NCBI GenBank assembly: GCA_903900705.1 | Contig: CAIUOG010000057.1 | Location: 62,001-126,000 of the forward strand | Direction: 5' to 3' | Length of the DNA stretch: 64,000 nucleotides | Source of the DNA: an uncultured Acidobacteriia bacterium | Lineage (GTDB): Bacteria > Acidobacteriota > Terriglobia > Bryobacterales > Bryobacteraceae | In this document: piece by piece, positions 1 through 64,000 of the stretch | Numbering within the stretch: position 1 is the first letter of the stretch | Layout of the letters: each line of letters begins with the position of its first letter | Position numbers and translations under genes: made by a program | Notes under the pieces: model-generated | Databases searched by the model: none | What the model was told of the DNA's origin: nothing | What the model saw: only the letters and a program-made list of their open reading frames with translations

Positions 1-2
1 TC

Positions 3-242
3 CAGTCCTGGGCTGCGAAGCATCCGGAAGTAAAGACGCTGGTCTACACCGCCGCGCCGCCTTCGCTGCACGATTGGGGCGTCACGGCCGCATGGAACAT
101 CGGCCATCATACCGCCGGCCTCAAGGCGCTCTACCGGGACTGGCCGCAGTCCGCCAAAGCCATCGGCGAAGAGACCGTCGCGTACGCCACGTGGGACGGC
201 GGCACGCGCACGATGTCCATTCAGATACACTCTCCCCATTAG
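3..242 (+). CDS. C-terminal fragment of an unrecognised protein
   Basis: An open frame enters from the left edge and runs 79 codons to a TAG at 240-242, seven bases before the next gene. The visible tail is hydrophilic, with several Trp, His and Tyr residues, and ends in a short Ile/His/Pro segment. Codon choice is GC-rich like the neighbours. No motif is diagnostic, so I assign no function. The tight spacing to the MFS carrier suggests the two share a transcript. Confidence 0.5.
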   Translation, partial: QSWAAKHPEVKTLVYTAAPPSLHDWGVTAAWNIGHHTAGLKALYRDWPQSAKAIGEETVAYATWDGGTRTMSIQIHSPH

Positions 243-248
243 GGTTCC

Positions 249-1526
249 ATGAAAATTCCACATCTCCGCTGGATCATCGCCGCGATGCTCTTCCTCGCGA
301 CGGCGGTCAATTATGCCGACCGGCAGGCGCTCGCCGTCGTTTCCGACCGCATCCGCAACGAGTTTGCGATGTCGGAGGTCGATTACTCGCGCATCCTTGC
401 CGGCTTCTTCCTCGCCTACGCCATCATGTACGCGGGGTCCGGCCATATTGTGGACAAACTCGGCACGAAGAAGAGCTTCTCGCTGTTTATCGGCGTGTGG
501 TCGCTGGCTTCCATGCTGCACGTCTTCGCTACAGGCGTCTGGTCGTTCGGCGCCTGCCGCTTCCTGCTGGGCCTGGGGGAGCCTGGCAACTGGCCCGCCG
601 CCACCAAAGCCATCTCGGAATGGTTTTCCCCCAAACAGCGCGCATTGGGCGTGGGGATTTTCAACGCGGGCTCCTCCGCCGGTTCCGCCCTCTCGCCGCC
701 GCTCATCTCGTTCCTGACCCTCCGCTACGGCTGGCATTTCGCCTTCATCGCGGTCGCCGGCTTTGGCTTTATCTGGCTCTTTTTCTGGTGGATTCTCTAC
801 GATTCCCCGCACACCAATCACTGGCTGCGCGAAAGCGAGTACCGGGAGTTCAAAGACGACGTGCCGCCGCTCGAAAAGCCGCGCAACGCGGAGTCCGCGC
901 CCAAAGCCCCGTGGGGCGAGATTGTCCGCAAACGCGAGGCCATCGCGCTCTGCCTCGCGCGGACGTTTACCGATCCCGTGATTTACTTCGTCATCTTCTG
1001 GCTGCCCGCCTACCTGGTCAAGGAACGCCACTTCGACCAGAAATCCATCGGCCAGTATTCGTGGGTGCCCTTCATATTCGGCGGCATCGCTTATATGCTG
1101 GGCGGCTATCTCTCCGGCATGCTGATGCACAAGGGCTGGTCTCTGCCGCGCGCCCGCAAACGCATTATGCTGCTGGGCGCGCTGTGCCTGCCGGTGGCGA
1201 TCGCGGCTCCGTTTACGCCGAATGCCGCTCTTGCCATTGGCGCCATCTGCTTCATCACCTTCGGCCACGGCTTCTGGACGGCCAACCTGCAGACCCTGCC
1301 GGCGGATCTTTTCCCCGGTCCCGAAGTGGGCACCGTTTCCGGCTTCTCCGGCATGGGCGGGGCAATCGGCGGCATGTTCGCGCAGTTGGGAACAGGCTAC
1401 GTCGTGTCCCGCTTCTCCTACGCGCCCATTTTCCTGATCGCCGGCCTCATGCATCCGCTGTGCATGGTGATTATCTACAAAATGCTGCCGGATTCGCGCT
1501 TTCGGTATCACGTGCAGCCGGCCTGA
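249..1526 (+). CDS. MFS transporter, anion:cation symporter (hexuronate/galactonate-like)
   Basis: This is a 425-residue inner-membrane carrier with about 12 hydrophobic segments, the normal size for the major facilitator superfamily. TM1 carries the NYADRQ signature near residues 22-27, typical of the ACS family (ExuT, GudP, DgoT), and the TM2-3 loop has the GxxxDKLGTKKS motif near residues 68-79. Residues near 109-122 (GLGEPGNWPAATKA) match the TM4 signature of ExuT-like proteins. By family it is a proton-coupled importer of organic anions such as sugar acids; the actual substrate cannot be read from sequence. The ATG at 249 fits the hydrophobic N-terminus. It is convergent with a second ACS carrier, with 16 bp between the stops. 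Confidence 0.85.
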   Translation: MKIPHLRWIIAAMLFLATAVNYADRQALAVVSDRIRNEFAMSEVDYSRILAGFFLAYAIMYAGSGHIVDKLGTKKSFSLFIGVWSLASMLHVFATGVWSFGACRFLLGLGEPGNWPAATKAISEWFSPKQRALGVGIFNAGSSAGSALSPPLISFLTLRYGWHFAFIAVAGFGFIWLFFWWILYDSPHTNHWLRESEYREFKDDVPPLEKPRNAESAPKAPWGEIVRKREAIALCLARTFTDPVIYFVIFWLPAYLVKERHFDQKSIGQYSWVPFIFGGIAYMLGGYLSGMLMHKGWSLPRARKRIMLLGALCLPVAIAAPFTPNAALAIGAICFITFGHGFWTANLQTLPADLFPGPEVGTVSGFSGMGGAIGGMFAQLGTGYVVSRFSYAPIFLIAGLMHPLCMVIIYKMLPDSRFRYHVQPA

Positions 1527-1542
1527 GCGACCCCCGACGCGG

Positions 1543-2799
1543 CTAGGCGATCCGTCTTCCGGCGTCGATTTTGAGATAGAGAATCGCGCCCAGCACGGCC
1601 AGTCCGGCGATCGCGACGAAGATGGAGTTCCAGCCGAAATACTTCACCAGATAACCGGCGGAAGAGGTGGAAACGAAACCACCGAAATTCCCCAGCGAGT
1701 TCATCACGCCGGAGACCGAACCGGCGTAGTCGCCGCCGATATCGAGCGGAATCGCCCAGGACACGCCCACGGTGAGCTCGAAGAAGAACAGGGAAGCGCA
1801 GCTGAACCAGACGCTCTGCACCGGGTCCGGCGCGTAACAGGCCGCCAGCACGGCGACGGCGCCCAGCAGGAAGCCGGTGATCGCCACCACCCGCCGCGCC
1901 CAGGCAAGGCCCAGCTTCGTGCGGCTCAGAATGTCGGAGATGGAGCCACCCGCCAGATCGCCCACCACGCCCGCCAGCAGCGTCAGGCTCGCAAAGACGC
2001 CCATTTTCGCGATGCTGAAGCCGCGCGAGGAGTTCAGATAGGTGGGGAAGAGATCCAGATAAAACGCGAGGGCGTAGCCGTAGCAAAAGTACGCGCCCGA
2101 AAGAATCCACATCTGGGAGCTGCTCAGAATCTTCTTCCACGGCACCGCGCCCCGCGTCATTTTCTTCGCGCCCAGACCCGCCTCAATCAGTTTCAGCTCC
2201 GCCGCGTTCACGCCCTTGTGTTCAGACGGCAGGTCGCGGTAGTAGAAAAACCAGACGATGGCCCAGACAAAGCCGAGTGATGGCAGCGTGAGAAACGCCG
2301 CGCGCCAGCCAAAATGCACAATCACCCAGGACACCATCACCGGCGTAATGGCGCCTCCCAGACGGGAGCCCGCATGCGTGATCCCCTGCGCGAACCCTCG
2401 TTCGCCCGGCAACATCCAGCGCGATAGCGAACGGGTAGCCGTGGGAAACGCGCCCGCCTCGCCCATGCCGAAGAGAAACTGGCAGATCCGCATCGACCCC
2501 GCGCTCCACATGCCGATGATCGACGAACAGCAGAGCGACCACCAGATCACGATGCCCGTCAGCGCGCGCCGCGGACCGAACCGGTCCCCCAGCCAGCCGC
2601 CCGGAATCTGAAACAGCGAGTACGCCAGACGAAACGCCGCCAGGATCCCCGTCATCGTCACGATGTCGAAGCCATATTCCCTGCGGATCGACGGCGCGGC
2701 GGATGAGATCACGACGCGGTCCATATACGTGATCATGTAAGCGGCAACCGTGAGCCCGAGGACTACGTGCCGAACGTGAGAGGGGCGAGTTTCCTGCAC
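1543..2799 (-). CDS. MFS transporter, ACS family
   Basis: This 418-residue carrier has about 12 membrane segments. TM1 holds ITYMDRVV, the ACS-family form of the D-R signature, followed by the G-GWLGDRFGPRRA loop between TM2 and TM3 and a GMGEAGAFPTATR motif in TM4. It is clearly a paralogue of the plus-strand carrier at 249-1526 in family, but the two are too different to be a recent duplication. The start is a GTG at 2799, because the protein then begins directly with a basic N-tail and TM1. It diverges from the alpha/beta hydrolase at 2861 across 61 bp. Organic acid uptake is the likely job; substrate unknown. Confidence 0.85.
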   Translation of the reverse strand: MQETRPSHVRHVVLGLTVAAYMITYMDRVVISSAAPSIRREYGFDIVTMTGILAAFRLAYSLFQIPGGWLGDRFGPRRALTGIVIWWSLCCSSIIGMWSAGSMRICQFLFGMGEAGAFPTATRSLSRWMLPGERGFAQGITHAGSRLGGAITPVMVSWVIVHFGWRAAFLTLPSLGFVWAIVWFFYYRDLPSEHKGVNAAELKLIEAGLGAKKMTRGAVPWKKILSSSQMWILSGAYFCYGYALAFYLDLFPTYLNSSRGFSIAKMGVFASLTLLAGVVGDLAGGSISDILSRTKLGLAWARRVVAITGFLLGAVAVLAACYAPDPVQSVWFSCASLFFFELTVGVSWAIPLDIGGDYAGSVSGVMNSLGNFGGFVSTSSAGYLVKYFGWNSIFVAIAGLAVLGAILYLKIDAGRRIA

Positions 2800-2860
2800 A
2801 GGATGACTATCATATCCGCCGCGATGCTTTGTTTAAGCGGGTCTGTGTTAAAACTGCAAC

Positions 2861-3589
2861 GTGCAGCCCCCCGGGCACTCCGTCGCCTGCGAACGCATCG
2901 CCTACGGACCCGAGCCCTTCCAGTTCGGCGAACTCCGCACGCCTGAAAAGCCCGGACCTTACCCGGTGCTGCTCGTCCTCCACGGCGGCTTCTGGCGCGC
3001 CGCATATGATCTTGAACACATCACGCCTCTTTGCCAGGCCCTCACCGCCCTGGGCTTCACAACCTGGAATGTGGAGTACCGGCGGCTCGGCAACGGCGGC
3101 GGCTGGCCGGTGACGTTCCATGACGTGGCGCTCGCGGCGCGCCGCTTCCCCAACAGCATCGCGGTGGGCCATTCCGCCGGGGGCCATCTGGCGCTGCTGC
3201 TGGCGCATGGCGGGCTCGTGTCCGCCGCTGTCTCACTGGCCGGCGTGGCGGATCTGCAACGCGCCGGCGAACTGGGGCTCAGCCGCGGCGTGGTGCTGGA
3301 GTTTCTCAACGGCCACCCGTGCCGCGAGGCATCGCCCATTGACCAACTGCCCGCCCGCGTACCGCTGCGCCTCATCCACGGCCTGAATGACGACATTGTG
3401 CCGCACGAAATCGCAGCCCGTTATGCGGATGCCGCCAGGGCCGCGGGTGACGACGTGGAACTGCTCTCGCTGCCGGACACCGGGCACTTCGAACTCGTGA
3501 CGCCGTCTTCGCAACAGTGGCCGGAGGTCTACCGCATGATCGAACGGATCTCCGCGATGGTGTGGTCCAATTCTTCGTCCGCAGTGTAG
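2861..3589 (+). CDS. Alpha/beta hydrolase, arylformamidase-like
   Basis: A 242-residue alpha/beta hydrolase starting at a GTG. It shows the oxyanion-hole motif HGGFW (about residues 46-50), the nucleophile elbow GHSAGG (Ser near 105), an Asp in the GLNDDIV segment near 183 and a terminal His in DTGHF near 208. HGG-x-W plus GHSAGG is characteristic of the kynurenine formamidase branch of the esterase/lipase superfamily. The neighbour on the other strand is a kynureninase-like enzyme, which makes N-formylkynurenine a reasonable substrate, but this is inference: related enzymes hydrolyse many esters. Its last 61 bp overlap the 3' end of that gene tail to tail. Confidence 0.75.
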   Translation: MQPPGHSVACERIAYGPEPFQFGELRTPEKPGPYPVLLVLHGGFWRAAYDLEHITPLCQALTALGFTTWNVEYRRLGNGGGWPVTFHDVALAARRFPNSIAVGHSAGGHLALLLAHGGLVSAAVSLAGVADLQRAGELGLSRGVVLEFLNGHPCREASPIDQLPARVPLRLIHGLNDDIVPHEIAARYADAARAAGDDVELLSLPDTGHFELVTPSSQQWPEVYRMIERISAMVWSNSSSAV

Positions 3590-4671
3590 AAGTGCGGCGC
3601 GATCCGGATGCCGGCCTGCGGACGGTAGTCCACCAGGACCTCGCGGCGCGCCAGCTCTTTCGTGACCGCCGCGCCATCGGGCACATCCAGAATCACCACC
3701 CCGCCGCGCCGCCCGGCCTCGCGGCACGTCCGCACCGGCAGCCCCGCTTCGTCCGCCAGGTCCATCAATCTCTGCGTCTGCCGCAGGCTCTTCGCCCGGA
3801 TCGGTTCCACCCCGATCTTCCCGATGATCTCGTAACCCGTCTTTGCCGAGTACATCGCCGGAACGTTCGGTGTGCCGTTCAGAAAACGAAACGCGTCGTC
3901 GGCGTAATCAACCGGCCCGCCTTCGAACTGAAACGGCGCGCGATGGGCCATCCAGCCAATCGCCGCGGGGCGGAGCGAAGACCACAGATCGCGACGCACA
4001 TAGAGGTAACCCGCACCGGGCCCGCCGCACAGCCATTTCACGGAGCCGCCCGTGGCGAAGTCCACGCCCAGCGCGCGGACGTCCACCGGCAGAATCCCGG
4101 CTGATTGGTAGAGGTCCGCCACCACCATGGCGCCCACCTCATGCGCCCGCCGCGTAATCGCCGCCAGGTCCTGCACGTACGAACTGCGGAACGCGACGTG
4201 GGACACGGAGACCAGCTGCGTCTGCTCGTCAATGGCGTCGAGCATCAATTCGGTGGGCAGCGTCATGCCATCCGGCGACGGTACCTGCACAATCCGCGCA
4301 CCCTGGCGCTCCAGGCCGTGATAGATGTAATCGTTCGAGGGGAAGTTCAGGCCGTCCGTCACCAGCTTGTTGCGCGGGCCATTCCAGTCGAAGCAGGACG
4401 TCACAATCCACTGGCAAATGGACACGTTCTGGTGCATCACGACTTCGCCCGGTCCCGCCCCGATCACCGCGCCAATCCGGTCACCCACCGTAACCGGCAT
4501 CTCCCACCAGCCTTCCTCCCACGCCCGGATACCGCGTGTGGCCCAGGTGTCCGCAAACTGCCGCAGCGCGTCGGCCACGCCCCGCGGCATGGCCCCCAGC
4601 GAGTGGCTGATCATGTAGGTGGTGTGCGAAAGGATAGGGAATTCGCTGCGCCAGACGAGTAAGGGGTCCAC
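3529..4671 (-). CDS. kynU: Kynureninase-like PLP enzyme (aminotransferase class V fold)
   Basis: A 380-residue fold-type I PLP enzyme. The N-terminus (WRSEFPIL, then TYMISHSLGAMP) matches bacterial kynureninases, and the PLP lysine lies in the GGSVKWLCGGPG segment near residue 212, the kynureninase-type lysine context. Kynureninase cleaves kynurenine or 3-hydroxykynurenine to anthranilate or 3-hydroxyanthranilate plus alanine. The start is a GTG at 4671, 48 bp from the divergent esterase. Family membership is firm; a different C-C lyase or desulfurase activity remains possible because no tryptophan 2,3-dioxygenase or kynurenine monooxygenase is present in the window. Confidence 0.75.
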   Translation of the reverse strand: MDPLLVWRSEFPILSHTTYMISHSLGAMPRGVADALRQFADTWATRGIRAWEEGWWEMPVTVGDRIGAVIGAGPGEVVMHQNVSICQWIVTSCFDWNGPRNKLVTDGLNFPSNDYIYHGLERQGARIVQVPSPDGMTLPTELMLDAIDEQTQLVSVSHVAFRSSYVQDLAAITRRAHEVGAMVVADLYQSAGILPVDVRALGVDFATGGSVKWLCGGPGAGYLYVRRDLWSSLRPAAIGWMAHRAPFQFEGGPVDYADDAFRFLNGTPNVPAMYSAKTGYEIIGKIGVEPIRAKSLRQTQRLMDLADEAGLPVRTCREAGRRGGVVILDVPDGAAVTKELARREVLVDYRPQAGIRIAPHFYTADEELDHTIAEIRSIMR

Positions 4672-4719
4672 GTTTCGATCTTAGCGGTAACAGGGCCGAA
4701 GCTGTAATAGCATCGAAGG

Positions 4720-6234
4720 GTGCTCAAGACCCGCCTCCTCCATCTTTCCGCCCTCGCCGCGGCTCTCGCGTTCCGCGCGCAGGCGGACGTCACGCTGCCT
4801 GGCATTCTGACTGACCACATGGTGGTGCAGCGGGGCCGCCCCGTCCACATCTGGGGCAGGGCAGCGGCCAATGAAGCGGTGTCCGTCTCGTTCCGCGGCG
4901 AGACTCGGCAGACCACCGCCACCGCCGGCGGCCAGTGGAGCGTCTTTCTCGCCCCCGGCGAAGCGGGCGGCCCGTTCGACCTCAGCATCAAAGGCGCGAA
5001 CAGCATCGCTTTCAAATACGTGCTGGTGGGCGATGTCTGGGTGGCCTCCGGGCAGTCCAACATGGAGTTCAAACTGCAGCGCGCCGCCAACGCGCAGGCG
5101 GAGATCGCCGCCGCGAAGTATCCGAAGATCCGTCGCACCCTGCTCGCGCGCAAAGTGGCCGATCATCCGATGGATGACGCTTCCGCAACCCCCTGGGTGG
5201 ACATCAATCCCGGCAATGCGGCGGACGCCTCCGCCGTGGCTTACTTCTTCGCCCGCCATTTGCAGGAAAAGCTGGGTGGCGTGCCCATCGGCATCATCGA
5301 AAGTTTCTGGGGCGGCACGCCGGTGGAAAGCTGGATGAGCCTGCGCGGCATCAGCGAAGACCCGGCTCTGATGCCGATCTTCGGCGGCTGGGCGCGCTCG
5401 CTCGAAGCCTGGCCCACGGTGGAAGACCGCTACCAGAAACAGCTGGCGCAGTGGAACGACGCGGCGGCAAAGGCAAAGGCCGCCGGCACGAATCCTCCGG
5501 CGAAACCGGGACGTCCGGAGACCGGTCCCGGAGGCGCCTACACGCCCGCCGGCCTTTATAACGCGATGATTGCGCCCCTCACGCCGTTCGCCATTCGCGG
5601 GGCCATCTGGTACCAGGGCGAAAGCAACGCGAATCCGAATCCGAACGGCGCGTCGCTCTATGCCCGCGCCTTTCAGGGCATGATCCGGGATTGGCGCAGG
5701 GCCTGGGCAATCGGCGATTTCCCGTTCCTGTTCGTGCAGCTGGCGAACTACAAAGCCAACCCCTCCTGGCCGGAGCTGCGGGAAGCCCAGCGGGAGACGC
5801 TCTCGCTGGCCAACACCGGCATGGCCGTCACCATCGACGTGGGCAACCCCACCGACATCCACCCGACCAACAAGCAGGACGTGGGCCTGCGGCTCGCCCT
5901 CGCCGCGCGCGCCGTGGCCTTTGGCGAGAAGCTCGAATACTCCGGACCCCTCTACCGCCAGACTGTACGCGACGGCGCCGGTCTGCGCGTCTGGTTCGAT
6001 CACACCGGCGGCGGTCTGGTGGCGAAGGGCGGCGCGCTGAAGGGCTTCGAAGTAGCCGGTGTGGATCGCCGGTTTGTGCCGGCGGAGGCCCGCATCGAAG
6101 GGAATTCCGTAGTGGTCTCCGCGCCGTCTGTGGCCGCGCCTCTGCTGGTCCGCTATGCCTGGAGCGACAATCCGGAAGCCAGCCTGTATAACGGCGAAGG
6201 TCTGCCCGCGTCGCCGTTCCGGTCGCAGGAATGA
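4720..6234 (+). CDS. Sialate O-acetylesterase, SGNH/SASA family, exported
   Basis: A 504-residue protein starting at GTG 4720 with a signal peptide (basic start, hydrophobic core, Ala-rich end near residue 23). An N-terminal beta-sandwich-like segment with DHMVVQR leads to the SASA catalytic domain: the GQSNME block with the nucleophile Ser near residue 112, an IWYQGESNA block near 291, and a late D-x-x-H (IDVGNPTDIHP) near 380. By family it removes O-acetyl groups from sialic acid or other acetylated glycans outside the cytoplasm. Its TGA is inside the ATG of the Crp-type regulator (4-bp overlap), so the two are translationally coupled. Substrate may equally be an acetylated plant polysaccharide. 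Confidence 0.82.
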   Translation: MLKTRLLHLSALAAALAFRAQADVTLPGILTDHMVVQRGRPVHIWGRAAANEAVSVSFRGETRQTTATAGGQWSVFLAPGEAGGPFDLSIKGANSIAFKYVLVGDVWVASGQSNMEFKLQRAANAQAEIAAAKYPKIRRTLLARKVADHPMDDASATPWVDINPGNAADASAVAYFFARHLQEKLGGVPIGIIESFWGGTPVESWMSLRGISEDPALMPIFGGWARSLEAWPTVEDRYQKQLAQWNDAAAKAKAAGTNPPAKPGRPETGPGGAYTPAGLYNAMIAPLTPFAIRGAIWYQGESNANPNPNGASLYARAFQGMIRDWRRAWAIGDFPFLFVQLANYKANPSWPELREAQRETLSLANTGMAVTIDVGNPTDIHPTNKQDVGLRLALAARAVAFGEKLEYSGPLYRQTVRDGAGLRVWFDHTGGGLVAKGGALKGFEVAGVDRRFVPAEARIEGNSVVVSAPSVAAPLLVRYAWSDNPEASLYNGEGLPASPFRSQE

Positions 6235-6920
6235 AACTCGACGAAGCGCTGCGATCAAACCCTCTCTTCGCGGAACTCGACGCCCTGGAACTGGCGGCGC
6301 TGGCGCAACGGTCCGCCCTGCGGCACTGTGAAGCCGGCGCGCTGCTGTTCTCGGAAGGCGACGCCTGCCAGGGCCTGTTCATCGTGCTCTGCGGCCGGGT
6401 TCGCATCTTCAAGATCTCGCCGGGTGGCCGCGAACAGGTACTTACCGTGGAGGGCCCCGGAGCAACGGTCGCCGAACTCCCGGTCTTCGATGGCGGGCCG
6501 TATCCCGCCTCCGCTTCCGCCGTGGAAGTCTCCGAACTGCTGTTCCTCCCCAGGACGGGTCTGCACGCGATCTGCCTTGAACACCCGCAGGTCGCGCTCA
6601 AGCTGCTCAAGGTTGTGGGTGGACGCCTGCGGAAGCTCGTCGGCATCATCGAAGAGTTGTCATTCACCACGGTTCGCCACCGCCTGATTGCCTGGCTGCT
6701 CCGGGAGGCGAAGGCGCATGGCAAGAACACTGCGCGCGGCGTGGCGTTCTCGCTGGGCGCAAGCCATCAGGAACTGGCGGCTCACATCGGAACCGTGCGG
6801 GAACTGGTGAGCCGCAACCTGGCGCGTCTCCAGGCACAAAGCTTCATCGAGGTGAATGGCCGGGAAATCCTCATTACGGATCAGGCGGGCCTGGAAGCCG
6901 ATCTGGCCTCCGCGATTTAA
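6231..6920 (+). CDS. Crp/Fnr-family transcription regulator
   Basis: A 229-residue regulator: cyclic-nucleotide-binding-like beta barrel (about residues 10-130), a long dimer helix, and a winged HTH whose recognition region reads HQELAAHIGTVRELVSRNLARL near 178-200, with the Glu and Ser-Arg positions that in Crp/Fnr proteins contact TGTGA or TTGA half sites. Cys residues near 33, 45 and 52 do not form the Fnr [4Fe-4S] pattern. The cAMP-site residues are also not clearly conserved, so the signal is unknown; haem/NO sensing as in Dnr is possible. A TGTGA-N6-TCACT palindrome lies 10 bp downstream, ahead of the iron-sulfur repair gene, its probable target. Confidence 0.88.
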   Translation: MKLDEALRSNPLFAELDALELAALAQRSALRHCEAGALLFSEGDACQGLFIVLCGRVRIFKISPGGREQVLTVEGPGATVAELPVFDGGPYPASASAVEVSELLFLPRTGLHAICLEHPQVALKLLKVVGGRLRKLVGIIEELSFTTVRHRLIAWLLREAKAHGKNTARGVAFSLGASHQELAAHIGTVRELVSRNLARLQAQSFIEVNGREILITDQAGLEADLASAI

Positions 6921-6930
6921 TCCGCCGCGC

Positions 6931-6946
6931 TGTGACTGAAGTCACT
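6931..6946. promoter_or_regulatory. Crp/Fnr-type operator upstream of ric
   Basis: The sequence reads TGTGA CTGAAG TCACT. The core GTGACT-GA-AGTCAC is a perfect dyad with 6-bp arms and matches the TGTGA-N6-TCACA consensus of the Crp superfamily at 9 of 10 arm positions. It lies between the regulator gene (ends 6920) and the ric start (7007), about 60 bp upstream of the start, a position suited to activation or repression of the downstream genes. Binding by the adjacent regulator is inference. Confidence 0.65.
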
Positions 6947-7006
6947 GCGGCTCAGCGGTGATGCGCTCTAACCTCAGCTCAGAGGCCCTGATAACAGGAA
7001 AGAGAC

Positions 7007-7759
7007 ATGACAACCATCGCCACCCGCACCGTTCGTGAAATCGCCGTCGAAAACCCCGCCACCATCCGGGTTTTTGAGAACCTGGGAATTGACTATTGCT
7101 GTGGAGGCGGGCGCTCGCTCAGCGACGCCTGCGCACGGGCTAACGTCGGGCTGGAGAGCACTGTCGAAATGCTGCTGGAAGCGCAGCAGCCGCACCCGAC
7201 AGATGGTCCACGGCTCTGGGACGGCGCTCGTCTCTCCGTTCTCGCAAGTTACATTGAGGACGCGCACCACGGCTACGTCCGCCGCGAATCGAACCGAATC
7301 TTCGCCCTGCTCGCCAGGGTCGCCGCACGCCACGGTGATACGCACCCTGAAGTGCTGGAAGTTTCCAGCCAGTTCGCCGCCCTGCTGCAGGAACTCACCC
7401 CGCACATGATGAAAGAAGAAATTGTTCTCTTTCCCTATGTGACGAAGCTCGAAGCGCATTTTCTGGACGGAGCGCCGCTGCCTTCCGCCTGCTTCGATTC
7501 CGTCTCCCGGCCCATCGCCAACATGCTGGCGGATCACGATGACGCGGGCGCGGTGCTGGCCCGCATGCGCGAACTCTCCGGTGGCTACACCGCGCCTGAA
7601 GACGCCTGCACCACCTTCCGCGGCCTCTATCAGGCGCTCGCGGAATTTGAGCGCGACCTCCACCAGCACATTCATCTTGAAAACAACATCCTGTTCCCGC
7701 GCGCTCTGGCTTTGGAAAACGCGGTACTCAAAAGCCAATTGGCACTCCGCATGCAATAA
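7007..7759 (+). CDS. ric: Iron-sulfur cluster repair di-iron protein (Ric/ScdA/YtfE family)
   Basis: A 250-residue cytoplasmic protein. Residues 3-70 form the ScdA N-terminal domain with the DYCCGGGRSL motif (Cys31-Cys32). Residues 75-250 form a hemerythrin-like four-helix bundle with di-iron ligands visible in DAHHGY (about 84-86), the TPHMMKEE helix, MLADHD and the final HQHIHLENN helix. Family members restore Fe-S clusters damaged by nitric oxide or peroxide. An AGGA sequence (GGAAAGAGAC) precedes the ATG at a usual distance. A Crp/Fnr-type regulator gene and its likely operator lie directly upstream, and a small membrane protein and a cytochrome c follow, consistent with an NO or redox stress unit. 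Confidence 0.9.
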   Translation: MTTIATRTVREIAVENPATIRVFENLGIDYCCGGGRSLSDACARANVGLESTVEMLLEAQQPHPTDGPRLWDGARLSVLASYIEDAHHGYVRRESNRIFALLARVAARHGDTHPEVLEVSSQFAALLQELTPHMMKEEIVLFPYVTKLEAHFLDGAPLPSACFDSVSRPIANMLADHDDAGAVLARMRELSGGYTAPEDACTTFRGLYQALAEFERDLHQHIHLENNILFPRALALENAVLKSQLALRMQ

Positions 7760-7777
7760 ACCCCGCAGGAGGTTGTG

Positions 7778-8059
7778 ATGCAATTCACCCCGTATATCGT
7801 GATGTGGGCCACTTTGACCGCGCTGGTGCTGGCGCTGGCCCTCGTACGCTTCTTCGTCTCCCGCCAGGAAGACGACAACATCCATCTCGGCGTCGACCAG
7901 GAGGAGATCATCTCCAAACAGGTCGATATTTCCCGCAAACTGCAGTCGCTGGACCGCTGGGGCCAGGCGCTCACCGTCCTCTCGCTGGTCAGCGGGCTGG
8001 TCATCGCGGGTGTTTACCTGAATCAGGTCTTCCAGGGAAGTCTGATTCCCAAAGGTTAG
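7778..8059 (+). CDS. Small two-helix membrane protein, unrecognised
   Basis: A 93-residue protein. AGGAGG at 7767-7772 sits 5 bases from the ATG at 7778, so this ATG is preferred over the GTG at 7775. It has a TM segment at about residues 6-26, a charged middle (RQEDDNIHLGVDQEEIISKQVDISRK spread over about 30-55) and a second TM near 65-85. No cysteine, haem or metal motif is visible. It is 18 bp after ric and 55 bp before a cytochrome c gene, so it probably belongs to the same respiratory or redox-stress unit, perhaps as an anchor. I do not recognise the family. Confidence 0.7.
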   Translation: MQFTPYIVMWATLTALVLALALVRFFVSRQEDDNIHLGVDQEEIISKQVDISRKLQSLDRWGQALTVLSLVSGLVIAGVYLNQVFQGSLIPKG

Positions 8060-8078
8060 TTTCGGCGCTGGGCCAAAT

Positions 8079-8092
8079 CGCGCAACTGCGCG
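8079..8092. promoter_or_regulatory. Short GC-rich palindrome before the cytochrome c gene
   Basis: CGCGCA-AC-TGCGCG is a perfect dyad with 6-bp arms, 22 bp upstream of the cytochrome start. GC-rich 6-bp dyads arise by chance fairly often in a genome of this composition, so regulatory meaning is uncertain. Confidence 0.25.
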
Positions 8093-8114
8093 GAATCCGG
8101 CGGAAGGAACATCT

Positions 8115-8528
8115 ATGTCAACCGGGACTTTGAGAGCCGCGTTCGGCGCGGCTCTCCTGTTCGGAAGTCTGTGCTTTACGCAGACCTGCTTTGCGCAGAG
8201 CATGGAATCCACGGAAGGCGTGGTTCTCTACAAGGCTTATTGCGCCAGTTGTCATGGCACAGACGGCAAGGGTGTCGGCCCCATGACCGAGTGGCTGAAG
8301 ATCCAGTCGCCCGATCTCACGCGCATTGCCGCGCGGGAAGGTGGCCGGTTCCCTCTGGCGCGAGTGCAGCGGATTATCGCCGGTGAGGAAAACATCACGC
8401 GCGGGCACGGCAGCCGCGAGATGCCCGTCTGGGGCCCCGTTTTCTCCCAGGTCGGCCGCGATCAGGACTGGGGGAAGGTGCGAATCCTGAACCTGGCGAA
8501 ATATCTGGAGACTCTGCAGGTCCGCTGA
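8115..8528 (+). CDS. Monohaem c-type cytochrome, exported
   Basis: A 137-residue class I cytochrome c. A signal peptide ends near residue 28 (TCFAQS). The haem site CASCH is near residues 43-47, followed by GTDGKGVGP, and the likely distal Met ligand is in SREMPVWGP near residue 104. GGAAGGAAC precedes the ATG at 8115. It would carry electrons in the periplasm. Position behind the Crp-ric-membrane-protein genes suggests it serves a stress-induced respiratory branch, but no oxidase or NO reductase is adjacent, so its partner is unknown. Confidence 0.85.
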   Translation: MSTGTLRAAFGAALLFGSLCFTQTCFAQSMESTEGVVLYKAYCASCHGTDGKGVGPMTEWLKIQSPDLTRIAAREGGRFPLARVQRIIAGEENITRGHGSREMPVWGPVFSQVGRDQDWGKVRILNLAKYLETLQVR

Positions 8529-8552
8529 AATCGTGTCCGCTAAAATCGCGGC

Positions 8553-10391
8553 ATGTGGATTCTTCTGTTCGCCCTCCTCGCCCAGTCACCCGCGGACCGC
8601 GTCATTCTGGAAGCGGAGCAGGCACGGGAGGCTGGTGTTCCCGCGCTGCGGCGAGCCCTGGCGAGCCCCGAAGCCCACACGCAGCGCCGCGCGGCACGCG
8701 CGCTGGGTCGCCTCGAAAACCCCGCGCACCAGGACGCTCTGGTTCCCCTGCTGCATTCCGCCGACGCTACGGTACGTCTTGCCGCCGCCAGTGCCCTCGC
8801 GCAGATGCGTGCTCCGTTTGACTATGCCGCACTGCTGAAAACGGAAGCGGACTCTCCCGTTCGGCAGGTTCTCTATGAGGCCATCGGGCGCGCCAAACCC
8901 GCCGGAGAAGACGCGGAAGCCCTGCTGGCGAAGGGTCTTGCTGATGGCTCAGCGCGTGGTCTGGAAGCGCTGTTCCGGCTGAACCGCCAGCGCCACCCCT
9001 CCGCCGCCACGCTGGCCTCTCTCCATGCCGCATTTTCCTCGCAGACCTCCGAACAGACCCGCGAACTGATCCTGCTCACCATGAACGCGGCCGGCGATCA
9101 TGATGCCGCCACTCTTGCCATGGCGCTCCAGGACCCAGGCCCGTTGGTCCGCCGCCTGGCCGTTACCGGAACGGGCAAATGGGTGGACGATCCCTCACCC
9201 CTCGTACGCTACGAAGCCCTGCGCGTCGCAAAGTCCTGTGAACACGCCGCCGCCGCCGTCGGGGATGCCAGCGAGCATGTCGCGCTCGAAGCCGTGGATT
9301 TGCTCGGCACCCTCCACTGCGATGCGAAAACTCTCACGCCGCTGCTCACCAGCCCGCGCTCCTGGCGAATTCGCGCTCACGCACTGGTCTCGCTGGCGGC
9401 GGTCGATTCCGATCAGGCTCGGGCCGCGCTCCCCGGGGCAGTTGCCAGTCCCGTGTGGCAGGCGCGCGCCTGGGCCGCCATCGCCGCGAAGAAGCTGGGG
9501 GACACCACCGCGCTGTCGAAGCTCGCCCGGGACGTCGAGCCCAACGTGGCCATCGCCGCTCTCACCACACCCGCTGATGCGGACCGCGCACTGAGCAGTA
9601 GCCACAACGGCCTGGTCCTTGCAGGCGCGGAACGTCTGAAAAACGCGCCCGATCTTCCGGCTCATCTCGCGCCGCTCACCGCCGCGTTCCGGCGACTCAC
9701 CGCCACCGGAGTGATGAACTCCCGCGATCCCCGCCTGGCCATCCTGAACCGCATCGGGGAGGCGGCTCAGCCAGCCACCGACAGCCTGCTGAGAGGCGCT
9801 CTCAGCGATCGCGACCCCGCCATCGCCACCCTCGCCGCGCAGTTTCTGACAAAGCGAACCGGAGCCCCTGTTCAGCCGGTCACGACAAAACTTCCCATTC
9901 CGCCGCTGCCCCCCGCCGCCTATATACAGGCCCTGGAAGGCGCAACCGCGCGCATCACGCTGCGCGGTCTGGGCATTCTGACCATGAATCTGCTCACGGA
10001 CGAAGCCCCGGTCACCGTGGCCACGTTCGCCCAACTCGCCGAAGCCGGCAGATACAACGGCCTCACCCTCCACCGTGTGGTTCCCAACTTCGTCCTGCAG
10101 GGCGGCAGCCCGGGCGCGGACGAATACGATGGCCGCATTCCTCACTTCCTCCGGGACGAACCGGGCCTTGCCCGCAACGTCCGCGGCAGCATCGGCATCT
10201 CCACCCGCGGCCGCGATACCGGCGACGCGCAGATCTACTTCAATCTGATCGACAACTTCCGCCTGGACCGCGACTACACCGTAATGGCCACCACGCGGGA
10301 CGGCTTCGACGTGATGGACCGCGCGCAGGAAGGCGATGTGATTGAACGCATCGAGATCCTTCGCAAGCCGGCGGCCCGTGGCATAAACTGA
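8553..10391 (+). CDS. HEAT-repeat protein fused to a cyclophilin-type peptidyl-prolyl isomerase
   Basis: A 612-residue protein with a short N-terminal signal-like helix (to about residue 12). Residues 15-440 are alpha-helical HEAT-like repeats with recurring A-R-ALG-L and D-VR-AA patterns. Residues 455-605 form a cyclophilin domain: LHRVVPNFVLQGGSPG near 508-523 holds the catalytic Arg-Phe-Gln arrangement, then SIGISTRG and QIYFNL. PPIases of this family catalyse proline cis-trans isomerisation and assist folding, here probably in the periplasm. The HEAT array is presumably the client or scaffold-binding part. It ends 7 bp before the sensor kinase. Confidence 0.85.
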   Translation: MWILLFALLAQSPADRVILEAEQAREAGVPALRRALASPEAHTQRRAARALGRLENPAHQDALVPLLHSADATVRLAAASALAQMRAPFDYAALLKTEADSPVRQVLYEAIGRAKPAGEDAEALLAKGLADGSARGLEALFRLNRQRHPSAATLASLHAAFSSQTSEQTRELILLTMNAAGDHDAATLAMALQDPGPLVRRLAVTGTGKWVDDPSPLVRYEALRVAKSCEHAAAAVGDASEHVALEAVDLLGTLHCDAKTLTPLLTSPRSWRIRAHALVSLAAVDSDQARAALPGAVASPVWQARAWAAIAAKKLGDTTALSKLARDVEPNVAIAALTTPADADRALSSSHNGLVLAGAERLKNAPDLPAHLAPLTAAFRRLTATGVMNSRDPRLAILNRIGEAAQPATDSLLRGALSDRDPAIATLAAQFLTKRTGAPVQPVTTKLPIPPLPPAAYIQALEGATARITLRGLGILTMNLLTDEAPVTVATFAQLAEAGRYNGLTLHRVVPNFVLQGGSPGADEYDGRIPHFLRDEPGLARNVRGSIGISTRGRDTGDAQIYFNLIDNFRLDRDYTVMATTRDGFDVMDRAQEGDVIERIEILRKPAARGIN

Positions 10392-10398
10392 CGTTCGA

Positions 10399-13395
10399 AT
10401 GGCCACGCGACGCCTGCACGCCTCCGCCCTGCTGCTCCTGCTGCTCACCGGCGGGCCCGCGCGGGCCGTCCCGCCGGATTCGGAATATTCCCGGCGCATC
10501 TGGCGCAGCGACGACGGTCTGCCCCAGAACCGCATCCAGGCCATCGCCCAGACGCCCGATGGCTACCTGTGGATCGGGACCTCAGGCGGTCTGGTGCGGT
10601 TCGACGGAGTCCGCTTCGTCGTCTTTGACCGCTCTTCCACCCCCGCGCTCGGTGACGACAGCATTCTCGCGCTCCGCCCCGCCAGCGACGGTTCCCTCTG
10701 GATCGGCACCGAAGGCGGTGGCCTGGTGCGCATGAAAGGCGGCGCTTTTCAGGCCCTGGGAGCGCAACAAGGCCTGACGAATCTCTTTGTCAGGACCATC
10801 GCGGAAGGCAGGCGGGGGGATCTCTGGATCGGCACGGACCGCGGTATCTTTCGCCTTGACTCCCCGACCACCAATCCCCGTTTCGTCCGTCTCGACGGAC
10901 CCACCGGAGTCGGCCATAACGTGCCCATCCTCACCTCCAATTCCCTGTTCCGTGACCACTCCGGAACCATCTGGGTGGGCTCGGCCAACAACGGCCTCTA
11001 TAAGGCCCAGGGTGATCAACTGGTCACTGAGGACGCCTGGCAGGGCCTTGGCACCGTTCGCTCCATCCTCGAAGACCCGGACGGTTCCCTGTGGTTTGGG
11101 TCCGACCTCGGTCTGAGCCATCTGGTCAACGGGCGTCTCCAGCCGGCGCGTCCGACGGATCCGGCCGGCCCCCGCATTCTGTGCCGGGATCACGCGGGCA
11201 ACCTCTGGGTCGGCACCGCCGGCGCTGGCCTGGTCCGCCTGCGGCCGTCAGGCCATTCCCCGCCAGTCAGTCAACGCGTGGAAGGGCTGCCGGACAACGG
11301 TGTTCTCGCCATCTTCGAAGATCGCGAAGAGAACCTCTGGGTGGGCACGCTCGACGGTCTGCTGCGCCTGAATCGCAGCGTGGTCAGCACCATCGCCAGC
11401 CATGAAGGCCTGGCGGAAGACAACGTTACTTCGGTATATGAAGATCCGGGCGGCCAGCTCTGGATCGGTACCGTGGGCGGCAGGCTCCATGTGGTGGATG
11501 ACCTTGCGTCGGGCGTCCGCGTCCGACCATTTGTTCCGCCCCCCGCGGCCCGTGGCTTCAATGCCCGGGCGCTCTTTGTTGATCGCGAGGGCGGGCAGTG
11601 GTTCGCCAGCAACCGGCAGGGTTTCCTCCACATCGCCGGCGGCCGCGCACAGATCTTCAACCGGAACACCGGACTGCGCTCCAACGATGCGCGCCAGTTC
11701 TTTGAAGACCGCCAGGGCGACGTCTGGATCGCCACCGGCAGCGGGCTCAGCCGCTGGTCGCGCGCCACCAATACCGTCAAAACCTATTACCTCGAAGACG
11801 GTCTTGCCTATGGCGGCACCCACGTGGTCGCGGAAGACCGCAGCGGGGATCTGCTGGTGGGTACCGATGGCGGGCTGAACCGGATTCACAACGGAGTCTT
11901 CGTAACCGACCCCGTCTTCCAGCGGCTGGGCAACGAACGGATCTGGGCCATCAAAGTGGATGTGGGCGGCAGCATCTGGCTGGGTACCCGCGGCAGCGGC
12001 CTGGTCCGGATCCGAAACGGGAAGATCACCCGCTTCACTACCCGCGACGGCCTGATGAGCAACACCATCTACCGCATTCTGGACGACGGCAATCACCACT
12101 TCTGGATGAGCAGCGGCGCCGGTGTCTTCGCCGCCGACCGCAACGAACTCGACGCCGTTGCCGATGGCCGACCCGGTCCGATTGCCATCATTCCCTACGG
12201 CACGGACAGCGGCATGCGCTCCAGCCAGATGAACGGCGGAACGCAGTCCGCAGGCTGCCGCACGCGCTCCGGAGTGTTCTGGTTCGCCAGCATCAAAGGC
12301 GCGGTCCGCATCGATCCCGCTCAGCTGCGAGTGCCCGTCGCTTCCCCGGTGCTGATTGAAGGCGTTCTGATTGATGACCGCCCGCTGCCGCCGGCGTCTG
12401 AAATCGTGATCCCGCCCGGTCGCGGCAAGCTCGAAATCGACTACACTTCGCCCGACCTGCTCTCGCCGGACCACGTCACTTTCCGCTACCGCATGGAAGG
12501 CTTCGAAGAGACCTGGACGCCGTCTCCCCGGGGCCGCTCCGCCTGGTACACCAACCTGCCTCCGGGGCGCTACCGCTTCCATGTGGTGGCGCGCGACACC
12601 GCCGGCCCCGGCCGCATTTCAGAAGCCGTCATCCCCCTTGTCTGGCAGGCTCACTTCTACGAATCCGTCTGGTTCTTTGTGGCGCTGGCCGCTTTGCTGG
12701 GGCTGCTGGTGTTCGGCATTTTCCGGTTCTACGCGCGGCAGACCCAGGCACGCTATGCGCTGGTGCTGGCCGAACGCACGCGCCTTGCGCGCGAAATGCA
12801 CGATACCGTAATTCAGGGCTGCGTCGGCGTTTCCACTTTGCTCGAAGCCGCGCGGAGCATGCCGCCCTCGGCCAGAGACAAGGCTGCGGAACTGGTGGAG
12901 CGCGCCGCCGTCCAGGTTCGTCTCACCGTGAATGAAGCGCGCGATGCCGTGTGGGATCTGCGCCATTCCGGCATCGGCGGCAACGAGGATCAGCCGACTG
13001 ACCTGGTTCGCACCCTCGAAAGCTTCGCGCAGCAGGTGCACACCTCCGAAGGGATTCCGGTCCGCACCGATTTCGACGGGCCGCCCTTGTCGCTCGGTAA
13101 TGCCGCCGACCGCAATTTACTGCTGGTGGCCCGCGAGGCCATTCGTAACGCCGTGAGCCACGCGCGCGCCTCCAGTATTGATGTCAGCCTGCATTTTGAC
13201 AACAACGAAGTGTGCCTCGAAGTCCTGGATGACGGCCGGGGCTTCACTCCGGAGGCTTCCCGCGGCAACGGCCATTATGGAATCATTGGTATGCGCGAAC
13301 GGGTGGAGCAATCCGGCGGTTTCTTTGAAATCACCAGCGCCCCCGGCAAAGGAACCCTGGTGATGGCCCGCATCCCGTTCAGGAGAAAGCTATGA
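10399..13395 (+). CDS. Hybrid-type sensor histidine kinase with propeller sensor domain
   Basis: A 998-residue membrane kinase. A signal peptide (about 1-24) leads to roughly twelve Reg_prop repeats (motifs of the type DGxLWIGT-GGL) forming the periplasmic propellers up to about residue 640. A Y_Y_Y domain (about 660-740) follows, then one TM helix near 752-775, a HisKA_3 dimerisation helix with REMHDTVIQG (phospho-acceptor His near 801) and a HATPase domain with a GRGF G-box near 945 and GIIGMRERV. It phosphorylates the response regulator that starts inside its stop codon (4-bp overlap). Two-component proteins of this class often sense polysaccharide breakdown products; the ligand here is unknown. 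There is no fused receiver, so it is a classical kinase. Confidence 0.9.
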   Translation: MATRRLHASALLLLLLTGGPARAVPPDSEYSRRIWRSDDGLPQNRIQAIAQTPDGYLWIGTSGGLVRFDGVRFVVFDRSSTPALGDDSILALRPASDGSLWIGTEGGGLVRMKGGAFQALGAQQGLTNLFVRTIAEGRRGDLWIGTDRGIFRLDSPTTNPRFVRLDGPTGVGHNVPILTSNSLFRDHSGTIWVGSANNGLYKAQGDQLVTEDAWQGLGTVRSILEDPDGSLWFGSDLGLSHLVNGRLQPARPTDPAGPRILCRDHAGNLWVGTAGAGLVRLRPSGHSPPVSQRVEGLPDNGVLAIFEDREENLWVGTLDGLLRLNRSVVSTIASHEGLAEDNVTSVYEDPGGQLWIGTVGGRLHVVDDLASGVRVRPFVPPPAARGFNARALFVDREGGQWFASNRQGFLHIAGGRAQIFNRNTGLRSNDARQFFEDRQGDVWIATGSGLSRWSRATNTVKTYYLEDGLAYGGTHVVAEDRSGDLLVGTDGGLNRIHNGVFVTDPVFQRLGNERIWAIKVDVGGSIWLGTRGSGLVRIRNGKITRFTTRDGLMSNTIYRILDDGNHHFWMSSGAGVFAADRNELDAVADGRPGPIAIIPYGTDSGMRSSQMNGGTQSAGCRTRSGVFWFASIKGAVRIDPAQLRVPVASPVLIEGVLIDDRPLPPASEIVIPPGRGKLEIDYTSPDLLSPDHVTFRYRMEGFEETWTPSPRGRSAWYTNLPPGRYRFHVVARDTAGPGRISEAVIPLVWQAHFYESVWFFVALAALLGLLVFGIFRFYARQTQARYALVLAERTRLAREMHDTVIQGCVGVSTLLEAARSMPPSARDKAAELVERAAVQVRLTVNEARDAVWDLRHSGIGGNEDQPTDLVRTLESFAQQVHTSEGIPVRTDFDGPPLSLGNAADRNLLLVAREAIRNAVSHARASSIDVSLHFDNNEVCLEVLDDGRGFTPEASRGNGHYGIIGMRERVEQSGGFFEITSAPGKGTLVMARIPFRRKL

Positions 13396-14021
13396 GTGCT
13401 ACCGGAACCATAAAGGTCCTGCTGGCCGATGATCATCCCATCGTGTGTCTCGGCCTCGCGACCATGATCGATTCGCAACCCGACATGACGGTGGTCGCCC
13501 AGGCCGCCAACGGCCGCGAAGCCGTGAAGCTTTACATCCAGCACCAGCCCGATGTAACCCTGATCGATCTGCGCATGCCGGAACAGAGCGGGCTCGATGC
13601 GATCCGCGACATTCGCGAAATCCACCCCGCCGCCTGCTTTATCGTGCTCACCACCTATCAGGGCGATGAGGATATCCACCGCGCCCTCGCCGCCGGCGCG
13701 CAGGGCTACCTGCTGAAGGGGATGCCGCACGGTGAACTGCTCGATGCCATCCGGCGCGTGCATTCCGGCTCCCGCTACCTGCCCGGCGCGGTGCGCGAAA
13801 GCCTCGCCAATCGCCCACCTGGCCCTGACCTGAGCCCGCGCGAACTCCAGATTCTGGAGCTCATCGTGAAAGGCATGAGCAATAAACAAATCGGCGACCG
13901 GCTCGGCATCACCGAAGGCACTGTAAAGTGGCATGTGAACTCGATCCTCGGCCGCCTCAATGTAAGCGACCGGACCCAGGCCGCCGTAGCGGCATTGAAC
14001 AGAGGAATTGTCCAGTTATGA
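13392..14021 (+). CDS. NarL/FixJ-family response regulator
   Basis: A 209-residue regulator with a receiver domain (about 7-125) containing the acidic pair Asp13-Asp14, phospho-acceptor Asp59 in VTLIDLRMPEQSG, and Lys near 113 (YLLKG). A LuxR-type HTH occupies residues 145-209 (LSPRELQILELIVKGMSNKQIG, then GTVKWHVNSIL). It overlaps the kinase stop by 4 bp and the amidohydrolase start by 4 bp, so all three are one translational unit. Its DNA targets are unknown, but the co-transcribed amidohydrolase is an obvious candidate. Confidence 0.92.
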   Translation: MSATGTIKVLLADDHPIVCLGLATMIDSQPDMTVVAQAANGREAVKLYIQHQPDVTLIDLRMPEQSGLDAIRDIREIHPAACFIVLTTYQGDEDIHRALAAGAQGYLLKGMPHGELLDAIRRVHSGSRYLPGAVRESLANRPPGPDLSPRELQILELIVKGMSNKQIGDRLGITEGTVKWHVNSILGRLNVSDRTQAAVAALNRGIVQL

Positions 14022-14980
14022 ACCGACGTAATTTCATCGCCGCCACAGCAGCCGGCGCCGCAGCCATGACGCTCCCTGAAACCGAAGCCGCTCCCGCGGG
14101 CATTCCCATCATCGATTGCCACATTCACCTGTTCGATACGAACCGCAAACAGGGCGTGCCGTGGCCGGAGAAGAAGGACACCGTGCTTTACAAGCCGGCC
14201 TTCATGGACCGCTACCGCAAGGTCACCGCGGGTCTGGGCATCGTCGGCGCCATCGAAGTGGAGGCCAGCCCCTGGTTTGACGACAACCAGTGGGTTCTTG
14301 ATCTCGCCGCGAAGGACAAGATGCTGGTCGGGACCATCGGCGACATGGAGCCCGAAAAGCCGGAGTTCCGCAAACAGCTCGATAATTTGCACAAAAACCC
14401 GCTGTTCCGCGGCATCCGCTACGGCAACCTCTGGGACCGCGATTTCACCGCCATGCTGGGCAAGCCCGAATTCATCGCCGGCCTCAAGCTGATGGCGGAA
14501 GCGGATCTGGTGATGGATTCCGCCAACCCCACTCCGAAGCTGATTGAAGACCTGTTGCGCCTTACCGATAAGGTGCCGAATCTCCGCATCGTGCTCGACC
14601 ACCTGCCGCGCATTGAACGGCCCGCCGCACCCGCCGCGCTCAAGGCGTACGAGGCGAATCTGCACGAATTCGGCAAGCGGAAACAGGTGTTTGCCAAGGT
14701 CTCCGGCGTGGCGAAGAAGGTCAACGGCAAGGTACCGGAAGACATCGCGCCCTACAAAGCCACGCTGGATGAGATGTGGGAAGTGTTCGGGGAAGACCGC
14801 CTGGTCTACGGCAGTGACTGGCCGAACAGCGACCTCTGGGCCGAATACCCCGTGGAATTGAAAATTGTGAAGGCGTACTTCGCCACGAAGGGCCCGGCGG
14901 CTTCCGAGAAATACTTCTGGAAGAACTCGGTGGCGGCTTACAAGTGGGTCCACCGGGAGGCGTCACAGCCGAAGGCCTGA
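14018..14980 (+). CDS. Tat-exported amidohydrolase (TIM-barrel, Amidohydro_2)
   Basis: A 320-residue protein. The ATG at 14018 overlaps the regulator TGA and gives a twin-arginine leader (NRRNFIAATAAGAA) ending near residue 28. The catalytic barrel starts with IIDCHIHLF, the metal-binding HxH near residues 37-39, and ends with VYGSDWPNS, the conserved Asp metal ligand near 267. The family includes 2-pyrone-4,6-dicarboxylate lactonase and lactone-sugar hydrolases; substrate cannot be set. Operon position behind a two-component pair is notable. A similar exported amidohydrolase lies convergently at 14992. Confidence 0.85.
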   Translation: MNRRNFIAATAAGAAAMTLPETEAAPAGIPIIDCHIHLFDTNRKQGVPWPEKKDTVLYKPAFMDRYRKVTAGLGIVGAIEVEASPWFDDNQWVLDLAAKDKMLVGTIGDMEPEKPEFRKQLDNLHKNPLFRGIRYGNLWDRDFTAMLGKPEFIAGLKLMAEADLVMDSANPTPKLIEDLLRLTDKVPNLRIVLDHLPRIERPAAPAALKAYEANLHEFGKRKQVFAKVSGVAKKVNGKVPEDIAPYKATLDEMWEVFGEDRLVYGSDWPNSDLWAEYPVELKIVKAYFATKGPAASEKYFWKNSVAAYKWVHREASQPKA

Positions 14981-14991
14981 CCGGTCGGCCT

Positions 14992-15885
14992 CTACAGTCC
15001 GAACGGCCAGACCTGCTGCACGGTTTTCCCCAGCACCCACGCGCGGTCCTCACCCTGGAACACGTCCAGGTGGTCGCGGAACAGTTCCACGGCCCGCGGA
15101 TAGGTGAGCTGTTTCAGCGAAATCGGCCAGTCCGTGCCCCACATCAAGCGCTTCGCGCCGAATTTGTCATAGAGGCGCTTGACCTGCGCCGCGGAATCGG
15201 CGAAGGGGTATGGCTGTTTTGACAGCGACCACATGTGCGAGATCTTCACGTACACGTTCGGATACCGCGCCAGCGCCAGCAGGGATTCCAGCTTTTCGGG
15301 CTGCGCGGGCGGCGAATCCGCCATGTGATCAATCACCACGGTCAGATCGGGATTCCGCTCAATCAGCGGCATAATCTCCGGCAGTCGCGTCACCGGCGTC
15401 AGCACCGTCATGGGTACTTTTAACTGCGCGCAGCGCTTCCACAGCGGCGGCATCAGCGGGCCGCGGATCCAGTCGCCATCCGGGTTCGCCGAAGGGCTCA
15501 GTCGAACGCCCCGGAAGCCCTGCTCTTCGGTGAGCCGGCTCAGGTGATCCGGTGCGGCGGGGTCTTCCGGATTCACCCGGCAGACACCGCGAAACTGCTG
15601 TGGATAGCGCTTCAATACATCGGCCAGATAACTGTTGTCCCACTTGTAATGGATCACCTGGATGATCACCGTCCGGGACACGCCATTCGCCTTCATCAGC
15701 TCCAGCAGCATCTCGGCGGAGGCGTCTTCGGCGGGCGGTTTCGCTCCGGCGGCGAAGGGGAACGCCGGGTCATGCTTCCAGACGTGCACGTGCGAATCGA
15801 TCACCAGAGGGCCGGACGCGCCCATCAGTGGTGCAGCCAGCGGAGTGGCCAGCGGCAGGGCCAGAAAAGTCCGTCGGTTCAGCAT
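14992..15885 (-). CDS. Tat-exported amidohydrolase (Amidohydro_2)
   Basis: A 297-residue protein. I choose the ATG at 15885 over the GTG at 15891 because GAGG sits 6 bases upstream of it. The leader NRRTFLALPLATPLAAP is twin-arginine type. The barrel opens with VIDSHVHVWK (HxH near 32-34) and closes with LMWGTDWPIS near 250. It is about the same size and type as the plus-strand amidohydrolase at 14018, and the two converge with 11 bp between stops. It follows the D-threonine-aldolase-like gene by 7 bp on the same strand and may act on a related carboxylate or lactone. Confidence 0.82.
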   Translation of the reverse strand: MLNRRTFLALPLATPLAAPLMGASGPLVIDSHVHVWKHDPAFPFAAGAKPPAEDASAEMLLELMKANGVSRTVIIQVIHYKWDNSYLADVLKRYPQQFRGVCRVNPEDPAAPDHLSRLTEEQGFRGVRLSPSANPDGDWIRGPLMPPLWKRCAQLKVPMTVLTPVTRLPEIMPLIERNPDLTVVIDHMADSPPAQPEKLESLLALARYPNVYVKISHMWSLSKQPYPFADSAAQVKRLYDKFGAKRLMWGTDWPISLKQLTYPRAVELFRDHLDVFQGEDRAWVLGKTVQQVWPFGL

Positions 15886-15892
15886 GAACACC

Positions 15893-16957
15893 TCATTGCG
15901 GCCCCGGCTCCTTTGCCGGGTTTGTATTTGAAATCATCCGCCCCATCACGGGCCAGATCGCTTCCACGTGTCTTCCCCGGCAGGCGTGGATTCGGTCATA
16001 CAGATTCACCGTCGGGTCGCAATGCGGCGGGATCAGTTCCACGCGACTGCCGAGTTTCAGCGGTGAGCCATCCACATAGCCGAACTCATCGCCGCCCCAG
16101 CGATAACCCGCGTTCGGTACGCCGGTCACTTCCGGACCAAACGGCCGGTCCGTCGAAAAGGCCTTGAAGCCCGCGTCCAGCGTCACGAAATCGGCATGGT
16201 TCGCGCTGATCACCGTCGCCATCACCGCCATGGCGTTGCTGAAATCCACGCCGATCTTCCGGTACGCCAGGTCCATCAGCGGATACGAACCGGCCTGCAA
16301 CTCCGTCACATCGGGAACCGCCAGGTCCACATTCCACGTCCCCGTGCTGCCGCCCGAGACGATGTCCGTGTGCAGTCCGTGCGCCGCGAAAGCGTCGCGC
16401 GCTTCCGCCGCAATCTTCCACGTGGGGCCCGCCTCCGCGCCATGCGAGCCGCTCACCGAATAAGCCTGCACGCCGCGCAGCGCCAGGTGGCCGGCCTGAT
16501 CAATAGCCAGCGCGATGTTCACAGCCTGCTCCAGTGACGCCGCGCCGGTTCGGTGATCCCCCACATCCAGATCCACCAGCACATCCAGCTGCACATTGGC
16601 CGCGCACGCGGCTTCCTGATACCAGCGCACCTGCCGCACATGATCCACCACCACCATCGCGCCGGTGGCCACAATACGGGCCATTTTCAGCGGATCCGCC
16701 ACGGGCGACGTCAGCAGGATCCCGCCGATTCCGGCGCGCGAAATCATCTCCGCTTCGGAAACCGTCGCGACACAGACGCCGCACGCCCCGGCCTCAACCT
16801 GCAGCCGCGCGATCTCCACGCACTTGTGCGCCTTCACATGGGGCCGCAACTGTTTGCCGGCGGTCTTTGCCGCCTGCGCCATGCGGTCGATATTCGCCTC
16901 CAGCAGATCCAGATCCACCAGGAGCGCGGGTGTGGGTACCTCAGTCTTCAGCAGCAA
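15893..16957 (-). CDS. D-threonine aldolase / D-serine dehydratase-like PLP enzyme
   Basis: A 354-residue fold-type III PLP enzyme. The start is the TTG at 16957, placed just before the conserved TEVPTPALLVDLDLLEANI opening; the open frame extends further upstream but that part is the antisense of the aminotransferase. The PLP lysine is in PHVKAHK near residue 43. The C-terminal domain carries PPHCDPTVN, the His-x-Cys-type zinc site of D-serine dehydratase and D-threonine aldolase. It interconverts or cleaves beta-hydroxy D-amino acids by family; which one is not decided. It is divergent from the aminotransferase with only 19 bp between start codons. Confidence 0.82.
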   Translation of the reverse strand: MLLKTEVPTPALLVDLDLLEANIDRMAQAAKTAGKQLRPHVKAHKCVEIARLQVEAGACGVCVATVSEAEMISRAGIGGILLTSPVADPLKMARIVATGAMVVVDHVRQVRWYQEAACAANVQLDVLVDLDVGDHRTGAASLEQAVNIALAIDQAGHLALRGVQAYSVSGSHGAEAGPTWKIAAEARDAFAAHGLHTDIVSGGSTGTWNVDLAVPDVTELQAGSYPLMDLAYRKIGVDFSNAMAVMATVISANHADFVTLDAGFKAFSTDRPFGPEVTGVPNAGYRWGGDEFGYVDGSPLKLGSRVELIPPHCDPTVNLYDRIHACRGRHVEAIWPVMGRMISNTNPAKEPGPQ

Positions 16958-16976
16958 TTGATATTCTCGGATTACC

Positions 16977-18137
16977 TTGGAACAAGCACACCAGGATCGT
17001 ATCGCAGCTCTGCAGCCAACCGCCGTCAACGCCATCCTCGCGGAAGTGCGCGAACTGCAGGCGAAGGGTGCGAAGCTTGTCTCGCTCATGCGCGGCGAGC
17101 CGGACCTGCCCACGCCCGCCCACATTGTGGAGGCCTGCGCGCGCGCTCTGCAAAACGGACGCACCGGCTATCCGGACAATCGCGGCGAGAAGAGTTTCCG
17201 CGAAGCCGTGGCGCTGAAGCTCGAACGCGACAACCATCTGCTCTATGACCCGGCCTCGGAAATCCTCGCCACATCCGGCGCGACCTTCGGCATCTACGCC
17301 GCCCTCATGGCCCTGCTCCGCGAAGGCGACGAAGTTCTGCTGCCCGATCCGATCTACGACGCCTACCAGTCCCCCATCCGCCTCGCCGGCGGCATCATTC
17401 GCCCGGTGGCCGCCGAGATCCGCAACGGGCGCTTTGTGATTCCGATGGACACGCTGGAGCGCGCCTGGACGCCGAAGGTGCGGGCCCTGATTCTCAACAG
17501 CCCGTGGAACCCCGTGGGCACCGTCTTCACCCGCGAGGAACTCGAAAGGCTTACCCACTTCTGCGAACGCCGGAACGTGACGCTCATCAGCGATGAGATT
17601 TACGAAACCATCACCTACGGCGATCACAAACACATCTCGCCGTTGGCTGCGCTGCCGGGCCTGCGCGACCGGTATCTGCATATCAACAGCCTGTCGAAAA
17701 CGTATTCGATGACCGGCTGGCGCGTCGGGTACTGCGCCGGCCCGGCCCCATTGATCCAGCGAATGTTCATGATCCTCGCGCAATCCAGCCGCGGCCCGGC
17801 CACGTTCATTCAGGACGCCGCCGCGGCAGCTCTCGCAGGCTCACAGGACTGCGTCGCCGCCATGCGGGCCGAGTATGCGCGCCGCCGCGACATCGTGCTC
17901 CATACCCTGCCCGGCGCCATGGCTCCCGAAGGCGGCTTCTTCGCGATGGTCGACGTGCGGCATCGCGCGGAAACTTCCGATCAGCTCCGCCGCCGTCTGC
18001 TGCACGATTTCGGCGTGGTTGTTGTTCACGGCGCGGCCTATGGACCCTCCGGCGAGGGCACTCTGCGCGTCTCCTTTGCGAGCGGCGGCGACACGCTCCG
18101 CCAGGGCCTCGAACGCCTCCGGGAAGGTTTAAGTTGA
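16977..18137 (+). CDS. Class I/II aminotransferase (aspartate aminotransferase-like)
   Basis: A 386-residue fold-type I PLP enzyme starting at TTG 16977; no in-frame ATG occurs before residue 41, and the family N-terminus (DRIAALQPTAVNAI) begins right here. It has the NSPWNPVGTVFT motif near 173-184, the cofactor Asp-Tyr in SDEIYE near 204-209 and the Schiff-base lysine in SLSKTYSMTGWRVG near 241. The C-terminal substrate-binding Arg is in LRVSFA near 362. Amino donor and acceptor are unknown. The TGA overlaps the TTG of the FAD enzyme by 4 bp, so amino group removal may feed an alpha-keto or hydroxy acid to that oxidase. Confidence 0.87.
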   Translation: MEQAHQDRIAALQPTAVNAILAEVRELQAKGAKLVSLMRGEPDLPTPAHIVEACARALQNGRTGYPDNRGEKSFREAVALKLERDNHLLYDPASEILATSGATFGIYAALMALLREGDEVLLPDPIYDAYQSPIRLAGGIIRPVAAEIRNGRFVIPMDTLERAWTPKVRALILNSPWNPVGTVFTREELERLTHFCERRNVTLISDEIYETITYGDHKHISPLAALPGLRDRYLHINSLSKTYSMTGWRVGYCAGPAPLIQRMFMILAQSSRGPATFIQDAAAAALAGSQDCVAAMRAEYARRRDIVLHTLPGAMAPEGGFFAMVDVRHRAETSDQLRRRLLHDFGVVVVHGAAYGPSGEGTLRVSFASGGDTLRQGLERLREGLS

Positions 18138-20977
18138 CGCTCCGGCAGGAACTCGAACGCGAACTCACCTGCGAGGTCCGCTTCGACAAAATCTCCCGCG
18201 CGCTCTATTCCACAGATGCGAGCGTCTACCAGATTGAGCCGGTCGGCGTGGTGGTGCCGAAGACGCGCGAGGAAATCATCCGCACCGTCGCCATCTGCCG
18301 CCGTCTCAAATGCCCCGTCACGATGCGCGGCGGCGGCACCTCGCAGGCGGGCCAGGCGATTGGCGAAGGCCTGCAGATTGACCTCTCGAAACACTACAGC
18401 CGCATCCTCGAAGTGAATGCGGAAGAGCGCTGGGTGCGCGTGGAGCCCGGCATCGTCCTCGATGAGCTCAATGCGCAGCTCGCTCCGCTGGGCCTGCGCT
18501 TTGCCCCGGATATTTCCACGGCCAGCCGCGCCACCGTCGGCGGCATGATGGCCAATAATTCCAGCGGCGCGCGCAGCGTGCTCTACGGCATCACCATCCA
18601 CCACGTGCTGGAACAAACCGTGCTGCTTTCCGATGGCAGCATCGTGGAACTGCGCGAAATCCCGCGCGCCGCCGTGCCTGCCGGGGACACGCTGGAAGCC
18701 CGCTGCTATCAGACCGTTCTCAGCCTCGCCGCGCAGCACGCCGCGGAGATCGACCGCCGCTTTCCAAAGATCCTCCGCCGCGTCGGCGGCTACAATCTGG
18801 ACGCCTTTACAGACCCCGAACGCCCCGTGAATCTGGCGAAAATCATCGTCGGTTCCGAAGGCACGCTCGGCATTATTCTCGAGGCGAAACTTCGCCTGGT
18901 GCCGCTGCCCAAAGCCAAAGCGGTGATGGCGATTCTGTTTGATGATCTTCTCGAATCGCTGGCCGCCACGCCCGTCATCCTCACCCACCAGCCTTCCGCC
19001 GTGGAGGTGATGGACAAAGCGATTCTCGACAACACGCGCCAGAACGCCGGTCTCGAAAAGATCCGCGCCGGCTTCGTGAAGGGCGACCCCGCTTCCATGC
19101 TCTGCGTAGAGTTCTACGCCGACCGCAAAGAAGATCTGCCACCCCGCCTCGCCGCGCTCGAAGCGGACCTGCGCGCCCGCAACCTCGGCTACCACTATCA
19201 TTCCGAAACCGACCTCGCCGCGCAGGCCCGCATCTGGAGCCTGCGCGAAGCCGCTCTCGGACTTTCCATGGCCACCCGCGGCGACGCGAAGTCGGTCTCC
19301 TTCGTGGAAGACACGGCCGTTGCGCCGGAGAAGCTCAGCACCTTCATCGGCCGCTTCCTCGAAATCATTCACGGCCACGGCACCACGGCCGGCATCTACG
19401 CCCACGCCTCGGTGGGCTGCCTGCACGTCCGCCCCGTCATCAACATGAAGACGGCGGATGGCATCCGGAAATTCGAAGCCATCGCGAGCGATGTGGCGGA
19501 TCTCGTCCTCGAATTCGGCGGCTCGCTTTCCGCCGAACATGGCGACGGTCTGGTCCGCAGTCCCTTCCTGAAGCGTATGTTCGGCGAGGTTCTCTACGAA
19601 GCCTTCCGCGAAGTGAAGCGAACCTTCGACCCCGCCAATCTCTTCAACCCCGGCAAGATCATAGACTCCCCGCCGCTCACCGCCAACCTGCGCTACGGCG
19701 CGAAATACCAGACCCCGAATCCCTTCACCTGGTTCGATTATTCCGAGCATGGCGGCATGGCCGGCGCGGTCGAAATGTGCAGCGGCGTCGGCGCCTGCCG
19801 CAAGAAACTTTCCGGCACGATGTGCCCGTCCTTCATGGCGACGCGTGAGGAATCCGCCTCCACGCGAGGCCGCGCCAATGTGCTGCGCCTCGCCATGCAG
19901 GGCAAGCTCGAAGAGTCCGGTCTGGGCGACGAGGGCGTCTATCAGGCGCTCGATCTATGCCTCGAATGCCGCGCCTGCAAGGCCGAATGCCCTGTCGGCG
20001 TGGACGTCGCGCGTTTCAAGAGCGAGTTCCTGGCCGATTACTACACGCGCCACGGCGTGCCGCCCAAAGCGCGCGCGCTGGGCAACGTGCACCGCACCGC
20101 CGTCTGGGGCAGCCGCTTTGCTTCCCTCGCGAACAAAATCGCCGCCAGCCCCGCCGCGAAGTGGATCAACGAAAAGCTGCTCGATATTGACCCGCGCCGC
20201 GCGCTGCCCGCCTGGCGCTCCGATACCTTTGCCTGCTGGAGCCGCACGCACACAAGGTCCACCGGCGCCCTGGCCGTGACGCTGTTTAACGACACCTTCA
20301 CGAACCACTACGATCCTGAAATCGGCATCGCCGCCGTGGAGGTTCTGGAACGCGGCGGCTGCCAGGTCAGCATCGTGCGCCCCGGCTGCTGTGGCCGCCC
20401 GCTGATCTCCCAGGGTCTGCTCAGTGACGCCCGCGCCAACGCCGCCAAACTGGTGGAAGCCCTGCACCCCATCGCGGCGCGAGGCGAGATCATTCTCTTC
20501 TGCGAACCCAGTTGCCTTTCGGTGCTGAAAGACGACGCCATCCACCTGCTGCGCGGCGAACTGCAACAGCAGGCCCGCGACGTGGCGAAGGCCTGCCGCC
20601 TCTTCGACGAATTCGCCGCCACGCTCGATCTGCCGCTTCGCGAAGCGCCCGGCAGAATCCTGCTGCACGGCCACTGCCACCAGAAATCCCTGGGGCTGCT
20701 GCCCGCCTCCATCGCCCTGCTCAACCGCATCCCGAACGCGAAGATCGCCGACCTCGACGCCGGCTGCTGCGGCATGGCCGGCTCGTTCGGCTACACCAAA
20801 CAGCACTACGATGTCTCGGTCGCCATCGCCGGCCGTCGCCTGCTGCCCGCGGTTCGCGCCATGCAGCCAGGAGATGTTCTGGTCGCCACCGGCACCTCCT
20901 GCCGGCATCAGGTGGCCGAACTCGAAGGGACCAAAGCCGTGCACCCGGCCGTGCTGATCCGGCAATTGCTGAAGTAA
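18134..20977 (+). CDS. Fused FAD-linked oxidase and Fe-S (CCG) protein, D-lactate/glycolate dehydrogenase type
   Basis: A 947-residue enzyme starting at TTG 18134. The FAD_binding_4 domain (about 35-205) has MRGGGTSQAGQ and GGMMANNSSGARS. The FAD-linked oxidase C-terminal domain (about 230-510) has GTLGIILEAKLRL. Two ferredoxin-type cysteine clusters follow: CSGVGACRKKLSGTMC near 547-562 and CLECRACKAECP near 607-618. Two CCG domains then contain PGCCGRP near 749 and GCCGMAGSFG near 876. This layout is that of the YdiJ-type fused GlcDEF enzymes, which oxidise D-2-hydroxy acids and pass electrons to the quinone pool. Substrate is not determined. Coupled to the aminotransferase by a 4-bp overlap. 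Confidence 0.9.
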   Translation: MTLRQELERELTCEVRFDKISRALYSTDASVYQIEPVGVVVPKTREEIIRTVAICRRLKCPVTMRGGGTSQAGQAIGEGLQIDLSKHYSRILEVNAEERWVRVEPGIVLDELNAQLAPLGLRFAPDISTASRATVGGMMANNSSGARSVLYGITIHHVLEQTVLLSDGSIVELREIPRAAVPAGDTLEARCYQTVLSLAAQHAAEIDRRFPKILRRVGGYNLDAFTDPERPVNLAKIIVGSEGTLGIILEAKLRLVPLPKAKAVMAILFDDLLESLAATPVILTHQPSAVEVMDKAILDNTRQNAGLEKIRAGFVKGDPASMLCVEFYADRKEDLPPRLAALEADLRARNLGYHYHSETDLAAQARIWSLREAALGLSMATRGDAKSVSFVEDTAVAPEKLSTFIGRFLEIIHGHGTTAGIYAHASVGCLHVRPVINMKTADGIRKFEAIASDVADLVLEFGGSLSAEHGDGLVRSPFLKRMFGEVLYEAFREVKRTFDPANLFNPGKIIDSPPLTANLRYGAKYQTPNPFTWFDYSEHGGMAGAVEMCSGVGACRKKLSGTMCPSFMATREESASTRGRANVLRLAMQGKLEESGLGDEGVYQALDLCLECRACKAECPVGVDVARFKSEFLADYYTRHGVPPKARALGNVHRTAVWGSRFASLANKIAASPAAKWINEKLLDIDPRRALPAWRSDTFACWSRTHTRSTGALAVTLFNDTFTNHYDPEIGIAAVEVLERGGCQVSIVRPGCCGRPLISQGLLSDARANAAKLVEALHPIAARGEIILFCEPSCLSVLKDDAIHLLRGELQQQARDVAKACRLFDEFAATLDLPLREAPGRILLHGHCHQKSLGLLPASIALLNRIPNAKIADLDAGCCGMAGSFGYTKQHYDVSVAIAGRRLLPAVRAMQPGDVLVATGTSCRHQVAELEGTKAVHPAVLIRQLLK

Positions 20978-21014
20978 GCCGCTCTCCACCGGCGGGAGAG
21001 ATCTTCTATCCTAA

Positions 21015-21782
21015 GTGTTGGACCCGCAACAGATTCGCCAGGGCATCGATGGCCTCGGACCCTGGTTTTACGCACACGACTTCGGCAACGGCCTGAAGAC
21101 CACTCCGCTCATCCCGCCGCAGGTGGTCGGCATCCATGACACGCGCCTCGCCATGGTGGAAGCCGCCGTCGCGCAGCAGTTCGGCGGTCGCGCGCGCGGG
21201 CTCGACTGCATCGATATCGGCTGCCACGAAGGCTTCTACTCCGTTGCCATGGCCCGCCATGGCATGAACGTCACCGGTCTCGATGCGCGCGAAGAGAATC
21301 TGGAACGCGCCCGGTTTGTGGCCGATGCTTCCGGCTTCCCCGGCATCGATTTCCGCAAGGGCCGCGTGGAGACCCTGGCTGCCGATGAAGGCCGCGCGTA
21401 CGCGCTCACGCTCTTCCTCGGCGTGCTTTATCACGTGGAAGATCCCATGCTCTGCCTCCGCCAGGTGGCCGCCGTCACCGGGGAACTCTGCCTCATCGAA
21501 ACGCAGGTGGTGGACGAAGTGGAAGGCTTCACCGAATGGGGCGCGCAGGAATGGACCCGTTCCTACAAAGGCATTCTCGCTCTGGTGGACGAATCCGGCG
21601 AGTTCCACGCGGGCAACCGCGAAACCGGCGTCACGCCCATGGCCACCTGCCCGTCACCCAAAGCCCTGATCTTCATGCTCCGGCAGGCGGGCTTTGCCCG
21701 CGCCGAAATCCTGACGCCCCCGCCCGGCGCATACGAACAGCACGCCCGCGGCAAGCGCGTGGTCTGCGCGGCCTGGAAGTAA
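21015..21782 (+). CDS. SAM-dependent methyltransferase (CmoB/DUF1698-like)
   Basis: A 255-residue class I methyltransferase starting at GTG 21015 (TTG 21018 is an alternative). Motif I is DIGCHEGFYSVAMARHG near residues 59-75, the acidic end of strand 2 is GLDARE, and the later LFLGVLYHVEDP segment near 135-146 is the motif found in CmoB-type and related glycan or tRNA methyltransferases. It is 4 bp before a second, different methyltransferase and 0.9 kb before a polysaccharide ABC ATPase. The neighbourhood suggests glycan modification more than tRNA modification, but that is inference. Confidence 0.75.
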   Translation: MLDPQQIRQGIDGLGPWFYAHDFGNGLKTTPLIPPQVVGIHDTRLAMVEAAVAQQFGGRARGLDCIDIGCHEGFYSVAMARHGMNVTGLDAREENLERARFVADASGFPGIDFRKGRVETLAADEGRAYALTLFLGVLYHVEDPMLCLRQVAAVTGELCLIETQVVDEVEGFTEWGAQEWTRSYKGILALVDESGEFHAGNRETGVTPMATCPSPKALIFMLRQAGFARAEILTPPPGAYEQHARGKRVVCAAWK

Positions 21783-21786
21783 CCAC

Positions 21787-22650
21787 ATGACCCACGCTGA
21801 TCGCTTCCTCGAACGAGCCCGCGAATTCAACGAACGCGCCGAAAAGATCGGCCTCGCCGACGTCGACCGCTATTACTGGTACCACACCATTGACCTGGGC
21901 GACGGCCTCATCACCCCCGGCATGTACGACTACCGGGAGACCATCGCGTCCTTTCAGTTCCCCGAAGACATGCGCGGCATGACCGTGCTGGACGTGGGCT
22001 CAGCCACGGGCTTCTTCGCCTTCGAATTCGAACGCCGCGGCGCGCGCGTCATTTCCGTCGAACTGCCCACGCTGCGCGACCTTGATCGCTTCCCCGGCCA
22101 GGACGTGGAAAGCTCCCTCCGTAAGATCGAGCAGATGATCTTCCCGGACGTGCTCGACCTTGAAAAATTCGTCCGCCACGGCCACGGCGAACGCGACCTC
22201 TACTGGTACCTGCTCGAAGGGCCGTTCCGCTTCTGCCGGGACCGCCTCGGCTCCCGCGTGGAGCGCTGCTACTCCACCATCTATGACCTCACGCTCGAAC
22301 GCACCGGCGTGCGCGAAGGCTTCGACATGGTGTTCTTTGGCGACGTGCTCATCCACACCCTCTATCCGCTCAAGGCGCTGGCCTCTCTCGCCGCCCTCTG
22401 CAAGGGGACGCTTGTCTTCGCCGGCGTGCTGCCGGAAGGCCCGCAGGAACCCCCGGCCATGATGTACATCGGCGGGTCCGATGCCGCGGACGACGAAGTC
22501 GCCTGGTGGCACCCCAACCTTTCCTGCCTCAACCAGATGCTGCTGAAACTCGGCTTCGCCTCCGTGGAGAACGTCGGCTTCCATCGCGGCGCTCTGAACC
22601 CCTCCGGCTGGGAGTTCGAGCGGGTCATCATCAAAGCCCGCAAGCGCTGA
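21787..22650 (+). CDS. SAM-dependent methyltransferase (DUF1698-like)
   Basis: A 287-residue class I methyltransferase with ATG at 21787. Residues 30-50 (YWYHTIDLGDGLITPGMYDY) match the substrate-side N-terminus of the CmoB-like family, and motif I is VLDVGSATGFFAFEFERRGA near 66-85. A late MVFFGDVLIHTLYPL segment corresponds to motif IV. It lies between the other methyltransferase (4 bp) and the Wzt-like ATPase (4 bp), so all three are probably co-transcribed. In O-antigen clusters such enzymes methylate sugar residues or cap the chain end; the acceptor here is unknown. Confidence 0.75.
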   Translation: MTHADRFLERAREFNERAEKIGLADVDRYYWYHTIDLGDGLITPGMYDYRETIASFQFPEDMRGMTVLDVGSATGFFAFEFERRGARVISVELPTLRDLDRFPGQDVESSLRKIEQMIFPDVLDLEKFVRHGHGERDLYWYLLEGPFRFCRDRLGSRVERCYSTIYDLTLERTGVREGFDMVFFGDVLIHTLYPLKALASLAALCKGTLVFAGVLPEGPQEPPAMMYIGGSDAADDEVAWWHPNLSCLNQMLLKLGFASVENVGFHRGALNPSGWEFERVIIKARKR

Positions 22651-22654
22651 AGCC

Positions 22655-23944
22655 GTGACCGCCATCGAGGTTCGAAAGGTCTCGAAAAGCTATCCCCTGA
22701 GCAATTCCCAGTGGACACGCTTCCGCCACGCTCTGGCCTCGCGCGCCGCCGCGGCCCAGGGCATCCGGGCTCTGGAAGACGTCAGCTTCAGCGTGAAGAA
22801 GGGCGAGGCGTTCGGCATCATCGGCGCCAATGGCTCCGGCAAGAGCACGCTGCTGCAGATCATCGCCGGAATTCTGCAGCCCACCGCCGGCTCCGTGGAA
22901 GTGCACGGACGCCTCTCCGCGCTGCTCGAACTGGGCTCCGGCTTCAGCCCCGAATTCACCGGCCGCCAGAATGTTTATCTGAATGGCTCCATTCTGGGCC
23001 TTTCCACCGAAGAAGTGGAAGAGCGCTTCGAAACCATCGAACGTTTCGCGGCCATCGGTGATTTTATTGACCAGCCAATCCGCACCTACTCGACCGGCAT
23101 GGTGCTGCGCCTGGCCTTCGCCGTGGTGGCCCACGTTGATCCCGAAATCCTGATCGTCGATGAAGCGCTCGCGGTGGGAGACATCGCTTTTCGCCAGCGC
23201 TGCATGCGGCGGATCCATGACCTGCGCGCGGGTGGCGCCACCATCCTCTTCGTCTCGCACGAGACGGGTGATGTGAAGGCCTTCTGCGAGCGCTGCGTCT
23301 GGCTGGAGAATGGCCGCGTGCGGGCGCTGGGTGAATCGGATGAAGTGATTGCCGGTTACCTCAGCGCCACCGTGCAGCGCGAGCGCGCCCGGGATGCGGC
23401 GGATCACCCCCGGCCCGTGGCCGCACCCGCTCTGCAGGGACCCCTGCGGCAGGTGAACGGTACGCACCGCTACGGCACCCGCCATGCCGAAGTCTGCGGC
23501 GCGGAACTCACCGCGCCCTCCGGCGAACCCCTGCGAAACTGGACCGGCGGAGCCGGCGCCACGCTCCGCGTGAGCTTCCGCGTCCTCGCACCGCTGGCCT
23601 CCCCCATCGCCGGATTTCTGGTCCGCAATGCGAAGGGCGAGACCATCTTCGGCTCCAACACCACGCGCGAAAACTACCCTCTTCCGGAAATGCTGCCCGG
23701 CGAAGTGCACGCCGTGGATTTCCACTGGGTGCTGCCGCCGCTGGCATCCGGGAAATATTCGGTTTCCGTGGCGGTCAGCGAAGGTGACCTCGAAGATTTC
23801 GTGGTCTGCGATTACGTGGAAGACGCGATTGTGATCGAGGCTCCGGAACTCGGCACTTCAGAACACCCCACTTCAGAACACCCCACGCAACCGCGCGGCT
23901 ATCTCCGGCTGCACTGCCCCTCGGTCACGCTGCAGCGCGAATAG
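22655..23944 (+). CDS. ABC transporter ATPase of the polysaccharide-export (Wzt/TagH) type
   Basis: A 429-residue ATPase from GTG 22655. Residues 1-245 form the nucleotide-binding domain: Walker A GANGSGKST near 57-65, the signature YSTGMVLRLAFA near 148-159 (the non-canonical form typical of Wzt/TagH), Walker B ILIVDEALAVGD near 167-178 and the switch His in FVSHETG. Residues 270-400 form a Wzt-type C-terminal beta-sandwich, which in family members recognises the modified, non-reducing end of a polysaccharide. No permease gene (wzm) is adjacent. Two upstream methyltransferases are suitable makers of such an end modification. Near the C-terminus a 15-bp unit is duplicated. Confidence 0.85.
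   Translation: MTAIEVRKVSKSYPLSNSQWTRFRHALASRAAAAQGIRALEDVSFSVKKGEAFGIIGANGSGKSTLLQIIAGILQPTAGSVEVHGRLSALLELGSGFSPEFTGRQNVYLNGSILGLSTEEVEERFETIERFAAIGDFIDQPIRTYSTGMVLRLAFAVVAHVDPEILIVDEALAVGDIAFRQRCMRRIHDLRAGGATILFVSHETGDVKAFCERCVWLENGRVRALGESDEVIAGYLSATVQRERARDAADHPRPVAAPALQGPLRQVNGTHRYGTRHAEVCGAELTAPSGEPLRNWTGGAGATLRVSFRVLAPLASPIAGFLVRNAKGETIFGSNTTRENYPLPEMLPGEVHAVDFHWVLPPLASGKYSVSVAVSEGDLEDFVVCDYVEDAIVIEAPELGTSEHPTSEHPTQPRGYLRLHCPSVTLQRE
23855..23884 (+). repeat. Two 15-bp tandem units in the ABC ATPase tail
   Basis: The unit ACTTCAGAACACCCC occurs twice in direct succession and encodes two copies of Thr-Ser-Glu-His-Pro just after the C-terminal beta-sandwich. The frame is kept. It looks like a recent slippage duplication in a linker. 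Confidence 0.8.
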
Positions 23945-23960
23945 CTGCCGCGGCAAGGGT

Positions 23961-24527
23961 CTAACGGTAGCTCTTGTCATCCAGATGGGAGAAGTCTATC
24001 CCATCTTTCATCACACCCAGCGTCACAATACCGAACGTGAACACTTCGGTGCCCGGCTCCAGATGCCCGCCGAACGCATGTTCCGGCGTCGCCATCGTCA
24101 TGTGCGCGTGCACCTTGCCTTCAATCACGTAGCCGTTCATGCTGATCAGGTCCGCCGGCTGCGTGGGGTCTTTCACGAACATGTTCTTCGACGGCAGGTC
24201 GCGGTTGCTCACCTGATGCACCTGATACCCGCGCACTGAACCGGCGGCCGAGAGAATCACCGCATTGCGGATCTTCTGTTCCTTCACGATCTTCTCGATT
24301 CCCGCCAGCAGGTCCGCCCCAAACTTGAAGCGCAGCACCACCACGCGGTCAAACTGCCCGCTCACCGCCCACACGTCCGGAACCTGGTCGCTGTTGGGTT
24401 TTTTGTCGTCCGCCGGATTGGCCGATGGGTTCGTTTGTTCGCGCCGCGTCTGCTGTCCCAGGGCTGGCAACACGGAGGCCAGCGCGACCATCATCAGCAA
24501 CAGGGCCCTACTGCGGAAACGGAACAT
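23961..24527 (-). CDS. Exported PPC/DUF296-domain protein
   Basis: A 188-residue protein. The ATG at 24527 is chosen because GGGGGGAAAT immediately precedes it. It has a signal peptide (RSRALLLMMVALASVLPALG, about residues 5-24), a polar linker, then a PPC/DUF296 domain (about 55-185) with a VHAHMTMA strand and the GGHLEPGTEV motif near 154-163, containing the His residues that bind metal in bacterial family members. PPC domains are best known from plant AT-hook proteins, and the bacterial ones are small trimeric proteins of unclear function. An export signal is unexpected. Its start overlaps the end of the GH28 gene by 20 bp. Confidence 0.78.
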   Translation of the reverse strand: MFRFRSRALLLMMVALASVLPALGQQTRREQTNPSANPADDKKPNSDQVPDVWAVSGQFDRVVVLRFKFGADLLAGIEKIVKEQKIRNAVILSAAGSVRGYQVHQVSNRDLPSKNMFVKDPTQPADLISMNGYVIEGKVHAHMTMATPEHAFGGHLEPGTEVFTFGIVTLGVMKDGIDFSHLDDKSYR

Positions 24528-25809
24528 ATTTCCCCCCACACGAATTCTTTTTGCCGCTCTCCGGCGTCGCCTTCACGGCGAAACCCCGTAGATCGGCTTC
24601 CTTCATCTGCACCTTGATCTGGCCGGGATTGTCGAACACCACGTTATCGAACAGCATGTTGAGCCGGTGCGCCGCATCGTAACCCTCCAGCGTCACCTTG
24701 CCCGCGCCTTCAATCCTCGTGTTGCGGATGGTGATGTTGCGGAAGTGCGGCAGCCGGTCCGTCGCCGTCCCCTTGAACGAATAATTCGTGTCCATGTAGA
24801 TGGGGTTCTTCGTATCCCGAATGCAGACGTCGTCATAGACCACGTCTTCCACCAGTCCGCCGCGGCTCGAATTCGATTTGATCCGGATCCCGTTGTCGGA
24901 CCCGTCAATCGAAAGGTCCGTCACCCGTATGGCGCTCGCCCCGCCATCGGTCTCGCTGCCGATTGACATCCCATGCCCCGTGTAGAAGTGATTGTGGGAG
25001 ATCGTGAAGTTCGTCGTCGGCGCGCCGCGCCCGGCCTTGATCGCCACCTCGTCATCGCCCGTATGAATGAACGAATGTGTAATCGTGACGTTGGTGGAAT
25101 TGCCCGGATCAATGCCATCCGTGTTCCGCGCGCCCTTGCCCGGTGACCAGACCTTCACGCCCCACACCGTAAAGCCGTTGCCGCCGCTGTAGGCCACATG
25201 GAAGTTCGGCGAGTTCTTCAGCGTAATGCGGTAGAGCGTGAAGTTATCGCACCGGTTCAGCACCGCGATGCGCGGGTTGTTCTGGGCGCCGCCTTTTCGC
25301 GCCTGTTCGGCCAGGTCCCACCAGGTGATCGATTGGCCCAGAATCTTCTCGCCACCCCGGCCATCAATCACGCCATCGCCCATCACCCCCGCGCCTTCCA
25401 CCCCGTCGCCGTTGAGCAGTGCCCGGCAGCCCCGGCCCTTTTCCGTGATGGTGCCGCAAACTCCGGGTTCCCGGTCATAATCTCGCGGGTTGCGGGAGGC
25501 GTAGAGCGTCACGCCCTTGTCCACCACCAGCGTCACGCCCTTGCGAAGGTCCAGCGGTCCGGAGAGGAAAATATCGTTGCCTCCCGCCGCTTTCAGTTCT
25601 ACCGCCTTCCCCGGCGCGCAGCCATCGAGAGCCTTCTGAATCCGCGCCGTATCCGTCTTCGCTTTATCGAACATCGCCTCATCGAAACCGGCCTTCAGGT
25701 TCGCGGTCAGCGTGACGCAGGCCGCCGGAATCACCGGTTCCGTCACGGTACGCCGGTCCTGCGCGAAAGCGATCAGTGGGAGCAGCAGCAGAGGCAGCAG
25801 AGTTCGCAT
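24508..25809 (-). CDS. Exported polygalacturonase (GH28)
   Basis: A 433-residue secreted enzyme with a signal peptide (MRTLLPLLLLPLIAFA). The right-handed beta-helix carries all four GH28 blocks in order: NTDGID near 235-240, GDDEVAIK near 257-264, GHGMSIGS near 283-290 and GIRIKS near 309-314. The three catalytic Asp residues (one in NTD, two in GDD) are present. It hydrolyses galacturonan, i.e. pectin backbone, which fits a plant-debris degrader and the hexuronate-type carriers at the window start. It shares 20 bp with the following PPC-domain gene and diverges from the acetamidase gene across 39 bp. Confidence 0.9.
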   Translation of the reverse strand: MRTLLPLLLLPLIAFAQDRRTVTEPVIPAACVTLTANLKAGFDEAMFDKAKTDTARIQKALDGCAPGKAVELKAAGGNDIFLSGPLDLRKGVTLVVDKGVTLYASRNPRDYDREPGVCGTITEKGRGCRALLNGDGVEGAGVMGDGVIDGRGGEKILGQSITWWDLAEQARKGGAQNNPRIAVLNRCDNFTLYRITLKNSPNFHVAYSGGNGFTVWGVKVWSPGKGARNTDGIDPGNSTNVTITHSFIHTGDDEVAIKAGRGAPTTNFTISHNHFYTGHGMSIGSETDGGASAIRVTDLSIDGSDNGIRIKSNSSRGGLVEDVVYDDVCIRDTKNPIYMDTNYSFKGTATDRLPHFRNITIRNTRIEGAGKVTLEGYDAAHRLNMLFDNVVFDNPGQIKVQMKEADLRGFAVKATPESGKKNSCGGKYVPFPQ

Positions 25810-25848
25810 GATTTTCCTTCATTATCGCCACCATGCGTACACTCAATC

Positions 25849-26943
25849 ATGCGCCCTGTTTTTCCCGCGATCCTGTGCATGACCCTGGCCGCCGCCACCA
25901 CCCAGGCGGCCGACTGGTACGTCCGGGCGGCGCCGCAGACCGTGGTGATCGGAAATTACTCGGCCGCCACCCCGTCGGTCCTCACCGTCAAGTCCGGGGA
26001 TTCCGTCCAGATCGAAACGGTCTCCGGCAGTACGAAACTGTTCCATGACCTCGGCCTGAAGGATGCCGAAATCCCTCCGGCGCTCGCCGCCATTGAGCGC
26101 GATGTGAAAGATCGCGGCCCGGGCGGCCACATTCTGACCGGCCCGGTTTTTATCGACGGCGCCGAACCGGGCGACACGCTGGAAGTCCATATCGACCGCA
26201 TTACGCTCCCCGTGCCCTGGGCCTACAACGCCTTTCGCATGACCGCCGGGTTTCTGCCGGAGGATTTCCCGCACTCCGCCTCGAAGCTGATCCGGCTCGA
26301 TCTGAAGCGCAACGTCGCGCTGTTTGGCCCCGGCATTGAACTGCCGCTGCGGCCGTTTTTCGGCAGCATGGGCGTCGCGCCCCCGGCGACGGCCGGCAAG
26401 CTCAACAGCGCTCCGCCATGGCTGCACGCCGGCAATCTCGACAATAAAGAACTGGTCGAGGGGACCACGCTTTACATCCCGGTTCATGTCAAAGGCGCCC
26501 TCTTTCAGGTGGGTGACGGCCATGCCGGGCAGGGGAATGGCGAGGTCGATATCACCGCCATGGAAACCCCGCTGAACGGCATATTCCGGTTCATTGTCCG
26601 TAAAGACCTGCATCTGAAATGGCCCCGCGCGGAAACTCCCACTCACTACATCACCATGGGCATGGAAGAAGAACTGGTGGTGGCGGCGAAGCAGGCCGTG
26701 CGGGAGATGATCGACTTCCTCGTCACGGAAAAAGGCCTCAGCCGTGACGACGCCTACATGCTCTCCAGCGTGGCGGCGGATTTCTCCATCACGCAGCTGG
26801 TCGACGGCAAGAAAGGCGTCCACGGCATGATCGCGAAATCCATCTTCGTCAAACCGCCGGTTGTGCCCGCCGTTGTACCTCCGGTTGTACCTCCGGTTGT
26901 ACCTCCGGTTGTTCCACCAGCCGTCGTTCCCCGCCCGAAGTGA
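25849..26943 (+). CDS. Acetamidase/formamidase-family protein, exported, with Pro/Val tail
   Basis: A 364-residue protein from ATG 25849; the same frame is open far upstream but that part is antisense to GH28. A signal peptide covers about residues 1-21. The FmdA_AmdA domain (about 25-335) has the GPVFIDGAEPGDTLEVHI segment near 100-117 and the VGDGHAGQGNGEVD metal-site motif near 222-235. The family hydrolyses short amides such as formamide. Homologues are mostly cytoplasmic, so the signal peptide suggests a periplasmic form. The C-terminus is a repetitive Pro-Val tail of about 28 residues made by a 12-bp tandem repeat. Confidence 0.85.
   Translation: MRPVFPAILCMTLAAATTQAADWYVRAAPQTVVIGNYSAATPSVLTVKSGDSVQIETVSGSTKLFHDLGLKDAEIPPALAAIERDVKDRGPGGHILTGPVFIDGAEPGDTLEVHIDRITLPVPWAYNAFRMTAGFLPEDFPHSASKLIRLDLKRNVALFGPGIELPLRPFFGSMGVAPPATAGKLNSAPPWLHAGNLDNKELVEGTTLYIPVHVKGALFQVGDGHAGQGNGEVDITAMETPLNGIFRFIVRKDLHLKWPRAETPTHYITMGMEEELVVAAKQAVREMIDFLVTEKGLSRDDAYMLSSVAADFSITQLVDGKKGVHGMIAKSIFVKPPVVPAVVPPVVPPVVPPVVPPAVVPRPK
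26857..26916 (+). repeat. Five imperfect 12-bp tandem units encoding a Pro-Val tail
   Basis: The unit is CCGGTTGTACCT. Two identical central copies at 26881-26892 and 26893-26904 are flanked by variants differing by one to two bases. Each codes for Pro-Val-Val-Pro. Being a multiple of three, copy changes keep the frame and alter tail length only. Confidence 0.88.
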
Positions 26944-26953
26944 CGGCGCAAAT

Positions 26954-28426
26954 CTACCGGGCCAGCAGCGCCATCTTCATGCCGTGCGCTTCCCAGCGCC
27001 GCACCACCCGCATGGAAAGCATCCGCGCCACTTCATCCGGACTCAGCGCCGGCTCAAACGCGTAGAAACGGTTCATGAACGCCCTCACCCAGCCGATCCG
27101 CAGCAGGTGCAGCGGATCCCATGTGGTGTCGTACACCACCATCAGGTCCGGCCGCCGACCGGTCATCGCGCGGATGTCGGAAGCGCGAAAGCCCTTCAGT
27201 TCCTTCACGTCGCGCGGCAGCGAGGTGTAGCCGTACTCCTCGTGTCGCAGCGCATCGGCCATCGGGAAAGTGGTGGCGATCATGCCCGGGCGCAGGTCAA
27301 TGGCCCCCGCCACCTGCCGTTCCAGTTCCACGAAGTGGACGAACGCCAGGTTGTTTTCAAACGGAAACGAATAGATCGGGTTCACGCCGTTGGCCACCAC
27401 CAGACAGGCCAGCAGGGCCGCCAGCGCTCGTTTCCGGGGTACGGGCAGCAGTGCCCGGAACGCCACGGCGAACGCGATGTAGACCACTGGCAAAACCGGC
27501 AGCAGGTACCGCTCCAGCACCGCCCCGCCCAGCGCGCTCACCGCCAGCACGTTTACGGCGACAAATGTGGCGGCGATTCGCCACGGACGGCTGCGAAACA
27601 CCGGCATCCGGCGCATGGCCCAGAGCAGCACGGCGGTCCCGATAAAGTGGCCGGTTCCAATGAAGAGGTAGTACAGCCGCCGCAGCAGCGCGAAACCGAA
27701 CCGGACAGGATGCAGCGGATAAAACAGGTTGTAATCGGTAAACTCCGCGTTTCCCAACCAGTGCCCGGTACCGGCCCGCAGAATCACCAGCCACACGGCC
27801 AGCGCCCCGGCCGGGGCCAGATACCAGAGTGCGATCTTCCAGCGCTTCTCCATCACCAGCCAGCCGGCCAGTACAATCACCGTGGCCAGCCCGGTTTCCT
27901 TCATCAGCACCAGCGCCACACAGGTGAGGGCGGACATGCGGAACCGGTCCTGCAGAAACAGCAGCAGCGCCAGAATCGCGAAGCACATGGCCGGCATATC
28001 CAGTTGCGCCAGCATCGCCTGCGCGAAGAACAGCGGTGAGATGGAGATCATCACCAGCACCGCAAACCCGGGCGTGCCGGTGGCCTCGCGGGAGAGTTCG
28101 ATGCCCAGCAGGAAAGTACACAGCACCCCGAACGCGGCCAGCAGCAGCATCGCCACCCGCGTCGCCGCGATGGAGAAGCCGAAAATGTGCCAGAAAAGCG
28201 CCAGATAGGCCATCACGCCCGGCGGATGTACGTTCGGCAGAGTGCTGTGCGGAATCAGCGCGCCCGAATGAAACAGATCAAGCGCCGCCGGGATGAACTG
28301 CCCCGTCTCATCCCAGTAAAACGGCGTATAAAGCAGCGGCCCGTGCGACAGCACCGTAAACAGCGCGATCAGCGCATAGACCAGAGCATACGTCTGCCGG
28401 CGAACCGGTGGGCGGGGGCGAATCAT
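26954..28426 (-). CDS. Membrane glycosyltransferase, GT39/ArnT-like (GT-C)
   Basis: A 490-residue polytopic protein with about 10-11 TM helices. The first periplasmic loop carries WDETGQF near residues 39-45, the D-E pair that is catalytic in GT-C enzymes of the PMT/ArnT type. A soluble C-terminal part (about 360-490) follows the last helix. Such enzymes transfer a sugar from a polyprenyl-phosphate donor to protein, lipid A or another acceptor outside the cytoplasm. The acceptor cannot be inferred here. The gene is convergent with the acetamidase (10 bp) and 21 bp after the DUF3467 gene on the same strand. Confidence 0.8.
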   Translation of the reverse strand: MIRPRPPVRRQTYALVYALIALFTVLSHGPLLYTPFYWDETGQFIPAALDLFHSGALIPHSTLPNVHPPGVMAYLALFWHIFGFSIAATRVAMLLLAAFGVLCTFLLGIELSREATGTPGFAVLVMISISPLFFAQAMLAQLDMPAMCFAILALLLFLQDRFRMSALTCVALVLMKETGLATVIVLAGWLVMEKRWKIALWYLAPAGALAVWLVILRAGTGHWLGNAEFTDYNLFYPLHPVRFGFALLRRLYYLFIGTGHFIGTAVLLWAMRRMPVFRSRPWRIAATFVAVNVLAVSALGGAVLERYLLPVLPVVYIAFAVAFRALLPVPRKRALAALLACLVVANGVNPIYSFPFENNLAFVHFVELERQVAGAIDLRPGMIATTFPMADALRHEEYGYTSLPRDVKELKGFRASDIRAMTGRRPDLMVVYDTTWDPLHLLRIGWVRAFMNRFYAFEPALSPDEVARMLSMRVVRRWEAHGMKMALLAR

Positions 28427-28447
28427 GTTGGCCCTGCGGGAGCAAGA

Positions 28448-28762
28448 CTATTGGACGAAGCTCGCGCCGGCCCGCGGTTCCAGCCGGATCTCACCAAAAG
28501 CCGCCTCATACTGGCCCACGTTCTGCTGCAGAACGCCGAGCAGCGCCTTGGCCTGCTGCGGGCTCACGTAAATGCCCTGGAAATTTCGGATGTGGACGTT
28601 TTCCGGCGCGTTGGGCTCAATGTTGCCGAACATCAGAAAGAAGTCCCAGAGGTTCACACGGATCTGGACGCTGTTGGCATAGGATTCGCGGTAGTCGGCT
28701 GCCTTCTCAAGGAGGATCCGGGGTTGGGACGGTGTCATTGCCTCAATCGTACCGTACGCCAT
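28448..28762 (-). CDS. DUF3467 family protein
   Basis: A 104-residue protein with the DUF3467 features: YANSVQIRVNLWDFFLMFG near 28-46 and VSPQQAKALLGVLQQNVGQYEAAFG near 66-90. The function of the family is unknown; members are small soluble proteins. Start could be ATG 28762 or ATG 28738 (residue 9); neither has a strong ribosome binding site. It diverges from the RsbW-like/STAS pair and precedes the GT39 gene. Confidence 0.78.
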   Translation of the reverse strand: MAYGTIEAMTPSQPRILLEKAADYRESYANSVQIRVNLWDFFLMFGNIEPNAPENVHIRNFQGIYVSPQQAKALLGVLQQNVGQYEAAFGEIRLEPRAGASFVQ

Positions 28763-28795
28763 CCACCGTAAAAACCCGCTCGTTTGAAACAGATC

Positions 28796-28825
28796 TTGAC
28801 TTTACAGCGTCCGGCATTTTATGGT
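28796..28825 (+). promoter_or_regulatory. Sigma-70-type promoter for the RsbW-like gene
   Basis: TTGACT at 28796-28801 and TATGGT at 28820-28825 are separated by 18 bp. Both are close to the housekeeping consensus. The promoter lies inside the longest possible reading frame of the downstream gene, which supports a later start near 28877. Confidence 0.5.
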
Positions 28826-28876
28826 GGCCTTTCGTCTTCCATCGCAAAAAAGAGCGGCGGGGACCGCGGCGCGGAA

Positions 28877-29338
28877 TTGAAAACAGTGGAAATCGGTGAA
28901 CAGGCAGTAATCGACCAGGACTACCCCTCCACGCTGGAGAGCGTCGATCTGGCGGAAGCTTCCACCCTGGAAGCGGCCGCTCAGGCGGGTTTCGACGAGG
29001 ATGAGCAGCACCGTATCGGCATGTCTCTCCGGGAGTGTATGGTGAACGCCGTAGTGCACGGCAACCGGTACAACCGGAACAAAATCGTGCACATCCGCGT
29101 CCTTCGAAGCAGTGAACGGTTTACAATCCAGATTACCGATCAGGGCGAAGGCTTTGAAGTCAAAGAAGTTCCCGATCCGCTGGATGAGACGAATCTGCTG
29201 CGTCACTCCGGTCGCGGCCTGTTCCTGATGGGCGCGTTCATGGATGATGTGAAGGTCAGAAAGATCGAGCCCACGGCAACACAGCACTCGGGCACGGAAG
29301 TTACGTTAGTCAAGAACGTTGGGCCGCGCGAGCAGTAA
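28877..29338 (+). CDS. RsbW-like anti-sigma-factor kinase (HATPase_c_2)
   Basis: About 153 residues from TTG 28877, with GTG 28886 also possible; a frame open back to 28784 is less likely because a promoter lies within it. It has the GHKL ATPase blocks: N-box ECMVNAVVHGNRYN, G1 ITDQGEGFEV and G2 HSGRGLFLMGAFMDDV. Members bind a sigma factor or other partner and phosphorylate a STAS antagonist. The STAS gene follows 41 bp downstream, completing a partner-switch pair. No sigma factor or PP2C phosphatase is nearby, so target and signal are unknown. Confidence 0.82.
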   Translation: MKTVEIGEQAVIDQDYPSTLESVDLAEASTLEAAAQAGFDEDEQHRIGMSLRECMVNAVVHGNRYNRNKIVHIRVLRSSERFTIQITDQGEGFEVKEVPDPLDETNLLRHSGRGLFLMGAFMDDVKVRKIEPTATQHSGTEVTLVKNVGPREQ

Positions 29339-29379
29339 CTGCCAGCGTGGTAATTTAAGAAATTCTTCGAGGAGCGCAA

Positions 29380-29724
29380 ATGAGCGTTAAACTGAATACC
29401 CGCCAGGTGGGTGACGTTACGGTGATTGATGTTTCCGGTCGCATTACTCTCGGGGAAGGATCGAGCGCACTGCGCGACGTCCTCCGCGATCTGACGGCCA
29501 AGGGCAACAAGAAGATTCTCCTGAATCTCAGCGAAGTTTCCTACATTGACAGCTCCGGGATCGGCGAGCTGGTTTCCGGCTTTACCTCGGTTGCCAATTC
29601 GGGTGGCACGCTCAAACTGCTGGGCCTCACCAAGCGCGTCAAGGATCTTCTCCAGATCACCAAGCTCTACACCGTGTTCGACGTGCACGAAGAAGAAGCG
29701 CACGCTATCCGCAGCTTCGCCTAG
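29380..29724 (+). CDS. STAS-domain anti-anti-sigma factor (RsbV/SpoIIAA-like)
   Basis: A 114-residue single-domain STAS protein with a good GAGGAG ribosome binding site. The phosphorylatable serine lies in SYIDSSGIGELV near residues 55-66, the standard DSSG context. Unphosphorylated antagonist sequesters the kinase and frees its partner; phosphorylation by the upstream RsbW-like kinase reverses this. The gene ends the transcript: a strong terminator begins 30 bp after the stop. Confidence 0.9.
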   Translation: MSVKLNTRQVGDVTVIDVSGRITLGEGSSALRDVLRDLTAKGNKKILLNLSEVSYIDSSGIGELVSGFTSVANSGGTLKLLGLTKRVKDLLQITKLYTVFDVHEEEAHAIRSFA

Positions 29725-29753
29725 ATCTTCGCGCAACACGTTTTGAAAAAGAG

Positions 29754-29808
29754 CCGGGACCGGCTCCGCGGCAGTTCGCGCGGAGAACCGATCCCGGTTT
29801 TTTATTTT
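29754..29808 (+). terminator. Rho-independent terminator after the STAS gene
   Basis: The left arm CCGGGACCGG-CTCCGCG pairs with the right arm ending ATCCCGG (one G-U pair and a two-base bulge), loop near 29771-29778, followed by the T-rich run at 29797-29808. It separates the partner-switch genes from the Uma2 gene. Confidence 0.85.
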
Positions 29809-29830
29809 AGAATCAGGAGGGTAAACACTG

Positions 29831-30406
29831 ATGTCATCCCAACCGATTCCCCGGATCACGCCCGAAGAGTACCTCCGGCGGGAGCGGGTTGCCGAATTCC
29901 GCAGCGAGTTTATTGACGGACAGGTCTTTGCCATGGCTGGCGGGACCATGAACCATGCGAGGATCATCGGCAACGCCCTCGGCAACCTTCGCGAACTCCT
30001 GCGCGGTACGGGCTGCGAGGTCTTTTCAGGGGAACTGCGCGTCTGGAGCGAGACGCATCGGATCTACACATACCCCGATGTGGTGGCGGCCTGCCGCCCT
30101 TATCAGTTTCAGGACGCCACCCGGGACACCATCACCGATGCCGCGCTCGTGATCGAGGTCCCTTCGCGTTCGACGGCCAACTACGACCGTGGTGAGAAGT
30201 TCCGCTTCTATCGCTCGCTCCCGTCTTTCTCCGAATATCTGCTGCTCGCTCAGGACACAATCCGCGCCGAACACCACGTCCGCCAGCCCGATGGCGGCTG
30301 GCTTTTTCATGAACGGACCTCTCCGGACGACGGGATTGACCTCAAAGTCACCGGCTGCCGGATACCGCTCTCTTCGTTTTACGAATCGGTCGAATTCGAA
30401 GGCTGA
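29831..30406 (+). CDS. Uma2-family (DUF820) putative restriction-endonuclease-like protein
   Basis: A 191-residue protein opening with ITPEEYLRRERVAEFRSEFIDGQVFAMAGGTMNHARI, the Uma2 signature. The PD-(D/E)xK-like core shows YPDVVA near 77-82 and LVIEVPSRSTANYDRGEKFRFYRSLP near 105-130. The family is abundant in cyanobacteria and acidobacteria and has a nuclease fold, but its biological role is not established. SD sequence AGGAGG lies 9 bp upstream. It stands alone between two intergenic gaps. Confidence 0.88.
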   Translation: MSSQPIPRITPEEYLRRERVAEFRSEFIDGQVFAMAGGTMNHARIIGNALGNLRELLRGTGCEVFSGELRVWSETHRIYTYPDVVAACRPYQFQDATRDTITDAALVIEVPSRSTANYDRGEKFRFYRSLPSFSEYLLLAQDTIRAEHHVRQPDGGWLFHERTSPDDGIDLKVTGCRIPLSSFYESVEFEG

Positions 30407-30678
30407 CGCCGCCGGCGTTCCCGGAGCCAAAATAAGGCTCACGAACCAGCGGCCTTCTGCCGATAGACAGGCAGGAGGCTGAATCTGACGCTGCTCTGTC
30501 CCGAACCCGAAATCGCCGTCACGGCGCCGGTCCCCGCGGGCGGCAAAACGGCTCTGCTTTTCCGGCTCAGCATGGTCGCCTGCGCACCACTGGAACATTC
30601 CGGGCAGCCCGTTCCCACCGCACTCGTCCGCTGATCCACGCTCTTGCACGGAACAGGGAAGCTGGTAAGCTTACCCGC
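30407..30678. other. Intergenic region without a supported gene
   Basis: These 272 bp have no convincing gene on either strand. A minus-strand frame ending at 30439 contains a CPEC motif but has no clear ribosome binding site or similarity. GAGCC-N7-GGCTC near 30435 could form a weak hairpin. A 12-bp palindrome lies at the right end. Confidence 0.6.
30664..30675. promoter_or_regulatory. 12-bp perfect palindrome before the FliB-like gene
   Basis: GGTAAGCTTACC is fully self-complementary and ends 3 bp before the ATG at 30679, where a Shine-Dalgarno site would normally be; none is seen. It could be an operator or a small RNA hairpin. Confidence 0.4.
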
Positions 30679-31926
30679 ATGCTCCCGCCACCAAACCTTC
30701 GCCATACCGGGGCATACGCCGCCTTCCGCTGTATCGGGTCCGCGTGCGAAGACAATTGCTGCTATGACTGGTCGATTCCGGTGGACCGCCGGACCTATGA
30801 GATGTACCAGACCTGCGGCGATGAGGGTTTGCGGCCTCAACTCCGCAAACTGATCACCATCCGGCCCGCCGGCGGAATCGACCAGGACTACGCCCGCATC
30901 AACCTCGTCAACAATCAATGCCCCCTTCTGCATGAAGGGCTGTGTTCCGTTCACGCCGGCCTCGGGGAGTCCTACCTCCCCGAGGCCTGCGCCTCGTTTC
31001 CGCGCTCCGCCGTCATCATCGATGGCGTTCAGGAGAATTCCCTCTTCCTTTCCTGTCCGGAAGCCGCGCGGCTGATCCTTCTCGACCCGGACCGAAACCG
31101 GATTGGCGAGTACCCGGCGGAAGACCCACCCAACCGCGTGGCCGACTACGCCCCGGTTCTCGATTCCACCCCGTATCCCGATTTCCATGAGGTTCGCGAA
31201 CTGGTGCGGCAGCTTCTGCGCGCCACTTCGCTTCCCCGCTGGCGTCGCATGGTAATTCTGGCCCGCTTCTGCGAAGACCTCAACGCGGCTCTGGCGGGAC
31301 GGGGCGGGAGCGTTGCCGAACGGATACGTTTCGCGCGCCAGGCGATGACCGAAGAACCCGCACCCCTGCCAGAGCCCCCTGCCGCGCGGCTCGAAATCCT
31401 GCTGGAACTTCTGGTCGGGCGGCTGTCCACGGAATTCACGCCCAGGCCCTTCCTCGAATGCTACCGGGAATTCATGGCGGGCCTCGACTGGGGTCCGCTC
31501 TCCACCATAGACGACATTGCCGTCCGCCACAGTGCCGCCGGAAACCACTTCGCGCGGTTTGAGGCGCGGTATCCGCAATTCCTGGACAATTTCCTCATCA
31601 GCTACGCCACCCGCACGGTTTTCCCTTACGGCCACCGGGACACCGATCCCCGGACCATTCAGAAGATCCGCATCGACTATGTGGAAAACGCGATCCGGGA
31701 ACAGTACCTTCTGCTTGCCGTTCACTACGCAGCCGTTCGAACCCTGCTGATTGGCATGGCCGCATTCCATCGTGGTGGCCTGACCGCCGAACACGCCGTC
31801 AAACTGGTGCAGTCTTATGCCAAGGCGTACCTGCACAGCGGATCTTACGCGTCCCATGCGCAGCAGATCCTGTCGTCGAACGGAATCCAGCTCGCGACGG
31901 AAGCCACTATCCTGTTTGCGGAGTGA
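30679..31926 (+). CDS. FliB/YkgJ-type cysteine-rich protein (flagellin lysine-N-methylase family)
   Basis: A 415-residue protein. The N-terminal cysteine motif CIGSACEDNCCYDW near residues 18-31 and the second group CPLLHEGLCSVHAGLG-x-YLPEACASFPR near 82-110 define the FliB-like family, named after the Salmonella flagellin lysine methylase and thought to hold a metal or Fe-S site. The remaining two thirds are helical without a known motif. No flagellar gene is in the window, so a different methylation or redox substrate is possible. It is convergent with thiS, 3 bp between stops. Confidence 0.78.
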   Translation: MLPPPNLRHTGAYAAFRCIGSACEDNCCYDWSIPVDRRTYEMYQTCGDEGLRPQLRKLITIRPAGGIDQDYARINLVNNQCPLLHEGLCSVHAGLGESYLPEACASFPRSAVIIDGVQENSLFLSCPEAARLILLDPDRNRIGEYPAEDPPNRVADYAPVLDSTPYPDFHEVRELVRQLLRATSLPRWRRMVILARFCEDLNAALAGRGGSVAERIRFARQAMTEEPAPLPEPPAARLEILLELLVGRLSTEFTPRPFLECYREFMAGLDWGPLSTIDDIAVRHSAAGNHFARFEARYPQFLDNFLISYATRTVFPYGHRDTDPRTIQKIRIDYVENAIREQYLLLAVHYAAVRTLLIGMAAFHRGGLTAEHAVKLVQSYAKAYLHSGSYASHAQQILSSNGIQLATEATILFAE

Positions 31927-31929
31927 GGT

Positions 31930-32142
31930 TTAGCCCCCGCCGACGAACATCACGATTTCAATCTCGGACTCCGGCGTCAGCTCCGTCGCATTCCAAAGCT
32001 CACGCTTCACAATGGCCCGGTTGTACTCCACCGCCACCCGCTCCGGGGCCAGTTCCAGCGCCTTCACCACACCCAGAAGTGTCGTTCCGGCCTCGAAACT
32101 TCGCTGCTCCCCGTTTACTGTAACCCGAAATTCGTTCGTCAA
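31930..32142 (-). CDS. thiS: Sulfur carrier protein ThiS
   Basis: A 70-residue beta-grasp protein starting at TTG 32142 and ending in VMFVGGG; the C-terminal Gly-Gly is adenylated and thiocarboxylated to carry sulfur for thiazole synthesis. VTVNGE at the N-terminus and VAVEYN and IVKRELW in the middle are typical ThiS positions. ThiG, its partner enzyme, begins 31.6 kb away at 63733. The gene diverges from nuoA across 72 bp; a TATAAT sequence on its strand lies about 16 bp before the start codon. Confidence 0.88.
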   Translation of the reverse strand: MTNEFRVTVNGEQRSFEAGTTLLGVVKALELAPERVAVEYNRAIVKRELWNATELTPESEIEIVMFVGGG

Positions 32143-32157
32143 GAGATCCCGTGGATT

Positions 32158-32165
32158 ATTATAGT
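32158..32165. promoter_or_regulatory. Shared -10-like element between thiS and nuoA
   Basis: ATTATAGT reads TATAAT on the minus strand (32163-32158, thiS direction) and TATAGT on the plus strand (32160-32165, nuo direction). Neither has a convincing -35 at 16-18 bp, so this is a candidate only. Just downstream in the nuo direction TGGGTT-AAA-AACCCA (32169-32183) forms a small inverted repeat. Confidence 0.4.
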
Positions 32166-32214
32166 CCTTGGGTTAAAAACCCATCGGAAACTTCCTGCTC
32201 TAAACGAAACGACG

Positions 32215-32658
32215 ATGCCTACTAGTCCGGCTGAACAATGGCTCCCTGTGTTGCTGCAGATGGCCCTCGCGATGATTATCGCGGCTGCGCTTGTCACCCT
32301 GTCTTTCGCGATCGGCCGTAAGGTCAAAAACCGCGTGAAAGACATGCCCTACGAATGCGGTATCGCGCCAACGGGCGACGCCCGCGAACGGTTCAGCGTC
32401 AAGTTCTACCTTGTCGCGATGCTCTTTATCCTCTTCGACATTGAAGCGATCTTCCTCTACCCCTGGGCTGTGGTCTACCGGCAATTGAAGATGTTTGCCT
32501 TCCTCGAAATGCTGCTGTTCGTTGTTTTAGTCCTCGCGGGCTTTTTCTTCATCTGGAAGAAAGGGGTTCTCGACTGGGCTGAGGGCGAGCGCGTGAAAGC
32601 GCCCACCACTCTCGGCGGCATGCTCGAAGAAGTTCCCGCAAAGGCGTCCGTACGATGA
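32215..32658 (+). CDS. nuoA: NADH-quinone oxidoreductase subunit A
   Basis: A 147-residue membrane subunit with three TM helices and the NuoA signatures YECGI near residue 46 and FYLVAMLFILFDIEAIFLYPWA near 64-85. It opens the complex I operon. The usual next gene, nuoB, is missing: nuoC starts inside the last codons (4-bp overlap). Confidence 0.95.
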   Translation: MPTSPAEQWLPVLLQMALAMIIAAALVTLSFAIGRKVKNRVKDMPYECGIAPTGDARERFSVKFYLVAMLFILFDIEAIFLYPWAVVYRQLKMFAFLEMLLFVVLVLAGFFFIWKKGVLDWAEGERVKAPTTLGGMLEEVPAKASVR

Positions 32659-33116
32659 TTCCCGAGTCTCTCCTATCCAATCCGACGGTAGCCGCACTGG
32701 CCGACCTCGCGACTGCCGCCAAGTTTGAATTCGACGAACTGACCGTCGAAATCGACGCCGCGAAAATCGCCGAAGCCCTCGGGCGCGTCAAGCGCGATCT
32801 GAAATTCGAACGCCTTACCTCGGTCACCGGCGTGGATCGCTTCCCCGCCGAACCCCGGTTCGAAATCGTCTATCATTTGCAGTCCATTGCTAACAAGGCC
32901 CGCCTTCGCCTGAAAGCCCGGGTTTCCGGCGCGAATCCGGAAATCGAATCCGCGAGCACCGTCTATCGCGGTGCGGAATGGTATGAGCGCGAGACCTTTG
33001 ACTTGTTCGGCGTGCGCTTCCTGAACCACCCGAACCTGACCAGAATCATGATGCCCGAAGACTGGGAAGGGCATCCCCTGCGGAAAGACTACCCGATTAC
33101 GGGTATCCGGTACTAA
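32655..33116 (+). CDS. nuoC: NADH-quinone oxidoreductase subunit C
   Basis: A 153-residue peripheral-arm subunit of the 30-kDa family. The C-terminal signature ERETFDLFGVRFLNHPNLTRI near 112-132 and GHPLRKDYP near 140-148 are intact. It is separate from nuoD, unlike the NuoCD fusion of E. coli. The ATG overlaps nuoA by 4 bp and nuoD follows after 3 bp. Confidence 0.95.
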   Translation: MIPESLLSNPTVAALADLATAAKFEFDELTVEIDAAKIAEALGRVKRDLKFERLTSVTGVDRFPAEPRFEIVYHLQSIANKARLRLKARVSGANPEIESASTVYRGAEWYERETFDLFGVRFLNHPNLTRIMMPEDWEGHPLRKDYPITGIRY

Positions 33117-33119
33117 CAC

Positions 33120-34358
33120 ATGTCGATCACTACTGGAGTCACTTCCGAATCCGACGTGCGGCGCGACGCCGCCGCTCACCAGGAGTCGCGCGGACACCGG
33201 ACCATGGTTCTCAACATGGGTCCGCAGCATCCCTCGACCCATGGCGTGCTCCGTCTTCTCCTCGAACTCGACGGCGAAACCATCGTCAAAGCCGCTCCGG
33301 ATATCGGCTACCTGCATACCGGCATCGAGAAGGAATTCGAAGTCAAGAACTATCAGCAGGGCGTCACCCTGACCGATCGCATCGACTACCTCGCGCCGCT
33401 CTCGAACAACCTCACATACTGCCTCGCCGCCGAAAAGCTGCTGGGCCTCGAAATTCCCGAGCATGCGCAGTGGACCCGCGTCATGCTGTCCGAGTTCACC
33501 CGCCTCAACAGCCACCTCGTCTGGCTCGCGACGCACGCCATCGACATCGGCGCCATGAGCGTCTTCCTGTACTGCTTCCGCGAACGCGAAGAAATCCTCC
33601 GGATCTTCGAAATGTTCTCCGGTCAGCGCATGATGACCAGCTATTTCCGCATCGGTGGTCTGGCTCTTCCCCACCCGCGCGGCTGGCAGAAACGCGTCAA
33701 AGACTTCGTCGACATTTTTCCCTCACGCATTGACGAATACGAGGAACTCCTCACCGGTAACCGCATCTGGACCGGTCGTACCAAGGGCGTCGGCTACATT
33801 TCCCTCGAAGACATGCTCGAACTCGGCGTCACCGGCCCCATGCTGCGCGCCGCCGGTCTTGCCATCGACGTCCGGAAAGACGCCCCGTATTCCAGCTACG
33901 AGAAGTTTGACTTCACGGTGCCCACCCGCACCGAAAACGACGTCTTCGCCCGCTACCTGCTCCGCATTGAAGAAATGCGCCAGTCCCATCGCATCATCAA
34001 ACAGGCTCTGGAAGGTATGCCTTCCGGTTCTCACCAGGCCGACGCCCCCGGTATCGTGCTGCCGGAACGCGAAAAGATGAAGACGCAGATGGAATCGCTC
34101 ATCTACCATTTCAAGATCGTGACCGAAGGCTTCCGGGTTCCGGAAGGTGAGGTTTATCAGGCGGTGGAATCGCCGCGCGGGGAAGTGGGTTGCTACATGG
34201 TCAGCGACGGGACGCAGAAACCTTACCGCGTTCACTGGCGCGGACCCAGTTTCGGCAATCTGCAGTCGATTCCGAAGCTGATTGAAGGCACGCTGATCGC
34301 CGACGTGATCGCGGCACTGGGCAGTATGGACTTCGTCCTTGGAGATACGGACCGGTAA
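33120..34358 (+). CDS. nuoD: NADH-quinone oxidoreductase subunit D
   Basis: A 412-residue 49-kDa subunit. It has NMGPQHPSTHGVLR near 32-45, carrying the His that with NuoB lines the quinone site, and a C-terminal FVLGDTDR end close to the family's usual VxGExDR. An N-terminal extension of about 25 polar residues precedes the conserved part. Together with NuoB it holds cluster N2 and the quinone pocket, but nuoB is not in this operon. Confidence 0.95.
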   Translation: MSITTGVTSESDVRRDAAAHQESRGHRTMVLNMGPQHPSTHGVLRLLLELDGETIVKAAPDIGYLHTGIEKEFEVKNYQQGVTLTDRIDYLAPLSNNLTYCLAAEKLLGLEIPEHAQWTRVMLSEFTRLNSHLVWLATHAIDIGAMSVFLYCFREREEILRIFEMFSGQRMMTSYFRIGGLALPHPRGWQKRVKDFVDIFPSRIDEYEELLTGNRIWTGRTKGVGYISLEDMLELGVTGPMLRAAGLAIDVRKDAPYSSYEKFDFTVPTRTENDVFARYLLRIEEMRQSHRIIKQALEGMPSGSHQADAPGIVLPEREKMKTQMESLIYHFKIVTEGFRVPEGEVYQAVESPRGEVGCYMVSDGTQKPYRVHWRGPSFGNLQSIPKLIEGTLIADVIAALGSMDFVLGDTDR

Positions 34359-34359
34359 C

Positions 34360-34881
34360 ATGACTTTCTCCCCTGAACTCGAAGCGCGCTTCGAAAGATT
34401 TTTGGCCAAGTATCCGGCGGACCGCAAACGTTCCGCCCTGATCCCGATGCTGATTTACGGGCAGGACGAAGTCGGTTCCATCACCGATGAATTCGTCGAG
34501 GAAATCGCAAAGCGGGTTGGCGTGACTCCCCTCGAAGTGCGGGAAGTTTCCGGCTTCTACTCGATGCTGCACCACAAACCGATGGGCAAGTATCACGTCC
34601 AGGTTTGCACCAACATCTCCTGCCTGCTCACCGGCGGCGAAGAGCTCTATGAGCGCGCCTGCCACAAACTGGGCCTCGGCCACAAACAAGTTTCTCCCGA
34701 TGGCCGCATCTCCCTTGAAGAAGTGGAATGCATGGGCGCCTGCTCCTGGGCCCCCGCCGTGCAGATTAACTACGACTTTTATCACGACGTGACGCCGGAA
34801 CAACTCGACAAGCTTCTCGATGGTCTGAAAGCCGGCAAAGACCCCGAACAGATTACTGAAGTTCCGAAGGTGAATTGCTGA
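34360..34881 (+). CDS. nuoE: NADH-quinone oxidoreductase subunit E
   Basis: A 173-residue 24-kDa subunit starting at ATG 34360, 1 bp after the nuoD stop. The [2Fe-2S] N1a ligands are in CTNISC near residues 88-93 and CMGACS near 126-131, the normal four-cysteine pattern. Its TGA overlaps the ATG of nuoF. Confidence 0.95.
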   Translation: MTFSPELEARFERFLAKYPADRKRSALIPMLIYGQDEVGSITDEFVEEIAKRVGVTPLEVREVSGFYSMLHHKPMGKYHVQVCTNISCLLTGGEELYERACHKLGLGHKQVSPDGRISLEEVECMGACSWAPAVQINYDFYHDVTPEQLDKLLDGLKAGKDPEQITEVPKVNC

Positions 34882-36188
34882 TGTACAACTCTCCGAGTCC
34901 GCTCGAAGTGCAGGTTCTGACGCGCCGTTTCCGGCTGCCGAACTCGCACAGCATCGAAACCTACCTGCAGAACGATGGCTACAAGGCCGTCGAAAAAGCG
35001 CTGGGCATGTCCCAGGAAGACATCATCAATGAAGTGAAGGCCTCCGGTCTTCGCGGTCGCGGCGGCGCGGGCTTCCCCACCGGCATGAAGTGGGGCTTCG
35101 TGCCCCGCACTTCCCCCAAACCCAAATACATCATGGTGAACGGGGACGAATCGGAACCCGGCACCTGCAAAGACCGCCTGCTGATGCAGTACGACCCGCA
35201 CCAGCTGATCGAAGGCATCATCATCGCCGGTCAGGCGGTCGGCGCGGAGCAGGGCTATATCTATATCCGCGGCGAATTCCGGTACCTGATTGAGCACATG
35301 GATCGCGCCATCGCGGAAGCCTACCAGCGCGGTTTCCTCGGCGCCAACATCTTTGGCAGCGGCAAAACCTTCCACCTCGCCACGCACTCCGGCGCGGGCG
35401 CGTACGAATGCGGCGAAGAGTCGGCTCTTCTGGAATCGTTTGAAGGCAAGCGCGGCAATCCTCGTATCCGTCCCCCGTTTCCGGCCGTGGCGGGCGCATA
35501 TCAGTGCCCCACTATTCTCAACAACGTCGAAACCTACTGTGCTGTTCCGTCGATTATTCTCAACGGCGCGGCGCACTTTGCGGGTCTAGGCAGTCCGAAA
35601 AACGGCGGCACGCGCCTGTTCTGCCTCTCCGGCCACGTCAACAAGCCCGGTGTTTACGAACTCCCCATGGGCTTCAACCTCATGCGCATGATTAATGAGG
35701 TGGGCGGCGGCGTTCGCGGCGGGAAGAAGCTGAAAGCGGTCATTCCCGGCGGCTCTTCCTGCCCGGTGCTGAAGGCCGATGAATGCGACCTCGCCATGGA
35801 TTTCGACAGCGTGGCGGCGGCGAAGTCCATGCTCGGTTCGGGCGGCGTCGTCGTCATGGACGAAGACACCTGCATGGTCAAAGCGGCACTCCGCATCATG
35901 CGGTTCTATGCGCACGAAAGCTGTGGCTGGTGTATCCCCTGCCGTGAAGGCACAACCTGGCTGCGCAAGCTGCTGCAGCGCTTCCACGATGGCATGGGCA
36001 CGAAGAGCGACATCGTGCTGATCGGGGATCTCTCAAAGAATATGCTGGGCCGCACGTTCTGCCCGCTGGGCGATGCGGCTGCCATGCCGACCATCGCGTT
36101 TGTGGAAAAGTTCCGGGACGAGTTCGAAGCCCATCTCGACGGCAAACCCTGCCCGTACGAGAAGAGCTCGAAGCTCGTGGCCGCGTAG
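34881..36188 (+). CDS. nuoF: NADH-quinone oxidoreductase subunit F
   Basis: A 435-residue NADH-binding subunit; ATG 34881 overlaps the nuoE stop. The FMN/NADH site is in GRGGAGFPTGMKWGF near 58-72 and the ESEPGTCKDR segment near 92-101. The N3 [4Fe-4S] ligands are SCGWCIPCREGT near 347-358 and the later Cys in TFCPLGDAA near 393. It forms the NADH dehydrogenase tip with NuoE and NuoG. Confidence 0.95.
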   Translation: MYNSPSPLEVQVLTRRFRLPNSHSIETYLQNDGYKAVEKALGMSQEDIINEVKASGLRGRGGAGFPTGMKWGFVPRTSPKPKYIMVNGDESEPGTCKDRLLMQYDPHQLIEGIIIAGQAVGAEQGYIYIRGEFRYLIEHMDRAIAEAYQRGFLGANIFGSGKTFHLATHSGAGAYECGEESALLESFEGKRGNPRIRPPFPAVAGAYQCPTILNNVETYCAVPSIILNGAAHFAGLGSPKNGGTRLFCLSGHVNKPGVYELPMGFNLMRMINEVGGGVRGGKKLKAVIPGGSSCPVLKADECDLAMDFDSVAAAKSMLGSGGVVVMDEDTCMVKAALRIMRFYAHESCGWCIPCREGTTWLRKLLQRFHDGMGTKSDIVLIGDLSKNMLGRTFCPLGDAAAMPTIAFVEKFRDEFEAHLDGKPCPYEKSSKLVAA

Positions 36189-36209
36189 TAAGGGCATAAA
36201 GGGACCTGA

Positions 36210-38288
36210 ATGGCTGATCTGGTAAAGTTCACAATCGACGGAATCGAGCTGGAAGCCCCGGCGGGCACGCTCGTCATCGAAGCCGCGAAGAAAAACGGCA
36301 TCGAAATCCCGTCGTTCTGTTATTACGAAGGCTATTCGCTGCAGGCTGCCTGCCGCATGTGCCTCGTTGAAGTGGAAAGAATGCCCAAGATGCAGGTGGC
36401 GTGTACGCTGCCGGTCGGCCCGGGCATGGTGGTCCGCACCAACACGCCGCAGATTCAGGCGGCGCGTAAAGGCACGCTGGAATTCCTGCTCGGCAATCAC
36501 CCGCTCGATTGTCCCGTCTGCGACAAGGGCGGCGAGTGCGAACTGCAGGACATGGTGTTCCGCTACGGCGCGGGCGAAAGCCGTTTCACCGAAACCAAGA
36601 TTCACGTGGACGAACAGCAATGGTCGCCCGTCGTTTTCTACGACGCGCCCCGCTGCATTCTCTGCTTCCGCTGTGTTCGCGCCTGTGACGAAGGCATGGG
36701 CGTCGGCGCTCTGGGCGTCATCAATCGCGGCGCGGTTTCGCTCATCGCCCCCAACATGCAGGATCACCTGAACTGCGATGAATGCGGTCAGTGCATCGAT
36801 ATCTGCCCGGTCGGCGCGCTCACCAGCGGCACGTATCGCTACCAGACCCGCCCGTGGGAAATGGAACATGTCGGCACCATCTGCACGCACTGTTCCGATG
36901 GCTGCAAGACCACCCTCGGCGTTCGTCACGAACAGATCATGCGCGGCAACAACCGCGACCGCTCCGGCATCAACGGCGAATTCCTCTGCGTCAAGGGCCG
37001 CTACGCGTTTGATTTCTACGATCACGCCGAACGCCTGCAGACGCCCATGGTTCGCAACGTGGCCGGCAAACTGGAGCCCGCCTCCTGGTCGAAGGCCCTG
37101 GAAGTAGTGGCGAAGAAGTTCGGTGAAATCAAGGCCCGCGGCGGCAGGTTCGGCATCGTCGGCTCCAACCACACCACCAACGAAGAGAACTTCTACCTGC
37201 AGAAGTTTGCCCGCGAATGCCTCGGCACCAATAACATCGACCACCGCCGCACCGGCGACGTGACCACGCTCGTGGACGCGCTTTCGGGCACCAGCGGCAC
37301 GCTGGCCACCACCGCCGACCTCTACGAAAAGAAGGCCTTCCTCATCATCGGGGCCGATCTCTCCATCGAGCATCCCTTCCTCGCCTTCCAGATTCGCGCC
37401 AACTACCGTCATCATCAGGCGCACGTCTACACCGTCACGGCTGACGAAGTTCGCGAAGAAAAGACGGCGGTCCGCGCCATTCGGAAGCCCCGCTTCCAGG
37501 AATTCGACGCTCTGCCCGAACTGCGCGACGCGCTCGCCGCCGAGCCGAACCTGGTCATCCTCTTCGGCGACTCCGTGAAGGGCGAAGACGTCCGCAAACT
37601 GGTCGCATTTGGCGAATCCCTCGGCATCCCGGTCAGCTACTGCGCGCTGGTGGATTACTCGAACTCGCGCGGCGCCATCGATATGGGTCTCACGCCGGAA
37701 CTCCTGCCCGGCTACCATGCCTCGGGTACGCCCGGTCTCAACGTCGGCGAAATGCTGGCCGCCACGGACCTCGATGCCTTCTGGGTCATTGGCGAAAACC
37801 CGCTCGAAAACGCCAAACTCTCCACCAAACGGCCCTTCGTGGTGGTGCAGGACATGTTCCTCACCGAAACCGCGCAGAAAGCCGACGTGGTGCTGCCCTC
37901 CGCCAGCGCATACGAGAAGAACGGCACCGTGACCAACGGTTGCGGCGAAGTGCAGAAACTGAAGCGCGCCGTCTCCATGCTCGGCACCAAGCCGGATCTC
38001 GAAATCATCGGCCTGATCGCGAAGGAAATGGGCTTCGCGCCCCGGATGGGTCCCTGGCTGCCCGACACCGTATTCAACGAAATCCGCAAGGCGGTCAAGG
38101 GTTACGATATTCCGCTGCCCGCCATCACTTTGGGCGCACAGCAAACCATGCCGGTCAATGGACGCGTCGGCGTTCAGACCAACCCCGATCTGGTAGCCTC
38201 CGCGCACGAAAATCTGTTCACGTCCGGAACCCTGGGGCGGTATTCTAAAATACTGAATTCAGTCATCGAGAAGCGGGCCAATCAGTAA
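36210..38288 (+). CDS. nuoG: NADH-quinone oxidoreductase subunit G
   Basis: A 692-residue 75-kDa subunit. N-terminal [2Fe-2S] cysteines lie near 34-63 (SFCYYEG, CRMCLVE, VACTLP). HPLDCPVCDKGGECELQ near 97-113 provides the N5/N4-side ligands, then CILCFRCVRACDE and CDECGQCIDICPVGAL the two [4Fe-4S] sites, and CTHCSDGCKT begins the molybdopterin-oxidoreductase-like domain with the extra N7-type cysteines. The C-terminal half keeps the fold without a cofactor role. nuoH starts in its stop codon (1-bp overlap). Confidence 0.95.
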   Translation: MADLVKFTIDGIELEAPAGTLVIEAAKKNGIEIPSFCYYEGYSLQAACRMCLVEVERMPKMQVACTLPVGPGMVVRTNTPQIQAARKGTLEFLLGNHPLDCPVCDKGGECELQDMVFRYGAGESRFTETKIHVDEQQWSPVVFYDAPRCILCFRCVRACDEGMGVGALGVINRGAVSLIAPNMQDHLNCDECGQCIDICPVGALTSGTYRYQTRPWEMEHVGTICTHCSDGCKTTLGVRHEQIMRGNNRDRSGINGEFLCVKGRYAFDFYDHAERLQTPMVRNVAGKLEPASWSKALEVVAKKFGEIKARGGRFGIVGSNHTTNEENFYLQKFARECLGTNNIDHRRTGDVTTLVDALSGTSGTLATTADLYEKKAFLIIGADLSIEHPFLAFQIRANYRHHQAHVYTVTADEVREEKTAVRAIRKPRFQEFDALPELRDALAAEPNLVILFGDSVKGEDVRKLVAFGESLGIPVSYCALVDYSNSRGAIDMGLTPELLPGYHASGTPGLNVGEMLAATDLDAFWVIGENPLENAKLSTKRPFVVVQDMFLTETAQKADVVLPSASAYEKNGTVTNGCGEVQKLKRAVSMLGTKPDLEIIGLIAKEMGFAPRMGPWLPDTVFNEIRKAVKGYDIPLPAITLGAQQTMPVNGRVGVQTNPDLVASAHENLFTSGTLGRYSKILNSVIEKRANQ

Positions 38289-39508
38289 TGGAATTCCTCG
38301 TCATCACACTCATCAAGCTCGCGCTCATCACGTTCATCTTTATGACGACGCTCGCCTACCTCCAGTGGGTGGAGCGCAAAGTCATCGCGCACGTGCAGGT
38401 TCGCATGGGTCCTTCACGCGTCGGACCCCACGGTCTGCTGCAGCCGCTGGCGGACGTGATTAAGCTGATCACCAAAGAAGGCGTCCTGCCGCCGCACGTC
38501 AATGCCGGCTACTACCTTCTCGCACCCTTCCTCGCCGTCTTCATGGCGCTGATTTCCATCTCGATCATCCCGTTCGGCACCGGCATCGACATCCCGGCCA
38601 TGACGTTCGGGGGCAAGACCTTCGGCCCTTATCACACGATGATGGAACTGGCGAGCGTCAACATGGGCGTCCTCATGATCCTCGCGGTCAGTTCCATGGG
38701 CGTCTACGGCATCGCTCTCGCCGGCTGGTCTTCGAACAACAAATACGCGCTGCTCGGTGGTCTCCGCAGTTCGGCCCAGATGATCAGCTACGAACTGCCG
38801 ATGAGTCTGGCGATCGCCTCGCCCCTGCTGATGGCGGGCACTCTGCAGCTTCGTGGAATCGCTGATTCGCAAGCGGGCTTCTACCTCGGCTTCGTTCCCA
38901 AATGGGCTATCTTTCAGATGCCCGCCCCCCAGATTTTCGCTTTCATTATTTTCATGATCTCGGCGTTTGCCGAAACCAACCGTATCCCGTTCGATCTTCC
39001 GGAAGCGGAAAACGAACTGGTCGCCGGTTTCCACGTCGAGTATTCGAGCATGACCTTCGCGTCCTTCTTCATGGCCGAATACGCCAACATGGTCACGGTC
39101 TGTTCCGTCGGTACCCTGCTCTTCCTCGGCGGGTGGCAACCGCTCTGGCCCGCCGCGCTCGGCTCGAATTTCGTTGCGCCGGCCATCTTCCTGGGCGCCG
39201 GTCTCATCTGCCTCTATCACGGACTCAACCCAGCCCGCCCGTTCGACCGCTACACCCTGCCGGTCTTCGCAGTGGTGTTCTTCGGACTCGCCGGCCTGAT
39301 GGCCTTCCCGCCGCTGGTTCCGGTCCTGACGCCCCTGTTCTGGTTCCTGGCCAAGGTCGGGTTCCTGTTGTTCGTGTTTATCTGGATTCGCGCAACGCTG
39401 CCCCGGTTCCGGTATGACCAGCTGATGAGTTTCGCCTGGAAATTCCTGTTCCCCGCCGCGCTGCTAAACCTTTTGGTAACCGGTTTCCTTGTAGCGCTGG
39501 TTTCATAG
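38288..39508 (+). CDS. nuoH: NADH-quinone oxidoreductase subunit H
   Basis: A 406-residue membrane subunit, longer than the 325-365 usual in well-studied bacteria. Conserved segments are ERKVIAHVQVRMGPSRVGPHG near 29-49 and FAETNRIPFDLPEAENELVAGFHVEYS near 231-257, which line the quinone channel. An extra hydrophobic region of about 60 residues (about 290-350) appears between the last conserved helices and the terminal part. nuoI, normally next, is absent; nuoJ follows 14 bp later. Confidence 0.95.
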   Translation: MEFLVITLIKLALITFIFMTTLAYLQWVERKVIAHVQVRMGPSRVGPHGLLQPLADVIKLITKEGVLPPHVNAGYYLLAPFLAVFMALISISIIPFGTGIDIPAMTFGGKTFGPYHTMMELASVNMGVLMILAVSSMGVYGIALAGWSSNNKYALLGGLRSSAQMISYELPMSLAIASPLLMAGTLQLRGIADSQAGFYLGFVPKWAIFQMPAPQIFAFIIFMISAFAETNRIPFDLPEAENELVAGFHVEYSSMTFASFFMAEYANMVTVCSVGTLLFLGGWQPLWPAALGSNFVAPAIFLGAGLICLYHGLNPARPFDRYTLPVFAVVFFGLAGLMAFPPLVPVLTPLFWFLAKVGFLLFVFIWIRATLPRFRYDQLMSFAWKFLFPAALLNLLVTGFLVALVS

Positions 39509-39522
39509 ATGAAAGCCGCCTG

Positions 39523-40023
39523 ATGGACCTATTTTTCTTTTCACTATTCGCGTTTATCGCGCTGATCTGCGCCGTCAACGTGGTGCTCCAGAAGCACCCG
39601 ATTTCGAGCGCGCTGTCGCTTGTGGGCGTCATGGGATCGCTCGCCGTGCTGTACCTGCTGCTCGGCGCGGAGTTCGTCGCCATGGCGCAGGTCATCGTCT
39701 ACGCCGGCGCCGTGATGGTGCTCTTTATCTTTGTCATCATGCTTCTCAACGCCGGCATTGAAGAGCATCGCGGACGCTCGTGGATCGCCAAGCTGCTCGG
39801 CTTCCCCGCCTTCGTCGCCCTGCTCGGGTTGCTCTGCTGGTTTGTGCAGCGCTTCTTCCCGAACACGGGCTTCGTCAAGTTCGGCGACTTCACCGGCGGC
39901 GGCGCGCAGGAGATCGGCTACGCGCTCTTTACCGAATACCTGCTGCCCTTCGAAGTCACCTCTGTACTCATTCTCATCGCCATCATCGGCGCGATTGTTC
40001 TCGCCCGAAAGGAGCTGGATTAA
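39523..40023 (+). CDS. nuoJ: NADH-quinone oxidoreductase subunit J
   Basis: A 166-residue membrane subunit with five TM helices and the conserved TM3 AQVIVYAGAVMVLFIFVIMLLN near residues 55-76, which contains the pi-bulge region of the proton channel. It lies where nuoI-nuoJ would be adjacent; only J is present. Confidence 0.93.
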   Translation: MDLFFFSLFAFIALICAVNVVLQKHPISSALSLVGVMGSLAVLYLLLGAEFVAMAQVIVYAGAVMVLFIFVIMLLNAGIEEHRGRSWIAKLLGFPAFVALLGLLCWFVQRFFPNTGFVKFGDFTGGGAQEIGYALFTEYLLPFEVTSVLILIAIIGAIVLARKELD

Positions 40024-40026
40024 TCG

Positions 40027-40365
40027 ATGGACCCATCCCAGGCACTTGAGATGTTGAAGAACGGCGTTCCGACCTCCTGGTACCTTACCCTGAGCGCCCT
40101 GCTGTTCTCCATCGGCGTTGCCGGCTTCATGATCCGCCGCAACATCATCACCGTGTTCATGTGCATCGAGCTGATGCTGAACGCGGTCAACCTGAGTTTT
40201 ATCGCCTTCGCCCACCAGCACAAGCAGGTCAGCGGACACCTCTTCACGTTCTTCGTGATGGTGGTCGCCGCCGCCGAAGCCGCCGTGGGCCTCGCGATTA
40301 TCCTGACGGTGTTCAAGAATCGCTCTACCCTGAACATCGACGAAATTAACACCCTTAAGAACTGA
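40027..40365 (+). CDS. nuoK: NADH-quinone oxidoreductase subunit K
   Basis: A 112-residue, three-helix subunit, slightly longer than the usual 100 through its N-terminus. The two membrane glutamates of the proton path are in [11 protein letters not shown] near residue 45 and in [11 protein letters not shown] near 81. It overlaps nuoL by one base. Confidence 0.94.
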
Positions 40366-42209
40366 TGTACAAACTCTGGCTCATTCCGGCCCTACCGTTC
40401 ATCGGCTTCCTGATCAACGGCATAATCGGGCGCAAACTGCCGAAGGCAGTCACCAACCTGGTGGCAGTGGGAAGCGTTGTCCTCGCGTTCCTCTGGGTGC
40501 TGTTCGTTGGCAACCAGTCCAATTGGGGAGCGACCCCGCTCCACGCACACTACTTCACCTGGATTAAGAGCGGCGCCGTCAACGTCGGCTGGGATTACTG
40601 GGTCGACAAGCTGACCATGATCATGCTGATGGTCGTCACCGGCATCGGCTCGCTGATCCATATATATGCCACCGGCTACATGGAGCATGAGGAAGGCTAT
40701 TACAGGTTCTTCGCCTACCTGAACCTGTTCATGTTCTTCATGCTGAACCTGGTGCTCGCCGGCAACTATCTGATTCTCTTCGTCGGCTGGGAAGGCGTCG
40801 GCCTGTGCAGCTACCTGCTCATCGGCTTCTACTTCGTGAAGAAGAGCGCCACCACCGCCGGCAACAAGGCCTTCATCGTCAACCGCATCGGCGACTTCGG
40901 CTTCTCCCTTGCCATGTTCCTGATGTTCACCACCTTCGGCAGCCTCAACTTCGCCAAGGTGTTCGCCGCCGCTCCGGGCAAGCCGGAAGGCATCCTCACC
41001 GCCATCGCTTTCCTGATGCTGCTCGGCGCAACCGGTAAATCAGCGCAGATCCCGCTTTACGTCTGGCTCCCGGACGCCATGGAAGGCCCCACTCCGGTCT
41101 CCGCCCTCATCCACGCCGCCACCATGGTCACGGCCGGCGTCTACATGTGTTCGCGTTCCTCGGTGATCTTCCTTCATGCGCCCATGGCCATGGAAGCAGT
41201 CGCTCTGGTGGGCCTCGCCACCGCGGTCTTCGCCGCCACCATCGGCCTCACCCAGTACGACATCAAGAAGGTTTTCGCGTATTCCACCGTTTCTCAGCTT
41301 GGTTACATGTTCCTCGGCGTCGGCGTCGGAGCTTTCTCCGCCGGTGTCTGGCATCTGATGACCCACGCGTTCTTCAAGGCCCTGCTCTTCCTCGGCGCAG
41401 GCAGCGTCATTCACGCCTGCCACGGCGAACAGGACATGCGGCACATGGGCGGTCTGCGCAAGTATGCGCCCAAAACCATGGCGGTCCTGGCCTGCGCCTC
41501 GCTCGCCATCGCCGGCTTCCCCGGCACCTCCGGCTTCTTCAGCAAGGATGCGATTCTTACCGCCGCCTACGGCCACGCCCCCTGGATGTTCTGGGTCGGC
41601 GTCGTCACCGCCGGCATGACGGCCTTCTATGTCTGGCGCGCCTTCTGGATGACGTTCTGGGGCGAGTATAAGGGTCACGGTCATCCGCACGAATCCCCCT
41701 GGTCCATGCTCGGCCCCCTGGTGGTTCTCGCCATCCTGTCCCTCTTCGGCGGCGTCCTGTTCAACGTGCCGAAGATTCTCGAAGGCATGTTCCCGCCGCT
41801 CCATGAAGTGGAAGGCGAAGGCATGCTGATGGGCATCTCCATCGCGGCCGGTCTGCTTGGCATCGCGCTCTCCTATTACATGTACGTCGTCAACACCGAA
41901 CTGCCCGCCAAAATCACCGCGGCTCTCGGTGGCCTCTACCGTCTGGTCTACGATAAATACCGCGTGGACGAGGCTTACGATGCAGCCGTCGTCACCCCGC
42001 TGATTGAAGGTTCCAAAGCCGTCCTGTGGCACGGTGTCGACCAGGGTGTGATCGATGGCGCCGTCAACGGCGTCGGCTATCAGGCCCGGGGCATCGGCGG
42101 AATCCTCAAACTCATCCAGTCCGGCAACATCCGCAGCTACGCGACCTGGATCGCGGTCGGAGCGGTTGCCTTGCTCCTCGCACTCGGCGCGGGTGGAGGT
42201 GTGAAATGA
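40365..42209 (+). CDS. nuoL: NADH-quinone oxidoreductase subunit L
   Basis: A 614-residue antiporter-like subunit of normal length. It contains the GWEGVGLCSYLLIGFY segment near 143-158 with the key Glu, the KSAQIPLYVWLPDAMEGPTPVSALIHAATMV block near 226-256 with the key Lys, and the long C-terminal lateral-helix region. It pumps protons at the distal end of the membrane arm. nuoM starts at ATG 42206 inside its end. Confidence 0.95.
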   Translation: MYKLWLIPALPFIGFLINGIIGRKLPKAVTNLVAVGSVVLAFLWVLFVGNQSNWGATPLHAHYFTWIKSGAVNVGWDYWVDKLTMIMLMVVTGIGSLIHIYATGYMEHEEGYYRFFAYLNLFMFFMLNLVLAGNYLILFVGWEGVGLCSYLLIGFYFVKKSATTAGNKAFIVNRIGDFGFSLAMFLMFTTFGSLNFAKVFAAAPGKPEGILTAIAFLMLLGATGKSAQIPLYVWLPDAMEGPTPVSALIHAATMVTAGVYMCSRSSVIFLHAPMAMEAVALVGLATAVFAATIGLTQYDIKKVFAYSTVSQLGYMFLGVGVGAFSAGVWHLMTHAFFKALLFLGAGSVIHACHGEQDMRHMGGLRKYAPKTMAVLACASLAIAGFPGTSGFFSKDAILTAAYGHAPWMFWVGVVTAGMTAFYVWRAFWMTFWGEYKGHGHPHESPWSMLGPLVVLAILSLFGGVLFNVPKILEGMFPPLHEVEGEGMLMGISIAAGLLGIALSYYMYVVNTELPAKITAALGGLYRLVYDKYRVDEAYDAAVVTPLIEGSKAVLWHGVDQGVIDGAVNGVGYQARGIGGILKLIQSGNIRSYATWIAVGAVALLLALGAGGGVK

Positions 42210-43732
42210 ACATGCTTGACCTGGTAATCGCCCTCCCGGCGATCGGCTTCCTCATCGCGCTGCTCATTCCGCGAGCGATGGACAACTTTATCCGGCTCTT
42301 CGCGCTGGGTTTCTCGCTCCTCACTTTCGTGGTTTCGCTGACCCTGGTGATGGGCTTTCAGCAGGGCGCTGCCGGACAGCAGTTCGTTACCAATGTCGTC
42401 TGGATCCAGAACCCGGAAATTCACTATCACGTCGGCATTGATGGTTTGAGCCTCTGGCTCATCATCCTCTCCACCTTCCTGACGCCCATCGCCATCCTGC
42501 TTTCCTGGAACGCCATTCAGGACCGCGCCAAGGAATACTTCGCCTTCCTGCTGCTGCTTGAATTCGGTCTGGTCGGCGTCTTCGCCGCCTGGGATCTCTT
42601 CCTGTTCTACGTTTTCTGGGAAGTGGTGCTGGTCCCGATGTACTTCCTCATCGGCATCTGGGGTCATGACCGCCGCATCTACGCGGCCGTCAAGTTCTTC
42701 CTGTACACCATGGCGGGCTCGGTGCTCATGCTGGCCGCCATCATCTTCCTGTACACGCAGGCCGGAACGTTCGATTACGCTTCGATTCTGGACCAGTTCA
42801 GCACCGGCAAAATCGTGCTGACCCACCTGCAGGAAACGCTGCTCTTCCTCGCGTTCTTCCTCGCTTTCGCCATCAAGGTGCCGCTCTTCCCGCTGCACAC
42901 CTGGTTGCCGGATGCCCACGTGGAAGCGCCCACAGCCGGATCCTTGATGCTGGCCTCCGTCATGCTCAAAATGGGCACCTACGGACTGGTTCGCTTCTGC
43001 CTTCCGATGTTCCCCACCGCCGCTCGCGAGAACGCTCCCTGGATCGTCATCCTCGCCATCATCGGCATCGTCTACGGTGCCCTGGTCGCTATGGTGCAGC
43101 CGAACATGAAGAAGCTGGTCGCTTACTCTTCGGTCAGCCATCTCGGCTTCGTCGTTCTCGGCATCTTCACCTTTACGCAGGCGGGTCTCGATGGCGCGGT
43201 CTACCAGATGCTGAATCACGGCATCTCCACCGGCGCGCTCTTCCTCCTGGTCGGTTTCCTGTATGAACGCCGCCACTCCCTCGAAATCTCGTCCTACGGC
43301 GGCGTGGCGACCGCCGCTCCGTGGCTGTCCATCCTGTTCCTCATCACCACCCTCGCCAGCATCGGTCTGCCGACACTCAACAACTTCGTCGGTGAATTCC
43401 TGGTTCTGCAGGGCGCGGCGCAGGCCAACTTCACCTGGGCCGTCTTCGCTTCGCTCGGCGTCATTCTCTCCGCCTGCTACATGCTCTGGATGTACCAGCG
43501 CGTCTTCTTCGGCGAGCTTTCCGAAGAAGTGAAACACCACATGCCCGAACTCAGCCTGCGCGAATGGGCCTGTGCCGTCCCGCTGATTTTCATGATGCTC
43601 TGGATGGGCATGTACAGCCAGTCGTTCATCCCTATCGTTTCGGAACAGAACGCAAAGATTCTCCACCAAGGCAAAATGAGTTCACCAGTCAGGGCGATGG
43701 CCGCCGTTCAGGGGGTCAACAATGCCCGCTAA
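42206..43732 (+). CDS. nuoM: NADH-quinone oxidoreductase subunit M
   Basis: A 508-residue antiporter-like subunit from ATG 42206 (4-bp overlap with nuoL); the frame is open further upstream but that part duplicates nuoL coding sequence. Key positions are Glu in YVFWEVVLVPMYFLIGIWG near 138-156 and Lys in FAIKVPLFPLHTWLPDAHVEAPT near 221-243. It overlaps nuoN by 11 bp. Confidence 0.95.
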   Translation: MNMLDLVIALPAIGFLIALLIPRAMDNFIRLFALGFSLLTFVVSLTLVMGFQQGAAGQQFVTNVVWIQNPEIHYHVGIDGLSLWLIILSTFLTPIAILLSWNAIQDRAKEYFAFLLLLEFGLVGVFAAWDLFLFYVFWEVVLVPMYFLIGIWGHDRRIYAAVKFFLYTMAGSVLMLAAIIFLYTQAGTFDYASILDQFSTGKIVLTHLQETLLFLAFFLAFAIKVPLFPLHTWLPDAHVEAPTAGSLMLASVMLKMGTYGLVRFCLPMFPTAARENAPWIVILAIIGIVYGALVAMVQPNMKKLVAYSSVSHLGFVVLGIFTFTQAGLDGAVYQMLNHGISTGALFLLVGFLYERRHSLEISSYGGVATAAPWLSILFLITTLASIGLPTLNNFVGEFLVLQGAAQANFTWAVFASLGVILSACYMLWMYQRVFFGELSEEVKHHMPELSLREWACAVPLIFMMLWMGMYSQSFIPIVSEQNAKILHQGKMSSPVRAMAAVQGVNNAR

Positions 43733-45182
43733 TTTCGCTCCTTCATCCAGCGAACTGCTGCGGTTTTCACCGGAACTGATTCTCTCCGGCGCCGGCACGC
43801 TGCTCATGATCCTCGACCCGTTCTTTGGCAAAAAAATGCCGAAGCTGTTCGGTCATCTCTCCATCGTTGCCTTTATCCTCGCGATCTTCGGCGCTCTCGC
43901 CGCCAACGGCGACGCCGGTCCCGCCTTTTCGAACCTGCTGATCGTGGACGGTTTCGCCACCTTCTTCCGCATTCTGGTCCTCGTCATCGGCATCCTCGCG
44001 GTGCTCGCCTCGTATCGCTATCTCGACCGGGAGAACTCTGAAACCAGCGAATACCATGCGCTGATGCTGTTCTCCGTCGCCGGCCAGTGCCTGATGGTGG
44101 CTTCGAACGACCTGATCATGATCTTCATCGGTCTGGAAATCTCGTCGATCGCCAGCTACATCCTTGCCGGTTACCTCCGCGACGATAAGCGGAACAACGA
44201 ATCGGCCCTCAAGTACTTCCTGCTCGGCTCCTTCGCCACCGGCTTCTTCCTGTACGGCATCGCGATTACCTACGGCATCACCGCCAGCACCAAACTGAAC
44301 GTGATCGCCACCGCGCTGAACGCCCCCGGCGTCTCCCTGCCGATGATCGGCTTCGCGGTCGCGCTCATGCTGGTCGGTCTCGGCTTTAAGATCTCCGGCG
44401 CGCCCTTCCAGATGTGGGCGCCGGACGTTTACCAGGGCGCGCCCGCCCCGGTGAGCGCCTTCATGGCCACCGCGCCGAAGGCCGCGGCTTTCGCCATCCT
44501 GCTTCGCATCTTCATGACCTCCTTCCAGCAGAGCGCCACTCTCTGGGAGCCGTTCATCTGGATCTCCGCCCTGGCCTCCATGACCATCGGCAACTTCGGC
44601 GCGCTCACCCAGACCAACCTCAAGCGCATGCTGGCTTATAGCTCCATCGCGCACGCGGGTTATCTCCTGGTGGCCGTCGCCGCGCGGTCCGAATTCGGTA
44701 CCGCCGCCGCCATGTTCTATCTGGCCGCCTACGCGCTCATGAACATCGGCGCATTTGGCGTCATCATCCACATCTCCGGCAAGGGTGAAAAACACGTTCA
44801 GATCAGTGATCTGGCCGGTCTCGCGCAGAAACAGCCCGTCACCGCCGCCCTGCTCACCGTCTTCCTGCTCTCTCTGATTGGTGTTCCGCTCACCGGCGGC
44901 TTCTTCGGCAAGTTCTACATCTTCCACGCCGCCCTCAAAGCGAACCTGGTCTGGCTCTCGGTGCTGGGTCTGCTGAACAGCGCGGTGGCCGCCTACTACT
45001 ACCTCCGCCTGCTGGTCGTGATGTACATGCAGGAGCCCGGTGAAGTGACCAACTCACTCGAACCCCTGACGCCCGGCCTGAGCGCCGCTCTCGTGCTGCC
45101 GGCCATCGGAACGTTTTTCCTCGGCATCCTGCCGGGCGCTGTTCTGACCTTCGCTCGTAGCGCGGCTATCTTTACAAGGTAG
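43722..45182 (+). CDS. nuoN: NADH-quinone oxidoreductase subunit N
   Basis: A 486-residue antiporter-like subunit closing the operon. It has IFIGLEISSIASYILAGY near residues 127-144 with the key Glu, and FKISGAPFQMWAPDVYQGAP near 221-240 with the proton-path Lys. The last gene of the complex I set here, it is followed by a 59-bp gap with a perfect inverted repeat but no terminator-like T run. Confidence 0.94.
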   Translation: MPANFAPSSSELLRFSPELILSGAGTLLMILDPFFGKKMPKLFGHLSIVAFILAIFGALAANGDAGPAFSNLLIVDGFATFFRILVLVIGILAVLASYRYLDRENSETSEYHALMLFSVAGQCLMVASNDLIMIFIGLEISSIASYILAGYLRDDKRNNESALKYFLLGSFATGFFLYGIAITYGITASTKLNVIATALNAPGVSLPMIGFAVALMLVGLGFKISGAPFQMWAPDVYQGAPAPVSAFMATAPKAAAFAILLRIFMTSFQQSATLWEPFIWISALASMTIGNFGALTQTNLKRMLAYSSIAHAGYLLVAVAARSEFGTAAAMFYLAAYALMNIGAFGVIIHISGKGEKHVQISDLAGLAQKQPVTAALLTVFLLSLIGVPLTGGFFGKFYIFHAALKANLVWLSVLGLLNSAVAAYYYLRLLVVMYMQEPGEVTNSLEPLTPGLSAALVLPAIGTFFLGILPGAVLTFARSAAIFTR

Positions 45183-45210
45183 TCAATAGTCCTTCCTGCG
45201 GTTCCATCCC

Positions 45211-45243
45211 ATGCCCGATTCCGATACCATTGGAATCGGGCAT
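45211..45243 (+). promoter_or_regulatory. Perfect 12-bp inverted repeat over the start of the SYLF gene
   Basis: ATGCCCGATTCC (45211-45222), a 9-base loop, and GGAATCGGGCAT (45232-45243) are exactly complementary. The right arm includes the only purine-rich ribosome binding stretch and the first two bases of the ATG at 45242, so in RNA the hairpin would hide the translation start. No T run follows, which argues against a terminator. Confidence 0.7.
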
Positions 45244-45946
45244 GAATATTTATCACCGTACTCTTCTGATCTCCGCCATCGTTTTCGCGGGCGCACTGCA
45301 CAACACAGCGTCCGCCGCCAAAGGCAACGCCGCCGCGGAGCGCCTCGACGCCGCCGCGGACCTCATGACCGAAATGATGCACGCCTCCGACAAAGGTGTG
45401 CCGCAGGACCTGCTGAACAAATCACGCTGCGTCATCCTCGTCCCGGGCCTCAAGAAGGCGGGCTTTATTCTGGGTGGCAAGTTCGGCCGCGGTTTCGCCG
45501 TCTGCCGTCGTGAAGGTGGAGCAGGCTGGTCGGCCCCCGCTTCCATTCGCGTGGAAGGTGGCAGCGTCGGCTTCCAGATCGGGGCATCGGAACAGGACGT
45601 CCTCCTGCTCGTGATGAATGACTCCGGCATGAAGCACCTGCTCAGCAACAAGTTCACCGTGGGCGGGGAAGCCACGGCCGCCGCCGGCCCCGTTGGCCGC
45701 GACCTCAGCGCCCAGACGGACGCCGTCCTTCGCGCCGAAATGCTGTCCTACTCCCGCTCCCGTGGTCTGTTCGCCGGCGTCTCCCTGCAGGGCGCGACGC
45801 TCCGCCCGGATGACGAAGCCAACCGTGAGCTCTACGGTCGGGATCTCGACAACAAGTCGATTCTCCAGGGCCACGAAAAAACGCCCGCCGCCGGCGCGAA
45901 ACTCGAAAACCTGCTCAACAGGAATTCGTCCCGCATGTCCAGATAG
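45242..45946 (+). CDS. YSC84/SYLF-domain lipid-binding protein, exported
   Basis: A 234-residue protein from ATG 45242 with a signal peptide to about residue 25. The SYLF (Ysc84) domain spans about 40-220, with KSRCVILVPGLKKAGFILGGKFGRG near 61-85 and FAGVSLQGATLRPD near 181-194. In eukaryotes the domain binds phosphoinositides; bacterial exported members have no settled role. The stop abuts the stop of the convergent GH57 gene. Translation is probably controlled by the inverted repeat covering its start. Confidence 0.85.
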   Translation: MNIYHRTLLISAIVFAGALHNTASAAKGNAAAERLDAAADLMTEMMHASDKGVPQDLLNKSRCVILVPGLKKAGFILGGKFGRGFAVCRREGGAGWSAPASIRVEGGSVGFQIGASEQDVLLLVMNDSGMKHLLSNKFTVGGEATAAAGPVGRDLSAQTDAVLRAEMLSYSRSRGLFAGVSLQGATLRPDDEANRELYGRDLDNKSILQGHEKTPAAGAKLENLLNRNSSRMSR

Positions 45947-48046
45947 CTAGGCGCTCCAGCTCGAAACTTCGCCTACGTGGAAGCTGCCTTCCCGGGGCAC
46001 GGAATCGAGGGGAAGTCCATCCTGCCAGAAAGACAGGGTGGCTTCCCCGGAATCGCCTTCAAGTGGCATCGCAATTTCCAGCACGTCCGTAAACGCCGCC
46101 ACCACCCCGTCGGTACCCGTCACGGCCGCCTTCCCGCTCAGAATCCGAATCACGGCCAGCGGCTCACCGCCCACCTGATTCCGCACCTGAATCTCCAGGT
46201 TCTCCAGCTTCGCCGCTTCTTCTTCGAAGTCCACCCGCAGGAAAAGCAGTTCACCATCGGTGCCGTAACGGACTTCCTTCAGCAGCGCCCGTTTCCCATG
46301 CATGGAGCCCTGCCGCTGATCCACCTTGTACAGCCCCGCGCCCAGCCACTCGAAGTACGAATCCACCGTGCCATTCACGCGCGGCGCAATCGGACCCAGC
46401 GGCGGCGTATGCGTCTCTTCCGCCTGAATCTTCAGAATCGGCCGGGACAACTCCACCGGCGGCGTCATCCCCAGCGCCAGATACACGTTCGCCAGGTGTT
46501 CCCGGTAGATCTGGTCAAACTCCACGCGATTGGCCGATTCGTGCTCCGGCCCATACCACCAGTTCCAGTCACTGCCCTCGGAAATCAGAATCTCCTGCAG
46601 CGCCAGTTTCCGCCGCTCTTCCGGAACGTTGGTCGCAGTTTCGTAGGCCCGCCGGGCGTCCAGCAAATACCGCCAGGCAATGTTGTCTTCCTCCGCGCCT
46701 ATCCAGACGTCGAAGTTCGCGTTAATCCATGAACCGGGGAAGATATGGTCAATCGGCTGCGCGGCAATCCGCCGGAATGCCTCGCTCACCGTCACCGCTT
46801 CCATGTTGAGGTCGGACTCAATCGCCCGGTACAACTCGCGGAAGAAGGGTCGCCCGCTGCGGTCGTAATACTCCCACGCATTCTCTCCGTCCAGGATGAT
46901 GGGCACCAGCGCATCGCGCCCCTGCGCCAGAATTCCCTGGCAATTCTCCCGAATGCGCCGCAGAAAGTCCTGTGCGGCGTCGCGTGAACCCATGCCCGAA
47001 TAAACGAAGCCAATCAGGTCACTCATCAGATGATCCCGGAAGATCATCTGCATCTGCCGCCCGTTCTGCCGCCAGACGTAAGGTCGGTACGTCACGTCCG
47101 GTGTCGCCGCCCGGCCCAGCGTCCGGTCCAGCACGCCATTATCGGTCGCCGCCCACTCGAAGCCCACAGAAGCGGCCAGATTTAGTGCCTGGTCCGATAC
47201 CGAACCTTCCGAAGGCCACAGCCCCACAGGCGCGACACCGAACGTTTCCTTCACATAATCCCGCGCCATCTCCAGCTGCAGCAACGCGTCTTCCGGATAC
47301 GAAAATCGCGGCGGCAGCGGCACGTACGGGTGCGAAACCCCGGCAATATCGCTGTCACAAAGCAGCGGCAGAATCGGATGGTAGAACGGTGTGGTCGAGA
47401 TCTCAATCTGCCCGGACGCCGCCAGCTTCCGGTACTGCGGAATCACCATCGCGCAGATTTCCTGCTGCTTGCGGCCCATCAAAGCCTGGTCCTGCAGGCT
47501 GAAATTGCGGCCCTTATCCACCAGCGCCTGCACTTCCGGGTCCTTATCGTGGAACTCCTCGTCGAACCACGCCACCTGCGACAGCACCTGCAAATCCCGA
47601 AACTCCTGCGGACCGAAAATACCCCGCCCGTCGCCCCGGTATTCCTGCCCGTCGCTTCCCGCATGCGCCTTCTGGGCCTGGTAGGCCGTATACAACTCGC
47701 CATACCGCGGATACCGGTAAATCATCCGCGATGGATTCGCCATGAAGAAATTCCGCAGCAGAAAGACCTGTTCATCCTGCGTGAGCGTCTCAGCCGGTTT
47801 CAGCGCCAGCGCCAGAAACGGATCCTTCGCCTCCCCGCTCGCATACTCCTCCACCTGCACCATCATGGACGGCACCAGATTGAACGTCTGCCGCACCGTG
47901 GGGAACTCTTCGAGGATCTTCACCATCCCGTAGTAGTCCTTGAGCGCGTGCATGCGCGTCCAGGGGAGGCGATACTCGCCGGACACCAGATCCTTGTAGA
48001 AGGGCTGGTGCATGTGCCACAGGAAGCAGAGGTTGATCTTTGGCAT
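45947..48046 (-). CDS. Glycoside hydrolase family 57 (alpha-glucan-active)
   Basis: A 699-residue cytoplasmic enzyme. The GH57 barrel has HMHQP near residues 11-15, FNLVPSM, GLWPSEGSVS near 275-284 (the Glu is the expected nucleophile) and ILDGENAWEYY near 384-394 (the Asp is the acid/base). Helical and beta-sandwich parts follow. GH57 includes amylases, branching enzymes and 4-alpha-glucanotransferases; this long form resembles the amylopullulanase-like group, so glycogen or maltodextrin is the likely substrate. It ends the minus-strand run that starts with dnaK, 4 bp after the phosphoesterase gene. Confidence 0.87.
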   Translation of the reverse strand: MPKINLCFLWHMHQPFYKDLVSGEYRLPWTRMHALKDYYGMVKILEEFPTVRQTFNLVPSMMVQVEEYASGEAKDPFLALALKPAETLTQDEQVFLLRNFFMANPSRMIYRYPRYGELYTAYQAQKAHAGSDGQEYRGDGRGIFGPQEFRDLQVLSQVAWFDEEFHDKDPEVQALVDKGRNFSLQDQALMGRKQQEICAMVIPQYRKLAASGQIEISTTPFYHPILPLLCDSDIAGVSHPYVPLPPRFSYPEDALLQLEMARDYVKETFGVAPVGLWPSEGSVSDQALNLAASVGFEWAATDNGVLDRTLGRAATPDVTYRPYVWRQNGRQMQMIFRDHLMSDLIGFVYSGMGSRDAAQDFLRRIRENCQGILAQGRDALVPIILDGENAWEYYDRSGRPFFRELYRAIESDLNMEAVTVSEAFRRIAAQPIDHIFPGSWINANFDVWIGAEEDNIAWRYLLDARRAYETATNVPEERRKLALQEILISEGSDWNWWYGPEHESANRVEFDQIYREHLANVYLALGMTPPVELSRPILKIQAEETHTPPLGPIAPRVNGTVDSYFEWLGAGLYKVDQRQGSMHGKRALLKEVRYGTDGELLFLRVDFEEEAAKLENLEIQVRNQVGGEPLAVIRILSGKAAVTGTDGVVAAFTDVLEIAMPLEGDSGEATLSFWQDGLPLDSVPREGSFHVGEVSSWSA

Positions 48047-48050
48047 TCAG

Positions 48051-50516
48051 TTAGTGTGAAAAGCGGCTCGCCACAGGAACGGGCGCCGGAGCCTGCGGGC
48101 CTTTGATCGCCGCCCACAAAATCGCGTTCAGTTCATCGTCGTCAATCTCATCCGCCTCCTCGAATTTCATCTTCGAAGAACGGCGGGCGAGCGGCGTGTT
48201 GGCCGGGTTCCGCACATCCAGAGGCGTCTGGGGTTTCGCCGCCACATACGCCCCGCCGGACGGCGCATTTCCAAACACGCTGAACATCGGCCGCGCCCCG
48301 GCGTCGTAAGTGGTCATCGGATGCAGCCCCAGAATCAACTCCATGGTCCGCAACACGGAAGCCTGGTTGTACATGGTGCTGTTCACCGTCCCCTTCCTCA
48401 CCCACGGAGAAATCACGTAGGCGGGCGACCGATGCGAATCCACATGATCCGGGCCATTCTGCGCGTCGTCCTCAATCACGAAGATCGCTGTTTCATTCCA
48501 GAACTTGCTCTTCGAGAGCCCTTCCACAATCATGCCCAGCGCCAGATCGTTATCCGCCGCCAGCGATAGCGGCGACAGTTTGCCCGCCGTGATCCCGTTC
48601 GTGTGGTCGTTGCCCAGCCGCATGATCATGAACTGCGGCATCTTGCTGTCTTTCTCGAAGTCCTTCAGTTCGTCGAGGAATTCCTTCGCCCGCTCCACAT
48701 CGGGATAGTCGAGATCGAAGCCCCGGAAGTTCGGGTCCGTGTTCGGAGCGAGGATCGGATCGCGCACCGCGGTGATCTGCGTACCGTCCGCCTCAGCCGT
48801 CCTGCGGTTATCCACGTAATAGCCGTAGTTCCGGATGCTCACGCCCGCCTGGTTCGCGGCGCTCCAGATGTATCCGGCGGGCGGCGCATTGGCCGGTTCC
48901 TGGCCCTCGTAATCGTACGTCTTGCGGCGACCCGCATAGCTGTTCGGCCAGAAGCGCTGCGTCCAGTCCGGCGCAATCGCCGCCGTCGCCCAGTTGTGCC
49001 CGTCCGCGCTCACGTCGGAATTCTCGTAGAAGTTGTCCAGCAGCACGAACTCGCTCGCGATCTTGTGCAGGTTCGGGGTCACCTTTTCCCCGAACAGCAC
49101 CAGGGACGCGTCTCCGTTCCCCTGCTTCATATCGCCCAGCACCTGATCGTACGTGCGGTTCTCTTTCACTATGTAAAGCACGTGTTTGATCGGCCCGCCC
49201 GCGCGCACAGGGTTGCCTTCCGGCGTCCCCGCGTCATCCAGCTTTTCATCGCGATACGGAGTGTTCGCCAGCACTTCCTTCGTCCAGGCGTCCAGCTGCC
49301 CCACGTCTGAAACCTCGGTGAACTGCACCGTGCCGGTCTGCATATGGCCCACATACTGGATCGTGTAGGGCACGCCCTCATGAATCGGTTCCGCCCGCTT
49401 CGAGGGGTTCGGCCCGTTCGGATTCGGATACGAACGCAGCCCTTTGCCATTCAGCACGCCCATACGGCCATCCGGCAGCCCGAAGGCGACCGTCGGATAC
49501 CAACCCGTGGGCACGAAGCCCAGCACGCGGCTGCGCGCATCCGTAATGTCCACCACGGCGGCTGCGTTGGCGTCGGCGCAGGCCACAAACAGCTTCTTCC
49601 CGTCCGCGCTCAGGCCCAGACCACTTGGCGTCATCCCCATCGGCTGACGCGGCGTCAGCGCCAGATTGATCGCCTCCAGCCGCGAAAGCTCGCCCGATTC
49701 CGTCGCTCCCAGCACGTAAACGCTGTTCGTATTGCTTGCCGAAACAAACAACCGCGCGCTCAGGTCCGGATGATCCTCCACCGCGCCGTTCTTCCACACC
49801 ATGTCCGTCGTATGCGGCGCAACCCGGATCAGCGAGAGCCGCTCCCCGGAATTCACGTCATACTGCCCGATCGACCCGTCTGACCAACTCGAAACATAAA
49901 ACGACTTGCCCGAGGGATGAAACAAAATCCGGTACGGCCGCCGCCCCGTCCTGATCTTCGACAGCACCAGCCCCGATTGCGGATTCATCACCACCACCTG
50001 GTCATGGAACATATCGGCGGCATACAGCAGATGGCCGTCCGCGCCGAACTGTACGTCGCCCGTGAAATCAGTGGCCTTGCGCGCCTTCTCGTCCACAATC
50101 GGGAAAATGCGCGAAGGCTTCAGCAACCCGGCCGTCAGCGTAAACTCATACACCGCGGCCTTCGACCCGCCGCCCACATAAACCCGGTCACCCGCCTTGT
50201 TCAGCGTCAGGCCCAGCCAGGCATCCGGCACCGGCGTCCGGCTCACTTCCTTTGCCGCAGCCACATCCACCACGCTGATGCTCGGGGGATTCCACCCGCC
50301 ATTCAGCACCAGCAGAAACTTCCGGTCCGGCGTCAGCACAGAAGCCATCGGGAAAGTGTCCACCGGCACCTGGGTGCCCGCGGGCTTGATCCGCCAGCCA
50401 CTGCTCAACAGGAAGCCGCCATCGGTCATCATGCCCACCTGTTCGCGCGGCGAGGGCTGGGAAACGAGTATGGCGGCGCTTACCGCCAGAATCAGGACGA
50501 GAAGTCTGGTTTTCAT
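48051..50516 (-). CDS. YVTN beta-propeller plus phosphoesterase protein, exported
   Basis: An 821-residue protein with a signal peptide (MKTRLLVLILAVSAAILV). Residues about 50-400 form a YncE/YVTN-type propeller (DRKFLLVLNGG, DRVYVGGGSK and similar blades). From about 440 to the end is an alkaline-phosphatase-superfamily phosphoesterase with IVKENRTYDQVLGDM near 451-465, an SADGHNW segment near 503 and HVDSHRSPAYVISPWV near 690. It may hydrolyse phospholipids or phosphate esters in the periplasm, as the AcpA/phospholipase C group does. It overlaps nadE by 4 bp. Confidence 0.8.
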   Translation of the reverse strand: MKTRLLVLILAVSAAILVSQPSPREQVGMMTDGGFLLSSGWRIKPAGTQVPVDTFPMASVLTPDRKFLLVLNGGWNPPSISVVDVAAAKEVSRTPVPDAWLGLTLNKAGDRVYVGGGSKAAVYEFTLTAGLLKPSRIFPIVDEKARKATDFTGDVQFGADGHLLYAADMFHDQVVVMNPQSGLVLSKIRTGRRPYRILFHPSGKSFYVSSWSDGSIGQYDVNSGERLSLIRVAPHTTDMVWKNGAVEDHPDLSARLFVSASNTNSVYVLGATESGELSRLEAINLALTPRQPMGMTPSGLGLSADGKKLFVACADANAAAVVDITDARSRVLGFVPTGWYPTVAFGLPDGRMGVLNGKGLRSYPNPNGPNPSKRAEPIHEGVPYTIQYVGHMQTGTVQFTEVSDVGQLDAWTKEVLANTPYRDEKLDDAGTPEGNPVRAGGPIKHVLYIVKENRTYDQVLGDMKQGNGDASLVLFGEKVTPNLHKIASEFVLLDNFYENSDVSADGHNWATAAIAPDWTQRFWPNSYAGRRKTYDYEGQEPANAPPAGYIWSAANQAGVSIRNYGYYVDNRRTAEADGTQITAVRDPILAPNTDPNFRGFDLDYPDVERAKEFLDELKDFEKDSKMPQFMIMRLGNDHTNGITAGKLSPLSLAADNDLALGMIVEGLSKSKFWNETAIFVIEDDAQNGPDHVDSHRSPAYVISPWVRKGTVNSTMYNQASVLRTMELILGLHPMTTYDAGARPMFSVFGNAPSGGAYVAAKPQTPLDVRNPANTPLARRSSKMKFEEADEIDDDELNAILWAAIKGPQAPAPVPVASRFSH

Positions 50517-52168
50517 TCGTTTTCGAAATAACGCTGTGCGACTGGAAAACGCCGGCCCATGCCAAACGCCTTCGAGGTTACTTTCAGACCGGGGGCGGCC
50601 TGTTGACGTTTGTATTCGTTGCGGTCTACCTTGAGCGCAACGTCCTTCACAAGAGCCAGCGGAAGAGACAACTCCTCCGCGATTTCTCTGGCACTGCGGA
50701 ATTCCTCAACGTAGAGGCGCAGAATAGCATCCAGCACTTCGTAGGGCGGCAGCGAATCGCTGTCCTTCTGGTCCGGACGCAGCTCGGCTGATGGCGGCTT
50801 CTCAAACACCGATTCCGGAATCGCCCCGCCGTGCCGGTTGCTGCCAATTCGCGAAAGCTCGTAAACCAGCGTCTTCGGCACGTCGCTGATCACCGCCAGG
50901 CCCCCGCACATATCGCCATAAAGCGTGCAGTAGCCCACCGCGATTTCGCTCTTGTTGCCGGTCGTCAGCACCATCGCCCCGAACTTGTTCGAGAGGGACA
51001 TCAGCGTCAGCCCCCGCAGCCGCGCCTGGATATTTTCCTCGGCTACGTCCGGCTTGCGGCCCTCGAACACCGGCGCCAGCGTCCGCAGCATTTCCTCATA
51101 GGCCGGCGTGATGGAAATAATGTCGAACGGAATGCCGAAGCGCTCCGCCATTTCCCGCGCGTCCCGCACGCTGTGGTCAGACGAAAACGGTCCCGGCATC
51201 GCCACGCCCCGCACGTTCTCCCGCCCCACGGCGTCCACCGCCACCGCCGCCGTGAGCGAGGAATCAATCCCGCCGCTCAGCCCGATCAGCACTTTGCTGA
51301 AACCGCACTTCCGGATGTAATCGCGCGTGCCCACCACCAGCGCCTCATACACCGCTTCGTTCTCATCCGGCAGCGTGGCGTTCAGGTCGCCAGCCCCGCT
51401 CCCGAGATCCGCCATCACCAGATCTTCCGCGAAAGACCTGGCCGAGGCGATCACCCGCCCCTGGGCGTCCATCACAAAGCTCGACCCGTCAAACACCACC
51501 TGATCGTTGCCGCCCACCTGATTCACCACAATGAACGGAACCTTGTGCCGCAACGCCATCGCGCGGAACATTTCGAGGCGGAGTGGCCGCTTGCCCAGAT
51601 GGAATGGCGAAGCGTTGATGCTCACCGCAATCGTCCCGCCGCGCTGCAGCAGTTCGTCCACCGGGTCGCGCGTATAGAGGGGACGGCTCCAGAACTGCTT
51701 GTCGTTCCAGGCGTCCTCGCAGATGGTCAGGGCCAGTTGTTCGCCGCCCAGTTCCAGCAGTTGCTGCGCCTCGCCCGGCATGAAGTTCCGCGCTTCGTCG
51801 AACACGTCATAGGTCGGCAGCAGGATCTTGTTCTGCCGCAGCAACACCTGGCCTGATCGCAGAATCGCAGCCGAATTCGTCGCCTGCTTCCCGGTCGCCA
51901 CGGGGGACTGCCCCACATAGCCCGCCACGATGGCGATGGGAAGGTCTTTGGTCGCTTCCGCCAGCTTCTGCAGAGCCGCTTCGGACTGCCCGATGAAGGT
52001 GCGTTTTTCGACAAGATCCCGGGGAGGATAGCCGGTGATGGAGAGTTCAGGGAAGACGATCAGTTCCGCCCCGCGCGAACTCGCCTCGCGCGCGAACCGT
52101 GCGCAGAGCGCCACGTTTCCGGCAAGGTCGCCAACAGTAGTATTGATCTGCCCGAGGGCGATCCGCAT
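50513..52168 (-). CDS. nadE: Glutamine-dependent NAD+ synthetase
   Basis: A 551-residue two-domain enzyme. The N-terminal nitrilase-type glutaminase has Glu in FPELSITGYPPRDLV near 41-55, Lys in LLRQNKILLPTYDVFDEARNF near 110-130 and the nucleophile Cys in ICEDAWND near 150. The C-terminal synthetase has the P-loop LSGGIDSSLTAAVAVDA near 293-309 and the TGNKSEIAVGYCTLYGDMCGG segment near 400-420. It amidates deamido-NAD to NAD. It is 28 bp downstream of hspR, so it probably shares the chaperone transcript. Confidence 0.93.
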   Translation of the reverse strand: MRIALGQINTTVGDLAGNVALCARFAREASSRGAELIVFPELSITGYPPRDLVEKRTFIGQSEAALQKLAEATKDLPIAIVAGYVGQSPVATGKQATNSAAILRSGQVLLRQNKILLPTYDVFDEARNFMPGEAQQLLELGGEQLALTICEDAWNDKQFWSRPLYTRDPVDELLQRGGTIAVSINASPFHLGKRPLRLEMFRAMALRHKVPFIVVNQVGGNDQVVFDGSSFVMDAQGRVIASARSFAEDLVMADLGSGAGDLNATLPDENEAVYEALVVGTRDYIRKCGFSKVLIGLSGGIDSSLTAAVAVDAVGRENVRGVAMPGPFSSDHSVRDAREMAERFGIPFDIISITPAYEEMLRTLAPVFEGRKPDVAEENIQARLRGLTLMSLSNKFGAMVLTTGNKSEIAVGYCTLYGDMCGGLAVISDVPKTLVYELSRIGSNRHGGAIPESVFEKPPSAELRPDQKDSDSLPPYEVLDAILRLYVEEFRSAREIAEELSLPLALVKDVALKVDRNEYKRQQAAPGLKVTSKAFGMGRRFPVAQRYFENE

Positions 52169-52196
52169 GAACTACTAGTTTAGGCGATAGGTGGTT

Positions 52197-52583
52197 TTAC
52201 TTCTTACGGATGGTCTCAACCGCTACCCGGATCACCGGAATCAGCGAATGCTTATCCTGCGCGCGTTCCGGGCGGGGGCGGTTCGCCAACTCCATGTTCA
52301 GATGCTGCACGAACTCCTCAATCTGCTGCTGCATCGCTTCCATCTTGGCGCGCATGTTGAGAATAATCTCCACGCCCGCCAGATTTACGCCCAGATCCCG
52401 GGTCAGATGCAGAATCACTTCCAGCCGTTCCAGGTCCTCATCCGTGAATAAGCGCGTGTTGCCGTCACTGCGGCTGGGCTTCAGCAGCCCTTCGCGCTCA
52501 TACAGCCGCAGCGTCTGGGGATGCACCCCATACTGCTCGGCCACCGAAGAAATCATGTAAGCGGCTTTGGATTTCTCACGCAC
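52197..52583 (-). CDS. hspR: MerR-family heat-shock repressor HspR
   Basis: A 128-residue regulator from GTG 52583, which overlaps the dnaJ stop by 8 bp; the frame is open upstream but that part is antisense to nothing conserved and lies within dnaJ. The MerR HTH is [30 protein letters not shown] near 8-37, close to the HspR consensus, followed by a helical dimer segment and a basic C-terminus. HspR, usually with DnaK as co-repressor, binds HAIR sites and shuts the dnaK operon off. A HAIR-like sequence lies in the dnaK promoter. Confidence 0.9.
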
Positions 52584-53790
52584 CGGCTTTATCCCCTTCG
52601 GGAATATCTTTCCACAGTTCCTTTCGCGGATCAGCCGTGTGAACCTCAGCCAGCTGCCGCAATAATTCGCGGGTACGCTCATCGCCCACGTCCGGCATCT
52701 GCAACTGCACCTGCACAATCTGATCGCCCCGCGTGCCCTTGCGGCTGTTCACCACGCCGCGTTCCCGCAGCCGGAACTTCTGATTATTCTGCGTGCCGGG
52801 GGGAATTTTCAGCAACGTCCTGCCGTCAATCGTCGGGACTTCGATCTTCGCGCCCAGTCCGGCCTCCGGTATCGTCACCGGGACCTTCATATGGATGTTG
52901 TCGCCCTCGCGATGGAACAGCGGGTGCTGCTCCACATGCGTGGTGATGTAGAGATCGCCCGACGGCGCTCCCATCGTGCCGGCATTGCCCTTGCCGCCCA
53001 CCCGCAGCCGCGACCCGTTCTGCGCGCCCGCCGGAATCCGGACTTCCACCGGTTCGGTGTGCGCGATGCGGCCATCCCCACGGCACGTCGGGCAGGCATT
53101 CTTCAGCCGTCCCCGCCCATTGCAGCGCGGGCAGGTCAGATTGAACTTCATGTTCCCGGCCATCTGCGAAACATTGCCGGTTCCCGTGCACTGCGGACAC
53201 GCCACGGACCCATTCTCATTGCCGCCCCCGCCATGGCAGGTGGGGCATTCCTCATACCGCGTGATCTGGATGGTGGTCTGCGTACCTTTGATGGCCTGCC
53301 AGAAGCTGATGTTGAGGCCATACTCCAGATCGGCGCCCTTTTCCGGTGCAGCTTCGCCACCTTCCGCATCGCCACCGCGGAAGAACTGACTGAAAATATC
53401 TTTGAACCCACCGCCCGCGCCGCCGGTTGCGGCGCCCGCGCCCCGCCGTGCATGGGCTTCCGCCTGGGCGTTCTTCAGAACGTCGGAAAAATCGAACCCG
53501 CCGAAGTCCATGTTGGGATGCCGGGAACTGCCCGGCCCCGGACCGCTCGGAAAACCGCTGTCCGAGTAGAATCCCACCTGGTCGTACATGTCCTTCTTTT
53601 TCGGATCGCTCAGAACGTCATATGCTTCCTGCACGTTCTTGAAGCGGTCTTCGGCGGACTTGTCGCCCGGGTTCAGATCCGGGTGATACTTCCGGGCAAG
53701 CTTCCGGTACGCCTTGCGGAGATCATCCTCCGAGGCGGTCCGGGGAACCCCCAGGGTTTCGTAGTAGTCGTGCTTTGGACTGGCCGGCAT
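52576..53790 (-). CDS. dnaJ: DnaJ co-chaperone with zinc-finger domain
   Basis: A 404-residue type I J-protein. The J domain has [34 protein letters not shown] near 6-40 with the HPD motif. A Gly/Phe-rich linker follows. The four CxxCxGxG repeats lie between about 182 and 250 ([32 protein letters not shown]), then the C-terminal substrate-binding domains. It stimulates DnaK ATPase. It is the second gene of the dnaK-dnaJ-hspR run; grpE is not between dnaK and dnaJ. Confidence 0.94.
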
Positions 53791-53801
53791 GAGTCAGAAA
53801 A

Positions 53802-53838
53802 GGGGACAGGCGGATTGCAACTTCCTCCGCCCGTCCCC
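53802..53838 (-). promoter_or_regulatory. Intercistronic hairpin between dnaK and dnaJ
   Basis: On the transcript strand GGGGACGGGCGGA pairs with TCCGCCTGTCCCC over 13 bp with one G-U pair and an 11-base loop, 8 bases after the dnaK stop. TTTTC follows on the dnaJ side. The short T run makes it a possible partial terminator or an RNA processing/stability element that would set the DnaK to DnaJ ratio. Confidence 0.65.
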
Positions 53839-53845
53839 CCTCGGA

Positions 53846-55762
53846 TTATTTCTTATCGTCCACGTCGACAAATTCCGCGTCGACCACATCTTCCTTCGGC
53901 TTGCTGCCCGCCGAAGGTCCGCTGCCCTGCTGAGCGCCCGGTGCGCCCTCCGCGCCGGCGCCGGAAGTCGCCTTGTACATCGCTTCCGCCAGCTTGTGGC
54001 TCGCCTGGGTCAGGCGGTCCGTCGCCGCGTTCAGCTTTTCGGGATCGTTCTCGTTCATCGTCTTCTTGACGTCTTCGATGGACTCTTCGATCGCCTTCGC
54101 ATCCGCGTCGCCAATCTTGTCGCGGTGCTCTTTCAGCGTCTTCTCCACGTTGTAGACCATCGCGTCCGCGCGGTTGCGGGCCTCAATCTGGTCCTTCGCC
54201 TTGCGGTCGTCAGCGGCATTGGATTCCGCTTCACGAGCCATCTTCTCCACTTCATCCTTCGAGAGACCTGAGGAGGAGGTGATGGTGATCTTCTGTTCGT
54301 TGTTGGTCGACTTGTCCTTCGCCGCCACGTTCAGAATGCCGTTCGCGTCAATGTCGAAGGTGACTTCAATCTGCGGCACGCCGCGCGCCGCCATCGGGAT
54401 GCCCACCAGCTGGAACAGACCGAGCGAGCGGTTGTCCTTCGCCATGGCGCGCTCACCCTGGAAGACCTTGATTTCGACCGAGGTCTGGTTGTCCGCCGCC
54501 GTCGAGAAGACTTCACTCTTACGCGTCGGGATGGTGGTGTTGCGTTCGATCAGCTTGGTGAACACGCCACCCAGGGTTTCGATACCGAGCGAGAGCGGGG
54601 TCACGTCCAGCAGCAGCACGTCCTTCACTTCGCCGCCCAGCACGCCGCCCTGCACCGCCGCGCCAATCGCGACCACTTCGTCCGGATTCACGGTCTTGTT
54701 CGGCTCTTTGTTGAAGAGCTGCTTTACGATCGCCTGAATGCGCGGGATGCGCGTCGAGCCGCCCACCAGCACCACTTCGTCGATCTTGTCCGGAGTCACG
54801 CCCGCGTCCGCCAGAGCCTGTTTGCAGGGTCCCACGGTCTTCTGGAAGATGTCCTCGCACATGCTCTCAAAGCGTGACCGCGTGAGCTTCATCATCAGGT
54901 GCTTAGGGCCGGAGGCGTCCGCCGTGATGAAGGGCAGGTTGATTTCGGTCTCCAGCAGCGTGGAAAGCTCCATCTTGGCCTTTTCCGCCGCTTCTTTGAG
55001 ACGCTGCAGAGCCATCTGATCCTTCGTCAGATCGATGCCCTGTTCCTTCTTGAATTCCGTGCTGATCCAGTCCATCACCCGCTGGTCGATGTTGTCGCCG
55101 CCCAGGTGGGTATCGCCATTGGTGGACTTCACTTCCACAATGCCGTCGCCGACTTCCAGCACCGAAACGTCGAACGTGCCGCCGCCGAAGTCATACACGG
55201 CAATGGTTTCGTTCTTCTTCTTGTCCAGACCGTAGGCCAGCGCAGCCGCCGTGGGCTCGTTGATGATTCGCTTCACTTCCAGACCGGCGATCTTGCCCGC
55301 GTCCTTGGTTGCCTGGCGCTGCGCGTCGTTGAAGTAGGCCGGCACCGTGATCACCGCTTCGGTCACCTTCTGGCCCAGATAGGCCTCCGCCGCTTCCTTC
55401 AGCTTCGTCAGAATCATCGCCGAAATCTCCGGCGGGGAGTACCGGTTGCCCAGGCTTTCCACGCGAGCGTCATTGTTCTCGCTGCGCACCACCCGGTACG
55501 GCACCATCTTCTGCTCTTCCGACACTTCGTCGGCGCGCCGGCCCATGAAGCGCTTGATCGAGAACACCGTGTTCTCCGGGTTCGTGATCGCCTGACGCTT
55601 GGCAACCTGCCCCACCAGCCGCTCGCCCGACTTCGTGAACGCAACAACCGACGGCGTCGTCCGCGCGCCTTCCTGGTTAGCGATAACGGTGGGCTGGCCA
55701 CCTTCCATTACTGCGACGACCGAGTTGGTCGTGCCGAGATCAATACCAATAATCTTGCCCAT
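53846..55762 (-). CDS. dnaK: Hsp70 chaperone DnaK
   Basis: A 638-residue Hsp70 of normal length. Signatures are [19 protein letters not shown] near 4-22, [16 protein letters not shown] near 190-205 and [17 protein letters not shown] near 332-348, with the substrate-binding domain and helical lid after residue 390 and the family C-terminus [11 protein letters not shown]. First gene of the minus-strand heat-shock run, with a strong promoter and an HspR-like site 80-105 bp upstream. Confidence 0.97.
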
Positions 55763-55838
55763 GTCTGCTTTCTGAGACCTCCCTCACTGCCAGGCGTTCG
55801 CACTGGTGGGAACGACTTCCGGCTATTAGTTCAATCCA

Positions 55839-55867
55839 ATTATGAAATGTGAGTGTCTGGTTGTCAA
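55839..55867 (-). promoter_or_regulatory. dnaK promoter
   Basis: On the minus strand TTGACA (55867-55862) and CATAAT (55844-55839) are separated by 17 bp, an almost perfect housekeeping promoter. The leader would be about 70 bases. Confidence 0.65.
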
Positions 55868-55868
55868 G
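55848..55868 (-). promoter_or_regulatory. HAIR-like HspR operator overlapping the dnaK promoter
   Basis: The minus strand shows CTTGACA, a 7-base spacer, and ACTCACA. The HAIR consensus is CTTGAGT-N7-ACTCAAG; the match is 10 of 14 arm positions with the exact spacer length. It covers the -35 hexamer, where a repressor would block RNA polymerase. The hspR gene is in the same operon. Confidence 0.5.
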
Positions 55869-55932
55869 TGGTGTGATGGGCAGGAACCGCTTCCAGTCGC
55901 CTGTCTTCTGATAAAATCGAATTTCCCCTCCT

Positions 55933-57192
55933 ATGAAGAACCCGATGGCCCGCTCCCTCGCCGAAGCTGATCCCGCTATCCACGACCTCATCCGCAAGGA
56001 ACAGGAACGCCAGAACGGCCAGATTGAACTGATCGCCAGCGAGAACTTTACCTCCGAAGCAATTCTTGAGGCCACCGGCAGCGTCTTCACCAATAAGTAC
56101 GCCGAAGGTTACCCCGGCAAGCGCTATTACGGCGGCTGCGAGTATGCCGATGAGGTTGAAAACATCGCCCGTGATCGCGCGAAGAAGCTCTTTGGGGCGG
56201 AATACGTCAACGTCCAGCCGCACTCCGGCTCCCAGGCCAATCAGGCCGCGTTCAACGCCATCATCTCGCCCGGTGACACCATCATGGGCCTCGATCTTGC
56301 CCACGGCGGCCACCTCACCCACGGCCACAAGCTCAACTTCTCCGGCAAGACCTACAACGTCGTCGGCTATCAGGTACGCAAAGATGATGAGCGCATCGAC
56401 TTCGACCACATGGCCGAACTGGCCGACCAGCACAAGCCGAAGATGATCATCGCCGGCGGCAGCGCCTACGCCCGCCAGTGGGATTTTAAGAAGTTCCGTG
56501 AAATCGCCGATTCCGTCGGTGCCCTTCTGCTGGTCGACATGGCGCACTTCTCGGGCCTCGTCGCCGCCGGTCTGCACCCCAACCCCTGCGAATACGCCGA
56601 CGTCGTCACCTCCACCACCCACAAGACCCTGCGCGGACCCCGCTCCGGCATCATCCTCGCGAAGGAAAAGTACGGCGCGGCCATTGATCGCAACGTCTTC
56701 CCCGGCGTGCAGGGCGGCCCGCTCGTCCACGTGATTGCCGCCAAGGCCGTTTGTTTCCTCGAAGCCCTGCAGCCATCGTTCGTTGAATACCAGAAGCAGG
56801 TGATCGCCAACGCCCAGGCGCTTGCGGCCGGCATGCGGGAAGAAGGTTTCCGCGTCGTCAGCGGCGGTACCGATACCCACCTCATGCTGGTGGACGTCTT
56901 CTCGAAGGGCGTCCGCGGCAAGGAAGCCGAAAATTCGCTCGACCGCGCCCGCATTACCGTCAACAAAAACGGTATCCCGTTTGACGTGAATCCCCCGCTC
57001 AACCCCAGCGGTATCCGCCTCGGCAGCCCCGCCGCCACCACGCGGGGCTTCGGTGTGGCGGAAATGCGCGAAGTGGCCGCCTGTATCTCGGCCGTGGTCA
57101 ACGATGTGCACTCGGAAGCCGCCATCTCGGCCGTCCGCGAGCGTGTGGAGGCGCTGACCTCTCGCTTCCCCCTCTACGATTGGAAGCGCTGA
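55933..57192 (+). CDS. glyA: Serine hydroxymethyltransferase
   Basis: A 419-residue PLP enzyme. It has [37 protein letters not shown] near residues 31-67 and the Schiff-base lysine in [15 protein letters not shown] near 231. It makes glycine and methylene-tetrahydrofolate from serine. ATG 55933 is used, although ATG 55945 is possible; neither has a Shine-Dalgarno site. TAAAAT at 55912-55917 lies about 16 bases before the ATG, so a very short leader is likely. It diverges from dnaK. Confidence 0.95.
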
Positions 57193-57210
57193 CCCCGTGA
57201 GGTTTCGGTT

Positions 57211-58374
57211 GTGAGGATTGCGATCGACGTCCGCCGCATTCGCGATTTCGGCGTCGGCACCTACATCCGAAACCTCCTGCAGGCCCTCGCCACCCTCGGC
57301 ACGCCCCACGACTACCATCTCATCTGCAATACCGCTGACAAAACGCAGTTCGCGGGTCTGCCCCGTAACTTCCATACCGTCATCTATAACCGGCGGGACG
57401 CCTCACGGCTCGATCACATCGAACTGCCCCGCCTGATCCATGGCCTCCGTCCGGACGTCACCCACATCCCCTTCCACCGCGTCCCGCTGCTGATGCCGAA
57501 GCCGTACGTTGTCACCATCCACGATCTGAGCAGCCTCTACTTCGACGATGCCACCGGGTTGCTGCATGGCGCGCATATCTTCCGCCTCCGCCGTGGCCTC
57601 GAACGCGCCGCGCGCATCATCACGGTCTCCGGCGCAACCGAGCGCGACGTGGCGAACCTCGTGCCCTCCGCCCGCGATCGTATCCGGCTGATCCACAACG
57701 CGCCGGACCCGCAGTTCATGGAGCGCAAGCTCCCCTCAGACGCCCGCGCCGCCGGTCCCGAAGCGGCCGCCAGAGAGCGCCACCGTATTCTGGAGCGTTA
57801 CCAGATTCGTTATCCGTTTCTGCTGTACGCCGGTTCCATCCGGCCGCAAAAGAACATTCCGCGCCTCATCGAAGCTTTTGCCGTCGCCCGGAGTTCGCTC
57901 GAAAACCATCCTGTTTACAAGGACTTGCGGCTGATAATCATCGGAGACGAAATCTCCCGCCACCCCAACGTCCGCCGCGCCGTCATCCAGAGCCGCGTGG
58001 AAAATTGCGTTCGGTTCCTGGGCTTTATCCCGTTCGACACCCTGCGCATCTTCCACGAGCTCGCCGTCGCCTTCGTTTTTCCGTCGCTCTATGAAGGTTT
58101 CGGCCTGCCGCCGCTTGAAGCCATGGCCTCGGGAACGCCGGTCATCTCCTCGTCGGTCAGTTCCCTGCCCGAGGTCGTGGGTGGCGCGGCTATGCTGGTC
58201 AATCCGGAAAATGTTTTCGATATCGCCCGGGGGATTACCGAGGTTCTCACCAATGACGAACTGCGCGAGCGGATGATCGTGGCGGGCCGCAAACAGGCCG
58301 CGAGCTTCAGCTGGCCCCGCACCGCGCGCGAAGTGCTGGAACTCTACGAAGAAGTCGCCGCCGGGACGAACTAA
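57211..58374 (+). CDS. GT-B glycosyltransferase, family 4
   Basis: A 387-residue enzyme starting at GTG 57211, with GAGG-type spacing 18 bp after glyA. The N-terminal half opens with IAIDVRRIRDFGVGTYIRNLL and contains VVTIHDLSSLYF. The donor-binding half has LLYAGSIRPQKNIPRLIEAF near 205-224 and the EX7E motif in EGFGLPPLEAMASGTPV near 294-310. It transfers a nucleotide-activated sugar to a glycan acceptor at the cytoplasmic face. Acceptor and sugar are unknown; no glycan cluster is adjacent. Confidence 0.88.
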   Translation: MRIAIDVRRIRDFGVGTYIRNLLQALATLGTPHDYHLICNTADKTQFAGLPRNFHTVIYNRRDASRLDHIELPRLIHGLRPDVTHIPFHRVPLLMPKPYVVTIHDLSSLYFDDATGLLHGAHIFRLRRGLERAARIITVSGATERDVANLVPSARDRIRLIHNAPDPQFMERKLPSDARAAGPEAAARERHRILERYQIRYPFLLYAGSIRPQKNIPRLIEAFAVARSSLENHPVYKDLRLIIIGDEISRHPNVRRAVIQSRVENCVRFLGFIPFDTLRIFHELAVAFVFPSLYEGFGLPPLEAMASGTPVISSSVSSLPEVVGGAAMLVNPENVFDIARGITEVLTNDELRERMIVAGRKQAASFSWPRTAREVLELYEEVAAGTN

Positions 58375-58380
58375 CAGTAT

Positions 58381-58926
58381 CTAAAGCAGTTCCTGCAACT
58401 CGCCGATAAAGAAGTCCGTGTTCACTTCGCCAGAGCCGTACGTGCGGTTTTCAAAAAAGTACCACTTGCCGCCCGCGCCTTCCGGGCAGTAGAAAATGGA
58501 TTTCTCCCCCACCGTGTTGTGCGTCAGGAAGTCCTGGTTAAAGGAGCGCACCGTCCCGAACAGCACGTAGGGCCGCCGAAATTCCTCTTTGGAGTAAAGT
58601 TCTTCAGTCGCCTCAAACTCCAGTTGCAGCAGCCGCCCGCGCAGGTTGATCTGGAACAGCCCGGGCACTCCGTCGTTGAAGTGCTCTGCCCGGTAATCCG
58701 CCGGGTCCAGCACCACCGCCGGACTCGTCAGCTTTCCGTTCAGCGCTTCCGTGAACTCCCGGCACAGGGCGTGCAACGCCACCGCGCCTTCAATCCGTAA
58801 CCGGTCCACCCGTGAACTCTCGCTCAAGAGGTTCTGATCGCGCTCCCCCAGCAGTTCAATCGCCCGGGCGAGCTTCGTCAGCCGGTCCGTACGGTTCTTT
58901 TTCCATCTCTCGGCCAATCCAAACAA
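58381..58926 (-). CDS. Unrecognised 181-residue protein
   Basis: Starts at TTG 58926, supported by TGAGGG six bases upstream, and overlaps the end of the upstream HTH gene by 71 bp, so it is probably translationally coupled to it. The N-terminus is basic and helical (about 1-60); the rest looks like mixed alpha/beta with many aromatic residues (YFFENRTYGSGEVNTDFFIGEL near the end). No catalytic motif, signal peptide or TM segment is visible. I do not recognise the family. Its position suggests it works with, or is regulated by, the HTH protein. Confidence 0.6.
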   Translation of the reverse strand: MFGLAERWKKNRTDRLTKLARAIELLGERDQNLLSESSRVDRLRIEGAVALHALCREFTEALNGKLTSPAVVLDPADYRAEHFNDGVPGLFQINLRGRLLQLEFEATEELYSKEEFRRPYVLFGTVRSFNQDFLTHNTVGEKSIFYCPEGAGGKWYFFENRTYGSGEVNTDFFIGELQELL

Positions 58927-59551
58927 CGCGCGCCCTCACTACTTCCAGAATATTCCTGCCCTGCACGGAAACCGGCTGCCATTTTTGGGGATCGTGAACC
59001 ACATGCTCACCCGGCAGATACACATGCGTGCCTCCCACCCGAACGTAACGGACCCGCGGACCGCCCTTCTCCATTACAACCCAGGTTCCCCGCCCGCCGG
59101 GCCGCGCCCGGACCGCCGGATTCTGATCGAGCAGCACCAGGTCGTTCGCCGACAACGCCGCCGGCAAATGCAGATCCTGCGCCAGTCGTGCCGCCACCGG
59201 CTGCACCAGACCCTCCACCAGCGAAACCGGAAACGGGATATATCCCCGAAAGTCGGAAAAAGACGGCTCGAAGCCCGGACCAATTCGCGCTCGCAATGCC
59301 GGTACCGCGCGAATCCCCGCTTGGTTTTCCCCCGGATAATGCCACAGCAATTCGGGAATAGTCAGGCGCAGCGCCCGCATCAGCCGGTCCGCCGAACCCG
59401 GCGACAGCATGCGGATGTTCTTGAGCACATTATGCATGTGCGGCTGGGACATATCACAGAGCCGGGCCAGGCCGCGCTCCGTAACCTCGCCCGACCGGAC
59501 CCGCATTCGCGCGGACTCCAGCAGGCGGTTGTACACATCCTCGATGTACAT
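58856..59551 (-). CDS. HTH regulator with S24-peptidase-like C-terminal domain
   Basis: A 231-residue protein. Residues 20-70 look like a helix-turn-helix (VTERGLARLCDMSQPHMHNVLKNIRMLSPGSADRLMRAL). Residues about 125-220 resemble the LexA/CI C-terminal beta fold (ANDLVLLDQ, GTWVVMEKGG, VRYVRVGGTHVYLPGEH, VVRARVVWIGREM) but I see no matching catalytic Ser-Lys pair, so it is probably a sensor or dimerisation domain and not self-cleaving. The start ATG at 59551 lies 10 bp from a 14-bp-arm palindrome, a likely autoregulatory site. It reads away from the CxxC/HTH gene at 59779. Assignment of the C-terminal fold is inference. Confidence 0.65.
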   Translation of the reverse strand: MYIEDVYNRLLESARMRVRSGEVTERGLARLCDMSQPHMHNVLKNIRMLSPGSADRLMRALRLTIPELLWHYPGENQAGIRAVPALRARIGPGFEPSFSDFRGYIPFPVSLVEGLVQPVAARLAQDLHLPAALSANDLVLLDQNPAVRARPGGRGTWVVMEKGGPRVRYVRVGGTHVYLPGEHVVHDPQKWQPVSVQGRNILEVVRARVVWIGREMEKEPYGPADEARPGD

Positions 59552-59560
59552 CGGGTGGAT

Positions 59561-59591
59561 TTCCCCCTATTTCCACCGGAAATAGGGGGAA
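59561..59591. promoter_or_regulatory. 14-bp-arm palindrome between the two divergent regulators
   Basis: TTCCCCCTATTTCC, a 3-base centre, and GGAAATAGGGGGAA are perfect complements. The minus-strand copy TAGGGGGAA is also the ribosome binding site of the HTH gene starting at 59551. Alternative pairing GGTGG (59577-59573) with CCACC (59558-59554) on that strand would expose the same site in a loop. Confidence 0.75.
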
Positions 59592-59778
59592 CCATCTTTT
59601 TACCATACAGTGGTATTCCCCTGGGTCCGGTAGTACTGGAACTAGCCGAAACTTGGGGGTTTACCTGGGGCATCCGTAGAATTCCGAAATGGAATGAATT
59701 GCACAAAACACCAAAATGCGAGAAATTCTGAACAGAAACCGGGCGTGGTTTTTTACACAAATCCGGGAGGAGCAATTT
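59592..59778. other. AT-richer intergenic region with promoter-like elements
   Basis: This region has a lower GC content than its neighbours. TACCA-N5-TGGTA (59601-59615) and ATTCC-N5-GGAAT (59681-59695) are small dyads. TTGGGG (59653) and TAGAAT (59677) with 18 bp between could be a plus-strand promoter. GGGAGGAG at 59765-59772 is the ribosome binding site of the next gene. No separate gene seen. Confidence 0.45.
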
Positions 59779-60360
59779 GTGAGTTTTGAGTGGAACCGTT
59801 CAGAAGTTTTAGGTCTTGCAAAAGAATCGTGCACGCATTGCCGGGGTTTCGGACTGCGTCGCAGCAAGGGTGGGCCCGCCGTGCCCTGCCCGTGTGTGTT
59901 GAGGGCCGTTTTTCGGGCCTGTTTCAATAAGTTCCGGGAATGCGCTTCGCAGGAAAAGTACATTTCCAGGGTCCGGCTTGAACAGGTCCACGGCACCGAT
60001 CGCCGTCAGACGTGGGGCATGAAAGACGAAGAATATATGGTCGACTTTTGCAATATTGCCACCCGTACTCTCGACGAGAATCAGCACCGTATTTTCCGGT
60101 TTCATTTTCTGCTGGGCGCGGATTGGAAGCTCTGCTGCCGCCGGCTGAACATGGATCGCGGAACCTTCTTCCATGAGGTCTACCGGATTCAGCAGCGCCT
60201 TGGCCGGGTCTTCCGTGAACTCCAGCCGTACGCTCTTTTCCCGCTGGACGAATACTTCGGGGGCACGGTTCGGAGTCAGTCCGTCAAGAACAACCTGTTA
60301 CAAATGCCGGCGCCGCCCCGCCGGAACAGCCTCCAGCCACCCCTGAGGAAAGTCGCCTAG
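59779..60360 (+). CDS. CxxC zinc-finger-like protein with sigma-region-4-like HTH, unrecognised
   Basis: A 193-residue protein. GTG 59779 is chosen because GGGAGGAG lies six bases upstream; the frame is open from 59716 but without a ribosome binding site. The N-terminus has CTHCRGFGLRR near 18-28 and CPC near 36-38, a DnaJ-finger-like metal site. Residues about 112-160 (TLDENQHRIFRFHFLLGADW, then RRLNMDRGTFFHEVYRIQQRLG) look like a sigma-70 region 4 or phage-type HTH. The C-terminus is Pro/Arg-rich. It is divergent from the S24-like regulator, shares the palindrome region and ends before a terminator. Function is unknown; a DNA-binding activator is the best guess. Confidence 0.65.
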   Translation: MSFEWNRSEVLGLAKESCTHCRGFGLRRSKGGPAVPCPCVLRAVFRACFNKFRECASQEKYISRVRLEQVHGTDRRQTWGMKDEEYMVDFCNIATRTLDENQHRIFRFHFLLGADWKLCCRRLNMDRGTFFHEVYRIQQRLGRVFRELQPYALFPLDEYFGGTVRSQSVKNNLLQMPAPPRRNSLQPPLRKVA

Positions 60361-60380
60361 GCAAACTTTGTGAGGACCAG

Positions 60381-60420
60381 AACGCCGCCGGCCTCGTCTG
60401 CCGGCGGCGTTTTTCTTTTC
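60381..60420 (+). terminator. Rho-independent terminator after the CxxC/HTH gene
   Basis: AACGCCGCCGGC (60381-60392) and GCCGGCGGCGTT (60400-60411) are perfect complements around a 7-base loop, followed by TTTTCTTTTC. It begins 20 bp after the stop codon. Confidence 0.92.
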
Positions 60421-60459
60421 CGGCAGGAATAAAATGCCCAAACGCGGGATAATCTCTCT

Positions 60460-61140
60460 GTGAAAGTTCTCGAAGAGAAACACAAGCTGGCCACGCGCTG
60501 GTTCCACTGGATCAATTTCCCGATCCTCACCCTGATGATCGCCAGCGGCATGCTCATTTACTGGTCGTACGACCCCTACCGCATCGGGCTCGGCGACATC
60601 ACCCTGTTCCACTTCTTTCCGGACTGGTTCTACGACGCCACCCATATCGATCACAAGCTGGCCTACGGCATGGCTCTGCATTTCCTTTTCGCCTGGATCT
60701 TCTCCTTCAACGGCCTCGCCTACGTCACCTATACTGTGGTTTCCGGCGAGTGGCGTGAACTCGCTCCGGAGAAAAAGTCGTTCGCGGAAGCTCTGCAGGT
60801 GGTGAAGCACGACATGGGACTGAAGGTCCCGCTCCCGCCCCAGGGCCGCTACAACGCCGCACAGCGCATCACGTATTCCGCCATCGTCGTGATGGGCGGC
60901 CTGAGCCTGCTGACCGGCCTCGCGATCTATAAACCGGCACAGCTCAGCTGGCTGACGGCGCTCCTCGGCGGCTACGAATGGGCACGCTGGGAACACTTCT
61001 GGCTCACCATGAGCTACCTCGGCTTCTTCGGTATTCACATTGGTCAGGTAATTCGCGCGGGCTGGGCGAACTTCCGCTCCATGATCTGCGGTTATGACGT
61101 GGCGGACGCCACTCCGGAGGTAAAAACGCATGCCGGCTGA
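60460..61140 (+). CDS. Cytochrome b561-type membrane subunit
   Basis: A 226-residue membrane protein from GTG 60460 with about five TM helices. Conserved histidines that can bind two b haems appear in RWFHWINFP near 13-21, HIDHKLAYGMALHF near 62-75 and WLTMSYLGFFGIHIGQV near 184-200. The family provides membrane quinol oxidation/reduction for molybdenum or hydrogenase subunits. The next gene, a Mo-cofactor oxidoreductase, starts inside its 3' end (11-bp overlap), so the two form a membrane-bound redox pair. Confidence 0.87.
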   Translation: MKVLEEKHKLATRWFHWINFPILTLMIASGMLIYWSYDPYRIGLGDITLFHFFPDWFYDATHIDHKLAYGMALHFLFAWIFSFNGLAYVTYTVVSGEWRELAPEKKSFAEALQVVKHDMGLKVPLPPQGRYNAAQRITYSAIVVMGGLSLLTGLAIYKPAQLSWLTALLGGYEWARWEHFWLTMSYLGFFGIHIGQVIRAGWANFRSMICGYDVADATPEVKTHAG

Positions 61141-61885
61141 AAAACTCACTCCCGAACAGGAAATCGCGCGGCGCACACGCCGTTCATTTATGGTGATGGG
61201 TGGCGCTGCCGCCGCCGGCCTTGCCGGCTTTGGCATGCTGAACGCGGGCAGCGCGGCTGAAGGCGATATTCCGCCCGCCCTGCGCGGCGTTCTGGGCTTC
61301 AATGAGCGCGTGGTCCGCACGGCCCTTTTCAGCGACAACCACCTCGCGAAGACCTATCCCGCTTCCGAAATCGGCAAAATCAAGGCCAATGGCGATGTCG
61401 GCATCGACGAACCTCTGGATCCCGCCGCCTGGCATCTGGAAATCGTCCCGTTCGGCGCCTCGCAGCCCGCCGGCAAGCTCACCATGGACGACGTTCGCGC
61501 CCTGCCCCGCTTCGAAGAAACCATCGACTTCAAGTGCGTGGAAGGCTGGAGCACCGTCACCCAGTTCGCCGGCGCGCGCCTCGCCGACTTCACCGCGAAG
61601 TTCGCCCCCGGCTCCGAAAAGGCCGACTGCGTCGGCATGCGGACCCCCGACGAGGAATACTACGTCGGCCTCGACATGCCCAGCGCGCTCCATCCGCAAA
61701 CCCTGCTGGCCTATGAGATGAACGGCGCGCCGCTCAACGATCAGCACGGCGCGCCGCTCCGCCTCGTGATCCCCGTCAAATACGGCATCAAGAACATCAA
61801 GCGTATCGGGCGGATCGAGTACACCAACAAGCGCCCGGACGATTACTGGGCTGAGCGCGGCTACGACTGGTACGCCGGACTCTAG
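61130..61885 (+). CDS. Tat-exported molybdopterin oxidoreductase (sulfite oxidase/MsrP family)
   Basis: A 251-residue protein with a twin-arginine leader RRTRRSFMVMGGAAAAGLAG (about 14-33). The Oxidored_molyb domain has the Mo-ligand Cys in IDFKCVEGWSTV near residue 136 and the substrate-side GLDMPSALHPQTLLAYEMNG segment near 182-201 with KYGIKNIKRI near 218. It resembles MsrP/YedY and plant-type sulfite oxidases. Paired with the b561 gene it could reduce or oxidise a small sulfur or oxo compound in the periplasm. Substrate unknown. Confidence 0.87.
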   Translation: MPAEKLTPEQEIARRTRRSFMVMGGAAAAGLAGFGMLNAGSAAEGDIPPALRGVLGFNERVVRTALFSDNHLAKTYPASEIGKIKANGDVGIDEPLDPAAWHLEIVPFGASQPAGKLTMDDVRALPRFEETIDFKCVEGWSTVTQFAGARLADFTAKFAPGSEKADCVGMRTPDEEYYVGLDMPSALHPQTLLAYEMNGAPLNDQHGAPLRLVIPVKYGIKNIKRIGRIEYTNKRPDDYWAERGYDWYAGL

Positions 61886-61894
61886 CCGGCGTAC

Positions 61895-63706
61895 TCACTT
61901 CCCCGCCAGAATCAGCTTCACCAGCGCAGGGCCCACCGCGAGATGCAAATCTCCGATGGGCCTTTTCGCCGCTTCCAGCGTCTGCCGGTTCCGCCTGCCG
62001 GCGAGCGCATCGGTCGCCAGCCGCACCAGCAGGGCATTCGCCGGATGGTTCACCCGGTTGGCGGCCCACAGCCTCAGCCAGCGATTGATTTCCTCCCGAT
62101 TGGCTTCGCTTTTTCGACTGTGCAGATACCGGTCCACCAGTTCGCTGAACTGCCAGGCGACCACGCTTTCCGGGCGTACGGCATCCACCAGTCGGTCGAG
62201 CGGCGTGGTCTGATCGGCCAGCGGCGTCACGCGGCGGCGCAGGCCCAGTGAACCAGGCTCCAGCACGTCGGCCAGCGTCCGCAGCCCCGGCGAATCACCC
62301 GGCTTTGGCGAATCGGCCAAACGCCGCAGCATGGCCCGGTAGTTCGCGTTGTGTTGCAGACCGAGCTCTTCGAGTTCCTGATCAAGCAGCGCCAGCCGCC
62401 GGTGCATGTCCGGTATATCGCGCACACTCGCGGGGGACCACAGGCGTTCCGCCACCGCCCCGGCGCGCGGCCAGATGCGGGAATCCAGATTCTCCGCCGA
62501 AGCGAATTCCGTCCACAGGCAGGTCTCACCGCCCAGCACGCCCGGGCCGTCACCTGGTTCGCCACCCGGATCCACCAGATACATCTTCGAAGACGGCTCC
62601 ATCAGATTCAGGTAATAACCCGCTGAGAGAATGCCGGGGCGTCCCTGCCGCACCGTTTCCGCCAGAGCCTTCGCGCCACGCCAGGACTGGATCAGCACAT
62701 CGTTCGGCAGCGCGGGATCCAGAATCTCATCCCACCCTTCCATTTGTTTTGCATGACCCGCAAGGATCTTCCGCAGCTTCCGGTTAAATTCCGCCTGCTG
62801 ACCGCGCGACAGCGTGCTGACCTCATCGCCGCCGATGTGAAAGTACGCATCCGGAAACAGCGTGGCCATTTCGCCGAGGAAGCGGTCCAGGAACTCGTAG
62901 ACTTCGGGCTTCGCCGGGTCGAACACGGCGTCATGCCCTGCCCACGTGCGGAAGACGTGGAACGGCCCAGGCCCCATACCCAGTTCCGGATAGCCCGCCA
63001 GCCAGCTCGCCGCATGGCCCGGCACGTCGAACTCCGGCACCACCCGGATGCCCCGGTCCCGCGCGTATTGCACCACCTCGCGGATCTGGTCCCGCGTGTA
63101 AAACAGGCCGTCCGAGCCGGACTCCTGCAGCCGCGGGTAACGTCTCGACTCCACCCGAAAACCCTGGTCATCCGAAAGGTGCCAGTGGAAGACGTTGAGC
63201 TTCACGGCGGCCATTCCCTCCAGCGTGCGGTGAATGCCATCCACCGGGATGAAGTGCCGGGAAACATCCAGCATCAGGCCGCGCCATCGGTAGCGGGGAT
63301 GGTCCTCGATGGTCACCGCCTCCATGCCCCCTGGGGCGGCCGGTTCACGGGCCAGTTGAGAGAAAGTTTCCAGCCCGTGCATCGCGCCCAGCGGATTCGG
63401 CGCTGTTAACGTAGCCCCGGTGGACGTCACTTCGAGGTGATAGCTCTCGTCCTCGTCGAGCGACTGCACCGCGTTCCCGGCGGACCCGATCCGAACCCGC
63501 AGCAGGCCGTAGCCTCCACGCTTTCGGAAGCGCTCCACCGCCGCATCCAGCCGTGGTTCGTGCAGCCCCTCCACTTCAACGCGAAGATCTGTCCCCGCCG
63601 CCATCCGGCCCTGGCCCGCGTGTACCGAATACGGCGCCGGCAGGAGCCGCGACTCGCCCCGCAGAAGCAGCACAGACAGCGCGACCACCCATAAGGTCCG
63701 CATCAA
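61895..63706 (-). CDS. Exported beta-N-acetylhexosaminidase (GH20)
   Basis: A 603-residue secreted enzyme with a signal peptide. Residues 15-120 form the GH20b alpha/beta domain. The barrel has RGLMLDVSRHFIPVDGIHRTLEGMAAVKLNVFHWHLSDDQGFRVES near 143-188 and the catalytic pair in HIGGDEVS near 289-296, an Asp-Glu. The C-terminal part is a helical extension of about 150 residues. It removes terminal GlcNAc/GalNAc from chitin or glycoprotein glycans, in keeping with other polysaccharide hydrolases in the window. It is convergent with the Mo enzyme (9 bp). Confidence 0.92.
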   Translation of the reverse strand: MMRTLWVVALSVLLLRGESRLLPAPYSVHAGQGRMAAGTDLRVEVEGLHEPRLDAAVERFRKRGGYGLLRVRIGSAGNAVQSLDEDESYHLEVTSTGATLTAPNPLGAMHGLETFSQLAREPAAPGGMEAVTIEDHPRYRWRGLMLDVSRHFIPVDGIHRTLEGMAAVKLNVFHWHLSDDQGFRVESRRYPRLQESGSDGLFYTRDQIREVVQYARDRGIRVVPEFDVPGHAASWLAGYPELGMGPGPFHVFRTWAGHDAVFDPAKPEVYEFLDRFLGEMATLFPDAYFHIGGDEVSTLSRGQQAEFNRKLRKILAGHAKQMEGWDEILDPALPNDVLIQSWRGAKALAETVRQGRPGILSAGYYLNLMEPSSKMYLVDPGGEPGDGPGVLGGETCLWTEFASAENLDSRIWPRAGAVAERLWSPASVRDIPDMHRRLALLDQELEELGLQHNANYRAMLRRLADSPKPGDSPGLRTLADVLEPGSLGLRRRVTPLADQTTPLDRLVDAVRPESVVAWQFSELVDRYLHSRKSEANREEINRWLRLWAANRVNHPANALLVRLATDALAGRRNRQTLEAAKRPIGDLHLAVGPALVKLILAGK

Positions 63707-63732
63707 AACCCATCATCCTATACGCTAAAGGC

Positions 63733-64000
63733 ATGGCTCTCACAATCGCCGGGCGAACCTTTCAATCGCGGCTGTTGATTGGTACCGGCAAGTACCGCAG
63801 TTTTCAGGAAATGGCCCGCTGCCATGCCGCGTCGGGCGCTGAAGTGGTCACGGTCGCGGTTCGCCGCGTGAATCTCACGGACCGCACCAGGGAATCCCTG
63901 CTCGATTACATCGATCGCGACAAGATGTTCATCCTGCCGAACACGGCAGCCTGTTACACCGCGGAAGATGCCATCCGCACCGCGCGCCTGGGCCGCGAGG
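63733..64000 (+). CDS. thiG: Thiazole synthase ThiG, N-terminal part
   Basis: The first 89 codons are present; the gene runs off the right edge. It shows LLIGTGKYRSFQEM near 15-28, SGAEVVTVAVRRVNLT near 34-49 and ILPNTAACYTAEDAIRTARLGRE near 67-89, all standard ThiG positions. ThiG makes the thiazole ring of thiamine from DXP, dehydroglycine and ThiS thiocarboxylate. thiS itself is at 31930. Confidence 0.92.
   Translation, partial: MALTIAGRTFQSRLLIGTGKYRSFQEMARCHAASGAEVVTVAVRRVNLTDRTRESLLDYIDRDKMFILPNTAACYTAEDAIRTARLGRE

Follow-up and report, generated by a model that had tools for sequence, protein, structure and literature searches.

A divergent gene pair with phage kinship as a candidate switch of a gene-transfer-agent-like cluster in Bryobacterales

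Ogr and Delta are late activators, and they offer one comparison for the regulatory protein described here. The antiterminator Q, a late-gene regulator of phages that acts on RNA polymerase, offers another (PMC7171158 and PMC6606751, in the excerpts available). GafA is the activator of the Rhodobacter capsulatus gene transfer agent (GTA), and the available excerpts of PMC9638019 describe a DnaA-like N-terminal region and DUF6456-type homologues for it. In the Acidobacteriota, proviruses linked to Bryobacterales have been reported (PMC11924767, excerpted). A limited literature search that excluded subscription papers found no report of a GTA-like element in this phylum (excerpts of PMC5900883, PMC6172770 and PMC12142844 included).

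We analyzed a 64-kb stretch (the window; G000:C57:62001-126000) of the 6.1-Mb genome of an uncultured Acidobacteriia bacterium. A sequence-only reading had described three genes, a palindrome and a terminator in the window, and we found all of them in place (Table 1). We call the genes A, B and C; none of the three has a significant family in Pfam, NCBIfam or PHROGs. B had been described as an overlapping, unrecognized partner of A, and it does overlap A, by 71 nt. The start of C was set at a GTG (59779), which matches the M-x-W start of its relatives (8 of 160 loci, with no start or no CxxC, were dropped from this comparison); an ATG at 59716 lies upstream in the same frame. The palindrome is a perfect inverted repeat with 14-nt arms (59561-59574 and 59578-59591) around a 3-nt loop, and the terminator-like hairpin has arms at 60381-60392 and 60400-60411, followed by a T run. 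Lower GC had been noted for the divergent gene and the region upstream of it. This holds, GC being 0.572 in C (GC3 0.68) and 0.476 in the A-C gap against a mean of 0.624 for the window (sd 0.030 per 600 bp), but C lies only ∼1.7 sd below the mean, a moderate difference.

Table 1. Features of the A/C locus and its conserved neighbors (positions within the window).
Feature	Coordinates	Strand	Description
Conserved host neighbors	55933..58374	+	glyA-type SHMT 55933-57192; glycosyltransferase 57211-58374
Gene B	58381..58926	-	181-aa accessory protein, long helix and beta sheet; overlaps the end of A
Gene A	58856..59551	-	231 aa, XRE/CI-type HTH and S24-like domain without catalytic dyad; probable repressor
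Palindrome	59561..59591	.	Probable operator of A; core CTATTTC-N5-GAAATAG at 59567-59585
Gene C	59779..60360	+	193 aa, CxxC...CxC and sigma-region-4-like HTH; probable transcription regulator common to phages
Intrinsic-terminator-like hairpin and T run	60381..60420	+	3' of C; T run read from sequence

The A copy of the window had no match in a Pfam search. Among six relatives scanned, one passed the HTH_31/HTH_3 cut-offs and four matched Peptidase_S24 below cut-off (best 23.1 versus 23.3 bits). The alignment of A proteins is in line with an HTH plus S24-like architecture, and a profile search against the PDB gave weak HTH matches only. Read by eye, an alignment of 26 A proteins shows the S24 catalytic Ser in 2 and the Lys in 1; the A of G057, a genome of another family, retains both. 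The copy of the window has neither, which agrees with the sequence-only description of an S24-like, apparently non-catalytic C-terminus. A is probably a repressor of the S24 type whose cleavage residues have been lost. It would resemble the CI/LexA-type S24 repressors in its HTH and apparent S24-like domain, its probable palindromic operator and its divergent partner gene; unlike them, it lacks the catalytic dyad in nearly all relatives, and beside this long form a short form, the HTH alone, occurs in several lineages (six loci with A dropped out of this survey, the script finding no start or motif in them). No relative of A was found in the IMG/VR viral scan.

The palindrome core has a single exact copy in the source genome, at A/C. 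When up to 3 mismatches were allowed, the window held 1 match versus 0.78 expected. Because loose matches are about as frequent as expected, the operator claim rests on the perfect site and its conservation. Absence of the palindrome from homologous loci had been named as evidence against the sequence-only reading. In fact, 55 of the 59 A/C gaps examined held a site that differs at no more than 3 of 14 positions, and 45 of these 55 sites lie 4–36 bp from the start of A. The ATTTC and GAAAT blocks are nearly invariant, and the half site towards C is the stricter one. Base changes are uncompensated, which rules out an RNA hairpin and argues for a DNA site.

We then compared loci whose sequence extends 700 bp or more upstream of C (73 of 78 genome loci and 67 of 74 viral loci). 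A divergent A was found in 62 of the 73 genome loci and a site with at most 2 mismatches in 49 of them; 6 of the 62 loci carrying A had no site within 3 mismatches. All 11 loci that lack A at the same place also lack the site (none within 3 mismatches in 700 bp; best at least 5 in 190 bp), and a TTGAC element upstream of C is retained in all 11. Where A is present, this element is frequent ∼80–110 bp upstream of C (43 occurrences over 59 gaps), and the operator lies at A, far upstream of it. The palindrome is probably the operator of A. A may also repress C, but the distance between operator and TTGAC element counts against such control.

Do operator-like sites occur elsewhere? In the source genome they were in no clear excess (18 sites with at most 2 mismatches versus 14 in a reversed control), and the one-mismatch site at C140:8483 falls, by eye, inside a rhodanese-like ORF. 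In 37 relatives we counted 39 sites with at most 1 mismatch, and 17 in the control. A/C accounts for 16 of the 39 and a repeat of genome G006 for 7; the remaining 16 are at the control level. A wider A regulon was rejected on these counts. The G006 sites (L121-L127; contigs C10, C11, C23, C29, C37 and C39) are seven exact copies of the operator core at contig ends; in L124 the core adjoins a stretch that, by eye, resembles the end of a resolvase gene, and a repeated transposon may carry it. In G019, two copies of a repeat of more than 100 bases (L128 and L129) hold an imperfect operator-like palindrome outside A/C.

Protein C had been read as a CxxC finger joined to a sigma-region-4-like HTH, with structure prediction of the 59779 product proposed as a check. 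The model is confident (pLDDT 89.6), and PDB comparisons support the description: residues ∼82–147 resemble sigma region 4, which fills the best-ranked rows (Z up to 8.4; several rows at 1.1–2.5 Å over 55–70 residues). C18, C21, C37 and C39 are invariant across 100 aligned relatives (of 149 C proteins, after an identity filter), and G23, G25 and many HTH residues are also kept. The model found no Foldseek match at E≤0.001 in the PDB; the sole strong structure match was an uncharacterized phage protein (BFVD A0A6J5LCE3), near full-length, at E 1.7e-10 and 29% identity. By sequence, C matched no solved structure in a PDB profile search, no Pfam (E≤1) or NCBIfam model, no PHROG below E 0.3, nothing in INPHARED at E≤0.01 and nothing in the 2023 PADLOC catalog. 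As modeled, C carries a sigma-region-4 fold, and its Cys residues would bind zinc.

Like GafA, as described in the excerpts, C is a chromosomal regulator with a sigma-like DNA-binding region that lies apart from the structural cluster and is kept in an order. Unlike GafA, it has a CxxC/CxC N-terminus and a divergent partner of the S24 type, and its phage relatives are encoded among packaging genes. The lack of any Pfam match to C gave no sign of kinship to the GafA family, with its DUF6456-type, DnaA-like N-terminus. C is best read as analogous, not homologous, to GafA, which would be its nearest functional analogue. C compares with Q in its proposed work, late-gene regulation on RNA polymerase as the Q excerpts describe it. 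As for differences, C has no PDB sequence match and resembles sigma region 4; the Q fold was not among the listed PDB structure matches of C, though some likeness to Q is conceivable.

Among 61 related genomes, C matched in 40 and A in 39, usually as single copies. Where contigs allow, the common order is glyA - glycosyltransferase - [B] - A - C, mostly at one chromosomal place; the 11 loci without A retain the glycosyltransferase next to C, and 10 of them glyA too. In a phylum sample, C was present in 3 of 297 genomes, all of the family of the source genome. Thus, conservation beside the same neighbors, which had been held to count against the sequence-only reading if found across the phylum, is largely seen over the family but not over the phylum. 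The best 80 of 192 C relatives in named genomes nearly all carry the titles Bryobacterales, Bryobacteraceae, Solibacteraceae/Solibacter, Sulfopaludibacter, Acidobacteriaceae, Acidobacteriia/Terriglobia or Acidobacteriota; one MAG among these 80 is titled Bordetella and is probably mislabeled. We accordingly take the source genome to be a probable member of the Bryobacterales. The pN/pS values of A, B and C (0.21–0.52, versus 0.09–0.36 for four neighbors, with synonymous sites near saturation) show that the three genes are under purifying selection.

B is restricted to the genus of the source genome and some related genera: it is an accessory gene and no fixed part of the A/C unit, contrary to the notion of a three-gene unit. 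It had no Foldseek match at E≤0.001 and no relative in the IMG/VR scan. Its predicted fold showed a frataxin-like arrangement at Z 7.2–7.3. A frataxin-like assignment was rejected, these values being under the trusted range and Mediator chains scoring equally high.

The IMG/VR scan found 104 viral contigs that encode C relatives; of the best 80, 31 exceed 30 kb. Genes for TerL, portal, protease or the prophage protein p717 lie near C in 51 of these 80 loci, on the strand of C in the rows shown. The packaging modules differ: TerLa with p717 in 28 loci, TerLb in 8, portal in 7, TerLc in 6, protease in 1 and p717 alone in 1, with none found in 29. A sigma factor, TerL and C are often grouped. Among phages of these hosts, one lineage (L081, L083 and many viral loci) has the sigma factor upstream of the large terminase and C after it, and viral contig L131 carries two adjacent C-like genes (6001-7441) with 57% and 41% identity to C. 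Neither a divergent A nor an operator was found in any of the 67 viral loci with enough upstream DNA, and no operator with at most 2 mismatches in any of the 80.

In a tree of 81 C proteins, which left out most long-branched viral C, viral rows were interspersed with chromosomal ones; the label changed 14 times, and starred branches force at least 9 of these changes. A single viral clade appeared in 0% of bootstrap trees, and a single chromosomal clade was rejected (p 3.7e-6). A quick tree of 146 C proteins showed the same mixing, with only 3 viral label changes forced. Viral C proteins are often on long branches nested in host clades. These trees suggest repeated exchange of C between hosts and phages, probably from host to phage, a direction to be read with the long branches and a root that is not set.

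A terminase search led to a cluster of head and tail genes in the source genome, at about 2.6-16.4 kb of another contig (G000:C92; L293); its 13 genes are collinear and span ∼14 kb. It encodes TerL, portal (phrog_145, 1e-56), scaffold, major capsid (phrog_283, 9e-43), tail tube (Pfam Phage_tube_2), a GTA spike-fiber domain protein and a 1318-aa J-like protein. GTA_spike_fiber (NCBIfam) matched at 6e-16, above cut-off, and GTA_megatron at 0.0012, with 16.7 bits versus a cut-off of 800. No integrase or replication gene was recognized in the cluster, where several genes are without a name. Host genes flank it on both sides, an M16 peptidase and a Wzt-type ABC gene in the annotation of the genome itself. 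An earlier search with p717 had matched 1 of 41 genomes; the resulting "no GTA" reading was dropped, as the terminase search showed a different cluster. A Pfam portal search matched 3 of 21 genomes and missed the portal of this cluster.

The order of the cluster is identical in 33 genome stretches, as far as contigs reach. TerL matched at ≥49% identity in 37 of the 61 related genomes and at any level in 39. In Mantel comparisons with SHMT, limited to genomes whose genes lay on fetched stretches, TerL gave r 0.862 (16 genomes) and capsid r 0.881 (14 genomes), values reached in 0 of 2000 permutations; GT as control gave r 0.927 and C r 0.640 (19 genomes each). The cluster is inherited vertically with the host phylogeny, and C follows the host tree less well. 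In the phylum sample, strong capsid matches occurred in 2 of 297 genomes, both of the source genome's family, with 2 further weak matches. At least 461 IMG/VR contigs encode the cluster capsid. The best 80 are all ≤17,761 bases and all collinear with the cluster, and none carries A or C, which fits a domesticated element unable to replicate itself, although fragmentary assembly may contribute.

The best reading of the gene content is a domesticated GTA-like element, and particles would then form and transfer DNA. The cluster is like RcGTA-type agents in being a small, vertically inherited set of head-tail genes without recognized integration or replication genes, and one of its proteins passes the cut-off of the GTA spike-fiber model. 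It differs in its phylum and in a megatron score far below cut-off.

We asked how A/C relates to this cluster. Scored with TerL at ≥49% identity, the 61 genomes comprise 36 with both C and TerL, 4 with C only (G027, G028, G049 and G053), 1 with TerL only (G017) and 20 with neither (Fisher p 3e-11, uncorrected for kinship); the association may come from shared ancestry alone. In G027 C is apparently frameshifted, and in G053 A has an internal stop and the HTH of C lacks the usual residues. G028 and G049 look intact, and G231, from the phylum sample, has C without a strong capsid match. Physical linkage was seen in one genome only: in G057, A(-), C(+), TerL(+), portal and the rest adjoin, with C and TerL in the same direction. 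We read this order as ancestral, with the switch separated from the cluster later, one genome being thin evidence.

A 28-nt motif lies upstream of TerL (≥17 bits in 30 of 33 stretches; log-likelihood 486 versus 136–164 in eight shuffled runs, which had fewer restarts). Upstream of C it is at most weak: 7 of 58 gaps reach ≥10 bits, fewer than the 14 of 58 that do so when the best of five shuffles per gap is taken. In the 80 viral C loci it reached ≥18 bits in 3 on the strand of C, in 1 on the other strand and in 0 shuffles; the copy at position 7829 of contig L193, which bears a viral C, scores 35.3 bits and exceeds every cluster site. In 37 relatives a pattern of it occurred at 19 places and nowhere in the reversed control; the cluster accounts for 4 of the 19, and the others lie before groESL and diverse genes. 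It was absent from 14 genomes of other families, of which 3 have C and 11 lack it, and present twice in G017, where C was not found. Given these sites at host genes, groESL included, and its presence in G017, the motif is not assignable to C and was rejected as its site. It may be the site of a wider regulator, perhaps a promoter class tying the cluster to stress genes. The groESL copies (L333 and L335; G001 and G018) lie, by eye, near a CIRCE-like repeat, and two other recurrent genes are also preceded by the motif (L334, L336, L340, L342, L345).

We consider it reasonably probable that A/C is the chromosomal repressor/activator switch of the domesticated GTA-like cluster, split from it in most lineages. 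A would bind the single operator at its own start and so determine how much A is made and, by a direct or an indirect route, how much C. C, with its zinc-type, Cys-rich region and sigma-region-4 domain, would act with RNA polymerase at the cluster promoter, and its phage relatives probably act likewise among their packaging genes. That C would activate the cluster is suggested by their co-occurrence and their adjacency in G057. What we observed by computation is operator conservation and its absence without A, the fold of C, phage kinship, the make-up of the cluster, host-like inheritance, co-occurrence and adjacency in G057. The sequence-only view of a divergent CI-like/activator-like switch with its own operator, phage kinship and a domesticated state was, in our judgment, right; its "self-contained" and "small mobile" unit was not, A/C lying at the same place over a family and its likely target elsewhere in the genome.

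Could A/C be an ordinary host switch with other targets, whose C was taken up by phages and which shares the distribution of the cluster by common descent? The host-like inheritance of A and C, the long-branched viral C inside host clades and the motif-bearing host promoters, groESL among them, would fit. However, several different kinds of phage packaging module have a relative of C among their genes, and A-C heads the cluster in G057, so we find this unlikely. We give slightly less credence to an immunity or interference factor, that is, a phage late regulator kept under A whose product would compete with the C that infecting phages bring in and so interfere with late genes of those phages. 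C is indeed common to phages, viral C is nested in host clades and a single chromosomal clade is rejected; C also looks monocistronic, with its own terminator, and exists without the cluster. Against this, the 2023 PADLOC catalog gave no match, C is coupled to the cluster in presence and, in G057, in position, and the Cys and most HTH positions of C are kept.

A remnant of a decayed prophage, or the small mobile regulatory unit of the sequence-only reading, is very improbable. An S24-type repressor facing a phage-type regulator and the lower GC of C and the gap speak for it, but the single chromosomal place across a family largely refutes it and rules out a mobile cassette; the genes are under purifying selection, and no mobility gene was found by Pfam among identified neighbors within the window.

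Returning to the switch of a GTA-like cluster, a bolder version is conceivable, though we would not quite wager on it: Bryobacterales would hold an ancient GTA with a master switch derived from a prophage immunity region that had split off, the switch consisting of an S24-type repressor without proteolysis and a new Cys-rich/sigma-region-4 late activator, and phages with several packaging modules would repeatedly take or exchange the activator and set it among their own packaging genes. If true, a widespread soil phylum gains a GTA-like element and its regulator, and the operator and activator candidates make particle production testable. The C family would then join host and phage late-gene control, as a domesticated control gene repeatedly exchanged with active phages.
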